Positions 1 through 64,000 of a DNA stretch of 64,000 nucleotides are shown here, piece by piece (the stretch's first letter is position 1; each line of letters starts with the position of its first letter). The DNA is taken from assembly GCF_030506285.1 (NCBI RefSeq), contig NZ_CP119422.1:3305001-3369000 (forward strand). Direction: 5' to 3'. The notes below the pieces were generated by a model. The model had not been told where the DNA came from. It did not search any database and was given only the letters and a program-made list of their open reading frames with translations. This stretch comes from Catalinimonas niigatensis (GTDB taxonomy: Bacteria; Bacteroidota; Bacteroidia; Cytophagales; Cyclobacteriaceae). A program made the position numbers and the translations under genes.

Positions 1-259
1 CATTTTCGTCTCTGCCTTTTTTGCTGTTGGATAAGACGATACACCTTTTGTCTTTATGCGGGAATTCAATGCCGAAAGACTGTACTTTGTCATACGTTTT
101 TCTGCCCCAGATCAGCGTATCTATTTCCTGCTGAAAGGCTGAGTAGCCATAATCTTCCCCCGGTGATTCCACCACCGAGAGAAAGTCTAAATTATCTTCA
201 TCCTTGGCGATATAACCGTCCAGGCTCATAGCGATGTAGAGAATGAGTTGTCTGCTCAT
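1..259 (-). CDS. dihydrofolate reductase family protein (partial)
   Basis: The first 86 codons of a minus-strand gene whose 3' end lies beyond the left edge. The N-terminus MSRQLILYIAMSLDGYIA and the later IWGRKTYDKV are typical of the bacterial DHFR-like/RibD C-terminal family (YyaP/YwjB type), which keeps the Rossmann-like dihydrofolate reductase fold and binds NADPH. These proteins are usually about 175-190 residues, so roughly half is present. The ATG at 259 is the obvious start because the conserved first strand begins directly after it. The true substrate is unknown for most members, and genuine folate reduction is unlikely. No partner gene is visible; the next gene diverges from it. 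Confidence 0.8.
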   Translation of the reverse strand, partial: MSRQLILYIAMSLDGYIAKDEDNLDFLSVVESPGEDYGYSAFQQEIDTLIWGRKTYDKVQSFGIEFPHKDKRCIVLSNSKKGRDEN

Positions 260-464
260 GGTGTGATCGAGGTTAAATGAGTGATTGATGTAAAGTTAAA
301 TTCTTTGAAGCACTAAGGCTTTAGAATGACACTTTTCTGTAACTGAAAGTTGGATAGTCTGTACATAAACTACTTATTTTTTAGAGGCCATGTAATGCTT
401 TTCCCTCTGGCTCGTCTAATGGTTAAATGAGAACAAAAAACCATTAACCCTTATCAAATCAGCT

Positions 465-1250
465 ATGAAAATAATGAAGAAATATTTTCTACTCAGTCTA
501 TTGCTTGGTACCCTCATCAGCATTGGGCATGCCCAGGAATTTACGCAAGCCTTAAAGGCCGATCAATCGGTAAAAATCCTACTCAACCGCAGCGACATCA
601 AAGTGGAAGGTTATGATGGCAATGAAGTCAAAATCACTGCAACGAATTATGAAGCTCCTCCGGAAAGAGCCAAAGGACTCCGTCCGCTCTACAATAATGC
701 AGTAGACAATACCAATACCGGCCTCGCTGTCACCGAAGAAAATGGTGCCTTGATGATTCGTGAGGCCTCCGGTCAGGAAGGTGAATATATCATCCGTATT
801 CCTCAAAATGCTAAGCTTAGTATTTCACAGCAGAACTGGAATGGTCAGGACATAGAGGTACAGAACATGAAAAATGAGGTGGAGATTAAAAGCAACTCCG
901 CCGATGTACGTCTGCTCAATGTGGATGGGCCGGTAATCGCCAACAGTACCAGCGGTGATATAGAAGTTGTATTTAGCGCTTTAAATCAGGCCGCAGCCAG
1001 CAAAATTTCTGCGATCAGCAGCGATGTGGAAGTTTCATTGCCTGCCAATAGTCCGGCAAATTTTAAGCTGAAATCTATCAGCGGTGAAATTTATACAGAT
1101 TTTGATATGGACTTCAATCAGGATAAGGAGGGAAGCAATATGCGGAGGCTGGGCGGTGGACATACCATTGAAGCCAGTACCAATGGAGGGGGCGCCGAAC
1201 TGGGGATTGAAACCATTAGCAGCAATATTTACATCAGAAAAGCACAATAG
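465..1250 (+). CDS. exported DUF4097-like beta-helical protein
   Basis: A 261-residue protein with a signal peptide (residues about 4-23, cleavage after GHA). The rest is made of short strand-rich repeats with recurring ISSD/SISGEIYTD-type motifs, as in DUF4097 putative adhesin proteins that form a beta-solenoid. The function of this family is not established; it is exported to the periplasm or surface. The start may be Met1 or Met4 (474), both in front of the hydrophobic segment. The stop is only 2 nt before the next gene, which encodes a related protein, so the two are an operon and probably a tandem duplication. They share the ending ETISSxIYxRK. Confidence 0.75.
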   Translation: MKIMKKYFLLSLLLGTLISIGHAQEFTQALKADQSVKILLNRSDIKVEGYDGNEVKITATNYEAPPERAKGLRPLYNNAVDNTNTGLAVTEENGALMIREASGQEGEYIIRIPQNAKLSISQQNWNGQDIEVQNMKNEVEIKSNSADVRLLNVDGPVIANSTSGDIEVVFSALNQAAASKISAISSDVEVSLPANSPANFKLKSISGEIYTDFDMDFNQDKEGSNMRRLGGGHTIEASTNGGGAELGIETISSNIYIRKAQ

Positions 1251-1252
1251 CC

Positions 1253-1963
1253 ATGCCATATAAAAGCTACCTAAAATACCTATTGCCAGTTGTTTATCTA
1301 TTGCTGGCAGCCTCCTCTCTTTTCTCCCAAAAGATCGTAGAACATAATCTAGAATACAGTCCCGGACAAAAAATCATGTTTGACCTTCCTTTCGGTGAAA
1401 GTATTATGCTTTCCGGCTGGGATAAAAATGAAGTAAGTCTGACTGCTACGGTAGATATCAATAATAACCGCCTTAACGACGCTTATCAGTTAGAGGTGCA
1501 GGAAGGCGAAACGCTGACTTTCACTGCTGATCTGGATGATGAAATCCTACAGAACGGGAAAGTAGAAGACTGCGGGGATGGGCATTATTCTTACCAGAGC
1601 AATCGTAATGGAAAACAGATTGCGGTGTGCGCAGAGATCAACTATGTCATCCATGTTCCCCGTTCAGCCATACTGCAAATGAAAACCATCAGCGCCGATA
1701 TAGAAGCCAAAGGGCTGGAAGGAGATACCGAGATCAAATCTATCAGCGGATTCATTGACTTTAACTGGCAGGAGAGACAGGAAGCTGACCTGGCTCTCAA
1801 GTCCATCACCGGAGAATTGTATACTGATCTTGACTTTGATATCCTCAACAAAAAAGAAAATCCTCCAATAGTAGGCTATACCCTCAAAGGACAAATTGGC
1901 GATGGAGGAAGAAGGCTGGCCTTGGAAACCATCAGCAGCGACATTTATCTGCGTAAGCGCTAG
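1253..1963 (+). CDS. exported DUF4097-like protein, paralogue of upstream gene
   Basis: A 236-residue protein with an N-terminal signal peptide (hydrophobic residues about 8-24, SLFSQ cleavage region). It has the same repeat style as the preceding gene: KTISADIEAKG, KSISGFIDF, KSITGELYTDLDFD, ETISSDIYLRKR. The last 80 residues align well with the neighbour, supporting a duplication. The start follows the upstream stop by 2 nt, so translation is probably coupled. DUF4097-like proteins often sit beside sigma/anti-sigma genes; none is seen here. The function is unknown beyond being exported. Confidence 0.75.
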   Translation: MPYKSYLKYLLPVVYLLLAASSLFSQKIVEHNLEYSPGQKIMFDLPFGESIMLSGWDKNEVSLTATVDINNNRLNDAYQLEVQEGETLTFTADLDDEILQNGKVEDCGDGHYSYQSNRNGKQIAVCAEINYVIHVPRSAILQMKTISADIEAKGLEGDTEIKSISGFIDFNWQERQEADLALKSITGELYTDLDFDILNKKENPPIVGYTLKGQIGDGGRRLALETISSDIYLRKR

Positions 1964-2024
1964 ATGCAGGGATTGGTGAATCACAAAACTGGTGGCTAAA
2001 GTTTATTTGGCTTTAGCACATGCA

Positions 2025-2933
2025 TCACTGATCCTTTATGTCGTCTGAAAGCGGGCTTAGCGGAACTCTTTGGGGTACGGTGCCATCGGGAAGTTCCCAC
2101 TTACCGGCTTCCTTCCAGGGCATCTTCATCAGTGCGCCTACCTTTAGATGCTTTCTCACATAAGGTACACCGATATTGATGGCCTCCTGTGGTATGTCTA
2201 TCCTAAAGGTGCGGTGCAGCTGATCCCAGAAAGTCAGGACGATGCAGTAATTGCTATCGGTTTCCTGCCTGACGATGGAATGATGAATCCCATGCATGCG
2301 AGGGGTGACAATTAGTCTGCTCAACCCCCGGTCAAACTTTTCAGGCATGCGGGTATTGCTGTGATGAAAATTATTGGCCAGCTCAAAAGCGATTTCATAG
2401 ACGATAGTAGTGCGGGGACTCACGCCTCCTAAAGCAGCACAGGCGGCACGATAAAAGACCGAAATCAGCATTTCACCGATATGAAAACGCAGTCCGGTAG
2501 ACACATCCATATCCAGATCGGCATGGTGTACCTGATGAAAACGCCACATGAAGCGGGAACGATGGTTCAGCCAATGCCAGGCATAATTGCTGTAATCCAG
2601 CAGCATAAAACCCAGTAAGTTGGATAATACAGGAGGTAAAGGAAGCCATCTGAGTAAGCCAAAATTTTTCTTTTGTGAGAATCTGGCGGCCTGCACAATG
2701 GCTGGTACCAATGCCAGCCGAAGACTAAGCGAAGCAAGAGGAACCAGTTGTACATTGGTCAGCAGGCGGGGAATCTGAGCTATTTTTCTTTTTCGCAAAG
2801 GATATTTTCTCTCCAGTACAAAAAGCGCAAGTACACTAAGCACTACTACAGGAGCTCCTCTGAAATCGTATAGTTTACGAATAAGGTCAGAAGTTGAGGG
2901 AGGAGTGGGCTTAGCTTTCTTGAACAGCTTCAT
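2025..2933 (-). CDS. sterol desaturase / fatty acid hydroxylase family protein
   Basis: A membrane di-iron enzyme of about 302 residues from the ATG at 2933; an in-frame TTG at 2957 would add eight residues but is less likely. The histidine clusters of the fatty acid hydroxylase superfamily are clear: HWLNHRS, then FHQVHHADLDMD, HHSNTR and HGIHHS. Several hydrophobic segments lie around them, as expected for an enzyme facing the cytosolic membrane surface. Family members hydroxylate or desaturate lipids such as fatty acids, sterols and carotenoids using O2; the substrate here cannot be told. It converges with the DUF4097 pair, with a short stem-loop (1995-2017) in the gap. Confidence 0.85.
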   Translation of the reverse strand: MKLFKKAKPTPPSTSDLIRKLYDFRGAPVVVLSVLALFVLERKYPLRKRKIAQIPRLLTNVQLVPLASLSLRLALVPAIVQAARFSQKKNFGLLRWLPLPPVLSNLLGFMLLDYSNYAWHWLNHRSRFMWRFHQVHHADLDMDVSTGLRFHIGEMLISVFYRAACAALGGVSPRTTIVYEIAFELANNFHHSNTRMPEKFDRGLSRLIVTPRMHGIHHSIVRQETDSNYCIVLTFWDQLHRTFRIDIPQEAINIGVPYVRKHLKVGALMKMPWKEAGKWELPDGTVPQRVPLSPLSDDIKDQ

Positions 2934-3025
2934 AAGATAATCATTCTTTAGTACCAATAAGCAAAGTTTCCTGCTTCCGATGCAGCAGCACCTGAAGCAG
3001 AAAAGAAAGTATTTGTTGCAAAACG

Positions 3026-3469
3026 CTAGCGACGCTTACTGATCAGTTGAGCCACTGCACCTGCCGCCAGACCACCCAGCAGATACCAGGCCACTGTCAT
3101 CAGTTTGGTGGATTGATGGCGCTTGACCGCTTTTTTAGGTAACTTCATATAATCCGGTGCTTTGACTGCTCCTAAGCCGGCACTCAACCCTAATAATAAT
3201 CCTCTGATCCAGGCGGAGCGCCCTTTTCCCCAGCCTACCAGACTATAATACAGCGCGTTGGAGACTACATCAGCCGCCAATGTGATGGCATATTCTTTAT
3301 TTCCTTTGGGCGCTTTTTTTCCCTGCTTATGAAAAGCTCTCCTAATTACTGTTCGGCCCAATAAATCTACTCTTGGAGCAGTAGGGACAACTCTGCGTAC
3401 ACTCTCATGCAAAACATTCAAAAAAGTGGCACCTGCCACACCTGCCAGTAGTGATTTGCCTACATTCAT
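3026..3469 (-). CDS. hypothetical small membrane protein
   Basis: A 147-residue basic protein with Gly/Ala-rich hydrophobic stretches (about residues 6-22, 60-80, 88-103 and 125-142) and a C-terminal ISKRR tail. This suggests a small multi-span inner-membrane protein with cytoplasmic basic loops. I do not recognise the family with certainty; similar proteins occur widely in Bacteroidota as uncharacterised membrane proteins. The gene lies in a minus-strand run between the DinB-like gene and the hydroxylase, separated from each by about 100-200 nt, so a shared operon is possible but not shown. The ATG at 3469 is the only reasonable start. Confidence 0.6.
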   Translation of the reverse strand: MNVGKSLLAGVAGATFLNVLHESVRRVVPTAPRVDLLGRTVIRRAFHKQGKKAPKGNKEYAITLAADVVSNALYYSLVGWGKGRSAWIRGLLLGLSAGLGAVKAPDYMKLPKKAVKRHQSTKLMTVAWYLLGGLAAGAVAQLISKRR

Positions 3470-3616
3470 AGTACAAAAAGTTTAAAAAATTAAAAATAGA
3501 TTTTCTTTTCTCTGTAATAGACTCATAACCTATCATGCCAGAGAAAGTTAGTTTCCTGCATAAAATAGTTAATGAAGCTGCTACTACAAAGAATTGCTGC
3601 CAAATAGTACACAAAA

Positions 3617-3641
3617 AAACTCCTCTGGTCAGGAGGAGTTT
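3617..3641 (-). terminator. rho-independent terminator of the DinB-like gene
   Basis: A perfect 9-bp stem (3617-3625 with 3633-3641) and 7-nt loop. The A-run at 3613-3619 gives a U-tract when read on the minus strand. It lies 27 nt past the stop of the DinB-like gene. Confidence 0.75.
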
Positions 3642-3667
3642 GAGATGAAATAAATACATAACCCATA

Positions 3668-4186
3668 CTAGCGCTCCCAGAAAGGAGGAGGCGTGATTCC
3701 CAGAGCCCGCAGGTAAACATATCCCTGTCCGCGGTGATGGATTTCGTTGTCAATAAAATAAAAGAGTGTCCAGTAGACAGGGCCTTCCCACATGCCAAAA
3801 GCCAAATCAACTTCCTGAAAACGATGGGGCGGAATCTGAGGCCAAAGCCGGTCAATCTCATCGGTTGATTCATCCCAGAGCTTAAGCAATGCTTCCTTGG
3901 TCTTTGGGGCTATTTTTTTGAATTCAGCGTCAAGTTCCTCGTAGTTTTCCCACTTACCCGTTACGATGCCCCGCACACCCGGCGCTGCCATCCCGATCAT
4001 TTCCATTGCCAAAGCAGAGAAAGGACGCATATCACCCACCGAGAAGTTAAAAAGTTTTTCTTCAGGAAAAGCTTCAATGACACGGCGGGTGAGACGACGG
4101 TGTCCCTGCCACTGCTCCAGTAAGGCTTCGGGAGTGATGACTACATTTGAAGTGATTTCTTTTGTCTGAACGCTGCTGTTTTCCAT
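3668..4186 (-). CDS. DinB family protein
   Basis: About 172 residues from the ATG at 4186 (MENSSVQTKE); the longer in-frame form begins with an unconserved tail. It shows the DinB/YfiT four-helix-bundle pattern: an N-terminal QWQGHRRLTRRVIE helix with the first histidine, a central helix with WDESTDEI, and the C-terminal HHRGQGYVYLRALGI signature. The histidines form the family's metal site. DinB-like proteins include putative thiol-dependent transferases and DNA-damage-inducible proteins; the individual role is unknown. The gene stands alone and ends at a clear terminator. Confidence 0.85.
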   Translation of the reverse strand: MENSSVQTKEITSNVVITPEALLEQWQGHRRLTRRVIEAFPEEKLFNFSVGDMRPFSALAMEMIGMAAPGVRGIVTGKWENYEELDAEFKKIAPKTKEALLKLWDESTDEIDRLWPQIPPHRFQEVDLAFGMWEGPVYWTLFYFIDNEIHHRGQGYVYLRALGITPPPFWER

Positions 4187-4276
4187 GAGTTTGTATGTTT
4201 TATGCGTTTGAAAAATGTTACAATACAAAGAAAAGCAGTGGTAGTGACAACCCTATGTCAGTAGGCTAAGTGGAAG

Positions 4277-5575
4277 TCAGGATTTATTTTTCTGAGCTGA
4301 TATAAGCCGATAAATGCCAAATAAAATCATTCCTACCAAGGTAGTAATGAGCACATCCATAAATTCTTCCTGCTCAGCACTAAACAGCAACCATATGCAG
4401 GCAAAGATACCTGATATGGCAAAAAAGTAACCGTAAGGTAATTTGTAAAAGCTTTGTCCTGTTTTAACAGCCTTGTCTTTCAGCCTAAACCTGATCAGCG
4501 CAGCACAAACGGTCAGCAGGATAAGTATTTTACTGATCACACTGATGGAAACTGCATAAATAAAGGAACCACTTAAGGAAGCGATAAGTGAAACGGCAGA
4601 AAAGACCAACAAAGAATAAGTAGGCGTACGGAATGTTGGATGTAAATAAGAAAAGAATTTTGGAAACTGTTGCTCTACACTCAAAGCATAAGGCACTCTC
4701 GATCCTACCAGCATTACCGCATTTAAGGTACCACTGATGGAGAGGATTGCCCCAGCACTGATGAAGACAGCCCCCGCTGGCCCCATAAAGATTTGCGCTG
4801 CATCGGTAAGCGGCTTATCAGAAGTGGCCAGGCCGGGCAAAGTACCGATGCTCACCATTTGTATCAGTCCGTAAAATATGGCGATAAAGAAGATAGCAGT
4901 GATAAGTGCAAAGGGAATACTTTTTTTAGGGTCACGTACTTCTCCCGTGTTGACCAGCGTGGCTTCAAAACCTGTGAAAGCAAAAATCAAGACAAATACC
5001 GAAGAAGAAAAATCAGACAGGCTGGGTAAAGGCTGCTCAAAGGCAACCAGTTCGGGATTGATAAAAAAGAATCCTGCTATAATGAAAACAGTCAGCGGTA
5101 CCAGTTTTACAATACCCAAAGTATTGTTCAGCAGGGTGGAATTTTTTACTCCCAGATAATTGACCAGAGTCAGCAGAGCAGTGATCAGAATAATCACGCC
5201 AAACCTATACATCTCTGTCTCAGCGAAAAGCGGATGAAAATAGCTCAGGTAGGTCACCAGTAAATTTACCAGAGCGGCATAGGTAGATAAGCGGGTAATA
5301 AGGATAAGCCAACCAATGATAAATGCCGGCCACTGGCCAAAAGCTTTAAGCGTATACAGATACGGACCGCCGGTTTTGTTGAATCTGCTGGCCACTTCTG
5401 CAAAGCTAAGCACCAGGATAAATATGATAAATCCACATGCGAACAAAGCCAAGACGCTGTAGATACCCGATAAAGCAAATATTTTGGAAGACAGACCAAA
5501 TATACCCGCCCCAATGATATTGTTGATCAGCAGCAACACCAGGTCCCACCTCCTGATTTCTCGTTTTAACTCCAC
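4277..5575 (-). CDS. APC-family amino acid permease
   Basis: A 432-residue polytopic membrane protein with about 12 hydrophobic helices. The N-terminal IINNIIGAGIFGLSSKIF carries the unwound TM1 GAGIFG motif of the amino acid-polyamine-organocation superfamily, and the middle region AFTGFEATLVNTGEVRDPKK is the usual TM6 region. It likely imports or exchanges an amino acid; the sequence does not reveal the substrate. The start is a GTG at 5575 because no ATG precedes TM1. It reads towards the DinB-like gene with a 90-nt gap. It is unrelated in detail to the ethanolamine-type permease at 16.8 kb, though both belong to APC. Confidence 0.85.
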   Translation of the reverse strand: MELKREIRRWDLVLLLINNIIGAGIFGLSSKIFALSGIYSVLALFACGFIIFILVLSFAEVASRFNKTGGPYLYTLKAFGQWPAFIIGWLILITRLSTYAALVNLLVTYLSYFHPLFAETEMYRFGVIILITALLTLVNYLGVKNSTLLNNTLGIVKLVPLTVFIIAGFFFINPELVAFEQPLPSLSDFSSSVFVLIFAFTGFEATLVNTGEVRDPKKSIPFALITAIFFIAIFYGLIQMVSIGTLPGLATSDKPLTDAAQIFMGPAGAVFISAGAILSISGTLNAVMLVGSRVPYALSVEQQFPKFFSYLHPTFRTPTYSLLVFSAVSLIASLSGSFIYAVSISVISKILILLTVCAALIRFRLKDKAVKTGQSFYKLPYGYFFAISGIFACIWLLFSAEQEEFMDVLITTLVGMILFGIYRLISAQKNKS

Positions 5576-5711
5576 GTGAATAAATTTATATGAGGTGTGT
5601 TTACCGTAACGTTAATATACTGCCATATACAATGTTCACATTACATATATAAACTTTTTCGCCAAAGAATGTCACGCGGATTGCCAAGTACCGCTGGCCT
5701 AGCGGGAGAGT

Positions 5712-5906
5712 ATGGATAAGCTCTTCTTCCAGGCGGCAGCATTGACCTTAGGCGTATTTGGATTAAGGCACATAAGTAAGTACGCGCTTCCATTCATTTC
5801 AAAGCATGCGAGTAAGCTTAATACCAACGGACGGATATCCTTATGCCTAACCTTCTCTTTTTTATATGCACTATATTTTTTTAAATTAATGAAATATCAG
5901 CATTGA
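5712..5906 (+). CDS. possible small hydrophobic protein
   Basis: A 64-residue open frame starting MDKLFFQAAALTLGVFG with two hydrophobic stretches (residues 5-18 and 43-58), which could be a small membrane protein. Nothing recognisable is conserved. It starts just after a short palindrome (5691-5705) and lies 100 nt upstream of katG on the same strand. It may be chance; I keep it only as a low-confidence candidate. Confidence 0.25.
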   Translation: MDKLFFQAAALTLGVFGLRHISKYALPFISKHASKLNTNGRISLCLTFSFLYALYFFKLMKYQH

Positions 5907-6002
5907 GACAAAGTATAAGTTTTACTTATGTTTATATAAAAATTATTAATAAAAGTTATACTAGGATTATTGTAAATTAGAATTCTTAATGAAAATAATT
6001 AA

Positions 6003-8270
<2,268 letters not shown>

Positions 8271-8298
8271 GCAAAGCATCACAATTATCAACAAGAAG

Positions 8299-8327
8299 AG
8301 GTGGTCTGACAACAGATCACCTTTTTT
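8299..8327 (+). terminator. rho-independent terminator after katG
   Basis: A 10-bp stem (8299-8308 with 8313-8322, one G-T pair), 4-nt loop and a run of T, 29 nt after the katG stop. Confidence 0.8.
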
Positions 8328-8362
8328 ATTTCCCAATGCTCTTCATCTGTACCAACTTACTC

Positions 8363-8391
8363 CTCCTTAGCCATTTGTAATGGACTCTGAG
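8363..8391. repeat. degenerate REP palindrome
   Basis: A decayed copy of the short REP unit: the right arm ggactctgag is intact, the left arm (ctccttag) is mutated. It lies 35 nt before the REP half at 8427, which mirrors the paired REP arrangement at 10315-10396. Confidence 0.45.
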
Positions 8392-8426
8392 TTTTTGGAA
8401 AGCTGACTCATTACAATTCACACCTC

Positions 8427-8440
8427 CTCAGAGTTACCCA
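8427..8440. repeat. left part of REP interrupted by IS110 element
   Basis: These 14 nt (ctcagagttaccca) are one end of a 42-nt long-type REP. The other 28 nt are at 9673-9700 on the far side of the IS110-family element. The arms ctcagagtt (8427-8435) and aaccctgag (9692-9700) pair over 9 bp with one G-U. Confidence 0.8.
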
Positions 8441-8466
8441 TAGTGGAACTACCGCAACGAACTATG

Positions 8467-9471
8467 TTAAAAAGCAAGGTTGTTCTGTATTTTTTTATTT
8501 GAGGGACTTTGCTTTTCTTCATAGTTGTCAATATATTTTTTACTGCTTTTCACTACGGCAAATATCTGTCGGATGAGTTTATTACAAACGGCAATGAGTG
8601 CGACATAGCCAGGTTTTCCTGCTGCTCTAAGCCGCTGGTAGAGTGCTTTACAGGATGAGTTGTAACGAATAGCTGACCAACTTCCCATGAACAATAATGC
8701 CCTCAGGTGAGGATCACCTCCACGGTTCATTCCTCGATTCCACTTGACACTGGTCCCCGATTGATGATGGCAAGGGGCAATGCCTAAGAACTTAGCAAAT
8801 TGCTTGGGTGTATCAAACAATTGAAAACCACCTGTTGCTGTTATCAGAGCAGTCGAGATGCTTTTTCCGATACCTTTTACAGAAACAAGCAATTCTATCA
8901 AAGTGCTGAATTCTCGTTGAGCCAGTTGGCACAGGCTCTTTTCTAGTTCTTTGATTTTATCTTTGATGAATTGAAGCGCTTCTTTTGACACCTGCTCGGC
9001 CTGTTCATCAGAGCAGTAGCGCCAGGGCTGCTCCTTTCCAATGCATTCCAGTGCATGTTGCTGCTTCTTCAACTGCCTGATGACTACACGCTTATGCTGT
9101 ATTTTCAACAGAACGTCTGAGTGAGGTTTGAAGAGTTCAGGCTTTATGAGTTGTCCGTAACAAGATAGCATCTTAGCATCTTGCACATCTGTTTTGGTGA
9201 TGCTCAACTGCATCTTAGCAAAATAAGAAGCTTGTTTAGGATTGATGACAGAAACCTGATATCCTTCATGACATAATGTATAAGCCAGCAAACCACTGTA
9301 ATGGCCTGTAGCTTCCATGATCAGATGATCTTCTTGTTTATTGAGCAATGGCATCAATGTATCAATGCCTGCCACATCGTTAGTGAATTCTGCTACCTGA
9401 TAATCTTCCTCAAGTGGAAATGCTACTGTAAAAGTTTTCTTTGATACATCAAGGCCAATGAATCTTTTCAT
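8467..9471 (-). CDS. IS110-family transposase (DEDD/serine recombinase)
   Basis: A complete 334-residue transposase. The N-terminal RuvC-like DEDD domain has D8 (IGLDVSKK), E53 (IMEATGHY), D95 and D98 (TKTDVQDAK). A helical linker follows, then the Tnp_20 domain with VKGIGKSISTALI and HHQSGTSVKWNRG, in which S238-G239 occupies the place of the catalytic serine of IS621. IS110 proteins form a tetramer that recombines donor and target DNA under guidance of a bridge RNA from the element's noncoding end. No frameshift or stop is seen, so the element may be active. The ATG at 9471 begins the conserved first strand. Confidence 0.95.
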   Translation of the reverse strand: MKRFIGLDVSKKTFTVAFPLEEDYQVAEFTNDVAGIDTLMPLLNKQEDHLIMEATGHYSGLLAYTLCHEGYQVSVINPKQASYFAKMQLSITKTDVQDAKMLSCYGQLIKPELFKPHSDVLLKIQHKRVVIRQLKKQQHALECIGKEQPWRYCSDEQAEQVSKEALQFIKDKIKELEKSLCQLAQREFSTLIELLVSVKGIGKSISTALITATGGFQLFDTPKQFAKFLGIAPCHHQSGTSVKWNRGMNRGGDPHLRALLFMGSWSAIRYNSSCKALYQRLRAAGKPGYVALIAVCNKLIRQIFAVVKSSKKYIDNYEEKQSPSNKKIQNNLAF

Positions 9472-9472
9472 A

Positions 9473-9672
9473 ACTTTGAAATGTTTATTTTAACCTGATT
9501 GATGATTCCCTTACACTTGCGTTGTAAGCAGGCTCTTGGCCTAGAGAACTATCCAGCATGGGAATCGGTGGGCACAGCTACGAAACGTTGCGGACGGTAT
9601 TATACTACCAATGGAATTTCTGTATGACTGCGCCCATCCTAATTTACTCTTTTTTAGCTTTAAGTAAACTTA
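9473..9672 (-). ncRNA. candidate IS110 bridge RNA region
   Basis: The 200-nt noncoding leader between the element end and the transposase start is where IS110-group elements encode their bridge RNA. Read on the minus strand, it holds aattccattg (from 9618 to 9609), identical over 10 nt to the target flank immediately outside the element (9682 to 9673). This is what a left target guide should look like. Weaker candidate donor guides are tagttc (9551-9546), matching the element's other end (8451-8446), and cttac (9528-9524), complementary to the gtaag at the element start. Their order (target guide, then donor guides) agrees with IS621. I could not fold the RNA, and its ends are not determined. 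Confidence 0.55.
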
Positions 9673-9700
9673 CAATGGAATTGTCGCAGAGAACCCTGAG
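9673..9700. repeat. right part of REP interrupted by IS110 element
   Basis: These 28 nt complete the 42-nt long REP that begins at 8427-8440. They contain the loop sequence caatggaattgtcgcagag and the arm aaccctgag. The unit lies 19 nt past the RAYT stop codon, the usual position for a REP beside its transposase. Confidence 0.8.
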
Positions 9701-9718
9701 CTTTCCAGGGATCTCAAT

Positions 9719-10279
9719 TTAGCCAATTGCTTTGTAGTGTGTGATGTAATCATTCTCTCTGTCCAACTCATAATAGGACGCACTGGAATGCGGATACTCC
9801 GCAAAATCTTCTACCAAACTCCATTTGCCACTGACAGGATTACGATGAATATAACTCATTTTTTGCTCTATCATCTTCTCATTAAAACATTTTCTGGCGT
9901 CAAATGACAGCCTGAACACCTGATGCTTCTTCCCTTTCTTCTTTTCATTGGCCTGTACTCCCGCTGTCAGGCGTTGTAGAACATGATGCTGTCCTAACTT
10001 TTTCAATTGACTTACAATAGCATAAGCCATAAACCGCTTCCCTTCACTAACCAATTGATTAAGGGATTTATCTGTATGGGTAGGAAATAGAAGACAGTGG
10101 AGATGGTTGGGCATGACGACATAAGCTAATATATGGCAGTGATCTTTCTTTAAGTGCTCAAACCAGGTGTATACTGCTGTATATGCTTGTGCTTGCTCAA
10201 AAAGGGGTAGCCATTGGTAGCAGGTGATGGTACAAAAGTAAACTTCATGGCTCTCCGTATGTAATCGGTGGGTTGACAA
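9719..10279 (-). CDS. REP-associated tyrosine transposase (RAYT, Y1_Tnp)
   Basis: A 186-residue single-domain HUH nuclease. The motif H59-L-H61 lies in VMPNHLHCLLF, and the conserved catalytic tyrosine Y143 is in SYIHRNPV, both hallmarks of RAYT/TnpA-REP proteins. RAYTs cut and rejoin single-stranded REP hairpins and are thought to spread them. The start is a TTG at 10279; no in-frame ATG lies upstream before the palindromes. The gene is flanked by REP units: a composite pair begins 36 nt upstream and another REP, split by the IS110 element, lies 19 nt downstream. This arrangement (REPtron) strongly supports the assignment. The frame is intact. Confidence 0.93.
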   Translation of the reverse strand: MSTHRLHTESHEVYFCTITCYQWLPLFEQAQAYTAVYTWFEHLKKDHCHILAYVVMPNHLHCLLFPTHTDKSLNQLVSEGKRFMAYAIVSQLKKLGQHHVLQRLTAGVQANEKKKGKKHQVFRLSFDARKCFNEKMIEQKMSYIHRNPVSGKWSLVEDFAEYPHSSASYYELDRENDYITHYKAIG

Positions 10280-10314
10280 ATTGGTGATGGGGTTAAGTTA
10301 AATCTTACTTCCCC

Positions 10315-10342
10315 CTCAGAGTCACCTGCAAGGGACTCTGAG
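10315..10342. repeat. REP palindrome, short form (A type)
   Basis: A perfect 9-bp inverted repeat ctcagagtc/gactctgag around a 10-nt loop (acctgcaagg). It is the first half of a composite pair with 10369-10396 (26-nt spacer), directly upstream of the RAYT start. Confidence 0.9.
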
Positions 10343-10368
10343 CTTTTGATGCAAATCCGCGATAGTAA

Positions 10369-10396
10369 CTCAGTGTCCTCTGCGAGTGACACTGAG
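10369..10396. repeat. REP palindrome, short form (B type)
   Basis: A perfect 9-bp inverted repeat ctcagtgtc/gacactgag around loop ctctgcgagt. The stem differs from the A type by paired changes (agtc/gact to tgtc/gaca), so pairing is preserved. Confidence 0.9.
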
Positions 10397-10445
10397 GAGG
10401 AGCAAGGTATAAATCTGTATTTATAGGTATTCTGAATTTTGTTTA

Positions 10446-11327
10446 CTACTTAAAATCTACCAGATCTGAATCTTTTTTTGGACTTAACTCATAGTAGGTT
10501 ACTTCATCATCGTGCTCGTACCACTTATAACGAGATTGTAAAAATCTAAAATTTTTCAATACCTCGTGCATTTCTGTTTGAAAGTCTTTGATGTTGCCGT
10601 TAGAAGCAAATGTTCCGCCAGTAAAAGTGATCCAGCGTGTCCCTTGGGCAGAACCTTCCACCTCAATATCATGCTCCCACATCAGCTCATCCACAATTCT
10701 TACATATTCTTTCCGCATTTTAGGGAATTCCTGAATTTGTATTCGCTTTACTTTTTGCTCAAGGGTAGAGGCTAATTCAACCTGTTCTTCTATTCTAGGA
10801 TCAGCATCCTGGATCAAGTTGGCCCAGGTAGCAAACAATACAAGCCCAAACTGAAGTGACTCTACTGAACCTCTATATTCTGAAAAATTAACCCCGTCAT
10901 CAATAGCCTTAATTTCCCTTTTTAGAGATGCGGTCAGTTGTTCTATCTCTTTTTCTTTGTCGCTTTTCTTTTTTTCAAGGACTGCTTTTTTACGTTCTTC
11001 CCTTTCCACCTTCTCAAGACTATCCATGTCAGTCAGCATATCATCGGCCATCCAGCGGTAGGGATCATCGGAAGATACGTTCTTAAGTGCATTTCTGGCT
11101 TCATAATATTGCCCTTTGTAAAAATGCGTTTCAGCTTCAGCATAATAATCCTTAGCATCTTTTTTAGTGATCCATCCGGCAATGACAAGATAAAAGATGA
11201 AAACGATCGCCCAGTAAAAAACAAACAACTTCTGGTTTACATCATAATGCCAACGAATGAAAAATCCAGGCTCTTTTAGGCCTACTATTAACAGGATAAT
11301 TAATAAAAGAAAAATGAAAGTCAACAT
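10446..11327 (-). CDS. hypothetical membrane protein with coiled coil
   Basis: About 293 residues from the ATG at 11327; an in-frame TTG at 11393 would give 315. The N-terminus MLTFIFLLLIILLIVGL is a membrane helix and a second follows (LFVFYWAIVFIFYLVIAGW). A charged region about residues 75-140 is rich in E/K and looks like a coiled coil (RKKAVLEKKKSDKEKEIEQ), followed by a soluble C-terminal domain. I do not recognise the family. The gene sits between two REP clusters in the accessory region, with no clear operon partner. It may be an exported or membrane-anchored periplasmic protein. Confidence 0.6.
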   Translation of the reverse strand: MLTFIFLLLIILLIVGLKEPGFFIRWHYDVNQKLFVFYWAIVFIFYLVIAGWITKKDAKDYYAEAETHFYKGQYYEARNALKNVSSDDPYRWMADDMLTDMDSLEKVEREERKKAVLEKKKSDKEKEIEQLTASLKREIKAIDDGVNFSEYRGSVESLQFGLVLFATWANLIQDADPRIEEQVELASTLEQKVKRIQIQEFPKMRKEYVRIVDELMWEHDIEVEGSAQGTRWITFTGGTFASNGNIKDFQTEMHEVLKNFRFLQSRYKWYEHDDEVTYYELSPKKDSDLVDFK

Positions 11328-11540
11328 GATGGCTAGATATTTTATAAGTAAATCAGCAGGAATTAATATTAATCCAGCCTCATTTTTTAACAAAGATAAT
11401 TAAATCCTGACAAATTTACATAAACTATATTTTCACTGTAATGATCTCATCCCATTGGTTAGTATTTCGCTACGATAATTAATTCTGTGTCTCCCTTAGA
11501 TAACACCTTAAAATAGTTCTATAAAATGTTCTTGTCCCCC

Positions 11541-11568
11541 CTCAGAGTCACCTGCAAGGGACTCTGAG
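11541..11568. repeat. REP palindrome, short form (A type)
   Basis: Identical to the unit at 10315-10342 in stem (ctcagagtc/gactctgag) and loop. It is followed after 26 nt by a long B-type REP, the same spacing as the first pair. Confidence 0.9.
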
Positions 11569-11594
11569 CATCTGGAAAGTAAAATTTGTCATAA

Positions 11595-11636
11595 TTCAGT
11601 GTACTCTGCAACAATTCCATTGCGGGTGACACTGAG
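11595..11636. repeat. REP palindrome, long form (B type)
   Basis: A 42-nt unit with arms ttcagtgta/gacactgag (imperfect at both ends). Its 24-nt loop contains caattccattgcgggt, i.e. 14 nt more than the short form. Confidence 0.85.
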
Positions 11637-11671
11637 TGTGTGGGAACCACTAATTAATTATTTATTCCCTC

Positions 11672-11699
11672 CTCAGAGTCCTCTGCGAGTGACTCTGAG
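11672..11699. repeat. REP palindrome, short hybrid form
   Basis: An A-type stem (ctcagagtc/gactctgag) carrying the B-type loop ctctgcgagt. It is a natural recombinant or intermediate between the two types. Confidence 0.9.
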
Positions 11700-11769
11700 G
11701 GGAAACTCCCTCAACTTAGTACTTAGCATTCCATAGGCATGGTTTGTCAACCTAAACTGAAGTACCTGC

Positions 11770-11951
11770 TCCTACCAGGGATACTTATAAAATGAGGGGA
11801 GGTATGATCTTCCCCACCAGGGATGGCTGCGAAAGACTGTTCGCTTGTACCTGTCCCTGGCAGGGATGGGTATTTCAGATTGTCATGTTGCTTACGTCCC
11901 TATCAGGGAAAGTAATAAAGCCCAGTCTTTTGTTCATTTCCCTTAGCGGGA
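11770..11951. repeat. array of five small palindromes, 42-43 nt period
   Basis: Five copies of a 12-13-nt palindromic core close to tccctANcaggga begin at 11770, 11811, 11854, 11897 and 11939. Their ggga ends are 42, 43, 43 and 42 nt apart, while the intervening sequences are unrelated. A possible degenerate sixth unit (ttccataggcatgg) lies one period upstream at 11729. A 42-nt period is four helical turns, so the palindromes face the same side of the DNA. The repeat core is far shorter and more variable than a CRISPR repeat. The function is unknown. The array occupies the gap between two REP clusters and the gene at 12125. Confidence 0.7.
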
Positions 11952-12124
11952 TACATGCTCCAGCGCGTCTTTTTGTTCTTGTATCTGCTTCTGAAATAAT
12001 GAAAAGGCATACCCTACATAACAATCTCTACCTCATCCATTAAACTTACCTGTGTATGTTTACTTGTGATCAGTATGATGATCCTCTTGTGAATCTCTTT
12101 TATTTTCATCATAAAAAAAATTGT

Positions 12125-12763
12125 ATGAGAAAGAGTATTTACAAAGAGTTGGAAAGTAATCGTCAGGTGGTGGCAGGAGCCTTAGCCAGTCCTGAAATCA
12201 TTAGAGTGATGTCTCCTTTGGGCTACGACCGTAAGGAAATCAACTTTGGCAACAACCTTTTGGCCAAAATGGCGAGCCAGCAGGATGAGCGTGAGCATGA
12301 AGAGAACCTTCAGAAGATGAGCACCCAAAAGCTACGGGGGGCATACAAAGAAGCGAATTCACTTTATATGAACCATCTGAAGTTTGCCCGCCTGCTTTTC
12401 GCGCCCCAGAGCCAGAGCTGGAATGATATGAAATTGGGCGGTAAACGCAGTCAAAACATGGCAGGCTGGTTGATGCAGGTTAAGGCTTTTTATAAGTATG
12501 CCATCCCTTTAGCGGATACATTTGCCCAACGGGGTATCACTGCCGAAGAATTAGGCCAGGCAGAAGCGATGATAGAGGCAGTAGGCGATGCCCGGATACA
12601 ACAAAACCAGAGCAAAAGCCGCAAGCAGGTTGCCAAAGAGCGTCGCGACCAGGAGCGAAAGGAAATGCAGCGGTGGATGAGCAAATTTATCAAAGCTGCC
12701 CGCTATGCATTTGACGAAGACAAGCAGCAACTGGAAGCGCTGGGTATTGTAGTACCTTCTTAG
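12125..12763 (+). CDS. hypothetical helical protein
   Basis: About 212 residues from the ATG at 12125 (MRKSIYKELESNRQ); the longer reading from 12056 adds an implausible tail. The protein is almost wholly helical and highly charged, with KSRKQVAKERRDQERKEMQRW near residues 170-190 and no signal peptide, so it is probably cytoplasmic. I do not recognise a domain with certainty. It is bracketed by the 42-nt-period palindrome array upstream and a REP pair 13 nt downstream, and a terminator follows at 12918. Its codon use looks like that of its neighbours. Confidence 0.65.
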   Translation: MRKSIYKELESNRQVVAGALASPEIIRVMSPLGYDRKEINFGNNLLAKMASQQDEREHEENLQKMSTQKLRGAYKEANSLYMNHLKFARLLFAPQSQSWNDMKLGGKRSQNMAGWLMQVKAFYKYAIPLADTFAQRGITAEELGQAEAMIEAVGDARIQQNQSKSRKQVAKERRDQERKEMQRWMSKFIKAARYAFDEDKQQLEALGIVVPS

Positions 12764-12775
12764 GGAATGTTCCTC

Positions 12776-12815
12776 CTCAGAGTCCCCGCGGCGACCACTT
12801 GCAGGTGACTCTGAG
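12776..12815. repeat. REP palindrome, long A-type variant (40 nt)
   Basis: Arms ctcagagtc/gactctgag with a 22-nt loop (cccgcggcgaccacttgcaggt) unlike the other loops. It starts 13 nt after the stop of the 12125 gene and pairs with the next REP over a 14-nt spacer. Confidence 0.85.
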
Positions 12816-12829
12816 ATCCTTGCAGGAAA

Positions 12830-12871
12830 CTCAGTGTCCTCTGCGCCAATTCCATTGCGGGTGACACTGAG
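12830..12871. repeat. REP palindrome, long form (B type)
   Basis: A 42-nt unit with perfect arms ctcagtgtc/gacactgag and a 24-nt loop with gcg-ccaattccatt-gcg. It is the best intact example of the long form and the reference used to reconstruct the interrupted unit at 8427/9700. Confidence 0.9.
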
Positions 12872-12917
12872 GAAGGGTACATTGAAGATTAAAAATTAGG
12901 ATTATTGGGTTTGACAG

Positions 12918-12956
12918 AAGGGTGTGTTTCTGAGAGAATCGGAAAGCACCCTTTTC
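12918..12956 (+). terminator. probable terminator after the 12125 gene
   Basis: A stem aagggtg/caccctt with an inner gtttc/gaaa helix, followed by ttttctattt. The loop is longer than usual. Confidence 0.5.
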
Positions 12957-13108
12957 TATTTACTCTCCCTTTAAACCTCAAAACCTGATGGGCGATGTAA
13001 TAGACACGCCATGCAAACACGCGTGTGGAGCATCAGGTCATTGAAATCGATCCATGATTTTTCGCTAATTTATTAAAAAAAATATATGCCTAATCTAAAC
13101 TAAATATA

Positions 13109-13116
13109 TATCTTTG
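13109..13116 (+). promoter_or_regulatory. possible Bacteroidota -7 box
   Basis: tatctttg fits TAnnTTTG, about 110 nt before the metalloprotease lipoprotein gene. No convincing -33 TTG is seen at the right distance, so this is tentative. Confidence 0.3.
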
Positions 13117-13225
13117 AAAGAATAGATTAAATAAAATAAGCGTTTAAGCGCAATGATTTCACTAAAATACAACTCATTTTTACAACCTACTTATATTTAT
13201 TTTTTACAAACTAATAAACTACGCA

Positions 13226-14392
13226 ATGAAACTTTTCAGACTTTTACCGGCAATTCTTGCCTTTTCTTTTATCCTGCTGACAGCATGTGAAAAGGAGCTT
13301 GATGGTACGCTTAATCCATCCACTTCGGACATGCTTTCTGCTGAAGCAACTGAAAGACTGGGACAGTCGGATTTTTCTTTTCCTGATGGACTTGAAAAAA
13401 GACTAGAGGCCCCTTCCTTATTATTACACACCCATCCTGAATACAGAGACATGGTTCTCAGGGCTTTGGGGGCTATTGAACCTACCCCTTGTGATAGTAA
13501 TACACCTTTAAATCAGTGGCTGAGCCAGGAACTTTCAGACTGGAATGCAGAAATGAGGTTTTATGCAAATGCTACAGCTATGTATGATTTGCCCACCTAT
13601 GATGCGCTGGTATTTGAAAACAGTTCTAAGAATCAGTACTTCGGCCCAGAGGGAGAATACACCAAGCCCCTAACTAAGGCATTCAAGGATTTACAGCGTT
13701 TCTGGGATATTCAATCAGATGACATTGTACTGGTTGCTATGCATGGTAATATGTTGCTTGATAGAGATAAATTGCTCAGAACTTATGAGGCTGCCTTTGG
13801 TTTATCCCCTGCCGATGCTGCCTATTATGCTGACCTTGTATTACTTTTACTGGAAACGTACCCTCAATACAGAAATGGGAATCACCCTATCTTTACTTTC
13901 AATGCTTTTGCTTTGGAAGGGTTTAACTATCCGCCCTATGCTAATATTCCAGACAAGATTGTCATGGGTGATGGTATCATGGAAGCTTATACTGCTCTCG
14001 GCTATGATGATGTAGCTCCTCAGGCCATACTGGCCCATGAATTCGGGCATCATATTCAATTTCAACTAGACTTGTTCGAGGAGGTAAGTAGTCCTGAAGC
14101 TACCCGCAGAACTGAACTTATGGCTGATGCTTATGCGGCTTACTATCTCTCCCATGCCCGAGGGGCCAGCATGCAATGGAAAAGGGTACAGCAATTTCTT
14201 GAGGTATTTTTTAATATTGGGGATTGTGGGTTTACCAGTAATGGTCACCATGGTACACATACGCAAAGAATGGCTGCTGCTGAATGGGGTTATCAACTTG
14301 CCGATAATGCTCAGAAACAAGGACACATTCTGAGCAGCCAGGAATTTGCCCAGCTTTTTGATGCCCAATTACCTGAGCTGGTCTTACTTTAA
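13226..14392 (+). CDS. zinc metalloprotease-like lipoprotein
   Basis: A 388-residue lipoprotein: signal peptide with lipobox LLTAC (Cys21), so it is anchored in the outer or inner membrane after export. The zinc-binding HEFGH motif is at residues 270-274 (ILAHEFGHHIQ), and the likely third ligand is Glu296 in TELMADAYAAYY. This HExxH plus ExxAD pattern is that of gluzincin-type peptidases (M48-like or the neutral zinc metallopeptidase group). A His-rich GHHGTHTQRM segment follows near residue 340. Substrate unknown. The gene is monocistronic, with a terminator directly after it and a -7-like box about 110 nt upstream. Confidence 0.75.
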   Translation: MKLFRLLPAILAFSFILLTACEKELDGTLNPSTSDMLSAEATERLGQSDFSFPDGLEKRLEAPSLLLHTHPEYRDMVLRALGAIEPTPCDSNTPLNQWLSQELSDWNAEMRFYANATAMYDLPTYDALVFENSSKNQYFGPEGEYTKPLTKAFKDLQRFWDIQSDDIVLVAMHGNMLLDRDKLLRTYEAAFGLSPADAAYYADLVLLLLETYPQYRNGNHPIFTFNAFALEGFNYPPYANIPDKIVMGDGIMEAYTALGYDDVAPQAILAHEFGHHIQFQLDLFEEVSSPEATRRTELMADAYAAYYLSHARGASMQWKRVQQFLEVFFNIGDCGFTSNGHHGTHTQRMAAAEWGYQLADNAQKQGHILSSQEFAQLFDAQLPELVLL

Positions 14393-14426
14393 CAGCTAAG
14401 TTTTTTAACTCACTACTTAGAACATA

Positions 14427-14460
14427 AATCACCCCTAATTATGCAGGGGTGATTATTTTT
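14427..14460 (+). terminator. terminator of the metalloprotease gene
   Basis: A perfect 10-bp stem aatcacccct/aggggtgatt (14427-14436, 14445-14454) followed by attttttt, 35 nt after the stop. Confidence 0.85.
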
Positions 14461-14468
14461 TTAACTCT

Positions 14469-14510
14469 ATCCGTGTCCTCTGCGCCAATTCCATTGCGGG
14501 TGACACGGAG
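14469..14510. repeat. REP palindrome, long form with altered stem
   Basis: A 42-nt unit with the same 24-nt loop as 12830-12871. The stem is ccgtgtc/gacacgg: both arms changed together compared with cagtgtc/gacactg, a compensatory pair of changes. Confidence 0.85.
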
Positions 14511-14638
14511 GGTTTGGAAGTTGACGAGGAGAGTCATGCGATACAATCGCTCGCCAGATAGTAACTTATTGGGCTTCCATCTCATAGCTAAATGATCCCT
14601 CCTGAAAGACAAGCACTATGGAATAGTGAAATAAATAA

Positions 14639-14667
14639 AAAAGTGCCCTACACAGCAGGGCACTTTT
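14639..14667 (-). terminator. terminator of tatA (could act on both strands)
   Basis: A 9-bp stem aagtgccct/agggcactt (14641-14649, 14657-14665) with A-run before and T-run after. It is placed 65 nt past the tatA stop. Confidence 0.7.
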
Positions 14668-14731
14668 TCTATTAACCAAAAATTTGTGTACCTGTGAGAT
14701 ACACATACTTACCCATTTTTAACAACCACTA

Positions 14732-14914
14732 TCATGTCTCTTTCAGGTCTTTTTCTACATCCCTGATGGCTGCTTTGTATTCTTTGATACCCTGACCTAG
14801 GCCTTTGGCCATCTGGGGGATCTTCTTAGCACCAAAAAAAAGCATAATGACTGCCAGGATCAGGAAGATTTCCCATCCTCCCAGTCCTCCTATAAATAAT
14901 AATAAGCTATTCAT
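14732..14914 (-). CDS. tatA: twin-arginine translocase subunit TatA/TatE
   Basis: A 60-residue protein with the TatA/E layout: one N-terminal membrane helix (GGWEIFLILAVIMLFFG), the hinge FGAKKIPQMAKGLG with its conserved Phe-Gly, then an amphipathic helix and a short charged tail. TatA oligomerises to form the passage for folded proteins carrying an RR signal. It lies about 100 nt downstream of two ferritin-like genes whose products have twin-arginine leaders, suggesting a functional link. A REP sits between them. tatC is not in the window. A terminator follows. Confidence 0.93.
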   Translation of the reverse strand: MNSLLLFIGGLGGWEIFLILAVIMLFFGAKKIPQMAKGLGQGIKEYKAAIRDVEKDLKET

Positions 14915-14960
14915 ATCGTATCGGTTTTAAATAAAAAAATAAATTAAAATGCCCTTGAAT

Positions 14961-14988
14961 CCTCAGAGTCCTTTCGGAAACTCTGAGG
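14961..14988. repeat. REP palindrome, short form
   Basis: Inverted repeat cctcagagt/actctgagg around a 10-nt loop (cctttcggaa). It lies between tatA and the ferritin-like genes and is the last REP seen in the cluster. Confidence 0.85.
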
Positions 14989-15010
14989 GTAAGGGGCCTG
15001 TCTACATCAA

Positions 15011-15835
15011 TTAACTCACAATAAATAAGCTGGCGATCGCTACTGCGGTCTCACCGCTCATAGGTTCATCGTAGGCTTCTGTTCCGGCATCGGCACCAAA
15101 TTCCATAGTGGTATCATAGCCTGCCTGATTGGTCACTTCTTCGCCATCATATACCCCCTGAGTTGCTTCGGGCATACCTTCACCCCGGTTGTTCTGCACA
15201 ATCCATCCCTTTAGTCCCCTCAGTCGGCGAATCTCAGAAGCATGCCTGGCCTCTACCGAATGTATCTGTAATGCCGCGGTAAGCAGGTCGGGCGCACTCA
15301 TCAGGTTAGCAGCCTGTCCTTTGTAGGCACGCACTCCGGTATCTTCAAAAGCCTGTGCCAGAGCCAGCAGCTGCGCATAAGCAGTTTCCTGTCCAATACC
15401 GTTTTCGTTGAAGGGGTCAAATGCACCACCCACCGTAAAGTCAAAAGTAGGCTTATCCACCACATTCTCTCCCAAACCGGCAATCAGAAAGTCCACGTGG
15501 GCTTTTTCATGCCTGGCAATTTGCATATATACTTTTTCGGCACGGGTACCGGCAGGCACTACCCCTGATTCCAGGGCCAGACGATAAAACTCATCCTCCA
15601 GATATTCCAGGGTCAGGGCCAGTTGCAATGCCTGTACCGGGCTGTTCATGCTTTGTGCCATCACTTTTTTGGAAGAAAACATGGCAGCACCCAGGGGCAC
15701 AGCACTCATCGCCAGTTTCTTGCTCAGGCCTCCCAGTTGATTAAATGCCTGGCGCCGTGATAGGATACTTCCCTTCTCTTGCTGAGAAGACAGTTCATCA
15801 CTTGTAAAATGGTCTAAAAAACGTATGATATTCAT
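15011..15835 (-). CDS. Tat-exported ferritin-like domain protein
   Basis: 274 residues from the ATG at 15835 (MNIIRFLDHF); the upstream extension overlaps the neighbour and is not needed. A twin-arginine leader lies at residues 25-50 (SRRQAFNQLGG then a hydrophobic stretch ending in AQS). The remainder is a Ferritin_2-type four-helix bundle with EYLEDEFY, RHEKAHVDF, FEDTGVRAY and HSVEARHASEIR, the carboxylate/histidine metal ligands. Such proteins are periplasmic and probably bind iron or manganese; the enzymatic role is unknown. It starts 19 nt after the homologous upstream gene, forming an operon, with tatA just downstream. Confidence 0.85.
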   Translation of the reverse strand: MNIIRFLDHFTSDELSSQQEKGSILSRRQAFNQLGGLSKKLAMSAVPLGAAMFSSKKVMAQSMNSPVQALQLALTLEYLEDEFYRLALESGVVPAGTRAEKVYMQIARHEKAHVDFLIAGLGENVVDKPTFDFTVGGAFDPFNENGIGQETAYAQLLALAQAFEDTGVRAYKGQAANLMSAPDLLTAALQIHSVEARHASEIRRLRGLKGWIVQNNRGEGMPEATQGVYDGEEVTNQAGYDTTMEFGADAGTEAYDEPMSGETAVAIASLFIVS

Positions 15836-15854
15836 AATATAAAGCTTTAAGGTC

Positions 15855-16610
15855 TTATGATGTAGGTAAATTATTGGCAGTAAACTCAGTGGTAATGAAG
15901 CCTCCGGCAATCGGAAGTATGTCTGCCGGTGACAGTGCCACATCCAGTCCGTTCGTCGGATCTACCACATCATCTCCGGCAAAGTCATCCGAATCAGGAT
16001 TGATGAGGCTACGAATCGCAGCAGCATGACGCGCTTCCACCGACACAATCTTACCGGCAATCAACAGATAGTCAGGATTGCTGAGCAGCCTTCCTGCTCC
16101 ATTGTAGGCAGCCACACCGGTATCTTCCAGGGCTTTGGCAGTAGCCAGCACCGCATCACGATTGCTAAAATCCAGGTCGCCATAGTCAAATTCCAGTTCA
16201 GGCAATACCAGAGAGCTATCGCTTACTGCTGCCGTAATGGCTGTTTTGAAAAACTCACGGTGAATCACTTCATGGTAATACAAATCGGTAAGTACCTGCT
16301 GCTCTTCAGCAGTGATTCCTGTATAGAAGTTATTGAATACCCTGGTATAGAAATCAGCTTCCAGTTGTTCCAGCGCGTAGGCATAATTGAGAACGCCCAC
16401 ATCTCCACTTCCTAAGTCAAATACTGTGTCCTCATCAGGGTCAGTAGGATTGGTTGGCGTCATTTCATCATCATCTTCACATCCTGCCAGCAACAAACCA
16501 CCTATGGCAAGGGAAGCGCCTCCCAGTTTGATAAATTGTCTCCGGTTGGTAGCACCTGCCTGAAAGGGCTGGCTATCGGAGAGAGATACTTTAACACTGT
16601 GCTTCTTCAT
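15855..16610 (-). CDS. Tat-exported ferritin-like lipoprotein
   Basis: 251 residues. The leader has NRRQFIKLGG (RR at 23-24) and a lipobox LLAGC (Cys44), so it is a twin-arginine-targeted lipoprotein. The mature part is a ferritin-like bundle: YALEQLEADFY, YYHEVIHREFF, LEDTGVAAYNG and VSVEARHAAAIR. It is homologous to the next gene and probably arose by duplication. The acidic linker EDDDEMTPTNPTDPDEDT follows the lipid anchor. It is the first gene of a pair, with a likely promoter in the 16611-16827 gap shared with the divergent permease. Likely a metal-binding periplasmic protein. Confidence 0.85.
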   Translation of the reverse strand: MKKHSVKVSLSDSQPFQAGATNRRQFIKLGGASLAIGGLLLAGCEDDDEMTPTNPTDPDEDTVFDLGSGDVGVLNYAYALEQLEADFYTRVFNNFYTGITAEEQQVLTDLYYHEVIHREFFKTAITAAVSDSSLVLPELEFDYGDLDFSNRDAVLATAKALEDTGVAAYNGAGRLLSNPDYLLIAGKIVSVEARHAAAIRSLINPDSDDFAGDDVVDPTNGLDVALSPADILPIAGGFITTEFTANNLPTS

Positions 16611-16827
16611 AGTTATTTTAATTGTTAAAAAGTACCTTACCTACGAAGCTCAAGCTGAAAAAAGATTGGTAACGAGCAAAATAAATGGTAAAAGAGGGTT
16701 TATGGCATAGAGAAGAGCATTTATCAAAGCCAAATTATATCTGGTATATGACAATTTTGCTTCATGTAAATTTCATTTATAGCATGATTTACCTTATGTT
16801 CATGCCATTATTATTACTATATAGGGC

Positions 16828-18162
16828 ATGGCAGAAGCAAAACTTAAACAAACACTGGGACCGGTGCTCCTCTGGGGCATAGGAGTAGGACTGGTGATCT
16901 CAGGCATGTACTTTGGCTGGAATCTCGGCCTGGCCGAAGGCGGTACTGCCGGGCTGGGGGTGGCCACACTTTTTATCGCCATTATGTATGTCACTTTTAC
17001 CTTCAGCTATTCCGAACTGGCCTGTGCCATTCCCAAAGCCGGTGGGGCTTTTGACTATGCCGACCGGGCACTGGGCAAGCGGATGGGTTTCTTTGGAGGG
17101 ATGGCGCAGATCATAGAGTTTGTATTCGCGCCCCCTGCCATTGCTGCGGCGATCGGCGCGTACTTCCATATTTATTTTCCTGCCGTCCCTACACTGGTCA
17201 TCGCTATCATCGCTTACATTATATTTACCTTGCTCAATATCTCAGGCGTAAAGGCAGCCACTACTTTTGAACTGGTGATCACCGTGCTGGCAGTGGCAGA
17301 ATTATTCATCTTCGCTGGGGTAACCCTGCCGGAATTTGAATTTGCCAACCTCAGACAAAACGCCCTACCCAATGGCTGGGGCGGAGCTTTTGCTGCCATT
17401 CCCTTTGCGATCTGGTTCTTTCTGGCGATAGAGGGCGTGGCCAATGTGGCAGAAGAAACCATCAACCCACAGCGCAATGTACTTCTGGGCTTTGGCTCTG
17501 CCATATTTACCCTGGTGATGCTCTGCGTGCTTACCTTCTCTTCTGCGGTTGGGGTAGCCGGGTGGGAAGCTGTGGTGTATCCGGAAGGCAGTAACCAGCC
17601 TTCTGACTCGCCCCTGCCACTGGCATTATCTTATGTGGTGGGTGCCGAAAGCTGGCTGTACCATCTGCTCATTTCTATAGGTTTGCTGGGATTAGTAGCT
17701 TCTTTTCATGGTATCATCCTGGCTGCGGGCAGAGCTACCTTTGAGTTTGGACGGGTCAGCTATGTTCCCAAATTACTGGGCAAAGTGCATCCCCGTTTTC
17801 AAACACCTGCCAATGCGCTGATTGTCAATATGCTGATTGGAATAATTGCATTGCTGACCGGCAAAACTGGCGAAATTATTACCATTGCCTGCTTCGGAGC
17901 GCTAACGCTCTACATTATTTCCATGATCAGCTTCTTTGTATTGCGCAAAAAAGAACCGGAGATGGAGCGGCCTTTCAAGGTCCCTTTCTATCCTGCTTTT
18001 CCGGCTATCGCCCTGATCATTGCCAGTATTGCTCTGGTGGCCGTGACCCTTTACAATCCCGTAATCGCCCTGGTTTATTTTAGCATCATGGCACTGGCAT
18101 ATGTCTACTTCCATTTCTTTGTATTGAAAAAAGATGTAGTTCCCGGAGTAACGGCTAAATGA
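16828..18162 (+). CDS. ethanolamine permease-type APC transporter
   Basis: 444 residues with about 12 membrane helices. The N-terminal WGIGVGLVISGMYFGWNLG followed by LAEGG is characteristic of the ethanolamine permease subfamily (Eat) of the APC superfamily, which imports ethanolamine released from phospholipids. Other supporting segments are PKAGGAFDYADRALGKRMG and AIEGVANVAEETINPQRN. No ethanolamine ammonia-lyase (eutBC) or aldehyde dehydrogenase is in the window, so the catabolic genes must be elsewhere, or the substrate may be another small amine. The gene is divergent from the ferritin-like pair. Confidence 0.85.
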   Translation: MAEAKLKQTLGPVLLWGIGVGLVISGMYFGWNLGLAEGGTAGLGVATLFIAIMYVTFTFSYSELACAIPKAGGAFDYADRALGKRMGFFGGMAQIIEFVFAPPAIAAAIGAYFHIYFPAVPTLVIAIIAYIIFTLLNISGVKAATTFELVITVLAVAELFIFAGVTLPEFEFANLRQNALPNGWGGAFAAIPFAIWFFLAIEGVANVAEETINPQRNVLLGFGSAIFTLVMLCVLTFSSAVGVAGWEAVVYPEGSNQPSDSPLPLALSYVVGAESWLYHLLISIGLLGLVASFHGIILAAGRATFEFGRVSYVPKLLGKVHPRFQTPANALIVNMLIGIIALLTGKTGEIITIACFGALTLYIISMISFFVLRKKEPEMERPFKVPFYPAFPAIALIIASIALVAVTLYNPVIALVYFSIMALAYVYFHFFVLKKDVVPGVTAK

Positions 18163-18531
18163 GTGCTGTCCATAGCTGCTGTGATCTGATTCAGGTCTTC
18201 ACCTTTTTATAATGGGTTTGCAGTGAAGGTCTGTGTCTTTTCCCCTCCTAAATTTATTCAACAACACGTATACATACCCTACAATATTTTGTAACATTTA
18301 TCTAATCCAGTCATTTCTGTTGACAATGCTGGAGAACGAGTAGAACGATTGCTTTATAAAGGAGCTCATGGCGCGCTCTGCCAATGCCTGCCAGGCAAAG
18401 TGGCTCTTGAGGCAGTACCCATTGACTAATGTTAAAATAGCTCTGCTTTGGAGTAATAATAAAAAACTTATCATAAGCCTACAAAATCAGTAGCTTTACT
18501 ACATTTACGGCCTATTTTATATAAGCGTTGA
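18163..18531. other. 369-nt intergenic stretch
   Basis: No gene or RNA feature recognised. It has one short imperfect palindrome (tgcctgccaggca, about 18389-18401) and AT-rich DNA before the DUF2490 gene. Confidence 0.5.
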
Positions 18532-19272
18532 ATGCATAAGATTCCGTTTCTTCTCCTACTCCTGATGCTTCCCCTATCAGGTTTTTCGCAGAGTAAACCC
18601 AAAAGTACGACCCGTCAGGAACTGCTATGGTTCAGGTATTACAACAAACTTTTTATCGGGAAGCATTGGCTGTTGCATACAGAATTGGATGTAAGGCGGT
18701 TTGTATTTCCTGGCAGGCAGCACCAGTGGGTATTGCCAAGAATCTATTTGGACTATAAATTTAGTAGTGGCCTAGACCTTGGAATGGGAGGCACTTACTT
18801 TTTGCAGGCACTTCCTCAAATAGACAGCCAGGCAGTATCCATGATAAGACATGAAATCCGCCCTCATCAGGAAGTCAACTACACCCATTCCTGGGGCAGC
18901 ATAAAAGCCAGCCATAGGGTCAAAATTGAAGAGCGTTTTTTCCTCAGGACCGAGGATCACGGTCGTGATTTCAACTTTCGTTTTCGTTACAAATTCCAGG
19001 TACAAGTGCCTCTTAGCGCCAACGATAGCAGGTTTCCTGTATCTTTGGTGCTCTTTGATGAAATCATGTTCAATGCAGGAAAAAGCATTAAACACAATGT
19101 GTTTGATCAGAACAGAATCTACGCAGGTTTTCAAAATAAACTATCTGATCACTGGACCTATGAAGTGGGTTATATGAACTGGTATCAACAACGTGCTTCC
19201 GGGCAGGAATTTTTTGACAGACATATCATCCGGTTTACACTTACTCACTCATTAAAGGTAGGAAAAGGCTGA
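18532..19272 (+). CDS. DUF2490 outer-membrane-type protein
   Basis: 246 residues with a signal peptide (MHKIPFLLLLLMLPLSGFSQ). Alternating hydrophobic strands such as WLLHTELDVRRF, LDLGMGGTYF and WTYEVGYMNWYQQ, and a C-terminal aromatic strand, indicate a small outer-membrane beta barrel of the DUF2490 family, common in Bacteroidota. The conserved core is LWFRYYNKL through HEIRPHQEV and the ending DRHIIRFTLTH. The function is unknown. It is a single gene, with the next gene convergent. Confidence 0.8.
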   Translation: MHKIPFLLLLLMLPLSGFSQSKPKSTTRQELLWFRYYNKLFIGKHWLLHTELDVRRFVFPGRQHQWVLPRIYLDYKFSSGLDLGMGGTYFLQALPQIDSQAVSMIRHEIRPHQEVNYTHSWGSIKASHRVKIEERFFLRTEDHGRDFNFRFRYKFQVQVPLSANDSRFPVSLVLFDEIMFNAGKSIKHNVFDQNRIYAGFQNKLSDHWTYEVGYMNWYQQRASGQEFFDRHIIRFTLTHSLKVGKG

Positions 19273-19354
19273 AATATGAGTAGCAAAAAAGGGTTGGCAG
19301 ATACAAAGTCATCTATGCAGCACTGATATTCGTTTTTATGGATAATCTCTTTAA

Positions 19355-19615
19355 TTATACTTCAGCTTCAACTGCATTTCTAACAATGAACTCATCTACA
19401 TTGTAGATGATGCAGGACTCAATGATCCGTTCTCCTTCTTCATCCTGATGGTCATTGTATTGTATGGTAAGATTGTCGTAGCGATAACTAATTGACAGGA
19501 TATTGCTGAGGTTTCTGATATCTTTGAGGTGATCATCACCCTGATATATTTCCAATGTATTGTGGTGAAGGATTACCTTCTTTTCCCCTTTTGAAATACG
19601 CCTGTTCAGTAACAT
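19355..19615 (-). CDS. hypothetical protein
   Basis: An 86-residue frame with ATG at 19615, mostly beta-strand-like and charged, with no signal peptide. I do not recognise a family. It lies alone between a convergent DUF2490 gene and the terminator region of the M1 peptidase, about 200 nt from either. Its reading frame and codon composition look coding, but the evidence is moderate. Confidence 0.5.
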   Translation of the reverse strand: MLLNRRISKGEKKVILHHNTLEIYQGDDHLKDIRNLSNILSISYRYDNLTIQYNDHQDEEGERIIESCIIYNVDEFIVRNAVEAEV

Positions 19616-19758
19616 CGCAAGTATGTGATTTATCTAAATCTAAAATACTGTCTGCTATGTTAAGGCGCTGTTAATTTCTGCTCAGAAGTGTTAATCTTTG
19701 TAAATATTACTCTTCCAGAGAGGAAGTATGCTTAAGCAATACAAAACGATAAAGCACA

Positions 19759-19787
19759 AAAAAAGCGGCTTGTCAGGCCGCTTTTGT
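19759..19787 (-). terminator. terminator of the M1 peptidase gene
   Basis: A perfect 9-bp stem aaaagcggc/gccgctttt (19761-19769, 19777-19785). The A-run on the left gives the U-tract on the minus strand. It lies about 32 nt after the stop. Confidence 0.85.
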
Positions 19788-19818
19788 TTGTCAGAGTCTT
19801 CAATGAGGCACATAGGAT

Positions 19819-22158
19819 TTAGTTACTGCCTCCAATAGAATCGCTGTTCTTCTTTTTCTTCTGCATCGGATTAGGTCCGGAAGCGCCACGGGCATTCATC
19901 TCTTCTTTGTAAATCTCAAAGCGGGTGGGCACATTCCGCTTAGGGAAGAAGTTATTATTTTCGTTGATATCCGCCGTTTCACGGTAAGGGTCCAAATGGA
20001 TTTGTGTCACCTTTTTATTTTTGGCAAATACTTTGGTGGCTTCTTCAGCATTATAACGCCAGATTTCTGCCGGAATTCTTTCTATCTCAGTAGAACCATC
20101 CTCATAAGTCCACTCCAGGATTACGGGCATCACCAGGCCACCGGCATTGTTGAAGGTTACTTCATAGAAATTCATTCCGGATTTTAGCAGTTCTTTTTCT
20201 TCGGAATCCAAACGGGCTACAAACTCATTGTAAGCCTCAACATCTTCCTGAGCCACAGCAAAAGGATCATAAGAATTATAGAAGTCGCGCAGACTTGGAT
20301 CTGCTTCTATTGCCGTAGTAGCTACATCTTCCTTGTTATACATCTGGCTGATGTGTTTTTCTTCCTGCTCATATTGCTGCCTGGCAATAGGTTGCTCTAT
20401 ACGTGGGTCCTGGGTATTGATCTGGAAGTACTTCACTTCATCAATCCCTATATCCACATGGTCAGTAGTGAAAAACCAGCCTCTCCAGAACCAGTCCAGG
20501 TCGGTACCGGAGGCATCTTCCATGGTACGGAAAAAGTCAGCAGGCTCAGGATGCTTAAAGGCCCAACGGGTAGCATACGTCTTGAAGGCATGGTCAAAGA
20601 GTTCGCGGCCCATCACCGTCTCACGCAAGATATTCAAAGCCGTGGCAGGCTTGGCGTAGGCATTAGGCCCTAATTGCTGCACCTGCTCAGAGTTGGTCAT
20701 GATCGGGCTGATCTGCGACTTGTCGCCGCTCATGTAAGGCACGATCTTGAATGCAGGCCCGCGACGGGAAGGGTAGTTGCGGTCCCACTCCTGCTCAGTA
20801 AGGTATTGTACAAAAGTATTCAGTCCTTCATCCATCCAGGTCCACTGCCGCTCATCGGAGTTGACAATCATCGGAAAGAAGTTGTGTCCCACTTCATGAA
20901 TGATCACACCGATCATACCGTACTTGATGCGCTCCGAGTATGTACCATCCGGATTAGGACGCCCATAATTGAAGCAGATCATAGGATACTCCATACCGTT
21001 TGACGCTTCCACAGAAATCGCTTTAGGATAAGGATAAGGGATAGTATACTTGGAGTAGGTTTTAAGCGTATGGGCTACTACCTCAGTAGAATACTGCTCA
21101 TATAGTGGATTGGCTTCTTTGGGATAGTACGACATGGCCATTACGGTACGTCCGTCAAAATCCACGCCCATGGCATCCCATATGTATTTGCGGGAACTAC
21201 CAAAAGCAAAGTCTCTTACATCCTCAGCCTTATATACCCAGGTCTTTTTGTCTTTGGCTTTAGACTTCTCCTTCTTTTCCGCTTCTTTCTGACTTACGAT
21301 GATCACCGGTTTGTCAGCCGTTTTAGATTTCTCCAGGAGATCGCGTTGTTCCTGGGTCAGTACTTCTTCCGGGTTTTGCAGTGTACCCGTAGAGGCTACA
21401 ATATGGTCGGAAGGTACGGTGATGGCTACTTCATAATTACCGAAGGTGAGGGCGAACTCCCCACGGCCGAGGAACTGCTTATGCTGCCAGCCATTGTGGT
21501 CATCATAAACCGCCATACGGGGAAACCACTGGGTGATGGTATAGAGATAGTTTCCATCTTCAGGGAAGTACTCATGTCCGCCACGTCCACCCATCAGCAG
21601 GCGGTCGTTGACATTGTAGTACCAGTCTACTGAGAAGGTAATCTGCTCTCCCGGCTGAAGCGGCTGAGCAATATCCACCCGCATCATGGTGCGGTTAATT
21701 TTGTAAGGAATATCATTTCCTTCCGCATCTTTGACTGCCTGGATCTTGTGTCCACCATCAAAGTCATAGCCGATGATCGCTTCCAGGTTATCCACGTTCA
21801 TGCGATCGGCAATGCTGTTGGTCTGGGTTTTATAGGTATCAGAATCTTTGGCACGCATGTTCTGGTCCAGTTGCAGCCAGAGATAGTCCAGCACATCGGG
21901 TGAATTATTGTAGTAAGTAATTGTTTCTGATCCGGTCAGGCGCTGGGTTTCATCATTTAGCTCACAGGCTATCTTATAGTCAGCCCGTTGCTGCCAGTAC
22001 TTATGACCGGGAGCACCGGAACCCGCACGATATACATTGGGCGTAGGCAAGGCCGCCGGTCCCAGCTGTTCAAATTTATCGGTATGCTGGTTATTCTGGG
22101 CATGCACACTATGCCCCAGGCACAAACTAAAGGTTAGGAAAACGAGTAGGTATCTCAT
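19819..22158 (-). CDS. M1-family (gluzincin) metallopeptidase
   Basis: 779 residues from the ATG at 22158, which places the signal peptide (MRYLLVFLTFSLCLGHSVHA) at the very N-terminus; an in-frame start at 22182 is less good. An N-terminal beta domain is followed by the catalytic domain with HEVGHNFF at about residue 421 and the third zinc ligand in WMDEGLNTF about 20 residues later, the M1 aminopeptidase signature. A C-terminal beta-rich region ends with a basic, Lys-rich tail. It is exported, so it probably trims peptides in the periplasm or at the surface. The HupE/UreJ-like gene lies upstream on the same strand with a 116-nt gap, an association common in Bacteroidota. Confidence 0.9.
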   Translation of the reverse strand: MRYLLVFLTFSLCLGHSVHAQNNQHTDKFEQLGPAALPTPNVYRAGSGAPGHKYWQQRADYKIACELNDETQRLTGSETITYYNNSPDVLDYLWLQLDQNMRAKDSDTYKTQTNSIADRMNVDNLEAIIGYDFDGGHKIQAVKDAEGNDIPYKINRTMMRVDIAQPLQPGEQITFSVDWYYNVNDRLLMGGRGGHEYFPEDGNYLYTITQWFPRMAVYDDHNGWQHKQFLGRGEFALTFGNYEVAITVPSDHIVASTGTLQNPEEVLTQEQRDLLEKSKTADKPVIIVSQKEAEKKEKSKAKDKKTWVYKAEDVRDFAFGSSRKYIWDAMGVDFDGRTVMAMSYYPKEANPLYEQYSTEVVAHTLKTYSKYTIPYPYPKAISVEASNGMEYPMICFNYGRPNPDGTYSERIKYGMIGVIIHEVGHNFFPMIVNSDERQWTWMDEGLNTFVQYLTEQEWDRNYPSRRGPAFKIVPYMSGDKSQISPIMTNSEQVQQLGPNAYAKPATALNILRETVMGRELFDHAFKTYATRWAFKHPEPADFFRTMEDASGTDLDWFWRGWFFTTDHVDIGIDEVKYFQINTQDPRIEQPIARQQYEQEEKHISQMYNKEDVATTAIEADPSLRDFYNSYDPFAVAQEDVEAYNEFVARLDSEEKELLKSGMNFYEVTFNNAGGLVMPVILEWTYEDGSTEIERIPAEIWRYNAEEATKVFAKNKKVTQIHLDPYRETADINENNNFFPKRNVPTRFEIYKEEMNARGASGPNPMQKKKKNSDSIGGSN

Positions 22159-22274
22159 AAAACAAAATATATAATCTGACAATAAGGCAATTTACAGTAT
22201 AAAATTAATTTATGTCACAAATAATAGGTTTAATATGGATATGCAATCTCATAGTTTCAGAATAATCTTTTATC

Positions 22275-22859
22275 CTACCAGAATTGTGTATCCAGCATTA
22301 GGCTAAGGGCAATACCGGCAATGGCCGAGGAAATCACGATTCTCCAGTCGCGCCGGGCCACCTGTACGATGTTGACGACAATGAAGGACAGCACTAAGAA
22401 AATAGCGACAATAATAATTTGCCCTATTTCCAAACCTATATTGAATGCCAATAGTTGCATCACTATGGACTCGTCCCGACCCAGCAGGCTCCTCAGATAA
22501 TTGGAAAAGCCCATACCGTGGATCAGTCCAAAAAAAAGGGCAAAGGCGTAGTTCAATTGCACTCCTTGCTTATCCAGTAACCGCTGCTTCCTGAAGATAT
22601 TGCTGAGGGCAGTGATGAAAATGGTTACCGGAATCAAAAACTCAATTAGGGCAGGGTTGATGGTAAGAATATCCAGCGTGGAGAGGGCGAGTGTGATGGA
22701 GTGCCCGATGGTAAAAGCCGTTACGATAATCAGCACCTTCTTCCAGTCGCCAAGCACATAGACTGCGCACAATGCCACAACAAACAATATATGGTCATAA
22801 CCATTGATATCCAGTATATGGGTCAGGCCTAAGTTAAAATAGAGTGAGAAAGTAGACAT
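22275..22859 (-). CDS. HupE/UreJ-family membrane protein
   Basis: 194 residues with about six to seven membrane helices and the HupE/UreJ_2 signatures GYDHILFVVAL, TAFTIGHSITLAL and FGLIHGMGFSNYL, whose histidines and acidic residues fit a metal (nickel or similar) permease. In Bacteroidota this version is often found beside M1 peptidase genes rather than hydrogenase or urease genes, as here, so the metal role is uncertain. A TAnnTTTG-like box lies 30 nt upstream of the ATG. Confidence 0.85.
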   Translation of the reverse strand: MSTFSLYFNLGLTHILDINGYDHILFVVALCAVYVLGDWKKVLIIVTAFTIGHSITLALSTLDILTINPALIEFLIPVTIFITALSNIFRKQRLLDKQGVQLNYAFALFFGLIHGMGFSNYLRSLLGRDESIVMQLLAFNIGLEIGQIIIVAIFLVLSFIVVNIVQVARRDWRIVISSAIAGIALSLMLDTQFW

Positions 22860-22888
22860 AAGTTTTGAGGTATAGCTGGGCTAAATCG

Positions 22889-22896
22889 CAAATCTA
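22889..22896 (-). promoter_or_regulatory. possible Bacteroidota -7 box for the HupE-like gene
   Basis: tagatttg on the minus strand fits TAnnTTTG exactly and lies 30-37 nt before the start codon. No strong -33 element is seen. Confidence 0.35.
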
Positions 22897-23085
22897 AAAA
22901 AATCATTTCTTTTCTCCCTGAAAATGATTTGCTGTTTATGTCTGCTATAGGGAACAGATGTTTGATTCAATCGTAATTATTTCCCCTAATTTCTTGTTAA
23001 ATACAGAGTTTCCATGTAACATTTAGTCTGACGTTCAGCGCATTAACCCTGTTTCCAATAATCTACCCGGCAGTGCCGCATTGGT

Positions 23086-24351
23086 ATGAAGAAGCTTACT
23101 GCACGATATGTTCTACTACTTCTATTTACCCTGGGGGGAGTGGTATCTCATGCCGCATGGGCTCAGTTCGTATATCGTGGCTTCCAGATCATGAATAAAA
23201 GAATGAAGCGGGTAGAGATTCCTTTTGAAATGCACAGTAACCTTATTGTTGTGCCTATCAAAGTGAATGACGGGGAGCAGGAACTCAAGTTCATACTGGA
23301 TACGGGAGTGCGCACCGCCATTCTCACCAATGACATTTACGTAGAAGGTATTCCCAGCCCCAACGATCGGGTGATCCACCTCATGGGGGCCGGCAAGGAG
23401 GGGCAGGTCAGTGCTTTTGTGAGCAATAATATTTCCTTTGCACTACCCGAAGGGGTGGAGGCTGAAGGGAACGCCATGCTGGTCCTCCAGGAAGATTATC
23501 TGCAATTGGACAATCACCTGGGCGTACGTATTCATGGCATACTGGGCTACGAAATCTTCAGCAGGTTTGTGGTGGAAGTAGATTATATCAACCAGAAACT
23601 CATTCTGCATCGCCCCGAGCATTTCAAGCCACGTCGCTCTTACCGGGAAATTCCGATGACCATAGAAGACACCAAGCCTTACATCACCCATGTACAGCTC
23701 AAGGTCAACGACAGTACCTATGTACCTATCAAGCTGATGGTAGACACTGGCGCCAGCCACTCGCTGCTGCTGGATATGGGCTCTCATGAGCAAATCAAGC
23801 TCCCTGAAAAAACCCTGTCCGGCTATCTGGGGCGAGGACTAAGCGGTGAGATTTATGGATATATGGGCCGCATAGAAGCGCTCAGGATTGATAAGTATGA
23901 GCTGGAAGGTATCATCACTTCTTTTCCGGAAGACAGCAGCATGGTACTTCCTGCACAGGCCCGGACCCAGCATCAGGGTAACATTGGGGGTTCGGTACTG
24001 AAGCGCTTTCGGGTAGTGTTTGACTATGCCAACGAGAAAATGTATCTCAGGAAAAACCGCCTCTTCCGCAAGGACTTTGAATACAATATGAGCGGTATGG
24101 AACTGATTGCTACCGGCCCCCTGCTTAGCCTGCTGTATGTTGCTAAAATCACCGATGATACTCCTGCTGATCGTGCGGACCTCAGGGAAGGGGATATGAT
24201 TATTTCTGTCAATGGCCGACGCCCCCCTGAGCTCAACCTGGGGGTTTACAGCTCTTTGGTCAACAAAAGGCCTGGGAAGCGTATCCGCCTCAAGATACTC
24301 AGAAACGGCAAAACGCTGAAGAAAAGCTTCCGGCTGGAGAGGGTATTGTAG
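23086..24351 (+). CDS. exported retropepsin-like aspartic protease with PDZ domain
   Basis: 421 residues with a signal peptide (cleavage near AWAQ, residue 27). Two retroviral-type aspartyl protease repeats each carry a DTG motif: D72TG in FILDTGVRTA and D220TG in LMVDTGASHS, so one chain can supply both catalytic aspartates, as in pepsin-like fusions. A PDZ domain follows at about residues 335-415 (ADRADLREGDMIISVNG). Family members are periplasmic or surface proteases or clan-AA relatives; substrate unknown. The gene stands alone, diverging from the HupE-like gene. The length fits the Bacteroidota aspartyl protease family. Confidence 0.88.
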   Translation: MKKLTARYVLLLLFTLGGVVSHAAWAQFVYRGFQIMNKRMKRVEIPFEMHSNLIVVPIKVNDGEQELKFILDTGVRTAILTNDIYVEGIPSPNDRVIHLMGAGKEGQVSAFVSNNISFALPEGVEAEGNAMLVLQEDYLQLDNHLGVRIHGILGYEIFSRFVVEVDYINQKLILHRPEHFKPRRSYREIPMTIEDTKPYITHVQLKVNDSTYVPIKLMVDTGASHSLLLDMGSHEQIKLPEKTLSGYLGRGLSGEIYGYMGRIEALRIDKYELEGIITSFPEDSSMVLPAQARTQHQGNIGGSVLKRFRVVFDYANEKMYLRKNRLFRKDFEYNMSGMELIATGPLLSLLYVAKITDDTPADRADLREGDMIISVNGRRPPELNLGVYSSLVNKRPGKRIRLKILRNGKTLKKSFRLERVL

Positions 24352-24380
24352 TTACAGGTTAATGGTTGAAAGTTTTAGGC

Positions 24381-24944
24381 TTAAGCTTTGGGGAGGATAT
24401 CACTCAATCTGATTTCCAAAGCCAGCGCAGTAAAGCTGACATCAGTTGTTTCTTCCTGCTGATATCCGTTTCCCTCTGGCTGAGTGTATATTTCGGCTTT
24501 CCTTTGATTGAGATTGACAATCACATAAACAGGAATACCGGCAGACACATAAAGCTTGTATTTATCCTCCCGGTCATAGCGGTAGCTGGAGTCCGACACT
24601 TCTATCAGCAAAGCCACATCTTCTCCTTGGATATGCTCATTTTCCAGCAGCCCTGCGCGTAGGTGGGATACTACCAGATCCGGCTGAACAAGAGAATGGC
24701 CCGAGAGTAATAATGGGTTTTGAACGTCATACACATACTGTTCAATCGGTAGATGCTGCTAAAAAAAACGCGTAAGCTTGCGCATGCAGGTAGCATGGGG
24801 TGGATTAATAGGGTGGGCGCCACTCCGCCTCATATCTATGATTTCTCCGCACACAAGTTCCATCCGCTGCTCCGGTTGTAGCAACTCCTCTATGCGGTAA
24901 AGCTCCTCTACGGTAAACTTATGTCTGACAGGTGACTGTATCAT
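24381..24944 (-). pseudogene. Uma2-family endonuclease, interrupted by an in-frame stop
   Basis: Two pieces of one frame. Residues 1-61 (RHKFTVEELYRIEELL, RMELVCGEIIDM) and a later part (VQNPLLLSGHSLVQPDLV, VALLIEVSDSSYRYDREDK, YVSAGIPVYVIVNL) match a single Uma2/DUF820 protein of the PD-(D/E)xK nuclease fold. They are in the same frame and separated only by a TAG at 24759-24761, directly after a run of eight T. The later half could restart at a GTG (24734), but that would lack the N-terminal domain. Uma2 proteins are abundant in cyanobacteria and mobile; the function is unclear. I call it a pseudogene unless the stop is a sequencing error or is read through. Confidence 0.75.
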
Positions 24945-25181
24945 AAGTACAATATAAAGTTCAAAGCTCAGGGTTCAAAGTGGGCAGTTCGGAACTTTTT
25001 CACTATCCGCTTCTCACTGTTCATTTGTTTTTAGCATTCAAGTTCAATTAAAAACCTTACCTACCTACTCCTCTACAAACGGCTATCCTCACACCCCTTA
25101 AGACCAGCTGATAAGGCAGATAAGTTCTTCATCCTGAAGCTTATCTTCATATACTAGAATGACTCACAAAATTTAAAACGT

Positions 25182-25880
25182 ATGTATTTATTTTATTCCC
25201 TTCAGGACAATCCACTGACGCCTGACCCTACCGACTTCAGGGCACAGGTACAAAACAACCCCCGCCTCACGGTAGAGGAGGTTGTAGAAAAGATGACAGT
25301 AGAAGGCTCTATCCTCAAGAAGACAGAATGCAATGCTGTCATCAAAGCCTTCCTGCAAGAGGTAACCCATAATATCAGTCAGGGTATCGGCTTCACTTCC
25401 GATTATTTTACGCTCTACCATACCATCAACGGAGTGTTTGCCAATGCCAAGGATGAATTTGACCCTGAGCGTCATCAGATCAACATCAAGCTGCTTAAGA
25501 ATACGGAAATGAGAAGGGCGGTAGACAGGATCATTACCAAAAAGTTACAGAACGTGGTGCCCACACCTGAGCTGATAGAATTCTACGACTACGCCTCAGA
25601 CAGTACCAACCAGCAGATTACTCCGGGCAATACGGCAGAACTCTCAGGAGAACTGATCAAAGTGGAAAATCCGGAAGCTGCAGAACAGGGCGTGTTTTTT
25701 ATGCACAGTAGCGGCACCGAGTACCGGGTAGCGCGCTTGCGTAATAACACTCGGGGAAAGCTAAGTTTCGTCATCCCTACCGGCATGAAGAAAGGGGCTT
25801 ATAGCTTAGAGGTGCGGACTACCATCAGCGGCTCCAAAGAGGTACGCAAAGGTACGATCAATGGCTTGCAGGTGGTATAA
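25182..25880 (+). CDS. HU-like DNA-binding protein with C-terminal Ig-like (DUF4469) domain
   Basis: 232 residues. The N-terminal half (to about 125) resembles the HU/IHF-like domain found in Bacteroidota nucleoid-type proteins, with the PTDFRAQVQNNPRLTVEEVVEKM helix region and a Lys/Arg-rich stretch RRAVDRIITKKL. The C-terminal part (about 150-232) is beta-rich with SGTEYRVARLRNN and KGAYSLEVRT, as in the DUF4469 Ig-like domain. Such proteins are thought to bind DNA; no specific role is known. The gene is followed by a strong terminator and upstream DNA is non-coding, so it is monocistronic. Confidence 0.75.
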   Translation: MYLFYSLQDNPLTPDPTDFRAQVQNNPRLTVEEVVEKMTVEGSILKKTECNAVIKAFLQEVTHNISQGIGFTSDYFTLYHTINGVFANAKDEFDPERHQINIKLLKNTEMRRAVDRIITKKLQNVVPTPELIEFYDYASDSTNQQITPGNTAELSGELIKVENPEAAEQGVFFMHSSGTEYRVARLRNNTRGKLSFVIPTGMKKGAYSLEVRTTISGSKEVRKGTINGLQVV

Positions 25881-25907
25881 TCACAGCTATTAAACACCTA
25901 TCTAACG

Positions 25908-25929
25908 AGGGGCATCTGCCCCTTTTTTT
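25908..25929 (+). terminator. terminator of the HU-like gene
   Basis: A 7-bp GC-rich stem aggggca/tgcccct with a 2-nt loop followed by a run of seven T, 28 nt after the stop. Confidence 0.85.
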
Positions 25930-26989
25930 ATGCTTACCCGCATTGTATCAGGCTTGTCCGACACTAAATTTAGTTTTAACTCCTCTGCCCTGCCTTAATC
26001 TTAGAAAGTAGCGAGAATCTTCTGGTACTCAAGCTAAATAAAAGGCCATTACCTATCAAATGCCTTCAATCGCTCATTCCTCTTTAGACTTAAAGCAATT
26101 TCTAACAGGCTTCCTTCTGAATGACATACACAAAGCCTTTGTCATTCAGGAGGAACCTTTGTGGAAGTAAAAGAAGAAAACTGTAAAACTATCATATCAG
26201 GCTGGTACACATTTACCCTTGTTTTGTTACGGATGCTTAACCCCTCTTCAACTACCCCTAAGCACCTGGAACAACTGCTCAGAAGCCATTACCCCAACTG
26301 CCCCGGGGCCGATGCCTCAACTGATGGGAGGCAGTTGGCTTAACTGAAGGGAAGCAAATCAATGATTTTCTTAAGGGTACTTTATACTTCAAGCGGGAAA
26401 CACTCGCTTTTTCTACCACAGATCAAGGGGTTGATAATTCCCAGGATGTAGGAAAGCATAGCACTTTAGCTGACCAGGAGGCAATGGTAAAAAATACATA
26501 AGATTTATTGCCTCAGAAGTATCGCTAATGTGTGGGATACTACACACATATATATCTTAATCTTACACGAAAGAGAATCGCTATTCGTCTTTCAGCCTAA
26601 ACACCTCATTAAAAACAACTCTTTGCGGCTAACCTCCTACTGCATAATGGCCAGAAGTTGTGCATAATGTATTGCTAATGGCTAAGTGTGCGTACACGAT
26701 AAACTTTTGATTTGTACATTTCTCACAAACACTAAGTGTATACTACTTGTCATTAGTAAATACTCTTAAATTAGTATAAAGCTCATTAGGAAATAATACT
26801 TTAATCCATTTATATTAGTACCATGTTCAACCAAGCTCAAAGACTCTACAAATATCATTTTGCAGAATTCAGTCAAGTCTATTCTAATGTAGTAATATAG
26901 AAAATGGTGTTGGCGTCTTCGCAGCTTATAATTCAGTAGGTATTTTCATTAAAGATCATCTTTGCAAATAAAGCATTAACCCAAACTTT
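25930..26989. other. 1.06-kb stretch without a supported gene
   Basis: AT-rich, poorly coding DNA. The only clear structure is the hairpin at 26111-26155. A 60-codon open frame at 26161-26343 has no protein-like character. It may be decayed mobile or gene DNA, but I recognise no parent. Confidence 0.5.
26111..26155. repeat. imperfect long hairpin
   Basis: A 16-bp stem (26111-26126 with 26140-26155, one G-T pair) around a 13-nt loop. It has no T-run, so it is not a typical terminator. It may be a solo palindromic repeat; no second copy was noticed in the window. Confidence 0.6.
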
Positions 26990-27607
26990 ATGAAGAAGCT
27001 TATTTTCTCTTTTGCACTTTGTTTACTCCTGTCTTCCGCTGCCACAGCACAAGTTACATTTGGCCTCAAAGCAGGAGGTATGTTATCCAATACAGCTCTG
27101 GTGGAACCGGATTCTCTTTCAGGTTCTGGTGATGCAAAGATATCCTACCTGTTAGGAGGCTTTATGAACGTTCCCATCAACGATAAATTCAGTATACAAC
27201 CGGAGTTACTTTATGCCAACAAGGGGGGTAAAGATTTCTATCAGCATTACATCAACCTACCGGTCATGTTGCAATACAATCTTACTGATAAGTTTAAGCT
27301 GGAAGCAGGCCCGGAAATCAGTTACCTTCTTGCTTCTTACTCACAATGGTATGATCTGAATGGAAATAGGTCAAACAGGTACCGCCAACACTTTACCAAA
27401 GACTTTGATATCAGTATCAATGTCGGAGTAAGCTACGCTCTGCTGGACAGACTAAATATAGGGCTGAGGTACAATATGGGTATTGTTGATACTTATGCTC
27501 CTGAAAAAGCCAGATTTGGATTTGGTTCTACTATTGAACGGCCAGAATACAATATTAAAAACCGTACGCTACAGCTCTCAGTAGGCTGGAAGTTGGGGAA
27601 GAAGTAA
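26990..27607 (+). CDS. PorT-family outer-membrane beta barrel
   Basis: 205 residues with a signal peptide (MKKLIFSFALCLLLSSAATAQ). The mature protein has alternating strands typical of the outer-membrane beta-barrel domain (OMP_b-brl_2/PorT-like): TFGLKAGGMLSN, FSIQPELLYANKGGK, YINLPVMLQYN, KLEAGPEISYLL and the final LQLSVGWKLGKK. Bacteroidota genomes encode many of these eight-strand barrels; the function is generally unknown. The gene is isolated in a decayed region and is followed at once by a palindromic repeat element. Confidence 0.88.
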   Translation: MKKLIFSFALCLLLSSAATAQVTFGLKAGGMLSNTALVEPDSLSGSGDAKISYLLGGFMNVPINDKFSIQPELLYANKGGKDFYQHYINLPVMLQYNLTDKFKLEAGPEISYLLASYSQWYDLNGNRSNRYRQHFTKDFDISINVGVSYALLDRLNIGLRYNMGIVDTYAPEKARFGFGSTIERPEYNIKNRTLQLSVGWKLGKK

Positions 27608-27625
27608 GAAGCTTCTTATTCTTGC

Positions 27626-27751
27626 ACGTCACTGGTTCCACAACGGCTGTGAGCACGCAGTGCGTAACAGTGCCCCAGTTTGGAATGGTATTTCATCACC
27701 AAGGAGACTGCCACGTCGGCTTCGTTGCACTACGCTTCCTCGCAGTGACGT
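27626..27751. repeat. palindromic interspersed repeat element (126 bp)
   Basis: Bounded by acgtcactg and its inverted copy cagtgacgt. The right arm, read on the minus strand (cgtcactgcgaggaagcg...cgaagccgacgtggcagtct in parts), resembles the widespread cgtcattgcgaggaacgaagcgacgtggcaatct class of bacterial palindromic repeats. The left arm carries the related gtgagcacgcagtgcg. It lies 18 nt after the beta-barrel gene and abuts the TonB receptor remnant. Confidence 0.65.
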
Positions 27752-27780
27752 TAATGATGGCAGACTATCGCGTAATTCAT

Positions 27781-28049
27781 GCCCAAAGCACCTACACCAT
27801 CAGAGGCCATGTGAGCAATGCCAAGAGTGAGAAAGGCTAATTGAAGCTATCGTTTACCTGCCTCCAAATGTAAATGTAAAGAAAAAAGGTACGACTAGTA
27901 ACCGCTACTTCCTCTATGAAGCCTATGGCAAATATAAGCGCCTTTTCTTACTATTCTTCCGTAATATTTTGAGTGGAATTCTGAAAAGCTATCAGGCACA
28001 TGCTGAAGTATGCATAGTGGAATTAAAGCGGAAAGATTTATTGCAATGA
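27781..28049 (+). pseudogene. remnant of a TonB-dependent receptor (carboxypeptidase-regulatory-like domain)
   Basis: Reading AQSTYTIRGHVSNAKSEKG to the stop at 27838, then shifting frame at about 27836, gives LIEAIVYLPP, KKKGTTSNRYFLYEAYG and KYKRLFLLF, ending at 28049. Together this matches the N-terminal CarboxypepD_reg-like domain of SusC/TonB receptors (pattern QSTYTISGHV..., GTTSNxYGFYSL...GKYxLxFSYIGY). At least one frameshift, the loss of the signal peptide, and the loss of the plug and barrel make it a fossil. The repeat element at 27626-27751 sits exactly where the 5' end should be, so it may have taken part in the truncation. Confidence 0.7.
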
Positions 28050-28289
28050 TTTTCCCTCAGAAGACTTGTGGTTATCACTTTATGTCTGTAGTCAGCCTGC
28101 TAACAAATCCTGAGCCATCTTTACTTTTCTCTGGGCTAATCTCTTGAACTCATGCCTTGCTTAGTATGCATCAAATCTATATTTTGTGCTGATGGGATAA
28201 ATAAATGTCACTACAGCGAATGCCTTGGCTTTCTTTTCCGTTATAAAGAAGAAACAGAACAAATCAGTTATTTTTAAGGTTTTGCAGAT

Positions 28290-29396
28290 ATGCTAGGATA
28301 CCGATTTACCGACTACCAGCCCGACCCCAATCAGCAAGGACAAAGTACTTTTGATCAGTTACTGAAAATATTCATGGAACTCATGGTCATTACCTCCGGC
28401 GATGTCAACGAGACATTGCAGTGGATGACCAGCCTGGACAATCAGTACAACATCACCAATGCTGAATACGGTATGGGCGATTTTATTCAGGAGCTTAAAG
28501 ACAAAGGCTATATTACCGACGAAAATGCTGAAGGCTCTTTTGACCCAACTGCAAAAACGGAGCGCTCTATTCGTAAAAGCGCGCTGGAAGAAATATTTGG
28601 CAAGCTTAAGAAGTCCGGACAGGGCAGCCACAAAACACCTCATAGCGGTGCAGGAGATGAAGCCAGTACCGATCGCCGTGACTATCAGTTTGGTGACTCT
28701 CTGGAGCAGATTGCCATGACAGACTCCATCCGTAATGCACAGATCAATCATGGACTGGGCAATTTTACACTGACTGAAAACGATCTGGAAGTCAATGATA
28801 CAGAGTTCAAGACCCAGACGTCTACCGTACTCATGATTGACATTTCACATTCTATGATTCTGTACGGCGAAGACAGAATTACCCCTGCCAAGAAGGTGGC
28901 GATGGCATTGGCTGAATTGATCACCACCAAGTACAAAAAAGATACACTGGATATCATTGTCTTTGGCAATGACGCCTGGCAGGTACAGATCAAAGATCTG
29001 CCTTATCTGAAAGTTGGCCCTTATCATACCAATACCGTGGCGGGGCTGGAACTGGCCATGGATATTCTTCGCCGCCGCAAGACGAAGAACAAGCAGATTT
29101 TTATGATTACTGATGGCAAGCCTACTTGTCTGAAAAAGGGTATCAAATATTATAAAAACAGTTTTGGTTTGGACAGCAAGATCCTCAACAAAACACTCAA
29201 TCTGGGGGCACAATGTCGCCGCATTGGTGTACCGGTCACTACTTTTATGATTGCCTCCGATCCCTATCTGAAGCAGTTTGTTCAGAAATTTACCGAGGTC
29301 AACAATGGCAACGCCTACTACAGTAGTCTCAAAGGTTTGGGTAATCTGATCTTTGAAGATTACCGCAGAAACCGCAGAAAGCAATTTAAACAATAG
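28290..29396 (+). CDS. VWA-domain protein, partner of MoxR-type ATPase
   Basis: 368 residues with a von Willebrand A domain in the C-terminal half. The MIDAS motif is D184-I-S-H-S (LMIDISHSM), followed by the HTNTVAGLELAM threonine region and ITDGKPTC for the third metal-binding loop. The N-terminal 160 residues are helical and charged. Next comes an AAA+ ATPase gene 96 nt downstream on the same strand. VWA-MoxR pairs act as metal-dependent chaperone or remodelling systems. No signal peptide is seen, so it is cytoplasmic. The start ATG at 28290 is the first in frame. Confidence 0.88.
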   Translation: MLGYRFTDYQPDPNQQGQSTFDQLLKIFMELMVITSGDVNETLQWMTSLDNQYNITNAEYGMGDFIQELKDKGYITDENAEGSFDPTAKTERSIRKSALEEIFGKLKKSGQGSHKTPHSGAGDEASTDRRDYQFGDSLEQIAMTDSIRNAQINHGLGNFTLTENDLEVNDTEFKTQTSTVLMIDISHSMILYGEDRITPAKKVAMALAELITTKYKKDTLDIIVFGNDAWQVQIKDLPYLKVGPYHTNTVAGLELAMDILRRRKTKNKQIFMITDGKPTCLKKGIKYYKNSFGLDSKILNKTLNLGAQCRRIGVPVTTFMIASDPYLKQFVQKFTEVNNGNAYYSSLKGLGNLIFEDYRRNRRKQFKQ

Positions 29397-29492
29397 TTTC
29401 ATGCAAAATTCCAGTGATAGGTTCTTCTTCTCAGCAAGAACCTACACTTTTTTATGCACCTGAGACTTTTTTAACCTTTAACTTAAATTTAA

Positions 29493-31010
29493 ATGAAATA
29501 CCAGGACATTCCGTCTGAACAGCTTCTAAAAATTCATACGCTGGGAGAACTCAAAGCCAGTGGATATCAGGCCCGTTCTATCAAACAAGAACTCCGAGAT
29601 AACCTGATTCAACGATTGCGTAAGAAGGAAAAAGTATTTGAAGGAATTTGGGGATATGAAGAATCCGTTATTCCCGATATGGAGCGCGCTATTCTCTCCA
29701 TGCACAATATCATCTTGCTGGGCCTAAGAGGTCAGGCTAAAACTAAAATTGCCCGTATGATGATAGAATTGCTGGATGAATATATTCCCGTCATCAAAGA
29801 TTCTGAGCTGAATGATGACCCCTTACTTCCTCTTTCCAGCTTTGGAAGAACTACCATCACTGAGCATGGTGATCATACGCCTGTTGGCTGGATGCATCGC
29901 TCTGAACGTTATGCAGAAAAGCTGGCTACACCCGATGTATCAGTAGCCGACCTGATCGGGGATACTGACCCTATCAAAGCAGCCTCGCTCAAGCTACCCT
30001 ATTCCGACGAGCGGGTGATTCACTACGGGCTGATTCCGCGTTCACATCGTTCTATCTTTGTGATCAACGAGCTTCCTGATTTGCAGGCACGTATACAGGT
30101 AGCTTTATTCAATATCTTGCAGGAAGGAGACATCCAGATCCGGGGATTTAAAGTAAGACTACCGCTGGATATCCAGTTTGTCTTCACTGCCAACCCAGAG
30201 GATTATACCAATAGAGGTAGCATTGTGACCCCGCTTAAAGACAGAATTGATAGCCAGATCATGACGCATTATCCGCGTACGCTGGAGATCAGTAAAAAAA
30301 TTACGGCACAGGAAGCGAAGATTAAAGAACCTCAAAAAGCTAAGATCAAGCTTACTGACCTGGCACAAGACCTGATAGAACAGGTATCTTTTGAAGCACG
30401 GGAGAGTGAATACGTAGATGAAAAAAGTGGTGTTTCTGCCCGATTGACTATTTCTGCTTACGAAAACCTGATGAGTGCTGCCGAGAGGCGTACCTTGCTT
30501 AATGATGAGGATGAAACCTTTATCCGGGTGTCTGACTTTATCGGCGTAATTCCTTCTATTACCGGTAAGGTAGAGTTGGTATACGAAGGAGAGCAGGAAG
30601 GCCCTGGCATCGTGGCCCATAATCTGGTAGGGAAAGCTATACGTACCCAGTTTCTCAAGTACTTCCCTAATCCCGATGATAAGCGCAAGCAGAAAGATAA
30701 AAATCCCTACAAGAAGATCGTAGAATGGTTTGGAGAAGGGAATCAGGTAGATATACTGAATGACCTCAGCAACAAAGAACATAAAAAGCGACTGAAAAGC
30801 GTACCAGGCCTGGAAGAACTTGTGAAAAACCATCACGCCAAAGTAGATGATAATAATCGTCTCTTTCTGATGGAATTTGCCCTGCATGGACTGGCGGAAT
30901 ACAGCCAGCTAAGCAAAAAGCAGCTGACTGCCGGTACGCAGTTCAAAGACCTGCTGAGCAGCATGTTCTCTATGCCTGAGCTGGGCGATGAGGACGATTT
31001 TGACGAATAG
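29493..31010 (+). CDS. MoxR/magnesium-chelatase-like AAA+ ATPase
   Basis: 505 residues. Walker A is GLRGQAKT (77-84) and Walker B is IFVINELPDL (188-197) with Asn in place of the usual Asp before the catalytic Glu. Sensor 1 is FVFTANPEDYTNRG, followed by PLKDRIDSQI, as in ChlI/MoxR ATPases. A C-terminal lid and an extra helical region (about 300-505) make it longer than a minimal MoxR. It probably remodels a client together with the VWA protein encoded just upstream; clients are unknown. The two genes form a likely operon. The protein is cytoplasmic. Confidence 0.9.
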   Translation: MKYQDIPSEQLLKIHTLGELKASGYQARSIKQELRDNLIQRLRKKEKVFEGIWGYEESVIPDMERAILSMHNIILLGLRGQAKTKIARMMIELLDEYIPVIKDSELNDDPLLPLSSFGRTTITEHGDHTPVGWMHRSERYAEKLATPDVSVADLIGDTDPIKAASLKLPYSDERVIHYGLIPRSHRSIFVINELPDLQARIQVALFNILQEGDIQIRGFKVRLPLDIQFVFTANPEDYTNRGSIVTPLKDRIDSQIMTHYPRTLEISKKITAQEAKIKEPQKAKIKLTDLAQDLIEQVSFEARESEYVDEKSGVSARLTISAYENLMSAAERRTLLNDEDETFIRVSDFIGVIPSITGKVELVYEGEQEGPGIVAHNLVGKAIRTQFLKYFPNPDDKRKQKDKNPYKKIVEWFGEGNQVDILNDLSNKEHKKRLKSVPGLEELVKNHHAKVDDNNRLFLMEFALHGLAEYSQLSKKQLTAGTQFKDLLSSMFSMPELGDEDDFDE

Positions 31011-31100
31011 TCCATTGCTACACAGGCTATTATTGTGAAGGAGCCGTTATAAAAGCATAGCGGTTCTGTTTATCTACAGGAATTAACAACAGTATGGGTC

Positions 31101-31781
31101 ATGTCTATGCAGGAGATTCAAAGACTAGTAAGCCGAGGTGAAGGAGAAAACATTGAGTTTAAAAGAAAAGTAGCCCATCCAGAAAAAATAATCCGGGAAA
31201 TTGTGGCCTTTGCCAATACCAAAGGAGGAAATCTGCTCATAGGCGTAGATGATAATGGCAGTATCCCTGGTATCAAATTTGCCGATGAGGAGATTTTTGT
31301 GCTGGAAAAAGCCATCCGTGAGTGGTGCCGTCCTAAACTTGAGTATGAAATAGAAGTAGTGCAGATCAATGGCAAAAAATCTGTAGTACATTATAAGATC
31401 AAGGAAAGTGAAAAAAAACCCCACTACGTACTCAATGAGGAACAAAAAAATGTGACACACCACAAAACTCAGCTTCGTAAACACAAAGGCAAAGCTTATG
31501 TACGCTTTGAAGATAAAAGCCTGCAGGCTAGCCCTGAAGTCTGGAAAATTCTAAAACGCGGACGCAAACCCCGGGATATGAAGTTTACTTTTGGAGAAAA
31601 AGAAAAGCTCCTTATGGAATATCTCGAGAAGCATGCTTACATTACACTTTCCGAGTTTTCCAGGCTTGCCCGGCTGCCTCGTTTTCGCGCCTCGCAGACC
31701 CTGGTTTTGCTGGTGCTGGCCAATGTGCTCAAAATTATACCCCGGGAAAAAGAAGATATTTTTATGCTGAAGTTTTCTTGA
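31101..31781 (+). CDS. AlbA_2 (Schlafen-type) putative DNA-binding protein
   Basis: 226 residues. The N-terminal 130 residues form the AlbA_2/DUF4062-type domain: GEGENIEFKRKV, then IVAFANTKGGNLLIGVDDNG with the conserved ANTKGG and GVDD motifs, and VHYKIKESEKKPHYV. The last 60 residues (FTFGEKEKLLMEYLEKHAYITL) look like a winged helix. Proteins of this group are predicted transcriptional regulators or nucleic-acid-binding factors. The gene follows the MoxR gene by 90 nt on the same strand and could be cotranscribed. Met1 (31101) and Met3 (31107) are both possible starts. Confidence 0.85.
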   Translation: MSMQEIQRLVSRGEGENIEFKRKVAHPEKIIREIVAFANTKGGNLLIGVDDNGSIPGIKFADEEIFVLEKAIREWCRPKLEYEIEVVQINGKKSVVHYKIKESEKKPHYVLNEEQKNVTHHKTQLRKHKGKAYVRFEDKSLQASPEVWKILKRGRKPRDMKFTFGEKEKLLMEYLEKHAYITLSEFSRLARLPRFRASQTLVLLVLANVLKIIPREKEDIFMLKFS

Positions 31782-31869
31782 GATATTCTTTACATTTAGT
31801 ACCCTCTCTCGGAAGTAGAATCCGCGAAACAAATAGTGTAAGTAGAAAATTTGTAATAGTCACACATTT

Positions 31870-33285
31870 ATGGGGACCACGAGAAAGAAGCCCGGCAGGA
31901 TGCCCGGCAGTGCAACTACTGACAGCAAAACCAAAAGTAATGGCCGCTCCACTACCAAAACCAAGCAAAAGAAAATATTTGTTCTTGATACTTCGGTGAT
32001 TTTGTATGCTCATGATGCAATCATGCATTTTGAGGAACATGACGTTGGCATACCTATTACCGTACTGGAAGAGCTGGATCAGTTTAAAAAAGGCAGCGAT
32101 ACCCGCAACTTTGAGGCGCGTGAGTTTATCCGTATGCTGGATCAACTTTCTGCCGATCACACATTACGGGACTGGATTCCACTCAATGGCAAGTCTAAAG
32201 GTTCTTTCAAAGTCATCATGAGCCCGGAGAGTGAGGTGGATGCTGAAAAAATATTTGATGAGAAAAAGCCTGATCATAAGATACTCAATGCGGCGCTTTC
32301 ATTAAAAGAAGAAAATCCCGATCGCAAAGTAATCCTGGTTACCAAAGATATTAATTTGCGGCTGAAGGCTAAATCTCTTAATCTCACTGCCGAAGATTAT
32401 GAAACTGGCAAGGTAAAGCATGTAGCCGATCTGTATAGCGGCAAAACAGTTTTTGACCGTGTGAACAGTGACAAAATCAGCGATCTGTACAAGAACGGGT
32501 TTGCTGAGGTTGAAGAGATCATGAACCCCAAACAGGTAAGCGCCAATGGTTATTATATCCTGAAAAGTACCAAGAATTCAGCCTTATGTTATTATAACCC
32601 TATCCTGCATCGGATAGAAAAGGTAGAGAAAAAACAGGCTTACGGCATTCGGCCCAAGAATGCTGAACAAGCTTTTGCCCTACATGCTATCCTCAATCCT
32701 GATGTGAAGCTGGTTTCTATACAAGGGGTCGCTGGCACCGGAAAAACGCTTCTGGCACTGGCAGGGGCTTTAGAACAGCGGCGTGAATACAAACAGATCT
32801 ATCTGGCTCGTCCTATCGTTCCCTTAAGCAATAAAGATATAGGCTATCTACCCGGTGACATCAAGTCCAAGCTCAATCCTTATATGCAGCCTCTGTGGGA
32901 TAATCTTAAATTTATTCAGAATCAGTTTAATGAGAATGACAAAGACCATTTGCGGATATCCGAGATGCTCAATACTGAAAAACTGGTCATCACGCCACTG
33001 GCTTACATCCGGGGCAGAAGTCTGTCCAATATCTTTTTTATTGTAGATGAAGCACAAAACCTTACACCGCACGAAGTAAAAACCATCATTACCAGGGCAG
33101 GAGAAAACACCAAGATATTATTTACCGGTGACATTTATCAGATAGACACGCCTTATCTGGATTCTCAGAGTAACGGTCTCTCTTACCTTATTGACAAGAT
33201 TAAAAGTCACCCTCTTTATGCGCATATTACCCTGGAAAAAGGAGAGCGCTCAGAACTGGCTAATCTGGCAAATGATCTTTTGTAA
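31870..33285 (+). CDS. PIN domain-PhoH family ATPase/ribonuclease
   Basis: 471 residues. After a basic, low-complexity N-terminus comes a PIN nuclease domain (about 35-180) with the acidic residues of FVLDTSVILYAHD, VLEELDQFKKG and VTKDINLRLK. A PhoH P-loop domain (about 255-471) follows with Walker A GVAGTGKT near residue 290 and Walker B IFFIVDEAQNL. This is the PhoH2-type fusion (YlaK-like), which unwinds and cleaves RNA in studied members. A start inside, near Met of the PIN domain, is possible but the ATG at 31870 is the natural one. It follows the AlbA_2 gene by about 90 nt. Confidence 0.92.
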   Translation: MGTTRKKPGRMPGSATTDSKTKSNGRSTTKTKQKKIFVLDTSVILYAHDAIMHFEEHDVGIPITVLEELDQFKKGSDTRNFEAREFIRMLDQLSADHTLRDWIPLNGKSKGSFKVIMSPESEVDAEKIFDEKKPDHKILNAALSLKEENPDRKVILVTKDINLRLKAKSLNLTAEDYETGKVKHVADLYSGKTVFDRVNSDKISDLYKNGFAEVEEIMNPKQVSANGYYILKSTKNSALCYYNPILHRIEKVEKKQAYGIRPKNAEQAFALHAILNPDVKLVSIQGVAGTGKTLLALAGALEQRREYKQIYLARPIVPLSNKDIGYLPGDIKSKLNPYMQPLWDNLKFIQNQFNENDKDHLRISEMLNTEKLVITPLAYIRGRSLSNIFFIVDEAQNLTPHEVKTIITRAGENTKILFTGDIYQIDTPYLDSQSNGLSYLIDKIKSHPLYAHITLEKGERSELANLANDLL

Positions 33286-33378
33286 GAGGCCTTACCGATG
33301 TAATGTTGGATAAATATAAAGCACATACTCAGTCTGTAATTTATTTAAATTGCGGTTATTCCTAATGCCCTACTGCTG

Positions 33379-33678
33379 ATGATGCTTTTGCAAATCCTCT
33401 TATGGCTATCCTCTTTTTATCTGCCAGGCACCGACAATTGCAAAGGTGAAATGGTAGATGGCCTCCAACAGGGCCAGTGGCAATGTTTTTATACCAGTGG
33501 CAAAGTGCAGGAAGAAGGTAATTATCAGAAAGGGCAGAAGGTAGGCCACTGGAAATTCTATCACGAAAACGGCAATATTGCTTTAGAAGGTGATTATACA
33601 GACGGCCACGAAAGTGGTAGCTGGAAAATGTACGACGAATCCGGCAACCCGCTGGATACCATAGATTACGGAAACTAG
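33379..33678 (+). CDS. exported MORN-type repeat protein
   Basis: 99 residues with a short hydrophobic leader (MMLLQILLWLSSFYLPGT) and four repeats of about 22 residues: GLQQGQWQCFYTSGKVQEEG, KGQKVGHWKFYHENGNIALE and DGHESGSWKMYDESGNPLD. This is the MORN_2 (toxin/antitoxin-like) repeat common in Bacteroidota secreted proteins. The function is unknown, and export is likely. It follows phoH by 93 nt. Confidence 0.75.
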   Translation: MMLLQILLWLSSFYLPGTDNCKGEMVDGLQQGQWQCFYTSGKVQEEGNYQKGQKVGHWKFYHENGNIALEGDYTDGHESGSWKMYDESGNPLDTIDYGN

Positions 33679-33760
33679 AGGCTCCCTTTCGCAAACTTTA
33701 TAAGCTCTCCATAGTTCTTTTAGTATAGATTTTTTTAACCACTACTACTTTTTGATCATA

Positions 33761-34273
33761 ATGGTGAAGCAATATTTATCAATCCGCGATGATATATTAT
33801 CCAATACTGTCCACGATGAAGCAGGAGAGAGAATAGGCAAGATTAATGATCTTCTGATTGATCCGGAGGACAATCAGCCTAAGATAGTGATCCTTTCTGA
33901 TGGAGGCGTGCTGGGTATAGGCAGCGATTATTTTGCACTCCCTTTCCAGTTACTGCGCTTTAATACGCATTCTTCTGATGTAAGCCTTAAGGTCGAATCT
34001 CAACGCATCAAAGATGCTCCCTTAGTTGATATGCGTAAACTTAAAGGTAACGATAAGGAAGAACAGGATAAACTGTTCAGATACTACGGAGTCAATGCTT
34101 TGGAAAACCGGGAAAATGAATCAGTAGATAACCAACAATACACACAGGAAAGACAATCCGATAACCCTCACGAAGGGTATGAGGGTTCAGCCAAAACCAC
34201 CAATGAAGCTCCTGAAAGTAATCCTGCTGACGATATGGATTATGATCAGCTTAAGCGGGGGAAAGACAAATAA
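33761..34273 (+). CDS. PRC-barrel domain protein
   Basis: 170 residues from the ATG at 33761; a TTG three codons upstream is a weaker alternative. The N-terminal 80 residues form a PRC barrel: SIRDDILSNTVHDEAGERIG, then KINDLLIDPEDNQPKIVIL and GSDYFALPFQLLRF. The tail is acidic, Gln/Asn-rich and probably disordered. PRC-barrel proteins of this kind are stress-related or RNA-processing accessory proteins; the role is not defined here. A terminator follows, shared with the convergent rplS. Confidence 0.85.
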   Translation: MVKQYLSIRDDILSNTVHDEAGERIGKINDLLIDPEDNQPKIVILSDGGVLGIGSDYFALPFQLLRFNTHSSDVSLKVESQRIKDAPLVDMRKLKGNDKEEQDKLFRYYGVNALENRENESVDNQQYTQERQSDNPHEGYEGSAKTTNEAPESNPADDMDYDQLKRGKDK

Positions 34274-34296
34274 AAAACGTTATCATCAGATTTTTC

Positions 34297-34338
34297 AATA
34301 CCCTCTGGCACTACTGCTTTGAGGGTATTTTATTTTTG
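34297..34338 (+). terminator. terminator after the PRC-barrel gene
   Basis: A 9-bp stem aataccctc/gagggtatt (34297-34305, 34321-34329) with a 15-nt loop and the T-rich tail tttattttt. Confidence 0.75.
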
Positions 34339-34400
34339 ATAATAACGTTTGTTGTTTTATAGGAAAAACACGCTTTAGCTTTATTTAAAGCGCAGCTATC

Positions 34401-34754
34401 TTACCGTCTTTCTTTGATACGGGCAGCTTTACCCTGGCGACCTCTTAAGTAGTATAATCTTGCTCTTCTTACCTTACCTTTTCTTACTACTTCAATTTTA
34501 TCAATACTAGGAGACAAGAGAGGGAAAATTCTTTCTACTCCGATCCCATTAGATACTTTTCTTACGGTGAAGGTTTCTCCATTAGAGCTAGGATTACGAC
34601 GCTGAATGACCACGCCCTGAAACTGCTGGATACGATCTTTGTTACCTTCAGTAATTTTTACGTGTACATTGATGGTATCTCCTGCCTGAAATTCAGGATG
34701 CTTTTTGCGGACCTCCTGATATTCTTCCTCTATAACTTTTAACAGATTGCTCAT
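34401..34754 (-). CDS. rplS: 50S ribosomal protein L19
   Basis: A 117-residue protein, the normal length for bL19. Diagnostic segments are [56 protein letters not shown] and [19 protein letters not shown]19 lies at the interface of the ribosomal subunits. Here the gene stands alone, without rpsP, rimM or trmD. A -7-like box (34795-34802) and a short leader precede the ATG at 34754. Confidence 0.98.
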
Positions 34755-34794
34755 GATATATTATAAATTAAATGCTCTTCCCGAAAAAGAACTG

Positions 34795-34802
34795 CAAATA
34801 TA
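34795..34802 (-). promoter_or_regulatory. possible -7 promoter box of rplS
   Basis: tatatttg on the minus strand matches TAnnTTTG and would give a transcript with a leader of about 34 nt. The -33 region is weak. Confidence 0.4.
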
Positions 34803-34919
34803 GGAAATATCTACTAAGGTTTACCATAACGATATAGATTTTTCTCTAAAGATAGAGATTTTAGAAGGTTAAACCTTCTTCTTGAGAAGGGGACGAAATA
34901 CAAAAGAAACGACAACACA

Positions 34920-34950
34920 AAAAAAGCTCCTCTTTTATGAGGAGCTTTCA
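34920..34950 (-). terminator. terminator of the fasciclin lipoprotein gene
   Basis: A perfect 10-bp stem aaagctcctc/gaggagcttt (34923-34932, 34939-34948), preceded by A-run giving U-tract on the minus strand, 24 nt past the stop. Confidence 0.85.
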
Positions 34951-34971
34951 ATAAATAAAGTTACAGGTTTC

Positions 34972-36318
34972 TTATTGAGTTACTTTCACAGCAATCTCAA
35001 TACTATCTGCTCCACCATCAAACTCTCCATCATCATTACCATCTACTATTTCTAATACTTGTAAAATTCCATAACGGTTATCTACAGTTCTGAAAGCATA
35101 AAGATCCCCTGCAGAAAGATTATTAATCTCTGATACTTCATCTTCAGTAGCTACTTCATATTCCTGTACCAATCGGGCAGCATCTGCTGCACTAATGGCA
35201 TTAAAGTCGTCTATGCTAAGATTGTTAGTAGCGCGGAACATAGTTTCATTCAAAGCACTCCAATTCGCTCCGTTTGGCCCAAGATTGTAAACAGCCGCAG
35301 GATAATCAGAAGGAGCTGCCAGGGAAGCTTCATTGGTTGCACCATAATAATAACCAAAGTCGATGTCAGCAGAAGTAACACCGTTTCCACCTACTACCTC
35401 ATCTACACTGTAAGTTTCTCCTGTGCTTGAACTGAAAAATGTTTCAGAAGTACGAGTACCTGAAGCCTGTCCTAATGGAGCAGCTAATAACACAGCTTCA
35501 TACTCGATCACTGTCTGGGGTAGCAATACCTGATTGATTACATGCACGATACCATTACCAGTTTCTATATCGGCAGTAGTAACAGTAGCTCCATTGATCA
35601 TTACTGTATTATCATCAATCCTTACCGCCACGCTAAGCCCATCAGGATGCTGCGTCTCGATAATATCTCCATTTTCAAGTTCACCAGAAGCGACACTTCC
35701 GTCAACAACATGATATAGCAGAATATCAGCCAAATCCTCTCTTGCTAAAAGATCTTCTTGAGTAATCCCTAAAACAGTAAGCAGATCCTCAAACGCTTGA
35801 TTGGTAGGCGCAAATACAGTATAATCAGCATTCTCATCACTCAATGTTTCTACCAGATCAGCCGTACCCAGTGCTTCTACTAAAATGCTAAGATCATCAC
35901 TAGATGTTGCTGCATCTACTACAGTCATATATCCTACATCAATAGTAAGTTGCCTGTTGATACCTCCTGAAGAAAAAGTTAGAGTAGCTTCATCATCTAA
36001 GCCGGCAGCAGCACTTACTGTAACTGTGATTGCACTACCTGAAACAACTGTATTAGTACTTGGTACATTTACAACTGAACCATTGTTAGTAACAACACTA
36101 ATCTCATCAGTGCTGCCTGTCCCTAAAGATAGGGTAATTTCAATCTCTGAACCAGGTGCAGCAATTATAGTGTCACCCTCAATTGTTGCGCCATCCACAG
36201 ATAAAGATATCGCATCATCTCCACCAATCGGATCTTCTCCATCGTCCTCGCAACTAGCTAGAAAAAGTACGGATAGTACTAATGAGCTAAATAAAAAATA
36301 ACGCAAAAGTTTACTCAT
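34972..36318 (-). CDS. fasciclin-domain lipoprotein
   Basis: 448 residues. The lipobox LFLASC (Cys23) and an acidic DDGEDPIGGDD linker indicate a surface or periplasmic lipoprotein. Residues about 40-130 form an Ig-like domain. A FAS1 (fasciclin) domain spans about 135-275, with YTVFAPTNQAFEDLL and the closing GNGIVHVINQVLLP. The C-terminal 170 residues (FGYYYGATNEASLAAPSDYP, LYAFRTVDNRYGILQVLEI) form a domain I do not recognise; similar regions occur in other Bacteroidota lipoproteins. FAS1 domains mediate adhesion. Monocistronic with a clear terminator. Confidence 0.88.
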   Translation of the reverse strand: MSKLLRYFLFSSLVLSVLFLASCEDDGEDPIGGDDAISLSVDGATIEGDTIIAAPGSEIEITLSLGTGSTDEISVVTNNGSVVNVPSTNTVVSGSAITVTVSAAAGLDDEATLTFSSGGINRQLTIDVGYMTVVDAATSSDDLSILVEALGTADLVETLSDENADYTVFAPTNQAFEDLLTVLGITQEDLLAREDLADILLYHVVDGSVASGELENGDIIETQHPDGLSVAVRIDDNTVMINGATVTTADIETGNGIVHVINQVLLPQTVIEYEAVLLAAPLGQASGTRTSETFFSSSTGETYSVDEVVGGNGVTSADIDFGYYYGATNEASLAAPSDYPAAVYNLGPNGANWSALNETMFRATNNLSIDDFNAISAADAARLVQEYEVATEDEVSEINNLSAGDLYAFRTVDNRYGILQVLEIVDGNDDGEFDGGADSIEIAVKVTQ

Positions 36319-36694
36319 CTTAATTAAATTATTTGGTTTGAAAAATATTACTTATTGTTAAAAGTGCTTTATGCAAAACTTGTGCAGTAATTACACTTTT
36401 AAGTACTTTTTGAAAAATTTGTTTGTGAAAAAAGTATGAAAAAGGTACATATTCGTATTAAGTGATTAGAGAGGATCTTCCTGTTTGCTTTACAACAAAT
36501 ACCTTTGCGCAATGGATATTCTGAGTATTTATCTGGAAAGTACAAAGGAAAATAAGCTTAATACTGCGGAGTCATTTTTTACTCAACCTCTCAAAAAATA
36601 AAAACCTAAAAAAACAATTTTATATTCATCCAACATCACATTATAAAAATTCAGATTAAAAAATTTATTTATTTAAAATTCGCTTTTTCACTGC
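36319..36694. other. 376-nt AT-rich intergenic region
   Basis: It holds a tacctttg (TAnnTTTG) at 36500-36507 immediately before a 29-codon open frame (36512-36601). Neither is supported by any known family. Nothing else was recognised. Confidence 0.4.
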
Positions 36695-37006
36695 TCAAGC
36701 TACACTTAGAATAGAAGAAAGCAGTTCACGTTTGGTCATTAAACCGGCTTTTCGCCAAAGCACCTGACCTTCTTTAAAAAGCATCAGAGTAGGAACGCTG
36801 CGAATTTGAAATTGTTGCGCAGCTGCCGGATTTCTATCTATATCTACTTTGATCACCTTTACCTGATCTGCCAATTCTTTAGCCACCTGCTGTACTATGG
36901 GGCCTAATGTCTGGCAAGGGCCACACCAGGTAGCATAAAAATCTACCAATACTGGTACTGATGCATTGATCAAGGCAGCAAAACTTTTTTTCTCAGTAAC
37001 ACTCAT
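36695..37006 (-). CDS. trxA: thioredoxin
   Basis: A 103-residue thioredoxin, with the redox-active W28-C-G-P-C31 in VDFYATWCGPCQTLGP and the cis-Pro loop RSVPTLMLFKEGQ. It is a cytoplasmic disulfide reductase. Compared with the main thioredoxin it lacks an unusual extension, so it may be the general Trx or one of several paralogues. The C-terminus ILSVA is normal. The gene is isolated and diverges from the DPP-IV gene. Confidence 0.93.
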   Translation of the reverse strand: MSVTEKKSFAALINASVPVLVDFYATWCGPCQTLGPIVQQVAKELADQVKVIKVDIDRNPAAAQQFQIRSVPTLMLFKEGQVLWRKAGLMTKRELLSSILSVA

Positions 37007-37177
37007 GCTTAAAACTCTTTATCTAAGCAAATTGCTCATACATAATAATTATATATGAGTCTGTACTTAAATTTTAAAGAGATACATTCTTCTCTTACTT
37101 TATATAATGGATGAACTTTGAAATTGTTATTTTCAATTTTGAAATTTTATTTGTCGGCAATATTTATAGCTATATCT

Positions 37178-39394
37178 ATGAAGTGTAATATACCTAAGCG
37201 CTTAGTCTTAAGCGTAATTTTCCTATTGACTTGCATTATAGTAGCGGCTCAGGAAAAACAATCGCTTACTCTGGAAGATATTTTTGAGAATGATATTTTT
37301 TTTCAATACGATATAAGCAACATCAAGTGGATGAAAGACGGACGCCATTATACTTCAGTGATACCGGATGACACAGCCTACTATGAGCACATCCTTCGGT
37401 ATGCTGCCAGCAGTGGAGAGATGGTAGATACTTTGGTTAATGGTGCAAAACTGATTCCGGGTGAGGAACCTTATGCCTTAGTTTTTAATGATTATCATCT
37501 TAGCCCCAACGAAAAGTTGGTACTTTTTGCTACTGAGCAGGAACCTATTTACCGACGTTCTAAACGTGCTTATTACTATTTGTATGACATCGACAAGGAT
37601 AGTTTTCAGTCCCTGGCGGGAGGAGGTAAACAATCCTACGCTACTTTCTCACCAGATGGCAATAAAGTAGCTTTTGTCAGAGATAATAATCTGTTTTATG
37701 TGACTCTGGATGATATGCATGTACAGAAGGTGACTGAAGATGGAATATTCAATAAGCTCATTCATGGCAGTGCGGATTGGGTGTACGAAGAAGAATTTAG
37801 CTTTGCCAAAGCTTTCTTCTGGTCGCCAGACAGTGAGAAACTCGCGTTTCTTTCCTTTGACGAGTCCGCTGTAAAAGAGTACAATATGCAACTCTGGAAT
37901 GAGGTGTATCCTGAAGATTATCGTTTCAAGTATCCCAAAGCCGGTGAGCAGAATTCCGTTGTCAACCTATCTGTATATCATCTTGCAGAAGACAAAAAAA
38001 TTAAAGTAGATGTGGGTGATGAAACAGATATGTACATCCCCCGTGTTGAGTGGACTCAAAATCCTGATGTTCTCTCGTTTATCAGAATGAACAGGCTACA
38101 AAACCAGATGGAGCTGGTACATGCTCATGCTTCCAGTGGTGAAAGTAAAGTAGTTCTTAAAGAAACAGCCGACACCTATGTAGACATAGAGTTTAATGAT
38201 AACCTTGCTTACCTGGAAGATGACAAGCACTTCATCATGAGCAGCGAACGCAGTGGTTTTAAGCATCTCTACCTCTATACTATGGCTGGAGAAATAGTAA
38301 GACAAATCACCGAAGGCAATTGGGAGGTAAGTGAGTTACTGGGTGTAGATGAACAACGTAGCCTTGTTTATTATACTTCTACAGAAGTATCTCCTCTTGA
38401 GCGTCATTTATATTCCATAGATTTTAAAGGAAAAAAGAAAAGAAAGCTAAGCGAGGAGCCAGGCACGTATGACGCCAATTTCAGTCCAACGCATCAATTT
38501 TATATAAGAAAATATTCCTCAGCCCACACACCTCGGCAAGTAAGCCTTCATGAAGCGCCTTCCGGAAAACTGATTCGGGTATTGGAAGAAAATAAGGAAC
38601 TACAAGAAACTGTGCAAAAGTATCAGTTAGGAAGTAAAGAGTTCTTCACTTTTCGTAATACGGAAGATACACTGCTTTATGGCTATATGATCAAGCCAGC
38701 AGATTTTAATCCTTCCAGGGAGTATCCTGTACTGATGTATGTGTACGGTGGGCCGGGTTCTCAATTGGTACAGGACAGTTGGATGAGCGACAGAGATTTA
38801 TGGCATCATTATCTTACCCAGCAAGGGTATATCGTAGCTTGCATAGATAACCGGGGCACTGGGGGAAGAGGAAAGAACTTCAAGCATGCCACTTACGGGC
38901 AATTAGGCAAATACGAAGTACAGGATCAGATAGATGGCGCCCGTTACCTGAGCAAGCTCCCTTTTGTAGATCCGGATCGAGTAGGAATCTGGGGTTGGAG
39001 CTACGGCGGATATATGTCATCACTGGCGCTTTTTGTGGGAAATGGTGTATTTAAGACAGCTATTGCTGTTGCCCCGGTCACCAATTGGCGTTTTTATGAT
39101 ACGATTTATACCGAACGCTTCCTGCAAACACCACAACTCAACCCCGAAGGCTATGACGCCTATTCTCCACTCTCTCATGCAGATAAGCTGGAAGGAAACT
39201 TCTTATTGATACATGGCACAGGTGATGATAATGTACATGTCCAGAATTCACTCATGCTGCAGGATGCACTCATAAGCGCGGGCAAACAGTTTGATTCCTT
39301 CTTCTACCCTAACAGAAATCATGGAATATACGGTGGGAATACGCGTTTACATCTTTTCCGTATGATGACATCTTTTTTGGAAGATAAATTATAA
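37178..39394 (+). CDS. dipeptidyl peptidase IV-type serine peptidase (S9B)
   Basis: About 738 residues from the ATG at 37178, which opens a signal peptide (KRLVLSVIFLLTCIIVAAQ). A TTG at 37118 in frame would add 20 residues. The N-terminal beta-propeller (DPPIV_N; about 80-450) is followed by an alpha/beta hydrolase domain with the nucleophile Ser608 in GWSYGGYM. The catalytic Asp is in HGTGDDNVHVQN and the His in NRNHGIYGG. It removes dipeptides ending in Pro or Ala from peptides in the periplasm. The conserved DWVYEEEF loop, with the double Glu that binds the substrate N-terminus, is present. Confidence 0.95.
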   Translation: MKCNIPKRLVLSVIFLLTCIIVAAQEKQSLTLEDIFENDIFFQYDISNIKWMKDGRHYTSVIPDDTAYYEHILRYAASSGEMVDTLVNGAKLIPGEEPYALVFNDYHLSPNEKLVLFATEQEPIYRRSKRAYYYLYDIDKDSFQSLAGGGKQSYATFSPDGNKVAFVRDNNLFYVTLDDMHVQKVTEDGIFNKLIHGSADWVYEEEFSFAKAFFWSPDSEKLAFLSFDESAVKEYNMQLWNEVYPEDYRFKYPKAGEQNSVVNLSVYHLAEDKKIKVDVGDETDMYIPRVEWTQNPDVLSFIRMNRLQNQMELVHAHASSGESKVVLKETADTYVDIEFNDNLAYLEDDKHFIMSSERSGFKHLYLYTMAGEIVRQITEGNWEVSELLGVDEQRSLVYYTSTEVSPLERHLYSIDFKGKKKRKLSEEPGTYDANFSPTHQFYIRKYSSAHTPRQVSLHEAPSGKLIRVLEENKELQETVQKYQLGSKEFFTFRNTEDTLLYGYMIKPADFNPSREYPVLMYVYGGPGSQLVQDSWMSDRDLWHHYLTQQGYIVACIDNRGTGGRGKNFKHATYGQLGKYEVQDQIDGARYLSKLPFVDPDRVGIWGWSYGGYMSSLALFVGNGVFKTAIAVAPVTNWRFYDTIYTERFLQTPQLNPEGYDAYSPLSHADKLEGNFLLIHGTGDDNVHVQNSLMLQDALISAGKQFDSFFYPNRNHGIYGGNTRLHLFRMMTSFLEDKL

Positions 39395-39596
39395 CAATCT
39401 TACTATTATTTGATGAGGATTTTTTGTAAATTTTATCGTATGGACGTTGATGTGACTGATGTAATATATTCACTAAACTAGAGGAGGGGTATTTTTTACT
39501 ATTCAGTGGATTTTACCTTACTTGTAAATGTATTTTTTAGTGTCAAGTCGCTCATAATCAATATCTGATCACAAGGTAACAAAACTGTTCATCACC

Positions 39597-40340
39597 ATGG
39601 AAGCTTTACTCACCATCATTAGGCAAGGTTTGTATTATTGCTCTTTTGCCTTAGTCCCCATAGGCATAGGCATACTTATCTTTTATTTTATCAGACTATC
39701 CAGTACTTCTGATGCCAAAGCAAAGTATGATTTCATCAATAAGTATGAGAAAAAAGCACTTTGGTACAGTTGTTTAGTGATTTTAACTGCAGCAGGTACT
39801 TATGTGACATCTATACTGGCCACTGAGTGGTTATATGTCTTTGTAGGAGTTTTTGTTTCTTTAATGTTTGGTTTAATTCTCGGTGTCGTTATTTACAATT
39901 ATCTGGAATACTACTACCCTACTTTCATTGAAAAGCGTCTTCAGAAGCTAAGGTATAAGCCTCGTGTTTCCAGCACCGGAAATCAAATGAAGCTACTCAG
40001 CGAAGCTGAAGAAGATGTGCATCTGGATGAAGGTATGCAGGCTGAAGAAAGTATTTTCTCAGTAGACTATGATGTCTGGATAGACGAACAAAGTGGTGAA
40101 ACCAAAATTGAGAAGTACAAAGGGCATCTGCATGCTGAAAAATCTCCTACCTGCGGATACTATACGCTACGTGTAGTGAAAGAAGAAATCATTGAATCAC
40201 CTACCGAAGAGAAAGAAGGCACGTTGATGAAATACTATGAGTGCAGCTATACTGGATATAAAACCAAGAAAATATTCAACATTGCGAAGCTAAAAAGGAC
40301 TACCAAGGAAGCAGGAAAAACTTTCGCTCCTACTGCATAA
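39597..40340 (+). CDS. hypothetical three-helix membrane protein
   Basis: 247 residues. Three hydrophobic helices lie in the first 105 residues (GLYYCSFALVPIGIGILIFY, ALWYSCLVILTAAGTYVTSI, LYVFVGVFVSLMFGLILGVV). The remainder is a hydrophilic cytoplasmic or periplasmic domain, rich in Glu and Lys, with SVDYDVWIDEQSGETKIEKY. I do not recognise a family; comparable proteins are seen in Cytophagales. A terminator follows. The start ATG at 39597 precedes the first helix directly. Confidence 0.65.
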   Translation: MEALLTIIRQGLYYCSFALVPIGIGILIFYFIRLSSTSDAKAKYDFINKYEKKALWYSCLVILTAAGTYVTSILATEWLYVFVGVFVSLMFGLILGVVIYNYLEYYYPTFIEKRLQKLRYKPRVSSTGNQMKLLSEAEEDVHLDEGMQAEESIFSVDYDVWIDEQSGETKIEKYKGHLHAEKSPTCGYYTLRVVKEEIIESPTEEKEGTLMKYYECSYTGYKTKKIFNIAKLKRTTKEAGKTFAPTA

Positions 40341-40365
40341 AGTACCTCTTCAAGGTATTATAAAG

Positions 40366-40396
40366 AGCCTCTTCCCATTAAGGAAGTGGCTTTTTT
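40366..40396 (+). terminator. terminator after the 39597 gene
   Basis: A 10-bp stem with one mismatch (40366-40375 with 40382-40391), 6-nt loop, and a run of T, 26 nt after the stop. Confidence 0.8.
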
Positions 40397-40412
40397 AATT
40401 CAGTTATGCTCT

Positions 40413-41201
40413 TTACAAACAATCAATTTTTCCTCCATCCACCGGCAAACTTACTCCGGTAATATATGCTGCTGCCGGAGAGGCCAGAAATGCTACTGCC
40501 GCCGCAGTTTCAGAAGGCTTAGCAAATCTCCGCAGAGGAATCTGCGATTTCATATTTTCTTCTATTTCTTTTTCCGTTTTTCCCTGCTCCTTAGCCCGGT
40601 TACTAATTAATGCCCAAATACGGTCGGTTTCGGTAGAGCCCGGAAGTACATTGTTGACTGTAATGCCCATAGGCCCGAGTTCACCCGATAGCGTTTTTGC
40701 CCAGCTAGCCACGGCACCACGCGTGGTGTTAGAGACACCCAAGCCAGGAATGGGCTCTTTCACCGAAGTAGAGATAATATTGATGATGCGCCCATACTTA
40801 GCTGCCTGCATTTTGGGGATTACCGCCTGTACCAGTATATGATTACAGACTACATGCATCTGCGCCGCCTGGATAAATGCTGAAGGCTCGGCTTCATACA
40901 ATTTTCCGGCAGGTGGCCCTCCGGTATTGTTCAGCAGGATATGTACTTCTTCTATCTTCTCCAGATAAGACTGCATGGCTGATTTTACATAATCGGGTTG
41001 GGAAAAATCCGCTACCACATAATGATGCTCTTGGCCTTGGTCAGTAGGCAGACTGGCCTGTACCTCCTTTAATTTTTCTTCGTTGCGGGCTACTAGGGTA
41101 ATAGAAGCTCCCAAACCAGCTAGCTCTTCAGCCACCGCCTTGCCTATGCCTTGCGTGCTTCCGCAAACAATGGCTCTTCTTCCACTCAAATCAATATTCA
41201 T
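40413..41201 (-). CDS. SDR-family oxidoreductase with atypical active site
   Basis: A 262-residue Rossmann-fold short-chain dehydrogenase/reductase. The cofactor motif GSTQGIGKAVAEE is at residues 14-26, and ARN at 38-40 suggests NADP(H). NNTGGPP stands in place of NNAG. Ser144 is kept (NIISTSV), but the catalytic YxxxK is replaced by S157-N-T-T-R161. A group of SDR paralogues shares this substitution, so it may be inactive in classical reduction or use other residues. The C-terminal SLPVDGGKIDCL is normal for SDRs. The gene diverges from kynU, with 160 nt between. Confidence 0.88.
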   Translation of the reverse strand: MNIDLSGRRAIVCGSTQGIGKAVAEELAGLGASITLVARNEEKLKEVQASLPTDQGQEHHYVVADFSQPDYVKSAMQSYLEKIEEVHILLNNTGGPPAGKLYEAEPSAFIQAAQMHVVCNHILVQAVIPKMQAAKYGRIINIISTSVKEPIPGLGVSNTTRGAVASWAKTLSGELGPMGITVNNVLPGSTETDRIWALISNRAKEQGKTEKEIEENMKSQIPLRRFAKPSETAAAVAFLASPAAAYITGVSLPVDGGKIDCL

Positions 41202-41360
41202 CGTTGATAGTTTAGTAGATCATAGAAAACTCTGTTAAAATTATAAAATTTGCGACAGTAGAAAAGTGTCCTAGTCCTAAGTGTTGTAGTGTTATAGCAT
41301 ATATTCTCCAAAAAAGCCATAACGCTCTAACACCATTGCACCATAATACAAAATTGTAAA

Positions 41361-42632
41361 ATGTCTGAACTTTTAGATACAGCATTACAACTAGACCAAA
41401 ACGATCCGCTTAAACGTTACCGGGAGCAGTTTTATATCCCTGTGGATGTACAAGGAAAAGCTAAGATTTATTTTTGCGGCAACTCGCTGGGCTTACAGCC
41501 CAAAGAAGCTACCCGCTATTTACAGGAATCTCTGGATAAGTGGCAAAGTCAGGTGGTGGAAGGCCATTTTGAAGAGCCCGATCCCTGGGTAAGTTATCAC
41601 AAATTGTTAAAAGCACCATTGGCCCACATTACCGGTGCACATGAGCATGAGGTAGTGGCTATGAATAACTTAACTACCAACCTGCACCTGATGATGGTTT
41701 CTTTTTATCGTCCATCGGGGCAGCGATACAAGATTCTGCTGGAATCCGGTGCTTTTCCTTCCGATCAGTACGCGGTGGAAAGTCAAGTTCGCTTTCACGG
41801 ATATGACCCTGAAGATGCTATCATTGAAGTAAAACCTCAGCCGGGACAAGAGACACTATGCATAGACGATATCGTCGCTACGATGCAAAAGCATCAGGAA
41901 AAAATTGCCCTGGTACTTTTCCCTGGTGTACAATACTACACAGGACAATACATCGATATCCAAAAAATCACAGAAGCAGCACATCAAATTGGCGCCAAGG
42001 CGGGTTTTGACCTGGCCCATACGGTCGGTAATATTCCTCTCCAGCTACACGATTGGAATGTAGACTTTGCTGTCTGGTGTACTTACAAATACCTGAATTC
42101 AGGTCCGGGCAATAATGGTGGTGTTTTTGTCCACGAGCGCTATGCGAATGATACATCGCTACCTCGCTTTTCCGGTTGGTGGGGGCATGATGAAAAGGAG
42201 CGCTTTCAGATGAAGAAGGGCTTTAAACCTATGTATGGTGCGGATGGCTGGCAACTGAGTAATGTAAATATCCTATCTGCTTCGGTACAGCGTTATGCTC
42301 TGGAGATGATTGCCCGGGCCGGGATGGAAAACCTGAGAAAGAAAAGCATTCAACTTACCGGCTTCCTGCAAAGTTGCATCCACGAGGCTGATCCGGAAGG
42401 ACAGCATGTCAAGATTATTACTCCCACAAATCCTGAAGAAAGAGGCTGCCAGCTTTCTATGTTTGTACTAAAGGAAGATAAAAAGCTTTTTCAAAAACTT
42501 ACTGAGGCAGGCATTATGGTAGACTGGCGCGAACCTAACGTGATCAGGATAGCTCCGAATCCCTTGTACAATACCTTTGAAGAAGTGTATCACTTCTATG
42601 AAATTCTAAAAACCACTTTGCATGTCTACTAA
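41361..42632 (+). CDS. kynU: kynureninase
   Basis: 423 residues, normal for this PLP enzyme. It cleaves L-kynurenine or 3-hydroxykynurenine to anthranilate or 3-hydroxyanthranilate plus L-alanine. Diagnostic segments are IYFCGNSLGLQP at the N-terminus, GFDLAHTVGNIPLQLHDW with the PLP-binding Asp, and CTYKYLNSGPG, whose Lys forms the internal aldimine. The stop overlaps the start of kmo by 11 nt, so the two are translationally coupled. The products lead to quinolinate and NAD in the de novo pathway. Confidence 0.97.
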   Translation: MSELLDTALQLDQNDPLKRYREQFYIPVDVQGKAKIYFCGNSLGLQPKEATRYLQESLDKWQSQVVEGHFEEPDPWVSYHKLLKAPLAHITGAHEHEVVAMNNLTTNLHLMMVSFYRPSGQRYKILLESGAFPSDQYAVESQVRFHGYDPEDAIIEVKPQPGQETLCIDDIVATMQKHQEKIALVLFPGVQYYTGQYIDIQKITEAAHQIGAKAGFDLAHTVGNIPLQLHDWNVDFAVWCTYKYLNSGPGNNGGVFVHERYANDTSLPRFSGWWGHDEKERFQMKKGFKPMYGADGWQLSNVNILSASVQRYALEMIARAGMENLRKKSIQLTGFLQSCIHEADPEGQHVKIITPTNPEERGCQLSMFVLKEDKKLFQKLTEAGIMVDWREPNVIRIAPNPLYNTFEEVYHFYEILKTTLHVY

Positions 42633-43956
42633 TCCATCAAAACAGATCAATATCTTAGGGGCCGGACTGGCCGGTTCTTTATTAAGCTTACTTTTAGCGA
42701 AGCAGGGTTATCAGCTTAGTGTATACGAAAAACGCAGTGACCCTCGCAATGCTCAAATTGCCGAAGGACGCTCCATCAATCTGGCGCTCAGCCTCAGAGG
42801 CTGGGAAGCCTTGCGCAAAGCAGGCGTAGATGAAATCATTCGTGAACAGGCCCTTCCCATGAAAGGACGTATGATTCACAATCTGGAAGGAGATACACAC
42901 TTACAACCTTACAGCACAGATGGTAAGTCCATTTATTCTGTGTCAAGATCGGTCCTTAATAATATTTTGATTAGTCAGTCAGAAGAGAAAGGGGTAAACT
43001 TTTTCTTTGATCACTTTTGTGAAGACGTGAATCTGGCAAAAAATGAAGCCATTTTTCGTTTTTCCGGAAGCATCAAAACCATTCCCTCTGATCTTCTGAT
43101 AGGTACGGATGGAGCCTTCTCCGCACTGCGTTCAGTCTTGCAAAAGACACCCCGCTTCAACTACAGCCAGCATTATATAGCGCATGGCTATAAAGAGCTG
43201 AGCATTCCTCCGACAGAAAAGGGAGCGTTTGCCATGGAGCCTCATGCGCTGCACATCTGGCCCAGGGGAGGTTATATGCTGATTGCCCTGCCCAACATGG
43301 ACAAAAGTTTTACCTGTACGCTCTTCTTACCTTATGATGGGGAAAAATCCTTTGCAGCTTTACAGGATAAACAGCAGCTAAGGCAATTCTTCGATCAGGT
43401 TTTTCCGGATGTGGTTCCGCTTATGCCTGATCTGGAAGAGGTGTTCTTCCAAAATCCTACTTCAGATCTGGTTACCATCCACTGCTATCCCTGGACCTAC
43501 AATGGAAAGCAGTTGCTATTAGGCGATGCAGCCCATGCTATTGTCCCATTTTATGGACAAGGGATGAATGCTGCTTTTGAAGACTGTCGTTTGTTTACAG
43601 AAATGCTTTCCGAAAAACCTAATGATATTGCTGACGTAATTTTTCAGTTTCAGAAAGACCGCAAGCCCAATGCAGATGCCATTGCTGAACTTGCTTTGCA
43701 AAACTTCATTGAAATGCGGGATCTGGTGGCCGATGAGGCTTTTGTGGAGCGCAAAAAAATTGAAAAGGAGCTATACCTACGCTATCCTGAACAGTGGGTT
43801 CCACTTTACAATATGGTAACTTTCTCTCACCGTCCTTATTCTGAAGCCTTATACATCGGCAAAAAACAAGACATCATTATGCAGGAAGTGATGAAACAAT
43901 TCAGCAAAGCCTCTGAACTTGAAGATTACGCCAGCATTATTGCCAAGTTAAAATAG
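42622..43956 (+). CDS. kmo: kynurenine 3-monooxygenase
   Basis: 444 residues, an FAD-dependent aromatic hydroxylase that converts L-kynurenine to 3-hydroxykynurenine with NADPH and O2. FAD-binding GAGLAGSLL and VYEKR are at the N-terminus, and the second FAD motif LLGDAAHAIVPFYGQGMNAA is near residue 300. The C-terminal hydrophobic helix of eukaryotic KMO is absent. It is the second gene of the kynU-kmo operon and supplies the substrate for 3-hydroxyanthranilate formation. The tryptophan 2,3-dioxygenase and 3-hydroxyanthranilate dioxygenase genes are not in the window. A hairpin follows the stop. Confidence 0.97.
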   Translation: MSTNPSKQINILGAGLAGSLLSLLLAKQGYQLSVYEKRSDPRNAQIAEGRSINLALSLRGWEALRKAGVDEIIREQALPMKGRMIHNLEGDTHLQPYSTDGKSIYSVSRSVLNNILISQSEEKGVNFFFDHFCEDVNLAKNEAIFRFSGSIKTIPSDLLIGTDGAFSALRSVLQKTPRFNYSQHYIAHGYKELSIPPTEKGAFAMEPHALHIWPRGGYMLIALPNMDKSFTCTLFLPYDGEKSFAALQDKQQLRQFFDQVFPDVVPLMPDLEEVFFQNPTSDLVTIHCYPWTYNGKQLLLGDAAHAIVPFYGQGMNAAFEDCRLFTEMLSEKPNDIADVIFQFQKDRKPNADAIAELALQNFIEMRDLVADEAFVERKKIEKELYLRYPEQWVPLYNMVTFSHRPYSEALYIGKKQDIIMQEVMKQFSKASELEDYASIIAKLK

Positions 43957-43959
43957 ATA

Positions 43960-43997
43960 GGAAGCGGGAAGCAAGTAAATTCTCTCTTCCCGCTTCC
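43960..43997. terminator. hairpin between convergent kmo and the dehydrogenase gene
   Basis: A perfect 12-bp stem ggaagcgggaag/cttcccgcttcc (43960-43971, 43986-43997) without a clear T-run. It may terminate transcription from both sides. Confidence 0.6.
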
Positions 43998-44007
43998 ATC
44001 TTCCCAC

Positions 44008-45762
44008 TTATTCTGTGCGAGCCATTTCATTCCCTTCGCAGCCTACCGCTTTGTAGATTACCCCATCACTTTTGGTGAACAAATACAGGTCGTGGTTAGT
44101 ATCGGTACCAAAACGAAGGGCCACTCTTGGTACACCGCTCAGCGTCTGAAAATTGGTGGTATCACGCTCATTTTTTAGTCTTAATTGCAGTGAATGAATG
44201 GGCGCCTGCTTTCCTAATTCCATCTCATCGGTATCGGCAAAGAAGACTCTTCCATTCACAATGTCACCGAAAATAAATTTGCCTTGCAGTTGAGGCATGG
44301 CTTTTCCCTGATACACCACGCCTCCGATGATGGCGTTGCCTTCGTCATGATCGTATTGGGCTACCGGATAAATAAATTTGTCAGGATCATTTTCCGGTAA
44401 AGGAAAAACCTGATTGGCTTTGCCTGCCGTACTGATCATAAAGGTACCTTCACGTTCCGGCCAGCCATAATCGCCTCCCGGCACTACGATGTTGACTTCT
44501 TCTATCTGATGCTGACCAATATCGGTTACATACATTCTTTCTCCCGAAGGCTCCCAGGCAAAATGGTGTGGATTTCTAAAACCGTAGCACAGAATTTCAC
44601 CCAACGCATCCGGATCATTCACCCAGGGATTGATGGAAGGAATACCATACTGCCCATTTTTACTGTTATTTCCCCGTGGATTAATACGAAGTACCGCTCC
44701 CCAAATGGCATTCTTATGATGAGGAATGAAAGGAAAACCACCGAATGAAGCACCTCCATCACCCACGCCAATGTACAGCAGGCCATAATCCTCATCACCA
44801 GGCTCAGCAGTAGGGTTAAAATTGATGTCCTGCACGCCATGAATCTGTGTCACCATATTGGCACGGAATAATTCTCGCTTACTCCCTGAAAAAGTGCTGG
44901 CCGTAGGATCATCCATTTTCCATTCGGTCAGCACATATTGTACAGTGACTTTGATAGAATCGTGGTAGGCAAAATCCGCTGGTGCAGAACCGGGTTTTTC
45001 GGTATGGCTGGTATAGAACAGCCCGTTCTGATCAAACTCGGGGTGGAACTCAAAATGTGCCAAACCTGAGCCCCAACCAGGGTTATCCATGAAATTTTCA
45101 CCCATCTGCTTTTTCATATCCAGAAAGACTTTGAACTCTCCATTGATGATTTCGTACAGATTAGCCCGTAGGTCATTGACAAACATTCGTTCTTTTTTAT
45201 TCTGCCGAAAGGCCACCATTCGGTTGATACGGGCACGTATACCTTCATCCGCAGAAGGCGGAGCCTTTAGGTATTCTTCCATCACCAGGGTAAGCCCTGA
45301 TTCCGGGATTCTCTCCGGAAGAGGATCTTGCAGAGCATTGGCTGAGATTAAAACAGACTGTGTTTCCTGTGGCTGTTCCTGGTAGGTATTCATATAAGCC
45401 AGAATAGACTCTACTTCCTGTTCCTCCAGCGTAGTGAAGGCTGGCATATATTGCTTATACTGCTCGTAAAGTTTGGTAGCCCGGGGATCACCACTCTGAA
45501 TCACTTCCGGCGCATTCACGATAAATTTGCTGAGCCACTCATGGCCTGCTTCGGTAGTTACCCCACTCAGGTTAGGGCCAATCAGAGCCTGGTCAAAATT
45601 ATGGCAGGAAGCACAGTATTGGGTAAATAGCTCCTCTCCATGTTGGATCGCCTCGGCATCCTGCAGGTAAGCACTTTCTTCAGAAGACCCGCTGTTACAT
45701 GAAAAGAGGCATACGCTTGATAGAAAAAACAATGCAGAATAAGTCTTAGCACACTTCTTCAT
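44008..45762 (-). CDS. cytochrome c-PQQ-dependent sugar dehydrogenase fusion lipoprotein
   Basis: About 584 residues from the ATG at 45762. The lipobox LFSC (Cys22) anchors it after export. A cytochrome c domain follows, with C50-A-S-C53-H54 and the probable axial Met in YKQYMPAF. The main domain, about 180-584, is a soluble aldose dehydrogenase (GSDH/YliI) six-bladed propeller with GSGLAHFEFHP, YGFRNPHHFAWEP, GGDYGWPEREG and VAQYDHDEGNAIIGG. The enzyme would oxidise an aldose with PQQ and pass electrons to its own heme. It converges with kynU-kmo. PQQ synthesis genes are not in the window. Confidence 0.9.
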   Translation of the reverse strand: MKKCAKTYSALFFLSSVCLFSCNSGSSEESAYLQDAEAIQHGEELFTQYCASCHNFDQALIGPNLSGVTTEAGHEWLSKFIVNAPEVIQSGDPRATKLYEQYKQYMPAFTTLEEQEVESILAYMNTYQEQPQETQSVLISANALQDPLPERIPESGLTLVMEEYLKAPPSADEGIRARINRMVAFRQNKKERMFVNDLRANLYEIINGEFKVFLDMKKQMGENFMDNPGWGSGLAHFEFHPEFDQNGLFYTSHTEKPGSAPADFAYHDSIKVTVQYVLTEWKMDDPTASTFSGSKRELFRANMVTQIHGVQDINFNPTAEPGDEDYGLLYIGVGDGGASFGGFPFIPHHKNAIWGAVLRINPRGNNSKNGQYGIPSINPWVNDPDALGEILCYGFRNPHHFAWEPSGERMYVTDIGQHQIEEVNIVVPGGDYGWPEREGTFMISTAGKANQVFPLPENDPDKFIYPVAQYDHDEGNAIIGGVVYQGKAMPQLQGKFIFGDIVNGRVFFADTDEMELGKQAPIHSLQLRLKNERDTTNFQTLSGVPRVALRFGTDTNHDLYLFTKSDGVIYKAVGCEGNEMARTE

Positions 45763-46058
45763 CTTAAATCTCTGTTTTAGACTGTCGTAATGATCAGGAC
45801 TTTTCTTTCGTCCAAAGCAATTCAAAGAGGCCTGGAGGCATCTATGCAATCGTTTGCTTTCTTACAAATATAATAGAAATGAGCTGACTTAAAACAGAAG
45901 AGAAAGTAAAGGAAGTTTTAAAAAAACTATTCGAATTGTTATGTTCCTCTATACATATTGATCTCAAATTAAAAGCAACCTGCCCACCTTTTTTTGCCCT
46001 GGTAAGCAGAAAAGGCAGTCAGGTTTATGCTTTTATGCATGGATATTCAAGCCCAATG

Positions 46059-47054
46059 CTAAACTTCCACAATCATTTTACCTTGATTTTTTCCTGTAAA
46101 TAATCCCAGGAAAGCTTCCGGTAAACGTTCAAATCCCTGTATGATGGTTTCGGTAAACTTCAGTTTGTCTTCTTTAACCCAGGTTGACAGTTGTTGTATT
46201 CCTTCTGGAAATTTATCCTGGTAATTCCTCACAATAAAACCTTTCATCAATACGCTACGGGTAAGCAGCATAGGCTGAATACGAGGACCTGTGGGTGTTC
46301 CACTGGCATTATACAGAGAAATCTGACCGCAGAGCGGAATTCGGGCATGAAAATTCAGATTCATAATCACTGCATCCGATACCTCTCCACCCACATTATC
46401 AAAATAAACATCTACGCCATCTGGACAGGCTGCAGCCACTGCCGCCTTCAGATCTTTATTTGTTTTATAGTTTATGCCCTCATCGTAACCAAACTGCTCT
46501 TTCAGCATTTGTATCTTTTCATCAGAGCCAGCGATTCCTACTACCCGGCAACCCTGAATTTTGGCAATCTGACCGACCACCAGACCAACAGCTCCTGCCG
46601 CACCGGATACTACCACGGTTTCTCCTGCTTTAGGTTTTCCGATATCCATCAAACCAAAGTAGGCTGTCAGCCCTGGCATGCCCAAAATGCCCAGATAATA
46701 ATGGTCAGGTACATCTTCCTTTTTCACTTTTTGCAAGCCTTCTGCTTTCACCACTGCCTCGGTAGCCCAGGGCAGCGTACCTAACACAAGCTCTCCTGTT
46801 TGAAAACTTTCACTTTTACTCTCTACCACTTCAGCAATTGCTCCACCGCTGATGGGTTTGCCCACTTCAAAGGGAGGCACATAAGACTTTGCATCGTTCA
46901 TACGGCCCCGCATATAAGGGTCAACCGAAAAATATTTTGTGGTCAGATGGACTTCTCCCTCTTTTAATTCAGGGAGACTTACTTCTTCTTTTTTGAATGT
47001 ATCTGCTGTAGGCTCTCCTTGAGGCCTGTTGGCCAGAATGATTTGATTTGCCAT
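46059..47054 (-). CDS. NADP-dependent medium-chain oxidoreductase (CurA/PTGR type)
   Basis: 331 residues of the MDR superfamily without zinc. The N-terminal YFSVDPYMRGRM and the nucleotide-binding GAAGAVGLVVGQIAKIQGC, followed by VGIAGSDEK, are typical of the leukotriene B4 dehydrogenase/prostaglandin reductase and bacterial CurA group, which reduce alpha,beta-unsaturated ketones or aldehydes. It probably detoxifies reactive carbonyls in the cytoplasm. It lies downstream of ohr on the same strand, but a terminator (47084) separates them. Confidence 0.93.
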   Translation of the reverse strand: MANQIILANRPQGEPTADTFKKEEVSLPELKEGEVHLTTKYFSVDPYMRGRMNDAKSYVPPFEVGKPISGGAIAEVVESKSESFQTGELVLGTLPWATEAVVKAEGLQKVKKEDVPDHYYLGILGMPGLTAYFGLMDIGKPKAGETVVVSGAAGAVGLVVGQIAKIQGCRVVGIAGSDEKIQMLKEQFGYDEGINYKTNKDLKAAVAAACPDGVDVYFDNVGGEVSDAVIMNLNFHARIPLCGQISLYNASGTPTGPRIQPMLLTRSVLMKGFIVRNYQDKFPEGIQQLSTWVKEDKLKFTETIIQGFERLPEAFLGLFTGKNQGKMIVEV

Positions 47055-47083
47055 TGTTTTTGAAATTTTCAGTTTAAAAAAAA

Positions 47084-47107
47084 TGGCATAGTGTCTTCAC
47101 TATGCCA
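47084..47107 (-). terminator. terminator of the ohrR-ohr operon
   Basis: A perfect 10-bp stem tggcatagtg/cactatgcca with a 4-nt loop; the preceding A-run (47076-47083) is the U-tract on the minus strand. Confidence 0.85.
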
Positions 47108-47129
47108 CACGATTTAGATACTTAACTGA

Positions 47130-47570
47130 CTATGCTACCGAAAGTTCTTCTGTGCTTACCTCCAGCACTACGTCTATGTTATTTCTTGTCGCATTGGAGT
47201 AAGGACATACCTGATGCGCTTTGTTCACCAGTTCTTCGGCTTGCTCCTGAGACACTTCCGGTACACTTACTTTCAGGGTGACGGCGAGGCCAAAGCCCCC
47301 TTCCTGGTTAGAACCAATCCCTACTTCCGCTGCTACCGCAGTGGTTCCGGTTTTTACTTTGGCCTGTCTGATCACCATATTCAGGGCACTATCAAAGCAG
47401 GCGGCATAGCCAGCAGCAAAAAGTTGTTCAGGATTGGTATACGCACCACCTTGTCCACCCATTTCCTTGGGTACTCTTACTTCAAAATCTAAAATACCAT
47501 CTGAGGATTTTACTTTTCCATTGCGTCCTCCGCTTGCACTTGCTTTGGCTGTATATACTGGATTGATCAT
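47130..47570 (-). CDS. ohr: organic hydroperoxide resistance protein Ohr
   Basis: 146 residues from the ATG at 47570; the ATG at 47579 is also possible. The OsmC/Ohr fold has the two reactive cysteines: Cys58 in AACFDSAL and Cys122 in QVCPYSNATR. YTAKASASGGRNG is the conserved N-terminus. It reduces organic hydroperoxides, using lipoylated or dithiol partners, in the cytoplasm. It is the second gene after an OhrR-like repressor (gap about 31 nt) and is probably induced by organic peroxides through it. Confidence 0.95.
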   Translation of the reverse strand: MINPVYTAKASASGGRNGKVKSSDGILDFEVRVPKEMGGQGGAYTNPEQLFAAGYAACFDSALNMVIRQAKVKTGTTAVAAEVGIGSNQEGGFGLAVTLKVSVPEVSQEQAEELVNKAHQVCPYSNATRNNIDVVLEVSTEELSVA

Positions 47571-47601
47571 AATAAACATTATTAAAGGGTTATGAAATGC
47601 A

Positions 47602-48024
47602 TTAAAGTTGACGAATAGCCTGTAGCGTTTGCGTCACACTTTCTTTGAGTTGTTTTAACTTTTCTTCAGAAATATGAAATTGACTAACAAGTTGTTCAGG
47701 GATATGCTGCGCTTTTTCCTTCAGTTTTCTACCTTCTTCGGTTAGAAAAACTTCTACCACACGCTCATCTTTGGGGCTTCTTTTTCGGATCAGTAAGCCT
47801 CTTTGTTCCAGTCTTTTCAGCAATGGTGTCAGCGTTCCGCTATCCAGATAAAGCTTTTTTCCCAATGTTTTCACATTGATCTTATCTTCTTCCCACAATA
47901 CCAAAAAAACCAAGTACTGTGGATAAGTAAGTGAAAGCGCATCCAACAGAGGACGATAAATACTGGTAATCTGTCTTGATAAAGCATATACCGGAAAACA
48001 AATCTGTCGATCGAGGGTCAGCAT
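47602..48024 (-). CDS. ohrR: MarR-family repressor OhrR
   Basis: 140 residues from the ATG at 48024, chosen because the conserved N-terminus MLTLDRQICFPVYALSRQ begins there. The winged helix is clear (VKTLGKKLYLDSGTLTPLL, KRSPKDERVVEVFLTEEG), and Cys9 fits the redox-sensing cysteine of OhrR, which is oxidised by organic hydroperoxides to release DNA. It precedes ohr on the same strand. A 14-bp perfect palindrome (48043-48056) sits 19 nt upstream of the start, consistent with autoregulation of the operon. Confidence 0.93.
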   Translation of the reverse strand: MLTLDRQICFPVYALSRQITSIYRPLLDALSLTYPQYLVFLVLWEEDKINVKTLGKKLYLDSGTLTPLLKRLEQRGLLIRKRSPKDERVVEVFLTEEGRKLKEKAQHIPEQLVSQFHISEEKLKQLKESVTQTLQAIRQL

Positions 48025-48042
48025 ATCAATTTTGTAAAATTT

Positions 48043-48056
48043 AATTGTGCACAATT
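48043..48056. promoter_or_regulatory. likely OhrR operator
   Basis: The perfect palindrome aattgtgcacaatt, extending imperfectly to tttaattgtgcacaatttaaa, resembles MarR/OhrR operators of the form aattgtatacaatt. It is in the promoter position of ohrR-ohr. Confidence 0.7.
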
Positions 48057-48214
48057 TAAATATACCAACGTAGCTATCTTAGCCAGGTTTCAAAAATCTA
48101 TCAAAACTTCTTTCTGAAGAATGATCTCAGATAAGGAAGTGGGCTAAATTTGATTCAGCGCTTGCCACTAAATATGTGTAAAGAAAGGCTTATTCTCTCT
48201 ATCTGCTCCTGCTT

Positions 48215-48658
48215 TTAGATATGAGCCACTTCGGTAAGACATTGGGTATAAATTTGGGCGGCCTGCTGAATATCCACTTGTTCCAGTTCCAACATGGTTT
48301 CCAAACCTTCCAGTTTGGCATCGCACGCACGGGTTTTCTCCAGCTTGGTGGATAAGCTGTGAGACTTCATCATCCCGTTGACGATGACCGCAGCAACAGA
48401 AAGGATAGAGGCAGACAGGCACAGTAACTGCCAAACCGGGATGCCGAATGACATCACATTTTTAGCAGTATCCACAAAATCTTCCCCACCAACGCCCGGC
48501 CCAACAGTCAGTGCGGCAGCCACTGCACTGGCAATAATAGAAGTATTGATAAGTCTGGCATTCCAGGGCTCATTTTTGGCGAGATATTCAGCGAGCGCTT
48601 TCCGCTTGTCCCGGATTTTTGTTAAGAGAACTTTGCTATCTTTTGCTGTCTCTAACAT
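48215..48658 (-). CDS. hypothetical two-helix membrane protein
   Basis: 147 residues. A charged N-terminal helix precedes two membrane helices (about residues 37-56 and 78-95), followed by a long amphipathic C-terminal helix. This topology recalls SLATT/DUF4231-type membrane effectors, but I could not confirm the family. No signal peptide. The gene lies alone between ohrR and a TonB receptor, all on the minus strand but with gaps over 150 nt. Confidence 0.55.
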   Translation of the reverse strand: MLETAKDSKVLLTKIRDKRKALAEYLAKNEPWNARLINTSIIASAVAAALTVGPGVGGEDFVDTAKNVMSFGIPVWQLLCLSASILSVAAVIVNGMMKSHSLSTKLEKTRACDAKLEGLETMLELEQVDIQQAAQIYTQCLTEVAHI

Positions 48659-48870
48659 TTGTGGCGTATTAGGTGGTAAGGAAATTCAAGGGGTTTGCAG
48701 AAGGCAAACTCATTAAAAATAGCTTATGATAAATATATCAATTTTAATCTATACTACCATATTCTACCCTCGCACTCTCTTACAACGCACACTGAGTTAT
48801 TAGAGCTATCAGGTTTCCAGAAAATCAGACTGTCTTGCAGGTAAAATCATCTTTATGTAGAAATCAACTG

Positions 48871-51246
48871 TTAAAACTCCACCCTGTACGTCAATATAGG
48901 GATTAGACCAAGCTGGTATTTAGTAATGACTTCTCCTTCTACAGTATCGTAGTATTGAAAAGCGACGTTCTGGTTGTTGAGGGCATTTTGCAAGTCCAAT
49001 GACCATACCGAAGTATAGCCTGCCTTGTTGGTTCGCAGACTGAGGCGAAAATCTACTTTAAAATAATCGCTCAACTGATCGGAAAAAGCCTGAGCGTCTA
49101 TGAAAATAGTTTCCTGCTGCTGCTGAGAGGCTTGTGCATCTATTGGCGTCACGCGTAATCCGCCCAAGTAGACAGAACGCAGATTGATGCCCAATACCCG
49201 CTGTTTGTCATCACTGTTCCAGCTGTATTCCTTGCCTCCGGTAAAGCTGAAGGCATAATTTCCGTTAAAGCGAGTATCTCTTTCTACGCCATCCGCTGCC
49301 GTGTATTTGGATTCATAAAGCGAACTGCTCAACAGCAAATAATAACTTTCGGCCAGGCTTTTTTCCAGCGTCACTTCCAGTCCGTAATTTTTGCCGGTTC
49401 CTTCATTCACCAGTTCTTCGGTGACAAATCCCTCAAACACATTCAAAGCCGAGAAAGTATTGTTTGGGTCCTGTGAAATAGGAACGTTGAACAAATCCTG
49501 ATAATAAGCTTCGGTACGCAGGCTCAGAGAAGTATTCCATTGCAGGTGATAACTCAGCACATAGTGATGGGCTTTGGTAAAATCCAGGTCCTGATTGGGA
49601 TTTCCTGCCACACCCTCCACGCTAGAGAAGTAAATCCCTGGCAGTTGTAGTTGACTGTGCAGGCCATAGGCCAGGCTAAGGGACTGATTATCTTTTATCT
49701 CCCATTCCAGGGTAGCGCGTGGTTCTAGTGAAAAGGCATCACTCAGGCTAAAGTACATAGCATGCAAACCTGCTCTGAAGCTCAGCGGAAAAGTAAAATC
49801 TTTGGTCCATTGCAGATAAGGTTGATACAGCTGCCCACCCCCTTCGCCGGATTCCAGTGTTTGCAATGTTCCGCCAAGCGGACTTTCACGGCTCAGCAGA
49901 TCATAGTGCAGATTATTAAAGATAAGACCGCCTCTTAACGACTGACTGTGGGCCAGCTTACGGGTGAGGCTGGTGTTCAGAGAGATTCTGTTTTCACGAT
50001 AATTGTCTTCTTCCAGTCTTACCGCATTATAATCCTCATCCAGACGGTCGCCGTAACGGTCGCTGCTCAGAGCGGAAATTGCCAGACTGGTTCTCCAGAA
50101 AGTCTGCTCATTGATGGGTAAGGCATGGGTCATCCCTATCACGCCCATATCGTTGGTGAAAGTCACATCATAGCGATCTTCCTGACTTTCCCAGTCGGCA
50201 GAGTCGCGTGGGGCTTCAAACACATTTTTGCCTAAGCCTCCCATCCCGAAGATGCTGAACTCACCACTATTTTCGGTAGGTAAAGACAGGTGAAAAGCCA
50301 GATCCTGAAAAGTGATGGCTTCACCACCAAAGTCCAAACCCAGGCCGTTGGTCAACAAACCTACCGTAGAATAACGATAATTAGCAAGGTAAGAGGCTTC
50401 CCCTCCTTCTTTAAAAGGACCTTCGGCAGCAAATTCCAGACCGATCAATCCTAGCTGTGCGGTGTATTCTCGCTGCTGGCTATTGCCTTTGCGCAGTTTC
50501 ATGTCAAATACGCCGCCTATGCTGTTGCCAAAAGGAGCAGGAAAAGCACCGGTAAGAAAAGCAGAGTTGCCCAGCATCTGTGCGCTGAGTACCGACTGGC
50601 TACCTCCTCCCTGTACCCGGCGGTCATTGAAAGTCCCTGCATTGGAAAGGTGATTAGGATTCACAATGTCTATGCCTTCTAAGCGCCAAAGTACACTGTT
50701 GGGAGAATTGCCTCTCACTGAGATATGATTTGCCTGATCGTTGGTGCCTACTACACCGGGGAAAGAAGTAGCCAGTCGGGCAGGATCGAAGAAGGTAGCA
50801 GCATAGCGCCGGCTTTCTTCCACCGTAAATTCACGACTGCTCACCGGATCAATGTTAGGAGAGGGAGCTACGCTTTCTCCGCTAATCACCACTTCTTCCA
50901 GATTACGCGGCGATTCTCTGAGAGAAACTTGAAGCACTGTTTCTTTACCGGTATTTACCAGCAGTTCGGGATTGAGATAAGATTGGTAGCCTACAAAGCT
51001 CACCTGTAGCACGTACCTGTCAGCAGACACCTCTTCCAGGATAAACTTACCATCTTCACCCGTAGTGGTGCCTATGAGTGGGTCAGTGTCTAACAGATAA
51101 ACGGCTGCGCCGGGGAGCGGCTGCCTGGTTTCTGCATCCACCACCTGCCCCCGTATGGTTTGCGTCAGTGACTGCGCATAAATAGTTTGAAAAAAGGCGA
51201 AGATAAAAGAGATAAAAATGCTTATAAAAAGAGTCGGCTGCTTCAT
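48871..51246 (-). CDS. TonB-dependent outer-membrane receptor
   Basis: 791 residues from the ATG at 51246, which places a signal peptide (MKQPTLFISIFISFIFAFFQ, then TIYAQS) first. Domains are a carboxypeptidase-regulatory-like domain (about 25-110: GQVVDAETRQPLPGAAVYL), a plug (about 130-250, with ISVRGNSPNSVLWRLEGIDI) and a beta barrel ending in the aromatic-rich LGLIPILTYRVEF. It should transport a large ligand across the outer membrane using TonB energy. There is no SusD partner next to it, so this is not a classical Sus locus. The C-terminal Phe is correct for BAM-mediated insertion. Confidence 0.93.
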   Translation of the reverse strand: MKQPTLFISIFISFIFAFFQTIYAQSLTQTIRGQVVDAETRQPLPGAAVYLLDTDPLIGTTTGEDGKFILEEVSADRYVLQVSFVGYQSYLNPELLVNTGKETVLQVSLRESPRNLEEVVISGESVAPSPNIDPVSSREFTVEESRRYAATFFDPARLATSFPGVVGTNDQANHISVRGNSPNSVLWRLEGIDIVNPNHLSNAGTFNDRRVQGGGSQSVLSAQMLGNSAFLTGAFPAPFGNSIGGVFDMKLRKGNSQQREYTAQLGLIGLEFAAEGPFKEGGEASYLANYRYSTVGLLTNGLGLDFGGEAITFQDLAFHLSLPTENSGEFSIFGMGGLGKNVFEAPRDSADWESQEDRYDVTFTNDMGVIGMTHALPINEQTFWRTSLAISALSSDRYGDRLDEDYNAVRLEEDNYRENRISLNTSLTRKLAHSQSLRGGLIFNNLHYDLLSRESPLGGTLQTLESGEGGGQLYQPYLQWTKDFTFPLSFRAGLHAMYFSLSDAFSLEPRATLEWEIKDNQSLSLAYGLHSQLQLPGIYFSSVEGVAGNPNQDLDFTKAHHYVLSYHLQWNTSLSLRTEAYYQDLFNVPISQDPNNTFSALNVFEGFVTEELVNEGTGKNYGLEVTLEKSLAESYYLLLSSSLYESKYTAADGVERDTRFNGNYAFSFTGGKEYSWNSDDKQRVLGINLRSVYLGGLRVTPIDAQASQQQQETIFIDAQAFSDQLSDYFKVDFRLSLRTNKAGYTSVWSLDLQNALNNQNVAFQYYDTVEGEVITKYQLGLIPILTYRVEF

Positions 51247-51416
51247 GGTTATTTCAGGATCTTCGGATCGGTATGAGTCACGAAAATACAATATTTTAGC
51301 TTAGCTGCTCAATGATTTTTGTCAGGTGGATTTGGAAAAAGAAAAGCAGCAAGGGTGATCAGTGGCCGCTTTGGATATCGGTCACTCACCAGAGGCTAGC
51401 GACTGTACTACATCAT

Positions 51417-51457
51417 TTACCCTGCACATTCAACTGGCTCATAATTTCTTCAATGGC
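51417..51457. repeat. 41-bp direct repeat, copy 1 (tricorn 3'-end remnant)
   Basis: Identical at 40 of 41 positions to 51988-52028, offset 571 nt. On the minus strand it encodes AIEEIMSQLNVQGK plus a stop, and the related frame continues upstream as KSDQKLDPV. It therefore looks like a broken copy of the tricorn gene's 3' end on the far side of the hicBA module. Confidence 0.85.
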
Positions 51458-51506
51458 AACCGGATCAAGTTTCTGGTCGCTTTTAAAGTTACTTCCGTGG
51501 GATTAA

Positions 51507-51695
51507 TTACTTAGCAGGCGGGATGCTCAGTTGCTGACAGACTTTCTTGCACAGCAGATCAGATAGCTCACGATGACGACCCACCGCCGACTGTTGTCCG
51601 TTGGCCGGGTTCTGATAGATAGCATGGTTGGCTCCTTCACGCAATAATACGCAGCCATGTTGACGCAGATGTTTGATCAATTGATTTCGTTTCAC
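51507..51695 (-). CDS. hicA: HicA-type toxin
   Basis: A 62-residue protein with the HicA double-stranded RNA-binding fold: MKRNQLIKHLRQHGCVLLR, EGANHAIYQNP and VGRHRELSDLLCKKVCQQL, including the catalytic His of GANHAIY. It is an mRNA interferase that blocks translation until bound by HicB. It overlaps hicB by 4 nt (ATGA), typical of TA operons. Here the antitoxin gene comes first, an arrangement known for a subset of hic loci. Confidence 0.92.
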   Translation of the reverse strand: MKRNQLIKHLRQHGCVLLREGANHAIYQNPANGQQSAVGRHRELSDLLCKKVCQQLSIPPAK

Positions 51696-51910
51696 GAAAT
51701 CAATTCTAATTCTTCCCGAATAACCTGTCTGCCCTGATAGGCTTTCTCAGTGGCTTCCCGGTTTACTTCCATAAGAAGTTGTAATGCATCTAGTAAATTG
51801 GCTTTGACTTCTTCTATGCTCTTACCCTGAGAGATAGCAGCCGGTAATTCTTCTACCTGACCTACGTACCAACCTTGGGAATCTTGTTCTATGATAGCGG
51901 TAAACTTCAT
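51692..51910 (-). CDS. hicB: HicB-type antitoxin
   Basis: 72 residues from the ATG at 51910 (MKFTAIIEQDSQGWYVGQV); an extended reading to 52000 runs into the tricorn gene. It has the HicB partial RNase H-like fold (EELPAAISQGKSIEEVKANL), which neutralises HicA. There is no added C-terminal DNA-binding domain, so it is a short antitoxin. It is upstream of hicA with a 4-nt overlap. The module lies between two copies of a 41-bp repeat. Confidence 0.9.
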   Translation of the reverse strand: MKFTAIIEQDSQGWYVGQVEELPAAISQGKSIEEVKANLLDALQLLMEVNREATEKAYQGRQVIREELELIS

Positions 51911-51983
51911 GGTGATTTTTTTCTCAAAGATAAGGTATTTAACGTAAGTGTTTTTATCACAAAGTACCAAAACTACAATTCTT

Positions 51984-54900
51984 CTACTTACCCTGCACAT
52001 TCAATTGGCTCATAATTTCTTCAATGGCCCGATCTAATTGAGGCTGCTTATTATCCAGTCGGTCTTTGAAAGTCTGGGCGACATGGATATCCGGTTTCAC
52101 CCCTTCTTTTTCCAGGTTTTTGCCATCCAAAGTATAGCAACCCCAGGAAGGAAGACGGTAGAATGAACCATCTACCAGACCTTTGCCGGAGGTAAAAATA
52201 ATCCAGCGATAAGTTTCTGTACCTATAATGGTTCCCAAACCTAAAGCTTTGAAACCAGCAGCCGTCATTTCCGCATCACTCAGACTCTGTTCGTTGACCA
52301 GCAACACAATAGGTTTGGCAGCGGGAGCAAAGTTAGGTTGAGAAGTAGCTGTTCCACCGCGGTATTTCCACTGCAGATAAGGCTTACGGCTCAGAAAGTT
52401 GAGCACCATATCATGCACATTGCCCCCGGTATTGTAGCGCAGGTCCAGAATCAGAGCTTCTCTCTCATCGGCTTCGGCAACCATCTCTTCGGCAAAAGCT
52501 TCGTAAGAACCCATGCCCATATTTTTCATATGTACATAGGCAATACGCTCATCAGCTTTTTCATTGACATACTGCTGATTTTCTTCTATCCACTCGTCAT
52601 ATAGGTTGGTACGAATGGCATAATAGGAAGTAGGATGCAACTTGACTTCATGTGCTTTGCCTCTCCTCTGAAAAGTCAGCAGTACTTCATCCTTACCGCT
52701 GGGCTTGGTGAAATAATATTCCCGATTTTTGGTGGTATCAATGGCTTCTCCATTCACACGGGTCAGCCTATCGCCCGGCTGTATGTCTTTTCCTTTGACA
52801 TCGGCAGGACTGTTTTTGACGATATGCGTTACCTCATAAGGATTGTCTTCAGAAAACTGTATGCCTGTCGCCAAAGTATTGAAATCATAATAGGCCTTTT
52901 CTTCCTCGCCGTTGGAGTAAAAGCCCAGGTGGGACGAGTTTAACTCTCCCAGCAGATTATCAGTTAGGTGGCGCAGGTCTGAACGGGAATTGATATAAGG
53001 CAGAAACGCAGCGTATTTATCCCGCATGGCCTGCCAGTCAATGCCGTGAAAATCTTCGTTGTAGAAATTTTCTTCCAGATTGGCCCATAGCTCATAATAC
53101 ATTTGCTCAAACTCATCCTCAAGCTTACGGCTAAATTGATAGGAAATATCAATGGCTTCAACCTTGCCTGCCTCCGGGTCAAGGGTATGGATTTTATCAT
53201 CGGCCCATAGGTAGTAATTGTCCTCTGCTTTGGCAATACCAAAACCATACACATTTTCCAGCCCTTCTATTTTTTCGGTTTTATCATCTTCAAAAGGTTC
53301 TATTGTCGTTTTCCAGAGACTGTTTTTACCTTTGTCATGATTAGAAATGTAAAAGACGATCAGCTTTTCATCTTTCTGAATGACATAGGGGTCTGACTGC
53401 TCTCCCACACTGGTGCTCACCTGATCCAGCCGTTTCATCAAATCCTCAAAGTTGATTTCTACTTTTACCTTCTCTTTTTCATCATCTTCAGCTTCATCCT
53501 TATCTTTGTTGTTCTTCTTCTTGTCTTTGCCTTCATCATCCTCTTCCTTGTCTTCCTCTTTAAATAGCTCATCAAATTTATCTGAACGATAGGGTTTTTC
53601 GTAGCGGTCAAAATGCATGCGGTAGATATGAGCGTCTTTGGTTCCAAAAGGATAACCGGGGTTGGTACGGTCGGTAGAGAGGAAAAGCGACTTGCCATCA
53701 GGCGACCAGAAGGGTTGGACCTCCGATACACCCGTGCTGGTGATGTTGGTACTCTCGCCCGAATTCAGATCATGTACAAAAATGTCTTGCTCAAAATCCC
53801 GGTAAGCGGTGTAGACCACATACTGATCATCAGGTGAGAAATATGGAGTAGAACTATAAAAGCCCCAGATCTCATCTTCAGCCAGCGTCTGGCTGCTGAA
53901 GTTTTCCAGGTCCATGAGCTTTATTTCATTTCTTCCACTCAAATATACCGCTTTGGTTTTATCAGTGTTGAGCGACATCTGCCGGTTATTCTGGGTATCG
54001 CTGGTCAGCTCTTTTACGGTGCCACTGCCATCGGCAGCCATGGTAAACCAGTTCTGGTAACCGTTGACCGTCTGGCTGAAGATCAGGTTTTTGTCATCTT
54101 TGAGCCAGCTGACTTCGCTCACTCTGCCCATGGGATTGGTTTCCAGTTGCTTCACGTATTTACCCTTCACATCCGACACAAAGAGCTCACCACGGGAGAC
54201 GAAAGCCAGTTTCTTATTGTCAGAAGAGACATCAAAGTAGGAAATTTTATCTTTCACATTAAAATCCTGGGCTTTGTTAAGCGTCAGGTTGCGGGGCACA
54301 CTAAAGCTTAGCTTTTCTGTAGAACCATCATTAGCATGGTAGACATGCAACTGATAGTCTTTGACAAATACGATCTTCTCTCCGTTGGCTGATACCTGCG
54401 GATGCATCACCGAAGAGTTGTAATCGGTAAGCGGCTGTTGGCTGCCATCTTCCTGCAACTGATATAAATTGTACTCTCCGTTGGCTTCGGTAGAGACAAA
54501 GAAAACTTTACCATCCTGAGAAATGGTCGTCCACATCTCTTTTCCTTCGTAGTCGGTATATTTTTTAAATTCTCCTGTGCTGGGATTATAGGATTTGATA
54601 TCAGGGCTGTAGGCACCTTTATAGCCTTTACGACTGGCAAAACGCGCGCTCTCCCATGTTTCGTTAAAGAACAATTCTCCCGAAGAAGGATGCTCCACCA
54701 CATCATGCACGGTATTGAAATAATTGCCAAACAGCCGCTGTGGTGTTCCTCCATTTACATTCACCTTGTAAGCAGAAAAGCTGTTTTCCCGGTCAGAAGT
54801 AAAGTAGATGTGCTGCGAATCCCATGACCAGGAGTCCACTTCGTCCGAAGCTTCATGAAAAGTAAGTTGCTGAATTTCCCCTCCGTCAATAGGAGTCAGG

Positions 54901-55178
54901 AAGATATCCTCACTACCATACTGGGAACCGGTAAAAGCAATCCACTGTCCATTGGGGGAGATATAAGGGTGGGTTTCTTCACCTTCCATGCCAGTCAGAC
55001 GCATCGCCAGTTTCTGCCCTTCGTCCAGGCGCCACAGATCGCCTTCATAACTGAACACAATACTTTGCCCGTCCGGTGAGATGGTAGGATGTGCAGCAAA
55101 GTAGACATCTCCTTTCTGCGCATAGCTGAAAATAGGAAGCAAAAAGATCAGGGATAGCAATCTTGTGTAATCTCTCAT
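51984..55178 (-). CDS. tricorn-like protease with beta-propeller, PDZ and S41 domains
   Basis: 1,064 residues with a signal peptide (LLSLIFLLPIFSYAQ). The N-terminal half has PD40/WD40-like propeller repeats (SPDGQSIVFSYEGDLW, SPNGQWIAF and SPDDQYVVYTAYRDFEQ). An acidic low-complexity linker (residues about 545-575, DEGKDKKKNNKDKDE) follows. A PDZ domain lies near 785-860 (GKDIQPGDRLTRVNGEAID), then an S41 serine peptidase domain with NEQSLSDAEMTAAG containing the nucleophile. This is tricorn protease architecture, but exported. It probably degrades peptides in the periplasm with the amidohydrolase gene just upstream. The last 13 codons are duplicated at 51417. Confidence 0.93.
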   Translation of the reverse strand: MRDYTRLLSLIFLLPIFSYAQKGDVYFAAHPTISPDGQSIVFSYEGDLWRLDEGQKLAMRLTGMEGEETHPYISPNGQWIAFTGSQYGSEDIFLTPIDGGEIQQLTFHEASDEVDSWSWDSQHIYFTSDRENSFSAYKVNVNGGTPQRLFGNYFNTVHDVVEHPSSGELFFNETWESARFASRKGYKGAYSPDIKSYNPSTGEFKKYTDYEGKEMWTTISQDGKVFFVSTEANGEYNLYQLQEDGSQQPLTDYNSSVMHPQVSANGEKIVFVKDYQLHVYHANDGSTEKLSFSVPRNLTLNKAQDFNVKDKISYFDVSSDNKKLAFVSRGELFVSDVKGKYVKQLETNPMGRVSEVSWLKDDKNLIFSQTVNGYQNWFTMAADGSGTVKELTSDTQNNRQMSLNTDKTKAVYLSGRNEIKLMDLENFSSQTLAEDEIWGFYSSTPYFSPDDQYVVYTAYRDFEQDIFVHDLNSGESTNITSTGVSEVQPFWSPDGKSLFLSTDRTNPGYPFGTKDAHIYRMHFDRYEKPYRSDKFDELFKEEDKEEDDEGKDKKKNNKDKDEAEDDEKEKVKVEINFEDLMKRLDQVSTSVGEQSDPYVIQKDEKLIVFYISNHDKGKNSLWKTTIEPFEDDKTEKIEGLENVYGFGIAKAEDNYYLWADDKIHTLDPEAGKVEAIDISYQFSRKLEDEFEQMYYELWANLEENFYNEDFHGIDWQAMRDKYAAFLPYINSRSDLRHLTDNLLGELNSSHLGFYSNGEEEKAYYDFNTLATGIQFSEDNPYEVTHIVKNSPADVKGKDIQPGDRLTRVNGEAIDTTKNREYYFTKPSGKDEVLLTFQRRGKAHEVKLHPTSYYAIRTNLYDEWIEENQQYVNEKADERIAYVHMKNMGMGSYEAFAEEMVAEADEREALILDLRYNTGGNVHDMVLNFLSRKPYLQWKYRGGTATSQPNFAPAAKPIVLLVNEQSLSDAEMTAAGFKALGLGTIIGTETYRWIIFTSGKGLVDGSFYRLPSWGCYTLDGKNLEKEGVKPDIHVAQTFKDRLDNKQPQLDRAIEEIMSQLNVQGK
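51988..52028. repeat. 41-bp direct repeat, copy 2 (inside the tricorn gene 3' end)
   Basis: The functional copy, containing the last 13 codons of the tricorn-like gene plus its stop. With copy 1 it brackets a 530-bp segment that carries hicB and hicA. Confidence 0.85.
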
Positions 55179-55213
55179 GATATTAGGTTTCTGTTGTTCA
55201 ATCTTTATTTTCT

Positions 55214-56359
55214 CTATTCAGGAAAGAGTGAGGCATCCATGCTGGGGATGAGGCTCATGGCATTTTTATAGTAAACCTTCTTTAGCACTTCATCCGGCAG
55301 ATCCAGGCCGTACATCCTCCAGAAGGCATGGTATCTTTTATGATAAGGGAAATACTCATCAGCGGTTTCCAACACCCTGAAATAAGTAGGGAACTCCTCC
55401 GGCTGCCAGCTGTCTTTACCAAAAATAATTCTATCCTGGTATTTGATGAAAAAAGCTTTGGCATGCCGTGGCTGTCTGCCCAGTTCGGCAATGACTGCGC
55501 CTATGCCTACATACATATTGGGATATCTTTCCATCAGTTCGCCCAGATGATCCAGGTCATTGGCATACCAGCCCATGTGGGCATTGATGAATTTGGTGTT
55601 GGGATGCTTGGCAAACACATGATGCTGCTCCTCTATGATTTGTTCCCATGGCGCAGGGTCAGTGGCAGTGCGCTTACGGCCTGTATGGGTTTTCAGTTCT
55701 AACCAGCGTTCATTTTTGGCATCCAAGGAATCCCAGAAAGGCTTAGGATCAGCGGAATGGATGAGTACCGGAATGCCCAGCTCACCACATTTGGCCCAGA
55801 TAGGATCAAGGCAGGGATCGTCTACCGCTACTCTGTTGCCATGCACATCTTTGACACTCAAGCCCAGGCTTTTAAAGATTTTCAATCCTTTGGCACCGTT
55901 CTTCACATCTTCTTCCAGTTCCTTCACTGCATTTTCCACCCAACCTTCTTTACCAATATTCCTGAATGAGACATTGGTAAAGAGGATAAAGCGATTAGGG
56001 TATTCCTTCTGTATCTTTTCCATGGACTTGGCCAGATGCTCAGTAGAATTGATATCAAAACCGGCGGGTGACCTTTTGAATCCACGTCCGCTGAGGTTGA
56101 CCATCACCGCCATGTTCAGGGTGTCCATGGAGGCAATGGTGGCCGCCAGATCCTGCTCCGGCATGTTGTACTGATGGCTGTGGATATCCACAAAGGGAAA
56201 TTTAGCCCGCTTTACGATATGCTCCGGCACTACCAAAGTGGAAGGCGGATCATATTCTTCAAAACTCAAAATCAGTGTATCCTTTGGGGCTTCTTCCTGG
56301 GCCTGAACTCCTAAGCTGCTCATGAAGCAGCAGCTAAGCGCAATTACAATTTTTTTCAC
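55214..56359 (-). CDS. exported amidohydrolase-family protein
   Basis: 381 residues with a signal peptide (MKKIVIALSCCFMSSLGVQAQ). A TIM-barrel amidohydrolase_2 domain is indicated by FVDIHSHQYN, AKGLKIFKSLGL, VLIHSADPKP, KFINAHMGWY and IIFGKDSWQP, which carry the metal-binding His and Asp residues. Family members hydrolyse or decarboxylate small substrates; this one acts outside the cytoplasm. It starts 12 nt after the NagX-like gene and ends 35 nt before the tricorn-like gene, so the three probably form one operon for breakdown of an external substrate. Confidence 0.88.
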   Translation of the reverse strand: MKKIVIALSCCFMSSLGVQAQEEAPKDTLILSFEEYDPPSTLVVPEHIVKRAKFPFVDIHSHQYNMPEQDLAATIASMDTLNMAVMVNLSGRGFKRSPAGFDINSTEHLAKSMEKIQKEYPNRFILFTNVSFRNIGKEGWVENAVKELEEDVKNGAKGLKIFKSLGLSVKDVHGNRVAVDDPCLDPIWAKCGELGIPVLIHSADPKPFWDSLDAKNERWLELKTHTGRKRTATDPAPWEQIIEEQHHVFAKHPNTKFINAHMGWYANDLDHLGELMERYPNMYVGIGAVIAELGRQPRHAKAFFIKYQDRIIFGKDSWQPEEFPTYFRVLETADEYFPYHKRYHAFWRMYGLDLPDEVLKKVYYKNAMSLIPSMDASLFPE

Positions 56360-56371
56360 AAATAGAAGGAG

Positions 56372-57529
56372 CTAGATTTTTACGATGATTTTCTTTTTGT
56401 ACATGATCCAGATAGGAATGAAGCACAACATGAGATAGAGCAGCGCCCAGACAAAGGAGGCCAGCTCCATACCCAGCCCTAAGCTTACCAGTGCTCCGTA
56501 ACTCTCTGCCTTCAGACCTGCGCCATCACCATCCAGATCCAGGACAAAAGCATCAATGAGGATACCATGCAATACATAGGCGGTAATGGCATTCATGCCG
56601 AAAGCTACGAAGAATGGTGTCCAACGCTGATACTTCAGTATATCTATCAGCCAGTACAAACTGCCCAGCAGCAGGGCTGCCATGCCTGAGGAAGCCAGCA
56701 CATAGGAGCTGCTCCACAAATTTTTGTTGATGGGAAAAACCTGATCCCAAAGATAGGCCAGCGCACAAAGTGCAGTGCCTATCACCATCATCCAGATGAT
56801 TTTATGCTCTCCACTTTTTTTGCTCATGATAAGATAACCTGCCAGTATACCTGTCAGTCCGGTCACTACAGCGGGAATGGTACTCAGTAAGCCCTCAGGG
56901 TCCCAGGTTTCGCGGTACAAACGCCCGGGCATGGCTACACTATCCAGCCAGGCAGCCAGGTTAGTTCCCGGCTCCAGATTGGCAGGACCTACTCCCGGTA
57001 CGGGAATCAGCACCATCATCAGCCAGTAAGCTACTAAAAGTACAGCACTTAGAATGGCTATTCCCTGCCAGGTTCTGACTTGCAGGAAAATCAGACTGCA
57101 AATGAGATAAACCACAGCAATACGTGTCAATACACCGGCTACTCTGAGGTTGGCAAAATCAAAATCAGGAAAGAGGGCCAGAAACATAGCCAAAGCAAAG
57201 ATGATGAGCGTTCTCTTCAGTGTTTTGGTGATCAAGGGGGTCTTGCTCATACCTTTGGCCAGACGCTTGTTAAAAGCCAGGGTAATGGAGACTCCCACCA
57301 TGAAAAGGAAGAAAGGAAAAACCAGATCGGTAGGTGTAAGTCCATGCCATTCTGCATGCCGCAGGGGCGGATATACATATTCCCAGGTACCGGGTGTGTT
57401 GACGATGATCATTCCGGCAATCGTAATCCCTCTCATCACATCCAGTGACAGGAGACGTTTGGAAGCTACCTCAGAATTTTTTAGCAGACTTTGGTCAAGA
57501 TCAGAGGCAGGTGTAATGGTTTCGGGCAT
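56372..57529 (-). CDS. NagX/DUF5009-type membrane acyltransferase
   Basis: 385 residues with about ten to eleven membrane helices. The N-terminal SLDVMRGITIAGMIIVNTPG and HAEWHGLTPTDLVFPFFLFM are typical of the heparan-alpha-glucosaminide N-acetyltransferase (HGSNAT)/NagX family. These proteins transfer acyl groups to amino sugars across a membrane; the bacterial substrates are mostly unknown, though NagX is often found with N-acetylglucosamine use genes. It is the first gene of a likely operon with the amidohydrolase and the tricorn-like protease. Confidence 0.9.
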   Translation of the reverse strand: MPETITPASDLDQSLLKNSEVASKRLLSLDVMRGITIAGMIIVNTPGTWEYVYPPLRHAEWHGLTPTDLVFPFFLFMVGVSITLAFNKRLAKGMSKTPLITKTLKRTLIIFALAMFLALFPDFDFANLRVAGVLTRIAVVYLICSLIFLQVRTWQGIAILSAVLLVAYWLMMVLIPVPGVGPANLEPGTNLAAWLDSVAMPGRLYRETWDPEGLLSTIPAVVTGLTGILAGYLIMSKKSGEHKIIWMMVIGTALCALAYLWDQVFPINKNLWSSSYVLASSGMAALLLGSLYWLIDILKYQRWTPFFVAFGMNAITAYVLHGILIDAFVLDLDGDGAGLKAESYGALVSLGLGMELASFVWALLYLMLCFIPIWIMYKKKIIVKI

Positions 57530-57750
57530 TTTTATAGTATAAGGTTTGGTTGTGGCTAATATAGTAAACTTGTCACTTGCATATAGAATGTCTTCTTCTG
57601 TTTCTGGCTTCCCTAGATGGTATTTTCACTAAAATTGGAGTATGGCTAATAAACTACTTTTCTTTTGCTTATTTTTTGAGTCTGGTTTAAGTCCAGCTGA
57701 TATTTTTCTAATTGCATAAAAATGCACCTTAAATATATGATCTAGGCTTC

Positions 57751-59250
57751 ATGCTTCATAAACATAAAGGACTTTTTAGCGTATTGGGTATCATTATCGT
57801 AGGCCTGTTGCTTTTCCTGATTTTCCCATCCAGTGATCATTGGCAACTGAGTATTCCAGAAATTGGATCAGCCTCTTCTCCCCGTGCCATTGACCTGAAC
57901 CAGGATGGCATATTGGACATTGTGCTGGGAGGAGGAGGGAAGGAGTTTGCTTCCACCGAATATGGCGTCATAGCTATTGATGGGAAGGACGGTTCTTTGC
58001 TTTGGCACAAATCTGCCAGGAACCAAATAGTAGGCTCGGCCCTCTTCAAAGATATCAACCAGGATGGAATTCCTGATGTGATTATCGGTGGGCGTTCAGC
58101 AGTACTCTATGCCCTTGATGGCAGGAATGGCAGCCTGCTCTGGGAATTTCTACCTGACTATGAGGGGATGGACGCCTTGAACGATACTACCATCCTTAAT
58201 TTTTTCAATCCACAGTTGATCCCTGATGCTGACCATGATCAGCTAGAAGATATATTGATTGCTTACGGAGGTTTTGTAAAGGCACATCCGGCGCAGAGAG
58301 ACCGCCCCAGTGGAAGCCTGATGGTGATCAGCAGCAGGGATGGTAAACTCCTCGCTAAAGCAAAAATGCCGGATGGAAGAGAAACCTATATGTCGCCGCT
58401 AGTCTATGATTTTGAAGGAAAGCGCAAGCTTGAGGTAATTTTTGGCACCGGTGGAGAAACCATAGGCGGTTACTTATACCGCATAGCTTTACAAAACATC
58501 CTTGATGGAGATCTTTCTGCTGCCCTTCCTCTGGCCAGTGATCGGGAGAAAGGTTTTATTGCTCCTCCCGTATTGGCCGATGTGAACCTGGACGGCATCA
58601 AAGATATCGTCGCAAATGCAGTAAACGGACGTATGCTTTGCATTGATGGCAAGACTAACCAGAAAATTTGGGATACTACCATAGGTTGGGATTATGAAGG
58701 TTATGCTATGCCCGCACCCGGTTTTTTTGTCAATGACGATAGTATCCCCGACTTTTTTGGCTGCTTTGGCTATGGTGCCTGGCCTAATACACTTTTTGCT
58801 GTCAACGTTTTGGTGGATGGTCGAGATGGACAGATTGTGTTCAAAGATACCGTTGGCACTTTCCAGTATGCTTCTCCCCTAGTGTTTGATTTTACCCGGG
58901 ATGGCTTCGAGGATGTTTTGGTGAGTGCGAATATCCCTATCAAAGACTCGCAAGGCAATATCCTTTACCCTTATGGCAACCAAATGAAGGTATTTGATGT
59001 GAAAGAAGGAGAGGTACTTACCTTTGACGAGGAGAAGTTGGGTTCAAACCTGGGCTCTACGCCCCTCCTGACGGATCTGGATGGTGATGGCAAACTGGAT
59101 ATCATTTCCTGCTATATGGCTGATGCGGAAAACTTCTATTCCTTTAAAGAGCTGAAAATAGAAAGAAGAGAGCTTGATCTTCCTCTCATAGCGCCTATAC
59201 CTTGGGGCGCCTATATGGGAAGTGATTTCTCTGCTGTATGGCAGAAGTAA
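57751..59250 (+). CDS. membrane-anchored FG-GAP/VCBS-repeat protein
   Basis: 499 residues. An uncleaved signal anchor (residues 8-27: LFSVLGIIIVGLLLFLIFP) is followed by six to seven repeats, each with a calcium-binding DxDxDGxxD-type loop: DLNQDGILDIVLGG, DINQDGIPDVIIGG, DVNLDGIKDIVANA, DFTRDGFEDVLVSA and DLDGDGKLDIISCY. This forms an integrin-alpha-like or PQQ-type beta-propeller outside the cytoplasm. The function is unknown and binding of polymers or proteins is likely. It converges with the following lipoprotein operon, about 110 nt away. Confidence 0.85.
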   Translation: MLHKHKGLFSVLGIIIVGLLLFLIFPSSDHWQLSIPEIGSASSPRAIDLNQDGILDIVLGGGGKEFASTEYGVIAIDGKDGSLLWHKSARNQIVGSALFKDINQDGIPDVIIGGRSAVLYALDGRNGSLLWEFLPDYEGMDALNDTTILNFFNPQLIPDADHDQLEDILIAYGGFVKAHPAQRDRPSGSLMVISSRDGKLLAKAKMPDGRETYMSPLVYDFEGKRKLEVIFGTGGETIGGYLYRIALQNILDGDLSAALPLASDREKGFIAPPVLADVNLDGIKDIVANAVNGRMLCIDGKTNQKIWDTTIGWDYEGYAMPAPGFFVNDDSIPDFFGCFGYGAWPNTLFAVNVLVDGRDGQIVFKDTVGTFQYASPLVFDFTRDGFEDVLVSANIPIKDSQGNILYPYGNQMKVFDVKEGEVLTFDEEKLGSNLGSTPLLTDLDGDGKLDIISCYMADAENFYSFKELKIERRELDLPLIAPIPWGAYMGSDFSAVWQK

Positions 59251-59361
59251 CAGAGAAGCTATTATCTCCTCTTAGGATCATTTTGCAAATAAACCGAAGC
59301 TCATTTAAAACTCATCAGGCCAAATTAGTAAAACTATCAGCAGGTTAAAGCTTCCCCTAGC

Positions 59362-60930
59362 TTATCTCAGCTTATTCTCCAAAATCATAAATGTGGCACC
59401 TTCCTGATTCCAATAGGTTTTTAGGCTATCCGGTACCGGCGTTCTGACCACAATGCAGGAGCCAAGCAGTATATCATCATCTCCATCCTGATCGGTGTCT
59501 GCCACTTCCATCGTCATCCAGCGTCCATGGCTGGCCTGAGGCATCTGCCAGGGGGTAAAAGACAAATCATTTTTTGTCGGGCTTTGATTCTCCAGATACA
59601 CGGCTCCTGAAGCAGCCTCCTCTTCAAAATTGCCAAAATACGCAATGGCTGCGATGTCAAGGTCTCCATCTTGGTCATAATCCCGGACTGCTGTTTCCGT
59701 AGCTCCATACAGGGGAAAAAAGTAAGCCTCCTCAGGAGCTATGTCTCCTTGATTCAGGTAAATTCTGATGCCGTGGTAAGGTTTTAAGGAATAAGAATAA
59801 TCTGCATTGTCCCCGTTGACATACACAATATCCTTTAGGCCATCGCCATTAAAATCAGCAAGTTCAAAGTAGCTGGAGCCATAGACAGGAGGGAAGCGGA
59901 GTAAAGTCTTTTCCCGATATACTCCGGCTTCTTCTTTTTCCAGCAAGACAATTCTTTCGTCTCCCTGCGCCATCAGTACCAGCAGGTCTTCTTTACCATC
60001 CTGGTTCCAGTCGTAAGCGATTGTTTTACGGGCACCGGGTTCGGGAATGAGTATCTGCTTTTTGTATGGTCTGCCTTTTTTGAGTAGCACCGCACTGAGT
60101 TGCCCGATGTCATTGCCAAATTCACTGATGACGAGGTCCTCTTCTCCATCCTCATTAAGGTCGTGGGCCAGCATGTGTACCGGTCGCCTCAATTGACCCA
60201 GGATTGCCTGCAGGCTGTCCTCATGCTGCCGGTACAGCATACCCACCGCCTGATTGGAGGGGTCCATGATTCCCATGCTGAGTAGATAGATTTGACCGTT
60301 TGGAAGGCTTAATCTGGAAATGGGCGGACCGGCGGTGAGCATGTCCTGAAGTCTTTCCCCTAAGGGGTTGCTGACAAAAAGCTTGTCTCTGCGATCTCCT
60401 ACATACAAGTTTTGATTTTGTGCATCATAATCCAGCAGCGTTGTATAGGAAAGTTCACTGCTTAGACGCCGATCATGTGCCTGGAACTGTGGGCTAAGCG
60501 CTGAAGGAAAGATGGTTGCCGTGCTGTCCGCTGAAGCCTGGCTCAGATAATACGCCTGAATCTTTTGCCAGTCAGTGAGATTGATCCGGAGTTCTTCCGG
60601 AAAGACATCGGCACTCCTCAGGATATGTTCCTCCATCATGGAAAGTCTTTCGTAAGGTCCCCTCTCGTTCTTATGAATTCCCAGATAATAACCCATGCGG
60701 GGTAATACGCCTTTCTCCCATACCTCTGCACTTAAAAGCTGAGGATCGGGAAGCAGATGACACTGCTGACAGTAGATATTGGCCAGTTGCTGTCCACCCA
60801 GATTCAATGTGCTGTCCATCGGTGGAAAGTGAAGCTGCCGTTCATTGCGGATAACGCGCACAACTTCTGTTCCCCGACTACAGCTGAATAATATAAACAG
60901 CCCTGCCATGATCAAGAAAGCTTTTGTCAT
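59362..60930 (-). CDS. heme-motif (CxxCH) FG-GAP/VCBS lipoprotein
   Basis: 522 residues. Lipobox ILFSC (Cys17). Next is a c-type heme-binding C54-Q-Q-C57-H58 (IYCQQCHLLP), with a possible axial Met in VLPRMGYYLG. The C-terminal 380 residues are VCBS/FG-GAP repeats with calcium loops (DLNEDGEEDLVISE, DWNQDGKEDLLVL, DFNGDGLKDIVYVN, DYDQDGDLDIAAIA and DTDQDGDDDILLGS). The start ATG overlaps the upstream gene's stop by 4 nt (ATGA), so the two are coupled. It may be an electron-carrying surface partner of the neighbouring VCBS-ASPIC protein. The combination is unusual but the family is seen in Bacteroidota. Confidence 0.85.
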   Translation of the reverse strand: MTKAFLIMAGLFILFSCSRGTEVVRVIRNERQLHFPPMDSTLNLGGQQLANIYCQQCHLLPDPQLLSAEVWEKGVLPRMGYYLGIHKNERGPYERLSMMEEHILRSADVFPEELRINLTDWQKIQAYYLSQASADSTATIFPSALSPQFQAHDRRLSSELSYTTLLDYDAQNQNLYVGDRRDKLFVSNPLGERLQDMLTAGPPISRLSLPNGQIYLLSMGIMDPSNQAVGMLYRQHEDSLQAILGQLRRPVHMLAHDLNEDGEEDLVISEFGNDIGQLSAVLLKKGRPYKKQILIPEPGARKTIAYDWNQDGKEDLLVLMAQGDERIVLLEKEEAGVYREKTLLRFPPVYGSSYFELADFNGDGLKDIVYVNGDNADYSYSLKPYHGIRIYLNQGDIAPEEAYFFPLYGATETAVRDYDQDGDLDIAAIAYFGNFEEEAASGAVYLENQSPTKNDLSFTPWQMPQASHGRWMTMEVADTDQDGDDDILLGSCIVVRTPVPDSLKTYWNQEGATFMILENKLR

Positions 60931-63900
60931 CCTGCCTGGCTTAGGTCAAGCTTTCTACTTTCTCCATTGAAGTTGTAAATCGTTAATGAAACGATCTGTG
61001 GGCTCAGTTTGAGTTTACGGGTAGACTGAGAGAGATAAGTAGCCCCGTAATAAAATTCCATTCTACAGCGGCTGCCATCTGCCATTTCTGCCTCTGCCCA
61101 GGCATCCAATGGTTCCAGACTTACTATCGGACTTTGAGATAACTGTTTTTCTGTCATCACGAGCAGGCTGTCCTGGTTTTGCGTAGTCAGATAGATGCTT
61201 TCACCATTTTTTCCTCTCAGTTCTGCCAGAGCTTTGGCATCGCCGGGCACATACCAGCCACTGCTCATCAGTTCTACCGCCTGAAAGTTTCCTTTTCCGT
61301 CCCCTTTGAGATAAAGGCCGTTCAGTGCATCATACCTTCCGGTAGCGACGTCTGTACCATAATCATTGCCTACTGCCAGTATATCCAGCAAACCATCCTT
61401 ATCTATATCCTGGGCGAGCATGCCATAAAGCGGAGCGATTTGTGCTTCCATGGGTAAGGGGCGGATTTTGAATTTGCCATTCCCCAGATTTTCCACATAG
61501 CTACTTTCCATATGGGTGGCATGATATACCACTGCTTCTTCCAACTGCTCTGCAGTAAAAACACTATCAAGCGTTGCCCGCCCATAGTTTTTGTAGAAAG
61601 GAAAGTTTCTCTTCATTACAACCATTTGAGAGATCATATCATCCCGGCTATGTACGGGATAAGATTGAGCAGCGCCTTCTTTGTTTTTGATATACTTGAA
61701 AAGTACTGCATCATAGCCTTCGTTGTTGTCAAAATCTTTGGCATATATGGAGAGAGGCTGCTCTTCCGAAGCACGATTCGGTGTGTTCAGTCCCAGATTA
61801 CCAGCGATATAATCTGTGTCTCCATCATTATCAAAGTCTCCCGCTGTCAGGCTGTTCCACCAGCCTACCTTGCTAGCGATTCCTGTTTGTGCCGTAACAT
61901 TTTCAAAATTTTCCCCGGTATTTTTAAAGAAAGTGAGGGGCTGCCATTCCGCTGCGATGAGTAAGTCTATTTTGCCATCGGCATCAAAGTCTGTCCAGAG
62001 GGCATCGCTCACCATACCAAAATCTATCAATTCAGGACTTACTGCCTCAGTGACATTCACAAACTTTCCTCCTTCATTTTGTAAAATATAGCTACTGACC
62101 GGCATGGGATACTGTCCGGGCGAGACTCTTCCACCAATAAACAAGTCTAGGTCTCCATCCTGATCGTAGTCGGCAGCTTTGACGCAAGAACCACTGAGAG
62201 AAAAACTTGGTAGTGCCTCGGTATTTAGGATCAGTTTGCCTTTTCCATCATTGATATACAAACGATCCTGGTAAACTTCGGGCTGACCGGCATGCTCATA
62301 GCTTCCACTAACAACATAGAGATCATAATCGCCATCGTTGTCTGCATCAAAGAAAAGTACTCCCATGTCTTCTTCTGTCATCTCTCCGCCTTTTATATTT
62401 TGAGATTTTTCAAACCTTCCTTCTTTATTTTGTAAGAAGAGACTGCTTTCCTTTCCTGCTGATCCTCCTATGTAGAAATCATCCAATCCATCACCATTTA
62501 CATCGGCAACGGCTACTCCTGGCCCCATCTGGGAATATTTACGGGGCAAAGTACGCTGTAGGTTAAAATCTATACGGTCCTCTTCATCATGCTGATAGCT
62601 GATTCCATACTCCGCATTGGCTTTTTTGAACGTGGTGTTGGCAGGACTAAGTTGCAGTTCCTGGTTGATATCTGGTGACTCCACCGCTGTAGCATCTACA
62701 TAGGCCAGGCTAAGAACCTGATCTGCTTTTACATTCTTCAAAAGTTGATATTTTCCGTCCGGCCAGAATACCTGGATAGAATCCACTGTTTCATTTGCAC
62801 CCAAACCGAAATGGGCGGCATTTTCCATGGTGGACAGATATCCTCTGTACAATGCGTTTTCAAAGAATTGCATCTTACCTCCTTCATAGTGGATACTCAC
62901 TTTTGTGCCTATAGCTCCCGAATTGGAAGGTGAGCCTTTTAACTTTAGCCTTAAGTAGTGATTTGATCCTTTCTCTTTGGTGTTGTAGAGCGTATTTTTG
63001 TAGATAAAAGCGCTGTCATTGATATTGTTGACCACAAAATCCAGGTCTCCATCATTGTCCAGATCGGCATAGGCTGCACCATTGGAGAAAGAAGGCTGAT
63101 CCAGTCCCCAGGCGGCGGTCACATCAGAAAAGGTAAGCTGCTGCCCTTCTTTGGTTCCATTATTCTGGTAGGCGTAATTGGAGATTTTGACTACCGGAAT
63201 GAGGTTTTGCATGTACATATCACCCGCTACTGCTCCGGCAGGGCCGCTCCGGTAGGAAGCAAAATCCCGGTCAGTTACGTCTTTGGGAAAACCGTTGGTG
63301 ACGATCAGATCCTTGAAACCATCATTGTCAAAATCAGCCACCAGTGGTGTCCAACTCCAGTCAGTTTGGTATACTCCCGCCAGATGACCGATTTCACTAA
63401 AGATTGGGTGTCCATTGACAAAGCCATTGTTGATCTGCATGGTGTTGCGCACATACTGATGCTGGAATCCATATCTTTCGTTGTTGATATAGGTAGTGTA
63501 GTTATTGGGTCCAGCCATCTGCTTTTTTCTTTCGTTGGTTTCGGGCAGCATATCCAGGGCAACAATGTCTACCAGACCATCATTGTTAAAATCCACCACA
63601 TCCGAACCCATCGCTGAATAGCTCTGGTGCCTGAGGTAGTCTGCTACCCGATTGGTAAAGGTGCCATCCTGATTATTGATATACAGAAGGTCATTGCTTA
63701 GGTAGTCATTGGTAATGTAAATATCCGGCCAGCCATCCAGATTGATGTCTGATACGGTAATCCCCAGACCAAAGCCTTCTATCAGTATGCCTGCTTCCTT
63801 ACTAATATTAGTGAAAACCGGGTGTCCATTTGACCCATTACCTTCATTGCGATAAAGCCGATCGTTGTTTACGGCAGATCCATCCGTAATTTTGTTGCGA

Positions 63901-64000
63901 AAACTGCTGGGCAAACGTGCATCCAAAACATTGGTAAGCAGGTAAAGGTCCAGATCTCCATCCCGATCATAATCAAAGAAGGCTGCCTGTGTGGTATTTC
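60927..64000 (-). CDS. VCBS-repeat protein with ASPIC/UnbV domain (partial)
   Basis: More than 1,020 residues; the frame stays open to the right edge, so the N-terminus is missing (a TTG at 63926 is an internal Leu, not a start, since NVLDAR continues upstream). Many FG-GAP repeats carry DxDxDGxxD loops: DINLDGWPDIYITND, DFNNDGLVDIVALD, DLDNDGDLDFVVNN, DVNGDGLDDFYIGG and DIDKDGLLDILAVG. An ASPIC/UnbV domain (LRLKLKGSPSNSGAIGTKVS through DSIQVFWPDGKYQLL) sits in the middle. This architecture (CRTAC1-like) is typical of Bacteroidota surface proteins, often beside SusCD. Its stop overlaps the heme lipoprotein start by 4 nt, forming an operon. Confidence 0.92.
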   Translation of the reverse strand, partial: NTTQAAFFDYDRDGDLDLYLLTNVLDARLPSSFRNKITDGSAVNNDRLYRNEGNGSNGHPVFTNISKEAGILIEGFGLGITVSDINLDGWPDIYITNDYLSNDLLYINNQDGTFTNRVADYLRHQSYSAMGSDVVDFNNDGLVDIVALDMLPETNERKKQMAGPNNYTTYINNERYGFQHQYVRNTMQINNGFVNGHPIFSEIGHLAGVYQTDWSWTPLVADFDNDGFKDLIVTNGFPKDVTDRDFASYRSGPAGAVAGDMYMQNLIPVVKISNYAYQNNGTKEGQQLTFSDVTAAWGLDQPSFSNGAAYADLDNDGDLDFVVNNINDSAFIYKNTLYNTKEKGSNHYLRLKLKGSPSNSGAIGTKVSIHYEGGKMQFFENALYRGYLSTMENAAHFGLGANETVDSIQVFWPDGKYQLLKNVKADQVLSLAYVDATAVESPDINQELQLSPANTTFKKANAEYGISYQHDEEDRIDFNLQRTLPRKYSQMGPGVAVADVNGDGLDDFYIGGSAGKESSLFLQNKEGRFEKSQNIKGGEMTEEDMGVLFFDADNDGDYDLYVVSGSYEHAGQPEVYQDRLYINDGKGKLILNTEALPSFSLSGSCVKAADYDQDGDLDLFIGGRVSPGQYPMPVSSYILQNEGGKFVNVTEAVSPELIDFGMVSDALWTDFDADGKIDLLIAAEWQPLTFFKNTGENFENVTAQTGIASKVGWWNSLTAGDFDNDGDTDYIAGNLGLNTPNRASEEQPLSIYAKDFDNNEGYDAVLFKYIKNKEGAAQSYPVHSRDDMISQMVVMKRNFPFYKNYGRATLDSVFTAEQLEEAVVYHATHMESSYVENLGNGKFKIRPLPMEAQIAPLYGMLAQDIDKDGLLDILAVGNDYGTDVATGRYDALNGLYLKGDGKGNFQAVELMSSGWYVPGDAKALAELRGKNGESIYLTTQNQDSLLVMTEKQLSQSPIVSLEPLDAWAEAEMADGSRCRMEFYYGATYLSQSTRKLKLSPQIVSLTIYNFNGESRKLDLSQAG

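What the first reader, a model, noticed from the sequence alone, without database searches (positions are those of the whole stretch)
8427..9700. IS110-family element inserted precisely inside a REP palindrome
Joining 8440 directly to 9673 rebuilds a 42-nt REP whose length equals the intact long REPs at 12830-12871 and 14469-14510, with 36/42 identity to the former on the opposite strand. The two outer arms pair over 9 bp with one G-U. This fixes the element at 1,232 bp with no target duplication. IS621 of E. coli, also IS110 family, is known to enter REP sequences. Seeing the same preference in a Bacteroidota genome with unrelated REPs suggests that REP hairpins are a recurrent niche for this family.
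Basis: partly seen in the sequence, partly recalled or inferred. Interest (0 to 1): 0.8.

Follow-up and report, generated by a model that had tools for sequence, protein, structure and literature searches.

The report
RNA-guided jumping gene in a palindrome

Summary
The insertion is real, but one proposed end is wrong. An IS110-family element lies inside a RAYT-associated palindrome. A second copy, identical over 1,218 bp, lies elsewhere in the genome in the same palindrome family, at the same position and orientation. But the two copies already differ at 4 of the last 11 bases of the proposed element and nowhere else in it, and relatives end at an AGTTC motif further in. I place the element at 8456..9673. 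The rebuilt target is then 56 nt with two 14-nt inner units; a vacant palindrome with tandem 14-nt units exists.

The element's 5' end folds like a bridge RNA. Its target guides (AATTCCATTG, CCGCAA) spell the palindrome's inner unit; all four exact genome matches to that 13-nt target lie in these palindromes. So the choice of palindrome is most likely written in a guide RNA. Distant relatives carry other guides; in one genome all five copies scored sit in a different palindromic repeat.

REP-targeting IS110 elements and bridge RNAs are published: a new member of a known kind.

The parts
8456..9673 (-). IS110-family element, 1,218 bp including one copy of the core
   Evidence: identical in two genome copies; boundary scan; relatives' right-end motif
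8467..9471 (-). recombinase gene, 334 aa, DEDD and serine motifs (D8, E53, D95, D98, S238)
9472..9673 (-). left non-coding end, predicted bridge RNA (5' hairpin 9670-9641, target loop 9639-9567, donor loop 9566-9504)
   Evidence: fold, z -3.19, 1 of 200 shuffles as stable; donor loop covariation
9609..9618 (-). left target guide AATTCCATTG
9588..9593 (-). right target guide CCGCAA, pairs with TTGCGG
9546..9552 (-). left donor guide ATAGTTC (does not extend over the core)
9520..9528 (-). right donor guide CTTACAACG, pairs with the circle junction CGTTG|TAAG
   Evidence: 54 of 20,000 shuffles reach 9 nt on one strand
9674..9700 (-). left half of the interrupted palindrome, ending in the core
8427..8455 (-). 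right half of the interrupted palindrome, with the second inner unit
9719..10279 (-). RAYT gene (REP-associated tyrosine transposase)
   Evidence: NF047646 82.9 bits, cut-off 80
10315..10342 (+). intact palindrome upstream of the RAYT gene
10369..10396 (+). intact 28-nt palindrome without inner unit
11541..11568 (+). intact palindrome
11595..11636 (+). intact 42-nt palindrome with the full 13-nt target, unoccupied
11672..11699 (+). intact 28-nt palindrome
12776..12815 (+). intact palindrome
12830..12871 (+). intact 42-nt palindrome with the full 13-nt target, unoccupied
14469..14510 (+). intact 42-nt palindrome with the full 13-nt target, unoccupied

Best explanation
A 1,218-bp IS110-family element whose left end encodes a two-loop bridge RNA. 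The target loop spells the inner unit of a RAYT-associated palindrome family (AATTCCATTGCGG); the donor loop matches the junction of the excised circle. The recombinase exchanges circle and target strands at a shared TTG, so only a 2-3 bp core appears on both sides. Shown by sequence: two identical copies in the same palindrome family at the same position and orientation, the guide matches, the fold, and the donor end shared with relatives. Inferred: circle, RNA expression, guide-directed recombination, and a promoter formed at the circle junction.
For: Two copies identical over 1,218 bp in separate palindromes. Guide matches of 10 nt (left target), 6 nt (right target) and 9 nt (right donor) at the proposed ends; 1 of 5,000 dinucleotide shuffles reaches that total for that pair of ends. 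The 13-nt target occurs 4 times in 7.13 Mb, all four in these palindromes; reversed control 1. Fold z -3.19; 13 of 15 consensus donor-loop pairs change on both sides in at least one of 13 sequences. Right-end AGTTC in 24 of 25 loci and an AGTTC in the upstream non-coding stretch in 21 of 25. A vacant palindrome with tandem 14-nt units exists. A distant relative: 5 of 5 scored copies in another palindromic repeat whose letters are in its own left end. Nearest solved proteins by sequence: ISCro4 and IS621 recombinases.
Against: The left donor guide misses the core (ATAGTTC then UC against GT), while core pairing in all four guides is described for IS621 (PMC11208160). If the core is TT, the two bases beside it in the donor loop fit the donor better than the target, which in IS621 disfavours exchange (PMC11208158). 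Both copies sit in two-unit palindromes while three one-unit palindromes with the full target are empty. The boundary scan is not sharp: six off-diagonal pairs score 28-29 against 30, and no null was run for the best over all pairs. RNAalifold recovered the donor loop only; the target loop rests on single-sequence folds. No empty-site strain and no close relative were found.
Confidence: 0.85

Rival explanations
1. One reading: the element is 8441..9672 (1,232 bp) in a one-unit 42-nt palindrome.
For: The join gives exactly 42 nt with 36/42 identity, and the arms pair.
Against: Copies A and B differ at 4 of the last 11 bases of this element and at none of the other 1,221; in A those bases form a paired palindrome unit with compensating changes (TAGT with ACTA); guide score 18 against 28-30; relatives end at AGTTCNTT.
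Confidence: 0.04
2. The element carries one inner unit at its own left end and inserts at the TGCG before the inner unit of a normal 42-nt palindrome.
For: Both copies have the same left unit; 42-nt palindromes are the commoner long form in this genome.
Against: Guide score 11, no donor guide spanning that junction; a palindrome with the same CTCTGCGACAAT start exists elsewhere without the element; a vacant multi-unit palindrome exists.
Confidence: 0.04
3. The recombinase, or a host factor, recognises the hairpin or cruciform of the palindrome, and the guide matches are secondary.
For: Targets fold as stems with small hairpins; other palindromic sites in G137; both copies are in the more elaborate two-unit form.
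Against: The left end contains the target letters of both strands in the order expected for a bridge RNA; other palindromes of the family that lack the 13-nt target are not occupied in this genome; IS621 is known to work from an RNA guide (PMC11208160, passages).
Confidence: 0.07

Closest known systems
IS621 of E. coli (IS110 family, REP-targeting, bridge RNA)
   Same: Recombinase family (E 2e-28), long non-coding end upstream of the gene, two-loop RNA fold, guides spelling a REP sequence, no target duplication beyond a core (PMC11208160 and PMC11208158, passages)
   Different: Unrelated palindrome, core in TTG instead of CT, left donor guide without core pairing, possible Bacteroidota-type instead of sigma-70 promoter at the circle junction
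ISPpu9, ISPpu10, ISPa11, ISRm19 (IS110-family elements in REPs)
   Same: All listed copies lie in REPs; 2-bp direct repeats for ISPpu9 and ISPpu10 (PMC1525189, abstract and passages)
   Different: Proteobacterial hosts; ISPa11 belongs to the IS1111 kind with its RNA region downstream of the gene (PMC11187229, passages)
seekRNA elements such as ISEc21 (IS110) and ISEc11 (IS1111)
   Same: Non-coding end carries matches to both target strands; natural re-targeting described (PMC11187229, passages)
   Different: Other targets and hosts
RAYT gene with flanking repeats (REPtron or TIRtron)
   Same: RAYT gene flanked by palindromes; the element sits in one of them (PMC2817692 and PMC3733652, passages)
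   Different: Few copies found here, no GTAG or CGTC tag seen by eye, length varies by a 14-nt inner unit

Membership tests
IS110 family | RuvC-like DEDD domain plus Transposase_20 domain with a conserved serine | tested here: met
   PF01548 65 bits (cut-off 29), PF02371 78.6 bits (21.3); NF033542 191.4 bits; motifs located and aligned with IS621
IS110 family | No target duplication beyond a short core | tested here: met
   Two copies compared; only TTG is shared by both edges
IS110 family | No terminal inverted repeats | tested here: inconclusive
   No dedicated test; one search looked only for repeats of 16 nt or more and showed the 25 longest of 38 inverted pairs
IS110 kind rather than IS1111 kind | Longer non-coding end upstream of the gene | tested here: met
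   202 nt upstream, 11 nt downstream with the corrected ends
Bridge RNA elements | Two internal-loop hairpins with guides to target and donor | tested here: met
   Fold, guides, donor-loop covariation; target loop from single-sequence folds only
Bridge RNA elements | Core included in all four guide pairings | tested here: not met
   Included in three; the left donor guide reads ATAGTTC then UC against GT
Bridge RNA elements | RNA made and bound by the recombinase; circular form made | not testable with these tools
   Needs experiments
REP-targeting insertion sequences | Copies interrupt REPs at one position | tested here: met
   2 of 2 copies, same position and orientation
REP sequences | Usually more than 100 copies per genome; most have a GTAG or CGTC tag | tested here: not met
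   16 rows, 15 places, at E<=1 with 150 of 800 candidates scored; no tag seen by eye. Short, palindromic and RAYT-linked, so REP-like

The most novel reading that the evidence does not exclude
In class Bacteroidia a subgroup of IS110 elements keeps one donor end (an AGTTC right end) while its target guides have been rewritten between unrelated structured repeats: a RAYT palindrome here, a CGTC-type palindrome in another lineage, perhaps integron attC-like sites in others. Their two ends each carry half of a Bacteroidota-type promoter that is complete only in the excised circle, so the guide RNA would be made chiefly from the circle. Guide RNAs would then repeatedly adapt to whichever multi-copy repeat a host offers.
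Probability: 0.5. Interest if true: 0.6.

Novelty: new member of a known kind. Interest (0 to 1): 0.45.

Why it matters
It gives a case, far from the proteobacterial elements studied so far, in which an IS110 element's choice of a RAYT-linked palindrome can be read off a predicted guide RNA. It also shows that element ends must be set from several copies and relatives, not from a rebuilt repeat that looks right. The relatives offer natural examples of different guides on a shared donor end.

Tried and rejected
Element carrying the inner unit at its left end: rejected. A 14-bp target duplication: rejected because both copies have A before one inner unit and G before the other. Rfam at E<=10: two weak matches far below the gathering scores, no bridge RNA. 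Close relatives in genome contigs: 36 pattern stretches, none encoding a relative. Palindrome pattern in viral contigs: 0. A palindrome pattern in genome contigs: 4 stretches, which on inspection lack the outer arms of this palindrome. Long palindrome in relatives: 1 of 59 genomes, the own one (exact pattern only). Plasmid tblastn: 3,658 records, all below 60% identity.

Selection: the 13 left ends were chosen because I could recognise their start, partly by the TAAGTTT-like letters, so the left-end promoter count is not independent of the choice; one copy per genome was used. In one search I examined 25 loci; L079 lacked a downstream AGTTC, and L070, L080, L078 and L012 an upstream one. In one search I inspected the flanks of 21 loci: stems of 9-15 nt at the five G137 copies (L083 only 9), one of 8 nt at L090, three of 7 nt, none at the other 12, L064 included. 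The attC-like reading of GTT sites is by eye only. In one search no more than 5 candidates per genome were scored (G137: 5 of 32; G288: 5 of 10), so copy counts there are lower bounds.

Searches behind the statement that I found no IS110 element in a Bacteroidota RAYT palindrome in print; the library lacks most subscription journals. One search, a search for the G137 repeat letters, listed only papers on the other term.

Full report
Observation. The window holds an IS110-family recombinase gene on the minus strand at 8467-9471 with palindrome halves on both sides. The palindrome family is real: 6 window matches and none in 100 shuffles; 11 sites in the 7.13 Mb genome, none for the reversed control. 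A covariance model of seven members gives 16 rows, 15 places, at E<=1 with 150 of 800 candidates scored; eight of the places are in the window at 10315-14510, and one is the right flank of copy B. A RAYT gene lies at 9719-10279 (one of six genome matches, three over the cut-off). The element occupies the palindrome that ends 18 nt beyond the RAYT stop codon.

Second copy. The genome has two copies, A (window) and B (G000:C1:5204029-5205307), identical over 1,218 bp, at the same position and orientation in this palindrome family. Six further IS110 genes of two other kinds are present at 27-30% identity.

Ends. On the recombinase strand both copies run CAATTCCATTG|TAAG...CATAGTTCGTTGCGG, then A continues TAGTTCCACTATGGGTAACTCTGAGG and B CAATTCCATTGCGGGTGACTCTGAGG. 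In A the changed letters still pair (TAGT with ACTA in place of CAAT with ATTG), as in a palindrome unit that evolved as one. Relatives have AGTTC downstream of the gene in 24 of 25 loci, AGTTCNTT in 16 of these. I place the element at 8456..9673.

Target. The rebuilt targets of A and B are 56 nt; with DNA parameters they fold as an outer stem with two small hairpins. A vacant palindrome at G000:C1:5850802 holds 2.7 perfect copies of a 14-nt unit that differs from the guide-matched one at one position, so multi-unit targets are natural. Three one-unit palindromes with the whole 13-nt target are unoccupied, which the model does not explain.

Mechanism. The 201 nt upstream of the gene fold into a 5' hairpin and two internal-loop hairpins (z -3.19); by eye most of the 12 relatives' single-sequence folds look alike. 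RNAalifold on the 13 sequences recovers the donor loop, 13 of 15 pairs with both-side changes, and not the target loop. Guides: AATTCCATTG and CCGCAA (target), ATAGTTC and CTTACAACG (donor). For the proposed ends, 1 of 5,000 shuffles reaches the guide total; no null was run for the best over all pairs. The right target guide with its next two bases, CCGCAACG, is complementary to the right junction CGTTGCGG, which resembles the handshake guides of IS621 (PMC11208158, passages). Against: the left donor guide misses the core, and if the core is TT the bases beside it in the donor loop fit the donor rather than the target.

Promoter. IS621 rebuilds a promoter across its circle junction (PMC11208160, passages). 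Here 10 of 13 right ends have TTG exactly 14 nt before AGTTC (TTTG in 7), and left ends begin with TAnnTTTG in 6 of 13 and TAnnYTTR in 11 of 13; shuffle means 0.28, 0.09 and 0.29. TTTG near -33 and TAnnTTTG at -7 are the Bacteroides boxes; in Flavobacterium johnsoniae only the -7 box was confirmed (PMC7366714, passages). The sequences are related and the left ends were picked partly by eye for such letters, so this is suggestive only. The window element itself has CTTG-N20-TAAGTTTA, one mismatch in each box.

Relatives. In G137 all 5 scored copies (of 32 first-look candidates) sit at CGTCAT|TGCGAGGAGG, a repeat with 222 exact copies of GTCATTGCGAGGAGG and none for the control. The strings CGTCATTG and TTCGCAATG each occur once in the 1,500 nt upstream of that gene. 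CGTC-tagged REPs are reported from Bacteroidetes among others (PMC3733652, abstract and passages); that this repeat belongs to them is my inference from its CGTC start. L064 in G174 has the same strings and a CGTCAT|TGCG site; that genome has 16 copies of GTCATTGCGAGG, the own genome 1 with 1 in the control. Other relatives end at GTT-type flanks that look like attC sites (by eye, not tested).

Known or new. IS110 elements in REPs are published (PMC1525189; IS621 by Choi 2003, seen only as a citation in papers read). Bridge and seek RNAs are published (PMC11208160, PMC11187229). I found no report of an IS110 element in a Bacteroidota RAYT palindrome in searches.

Noticed in passing
L006, L007, L008 (own genome): Another IS110 kind, three copies; the flanks of L007 and L008, not L006, look like an integron attC site (AACAGTGC ... 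GCCTGCAT ... CGTTAG).
   Followed up: partly
L071, L077, L082, L084, L086 (genome G288): Five copies of a distant relative within about 28 kb, each followed by GTTA, as if at successive cassette sites of an integron.
   Followed up: partly
L096 1494-1531 (G000:C1 near 5850802): A palindrome with a perfect tandem of a 14-nt inner unit (2.7 copies): palindromes of this family grow in steps of 14 nt (28, 42, 56 and more).
   Followed up: yes
L009, L010, L011 (own genome): A third IS110 kind, three copies, two of them about 4 kb apart in opposite orientation.
   Followed up: no
window 6009-8270: Open frame of 753 aa beside the element that looks like a catalase-peroxidase (recalled from its sequence, no database call).
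   Followed up: no
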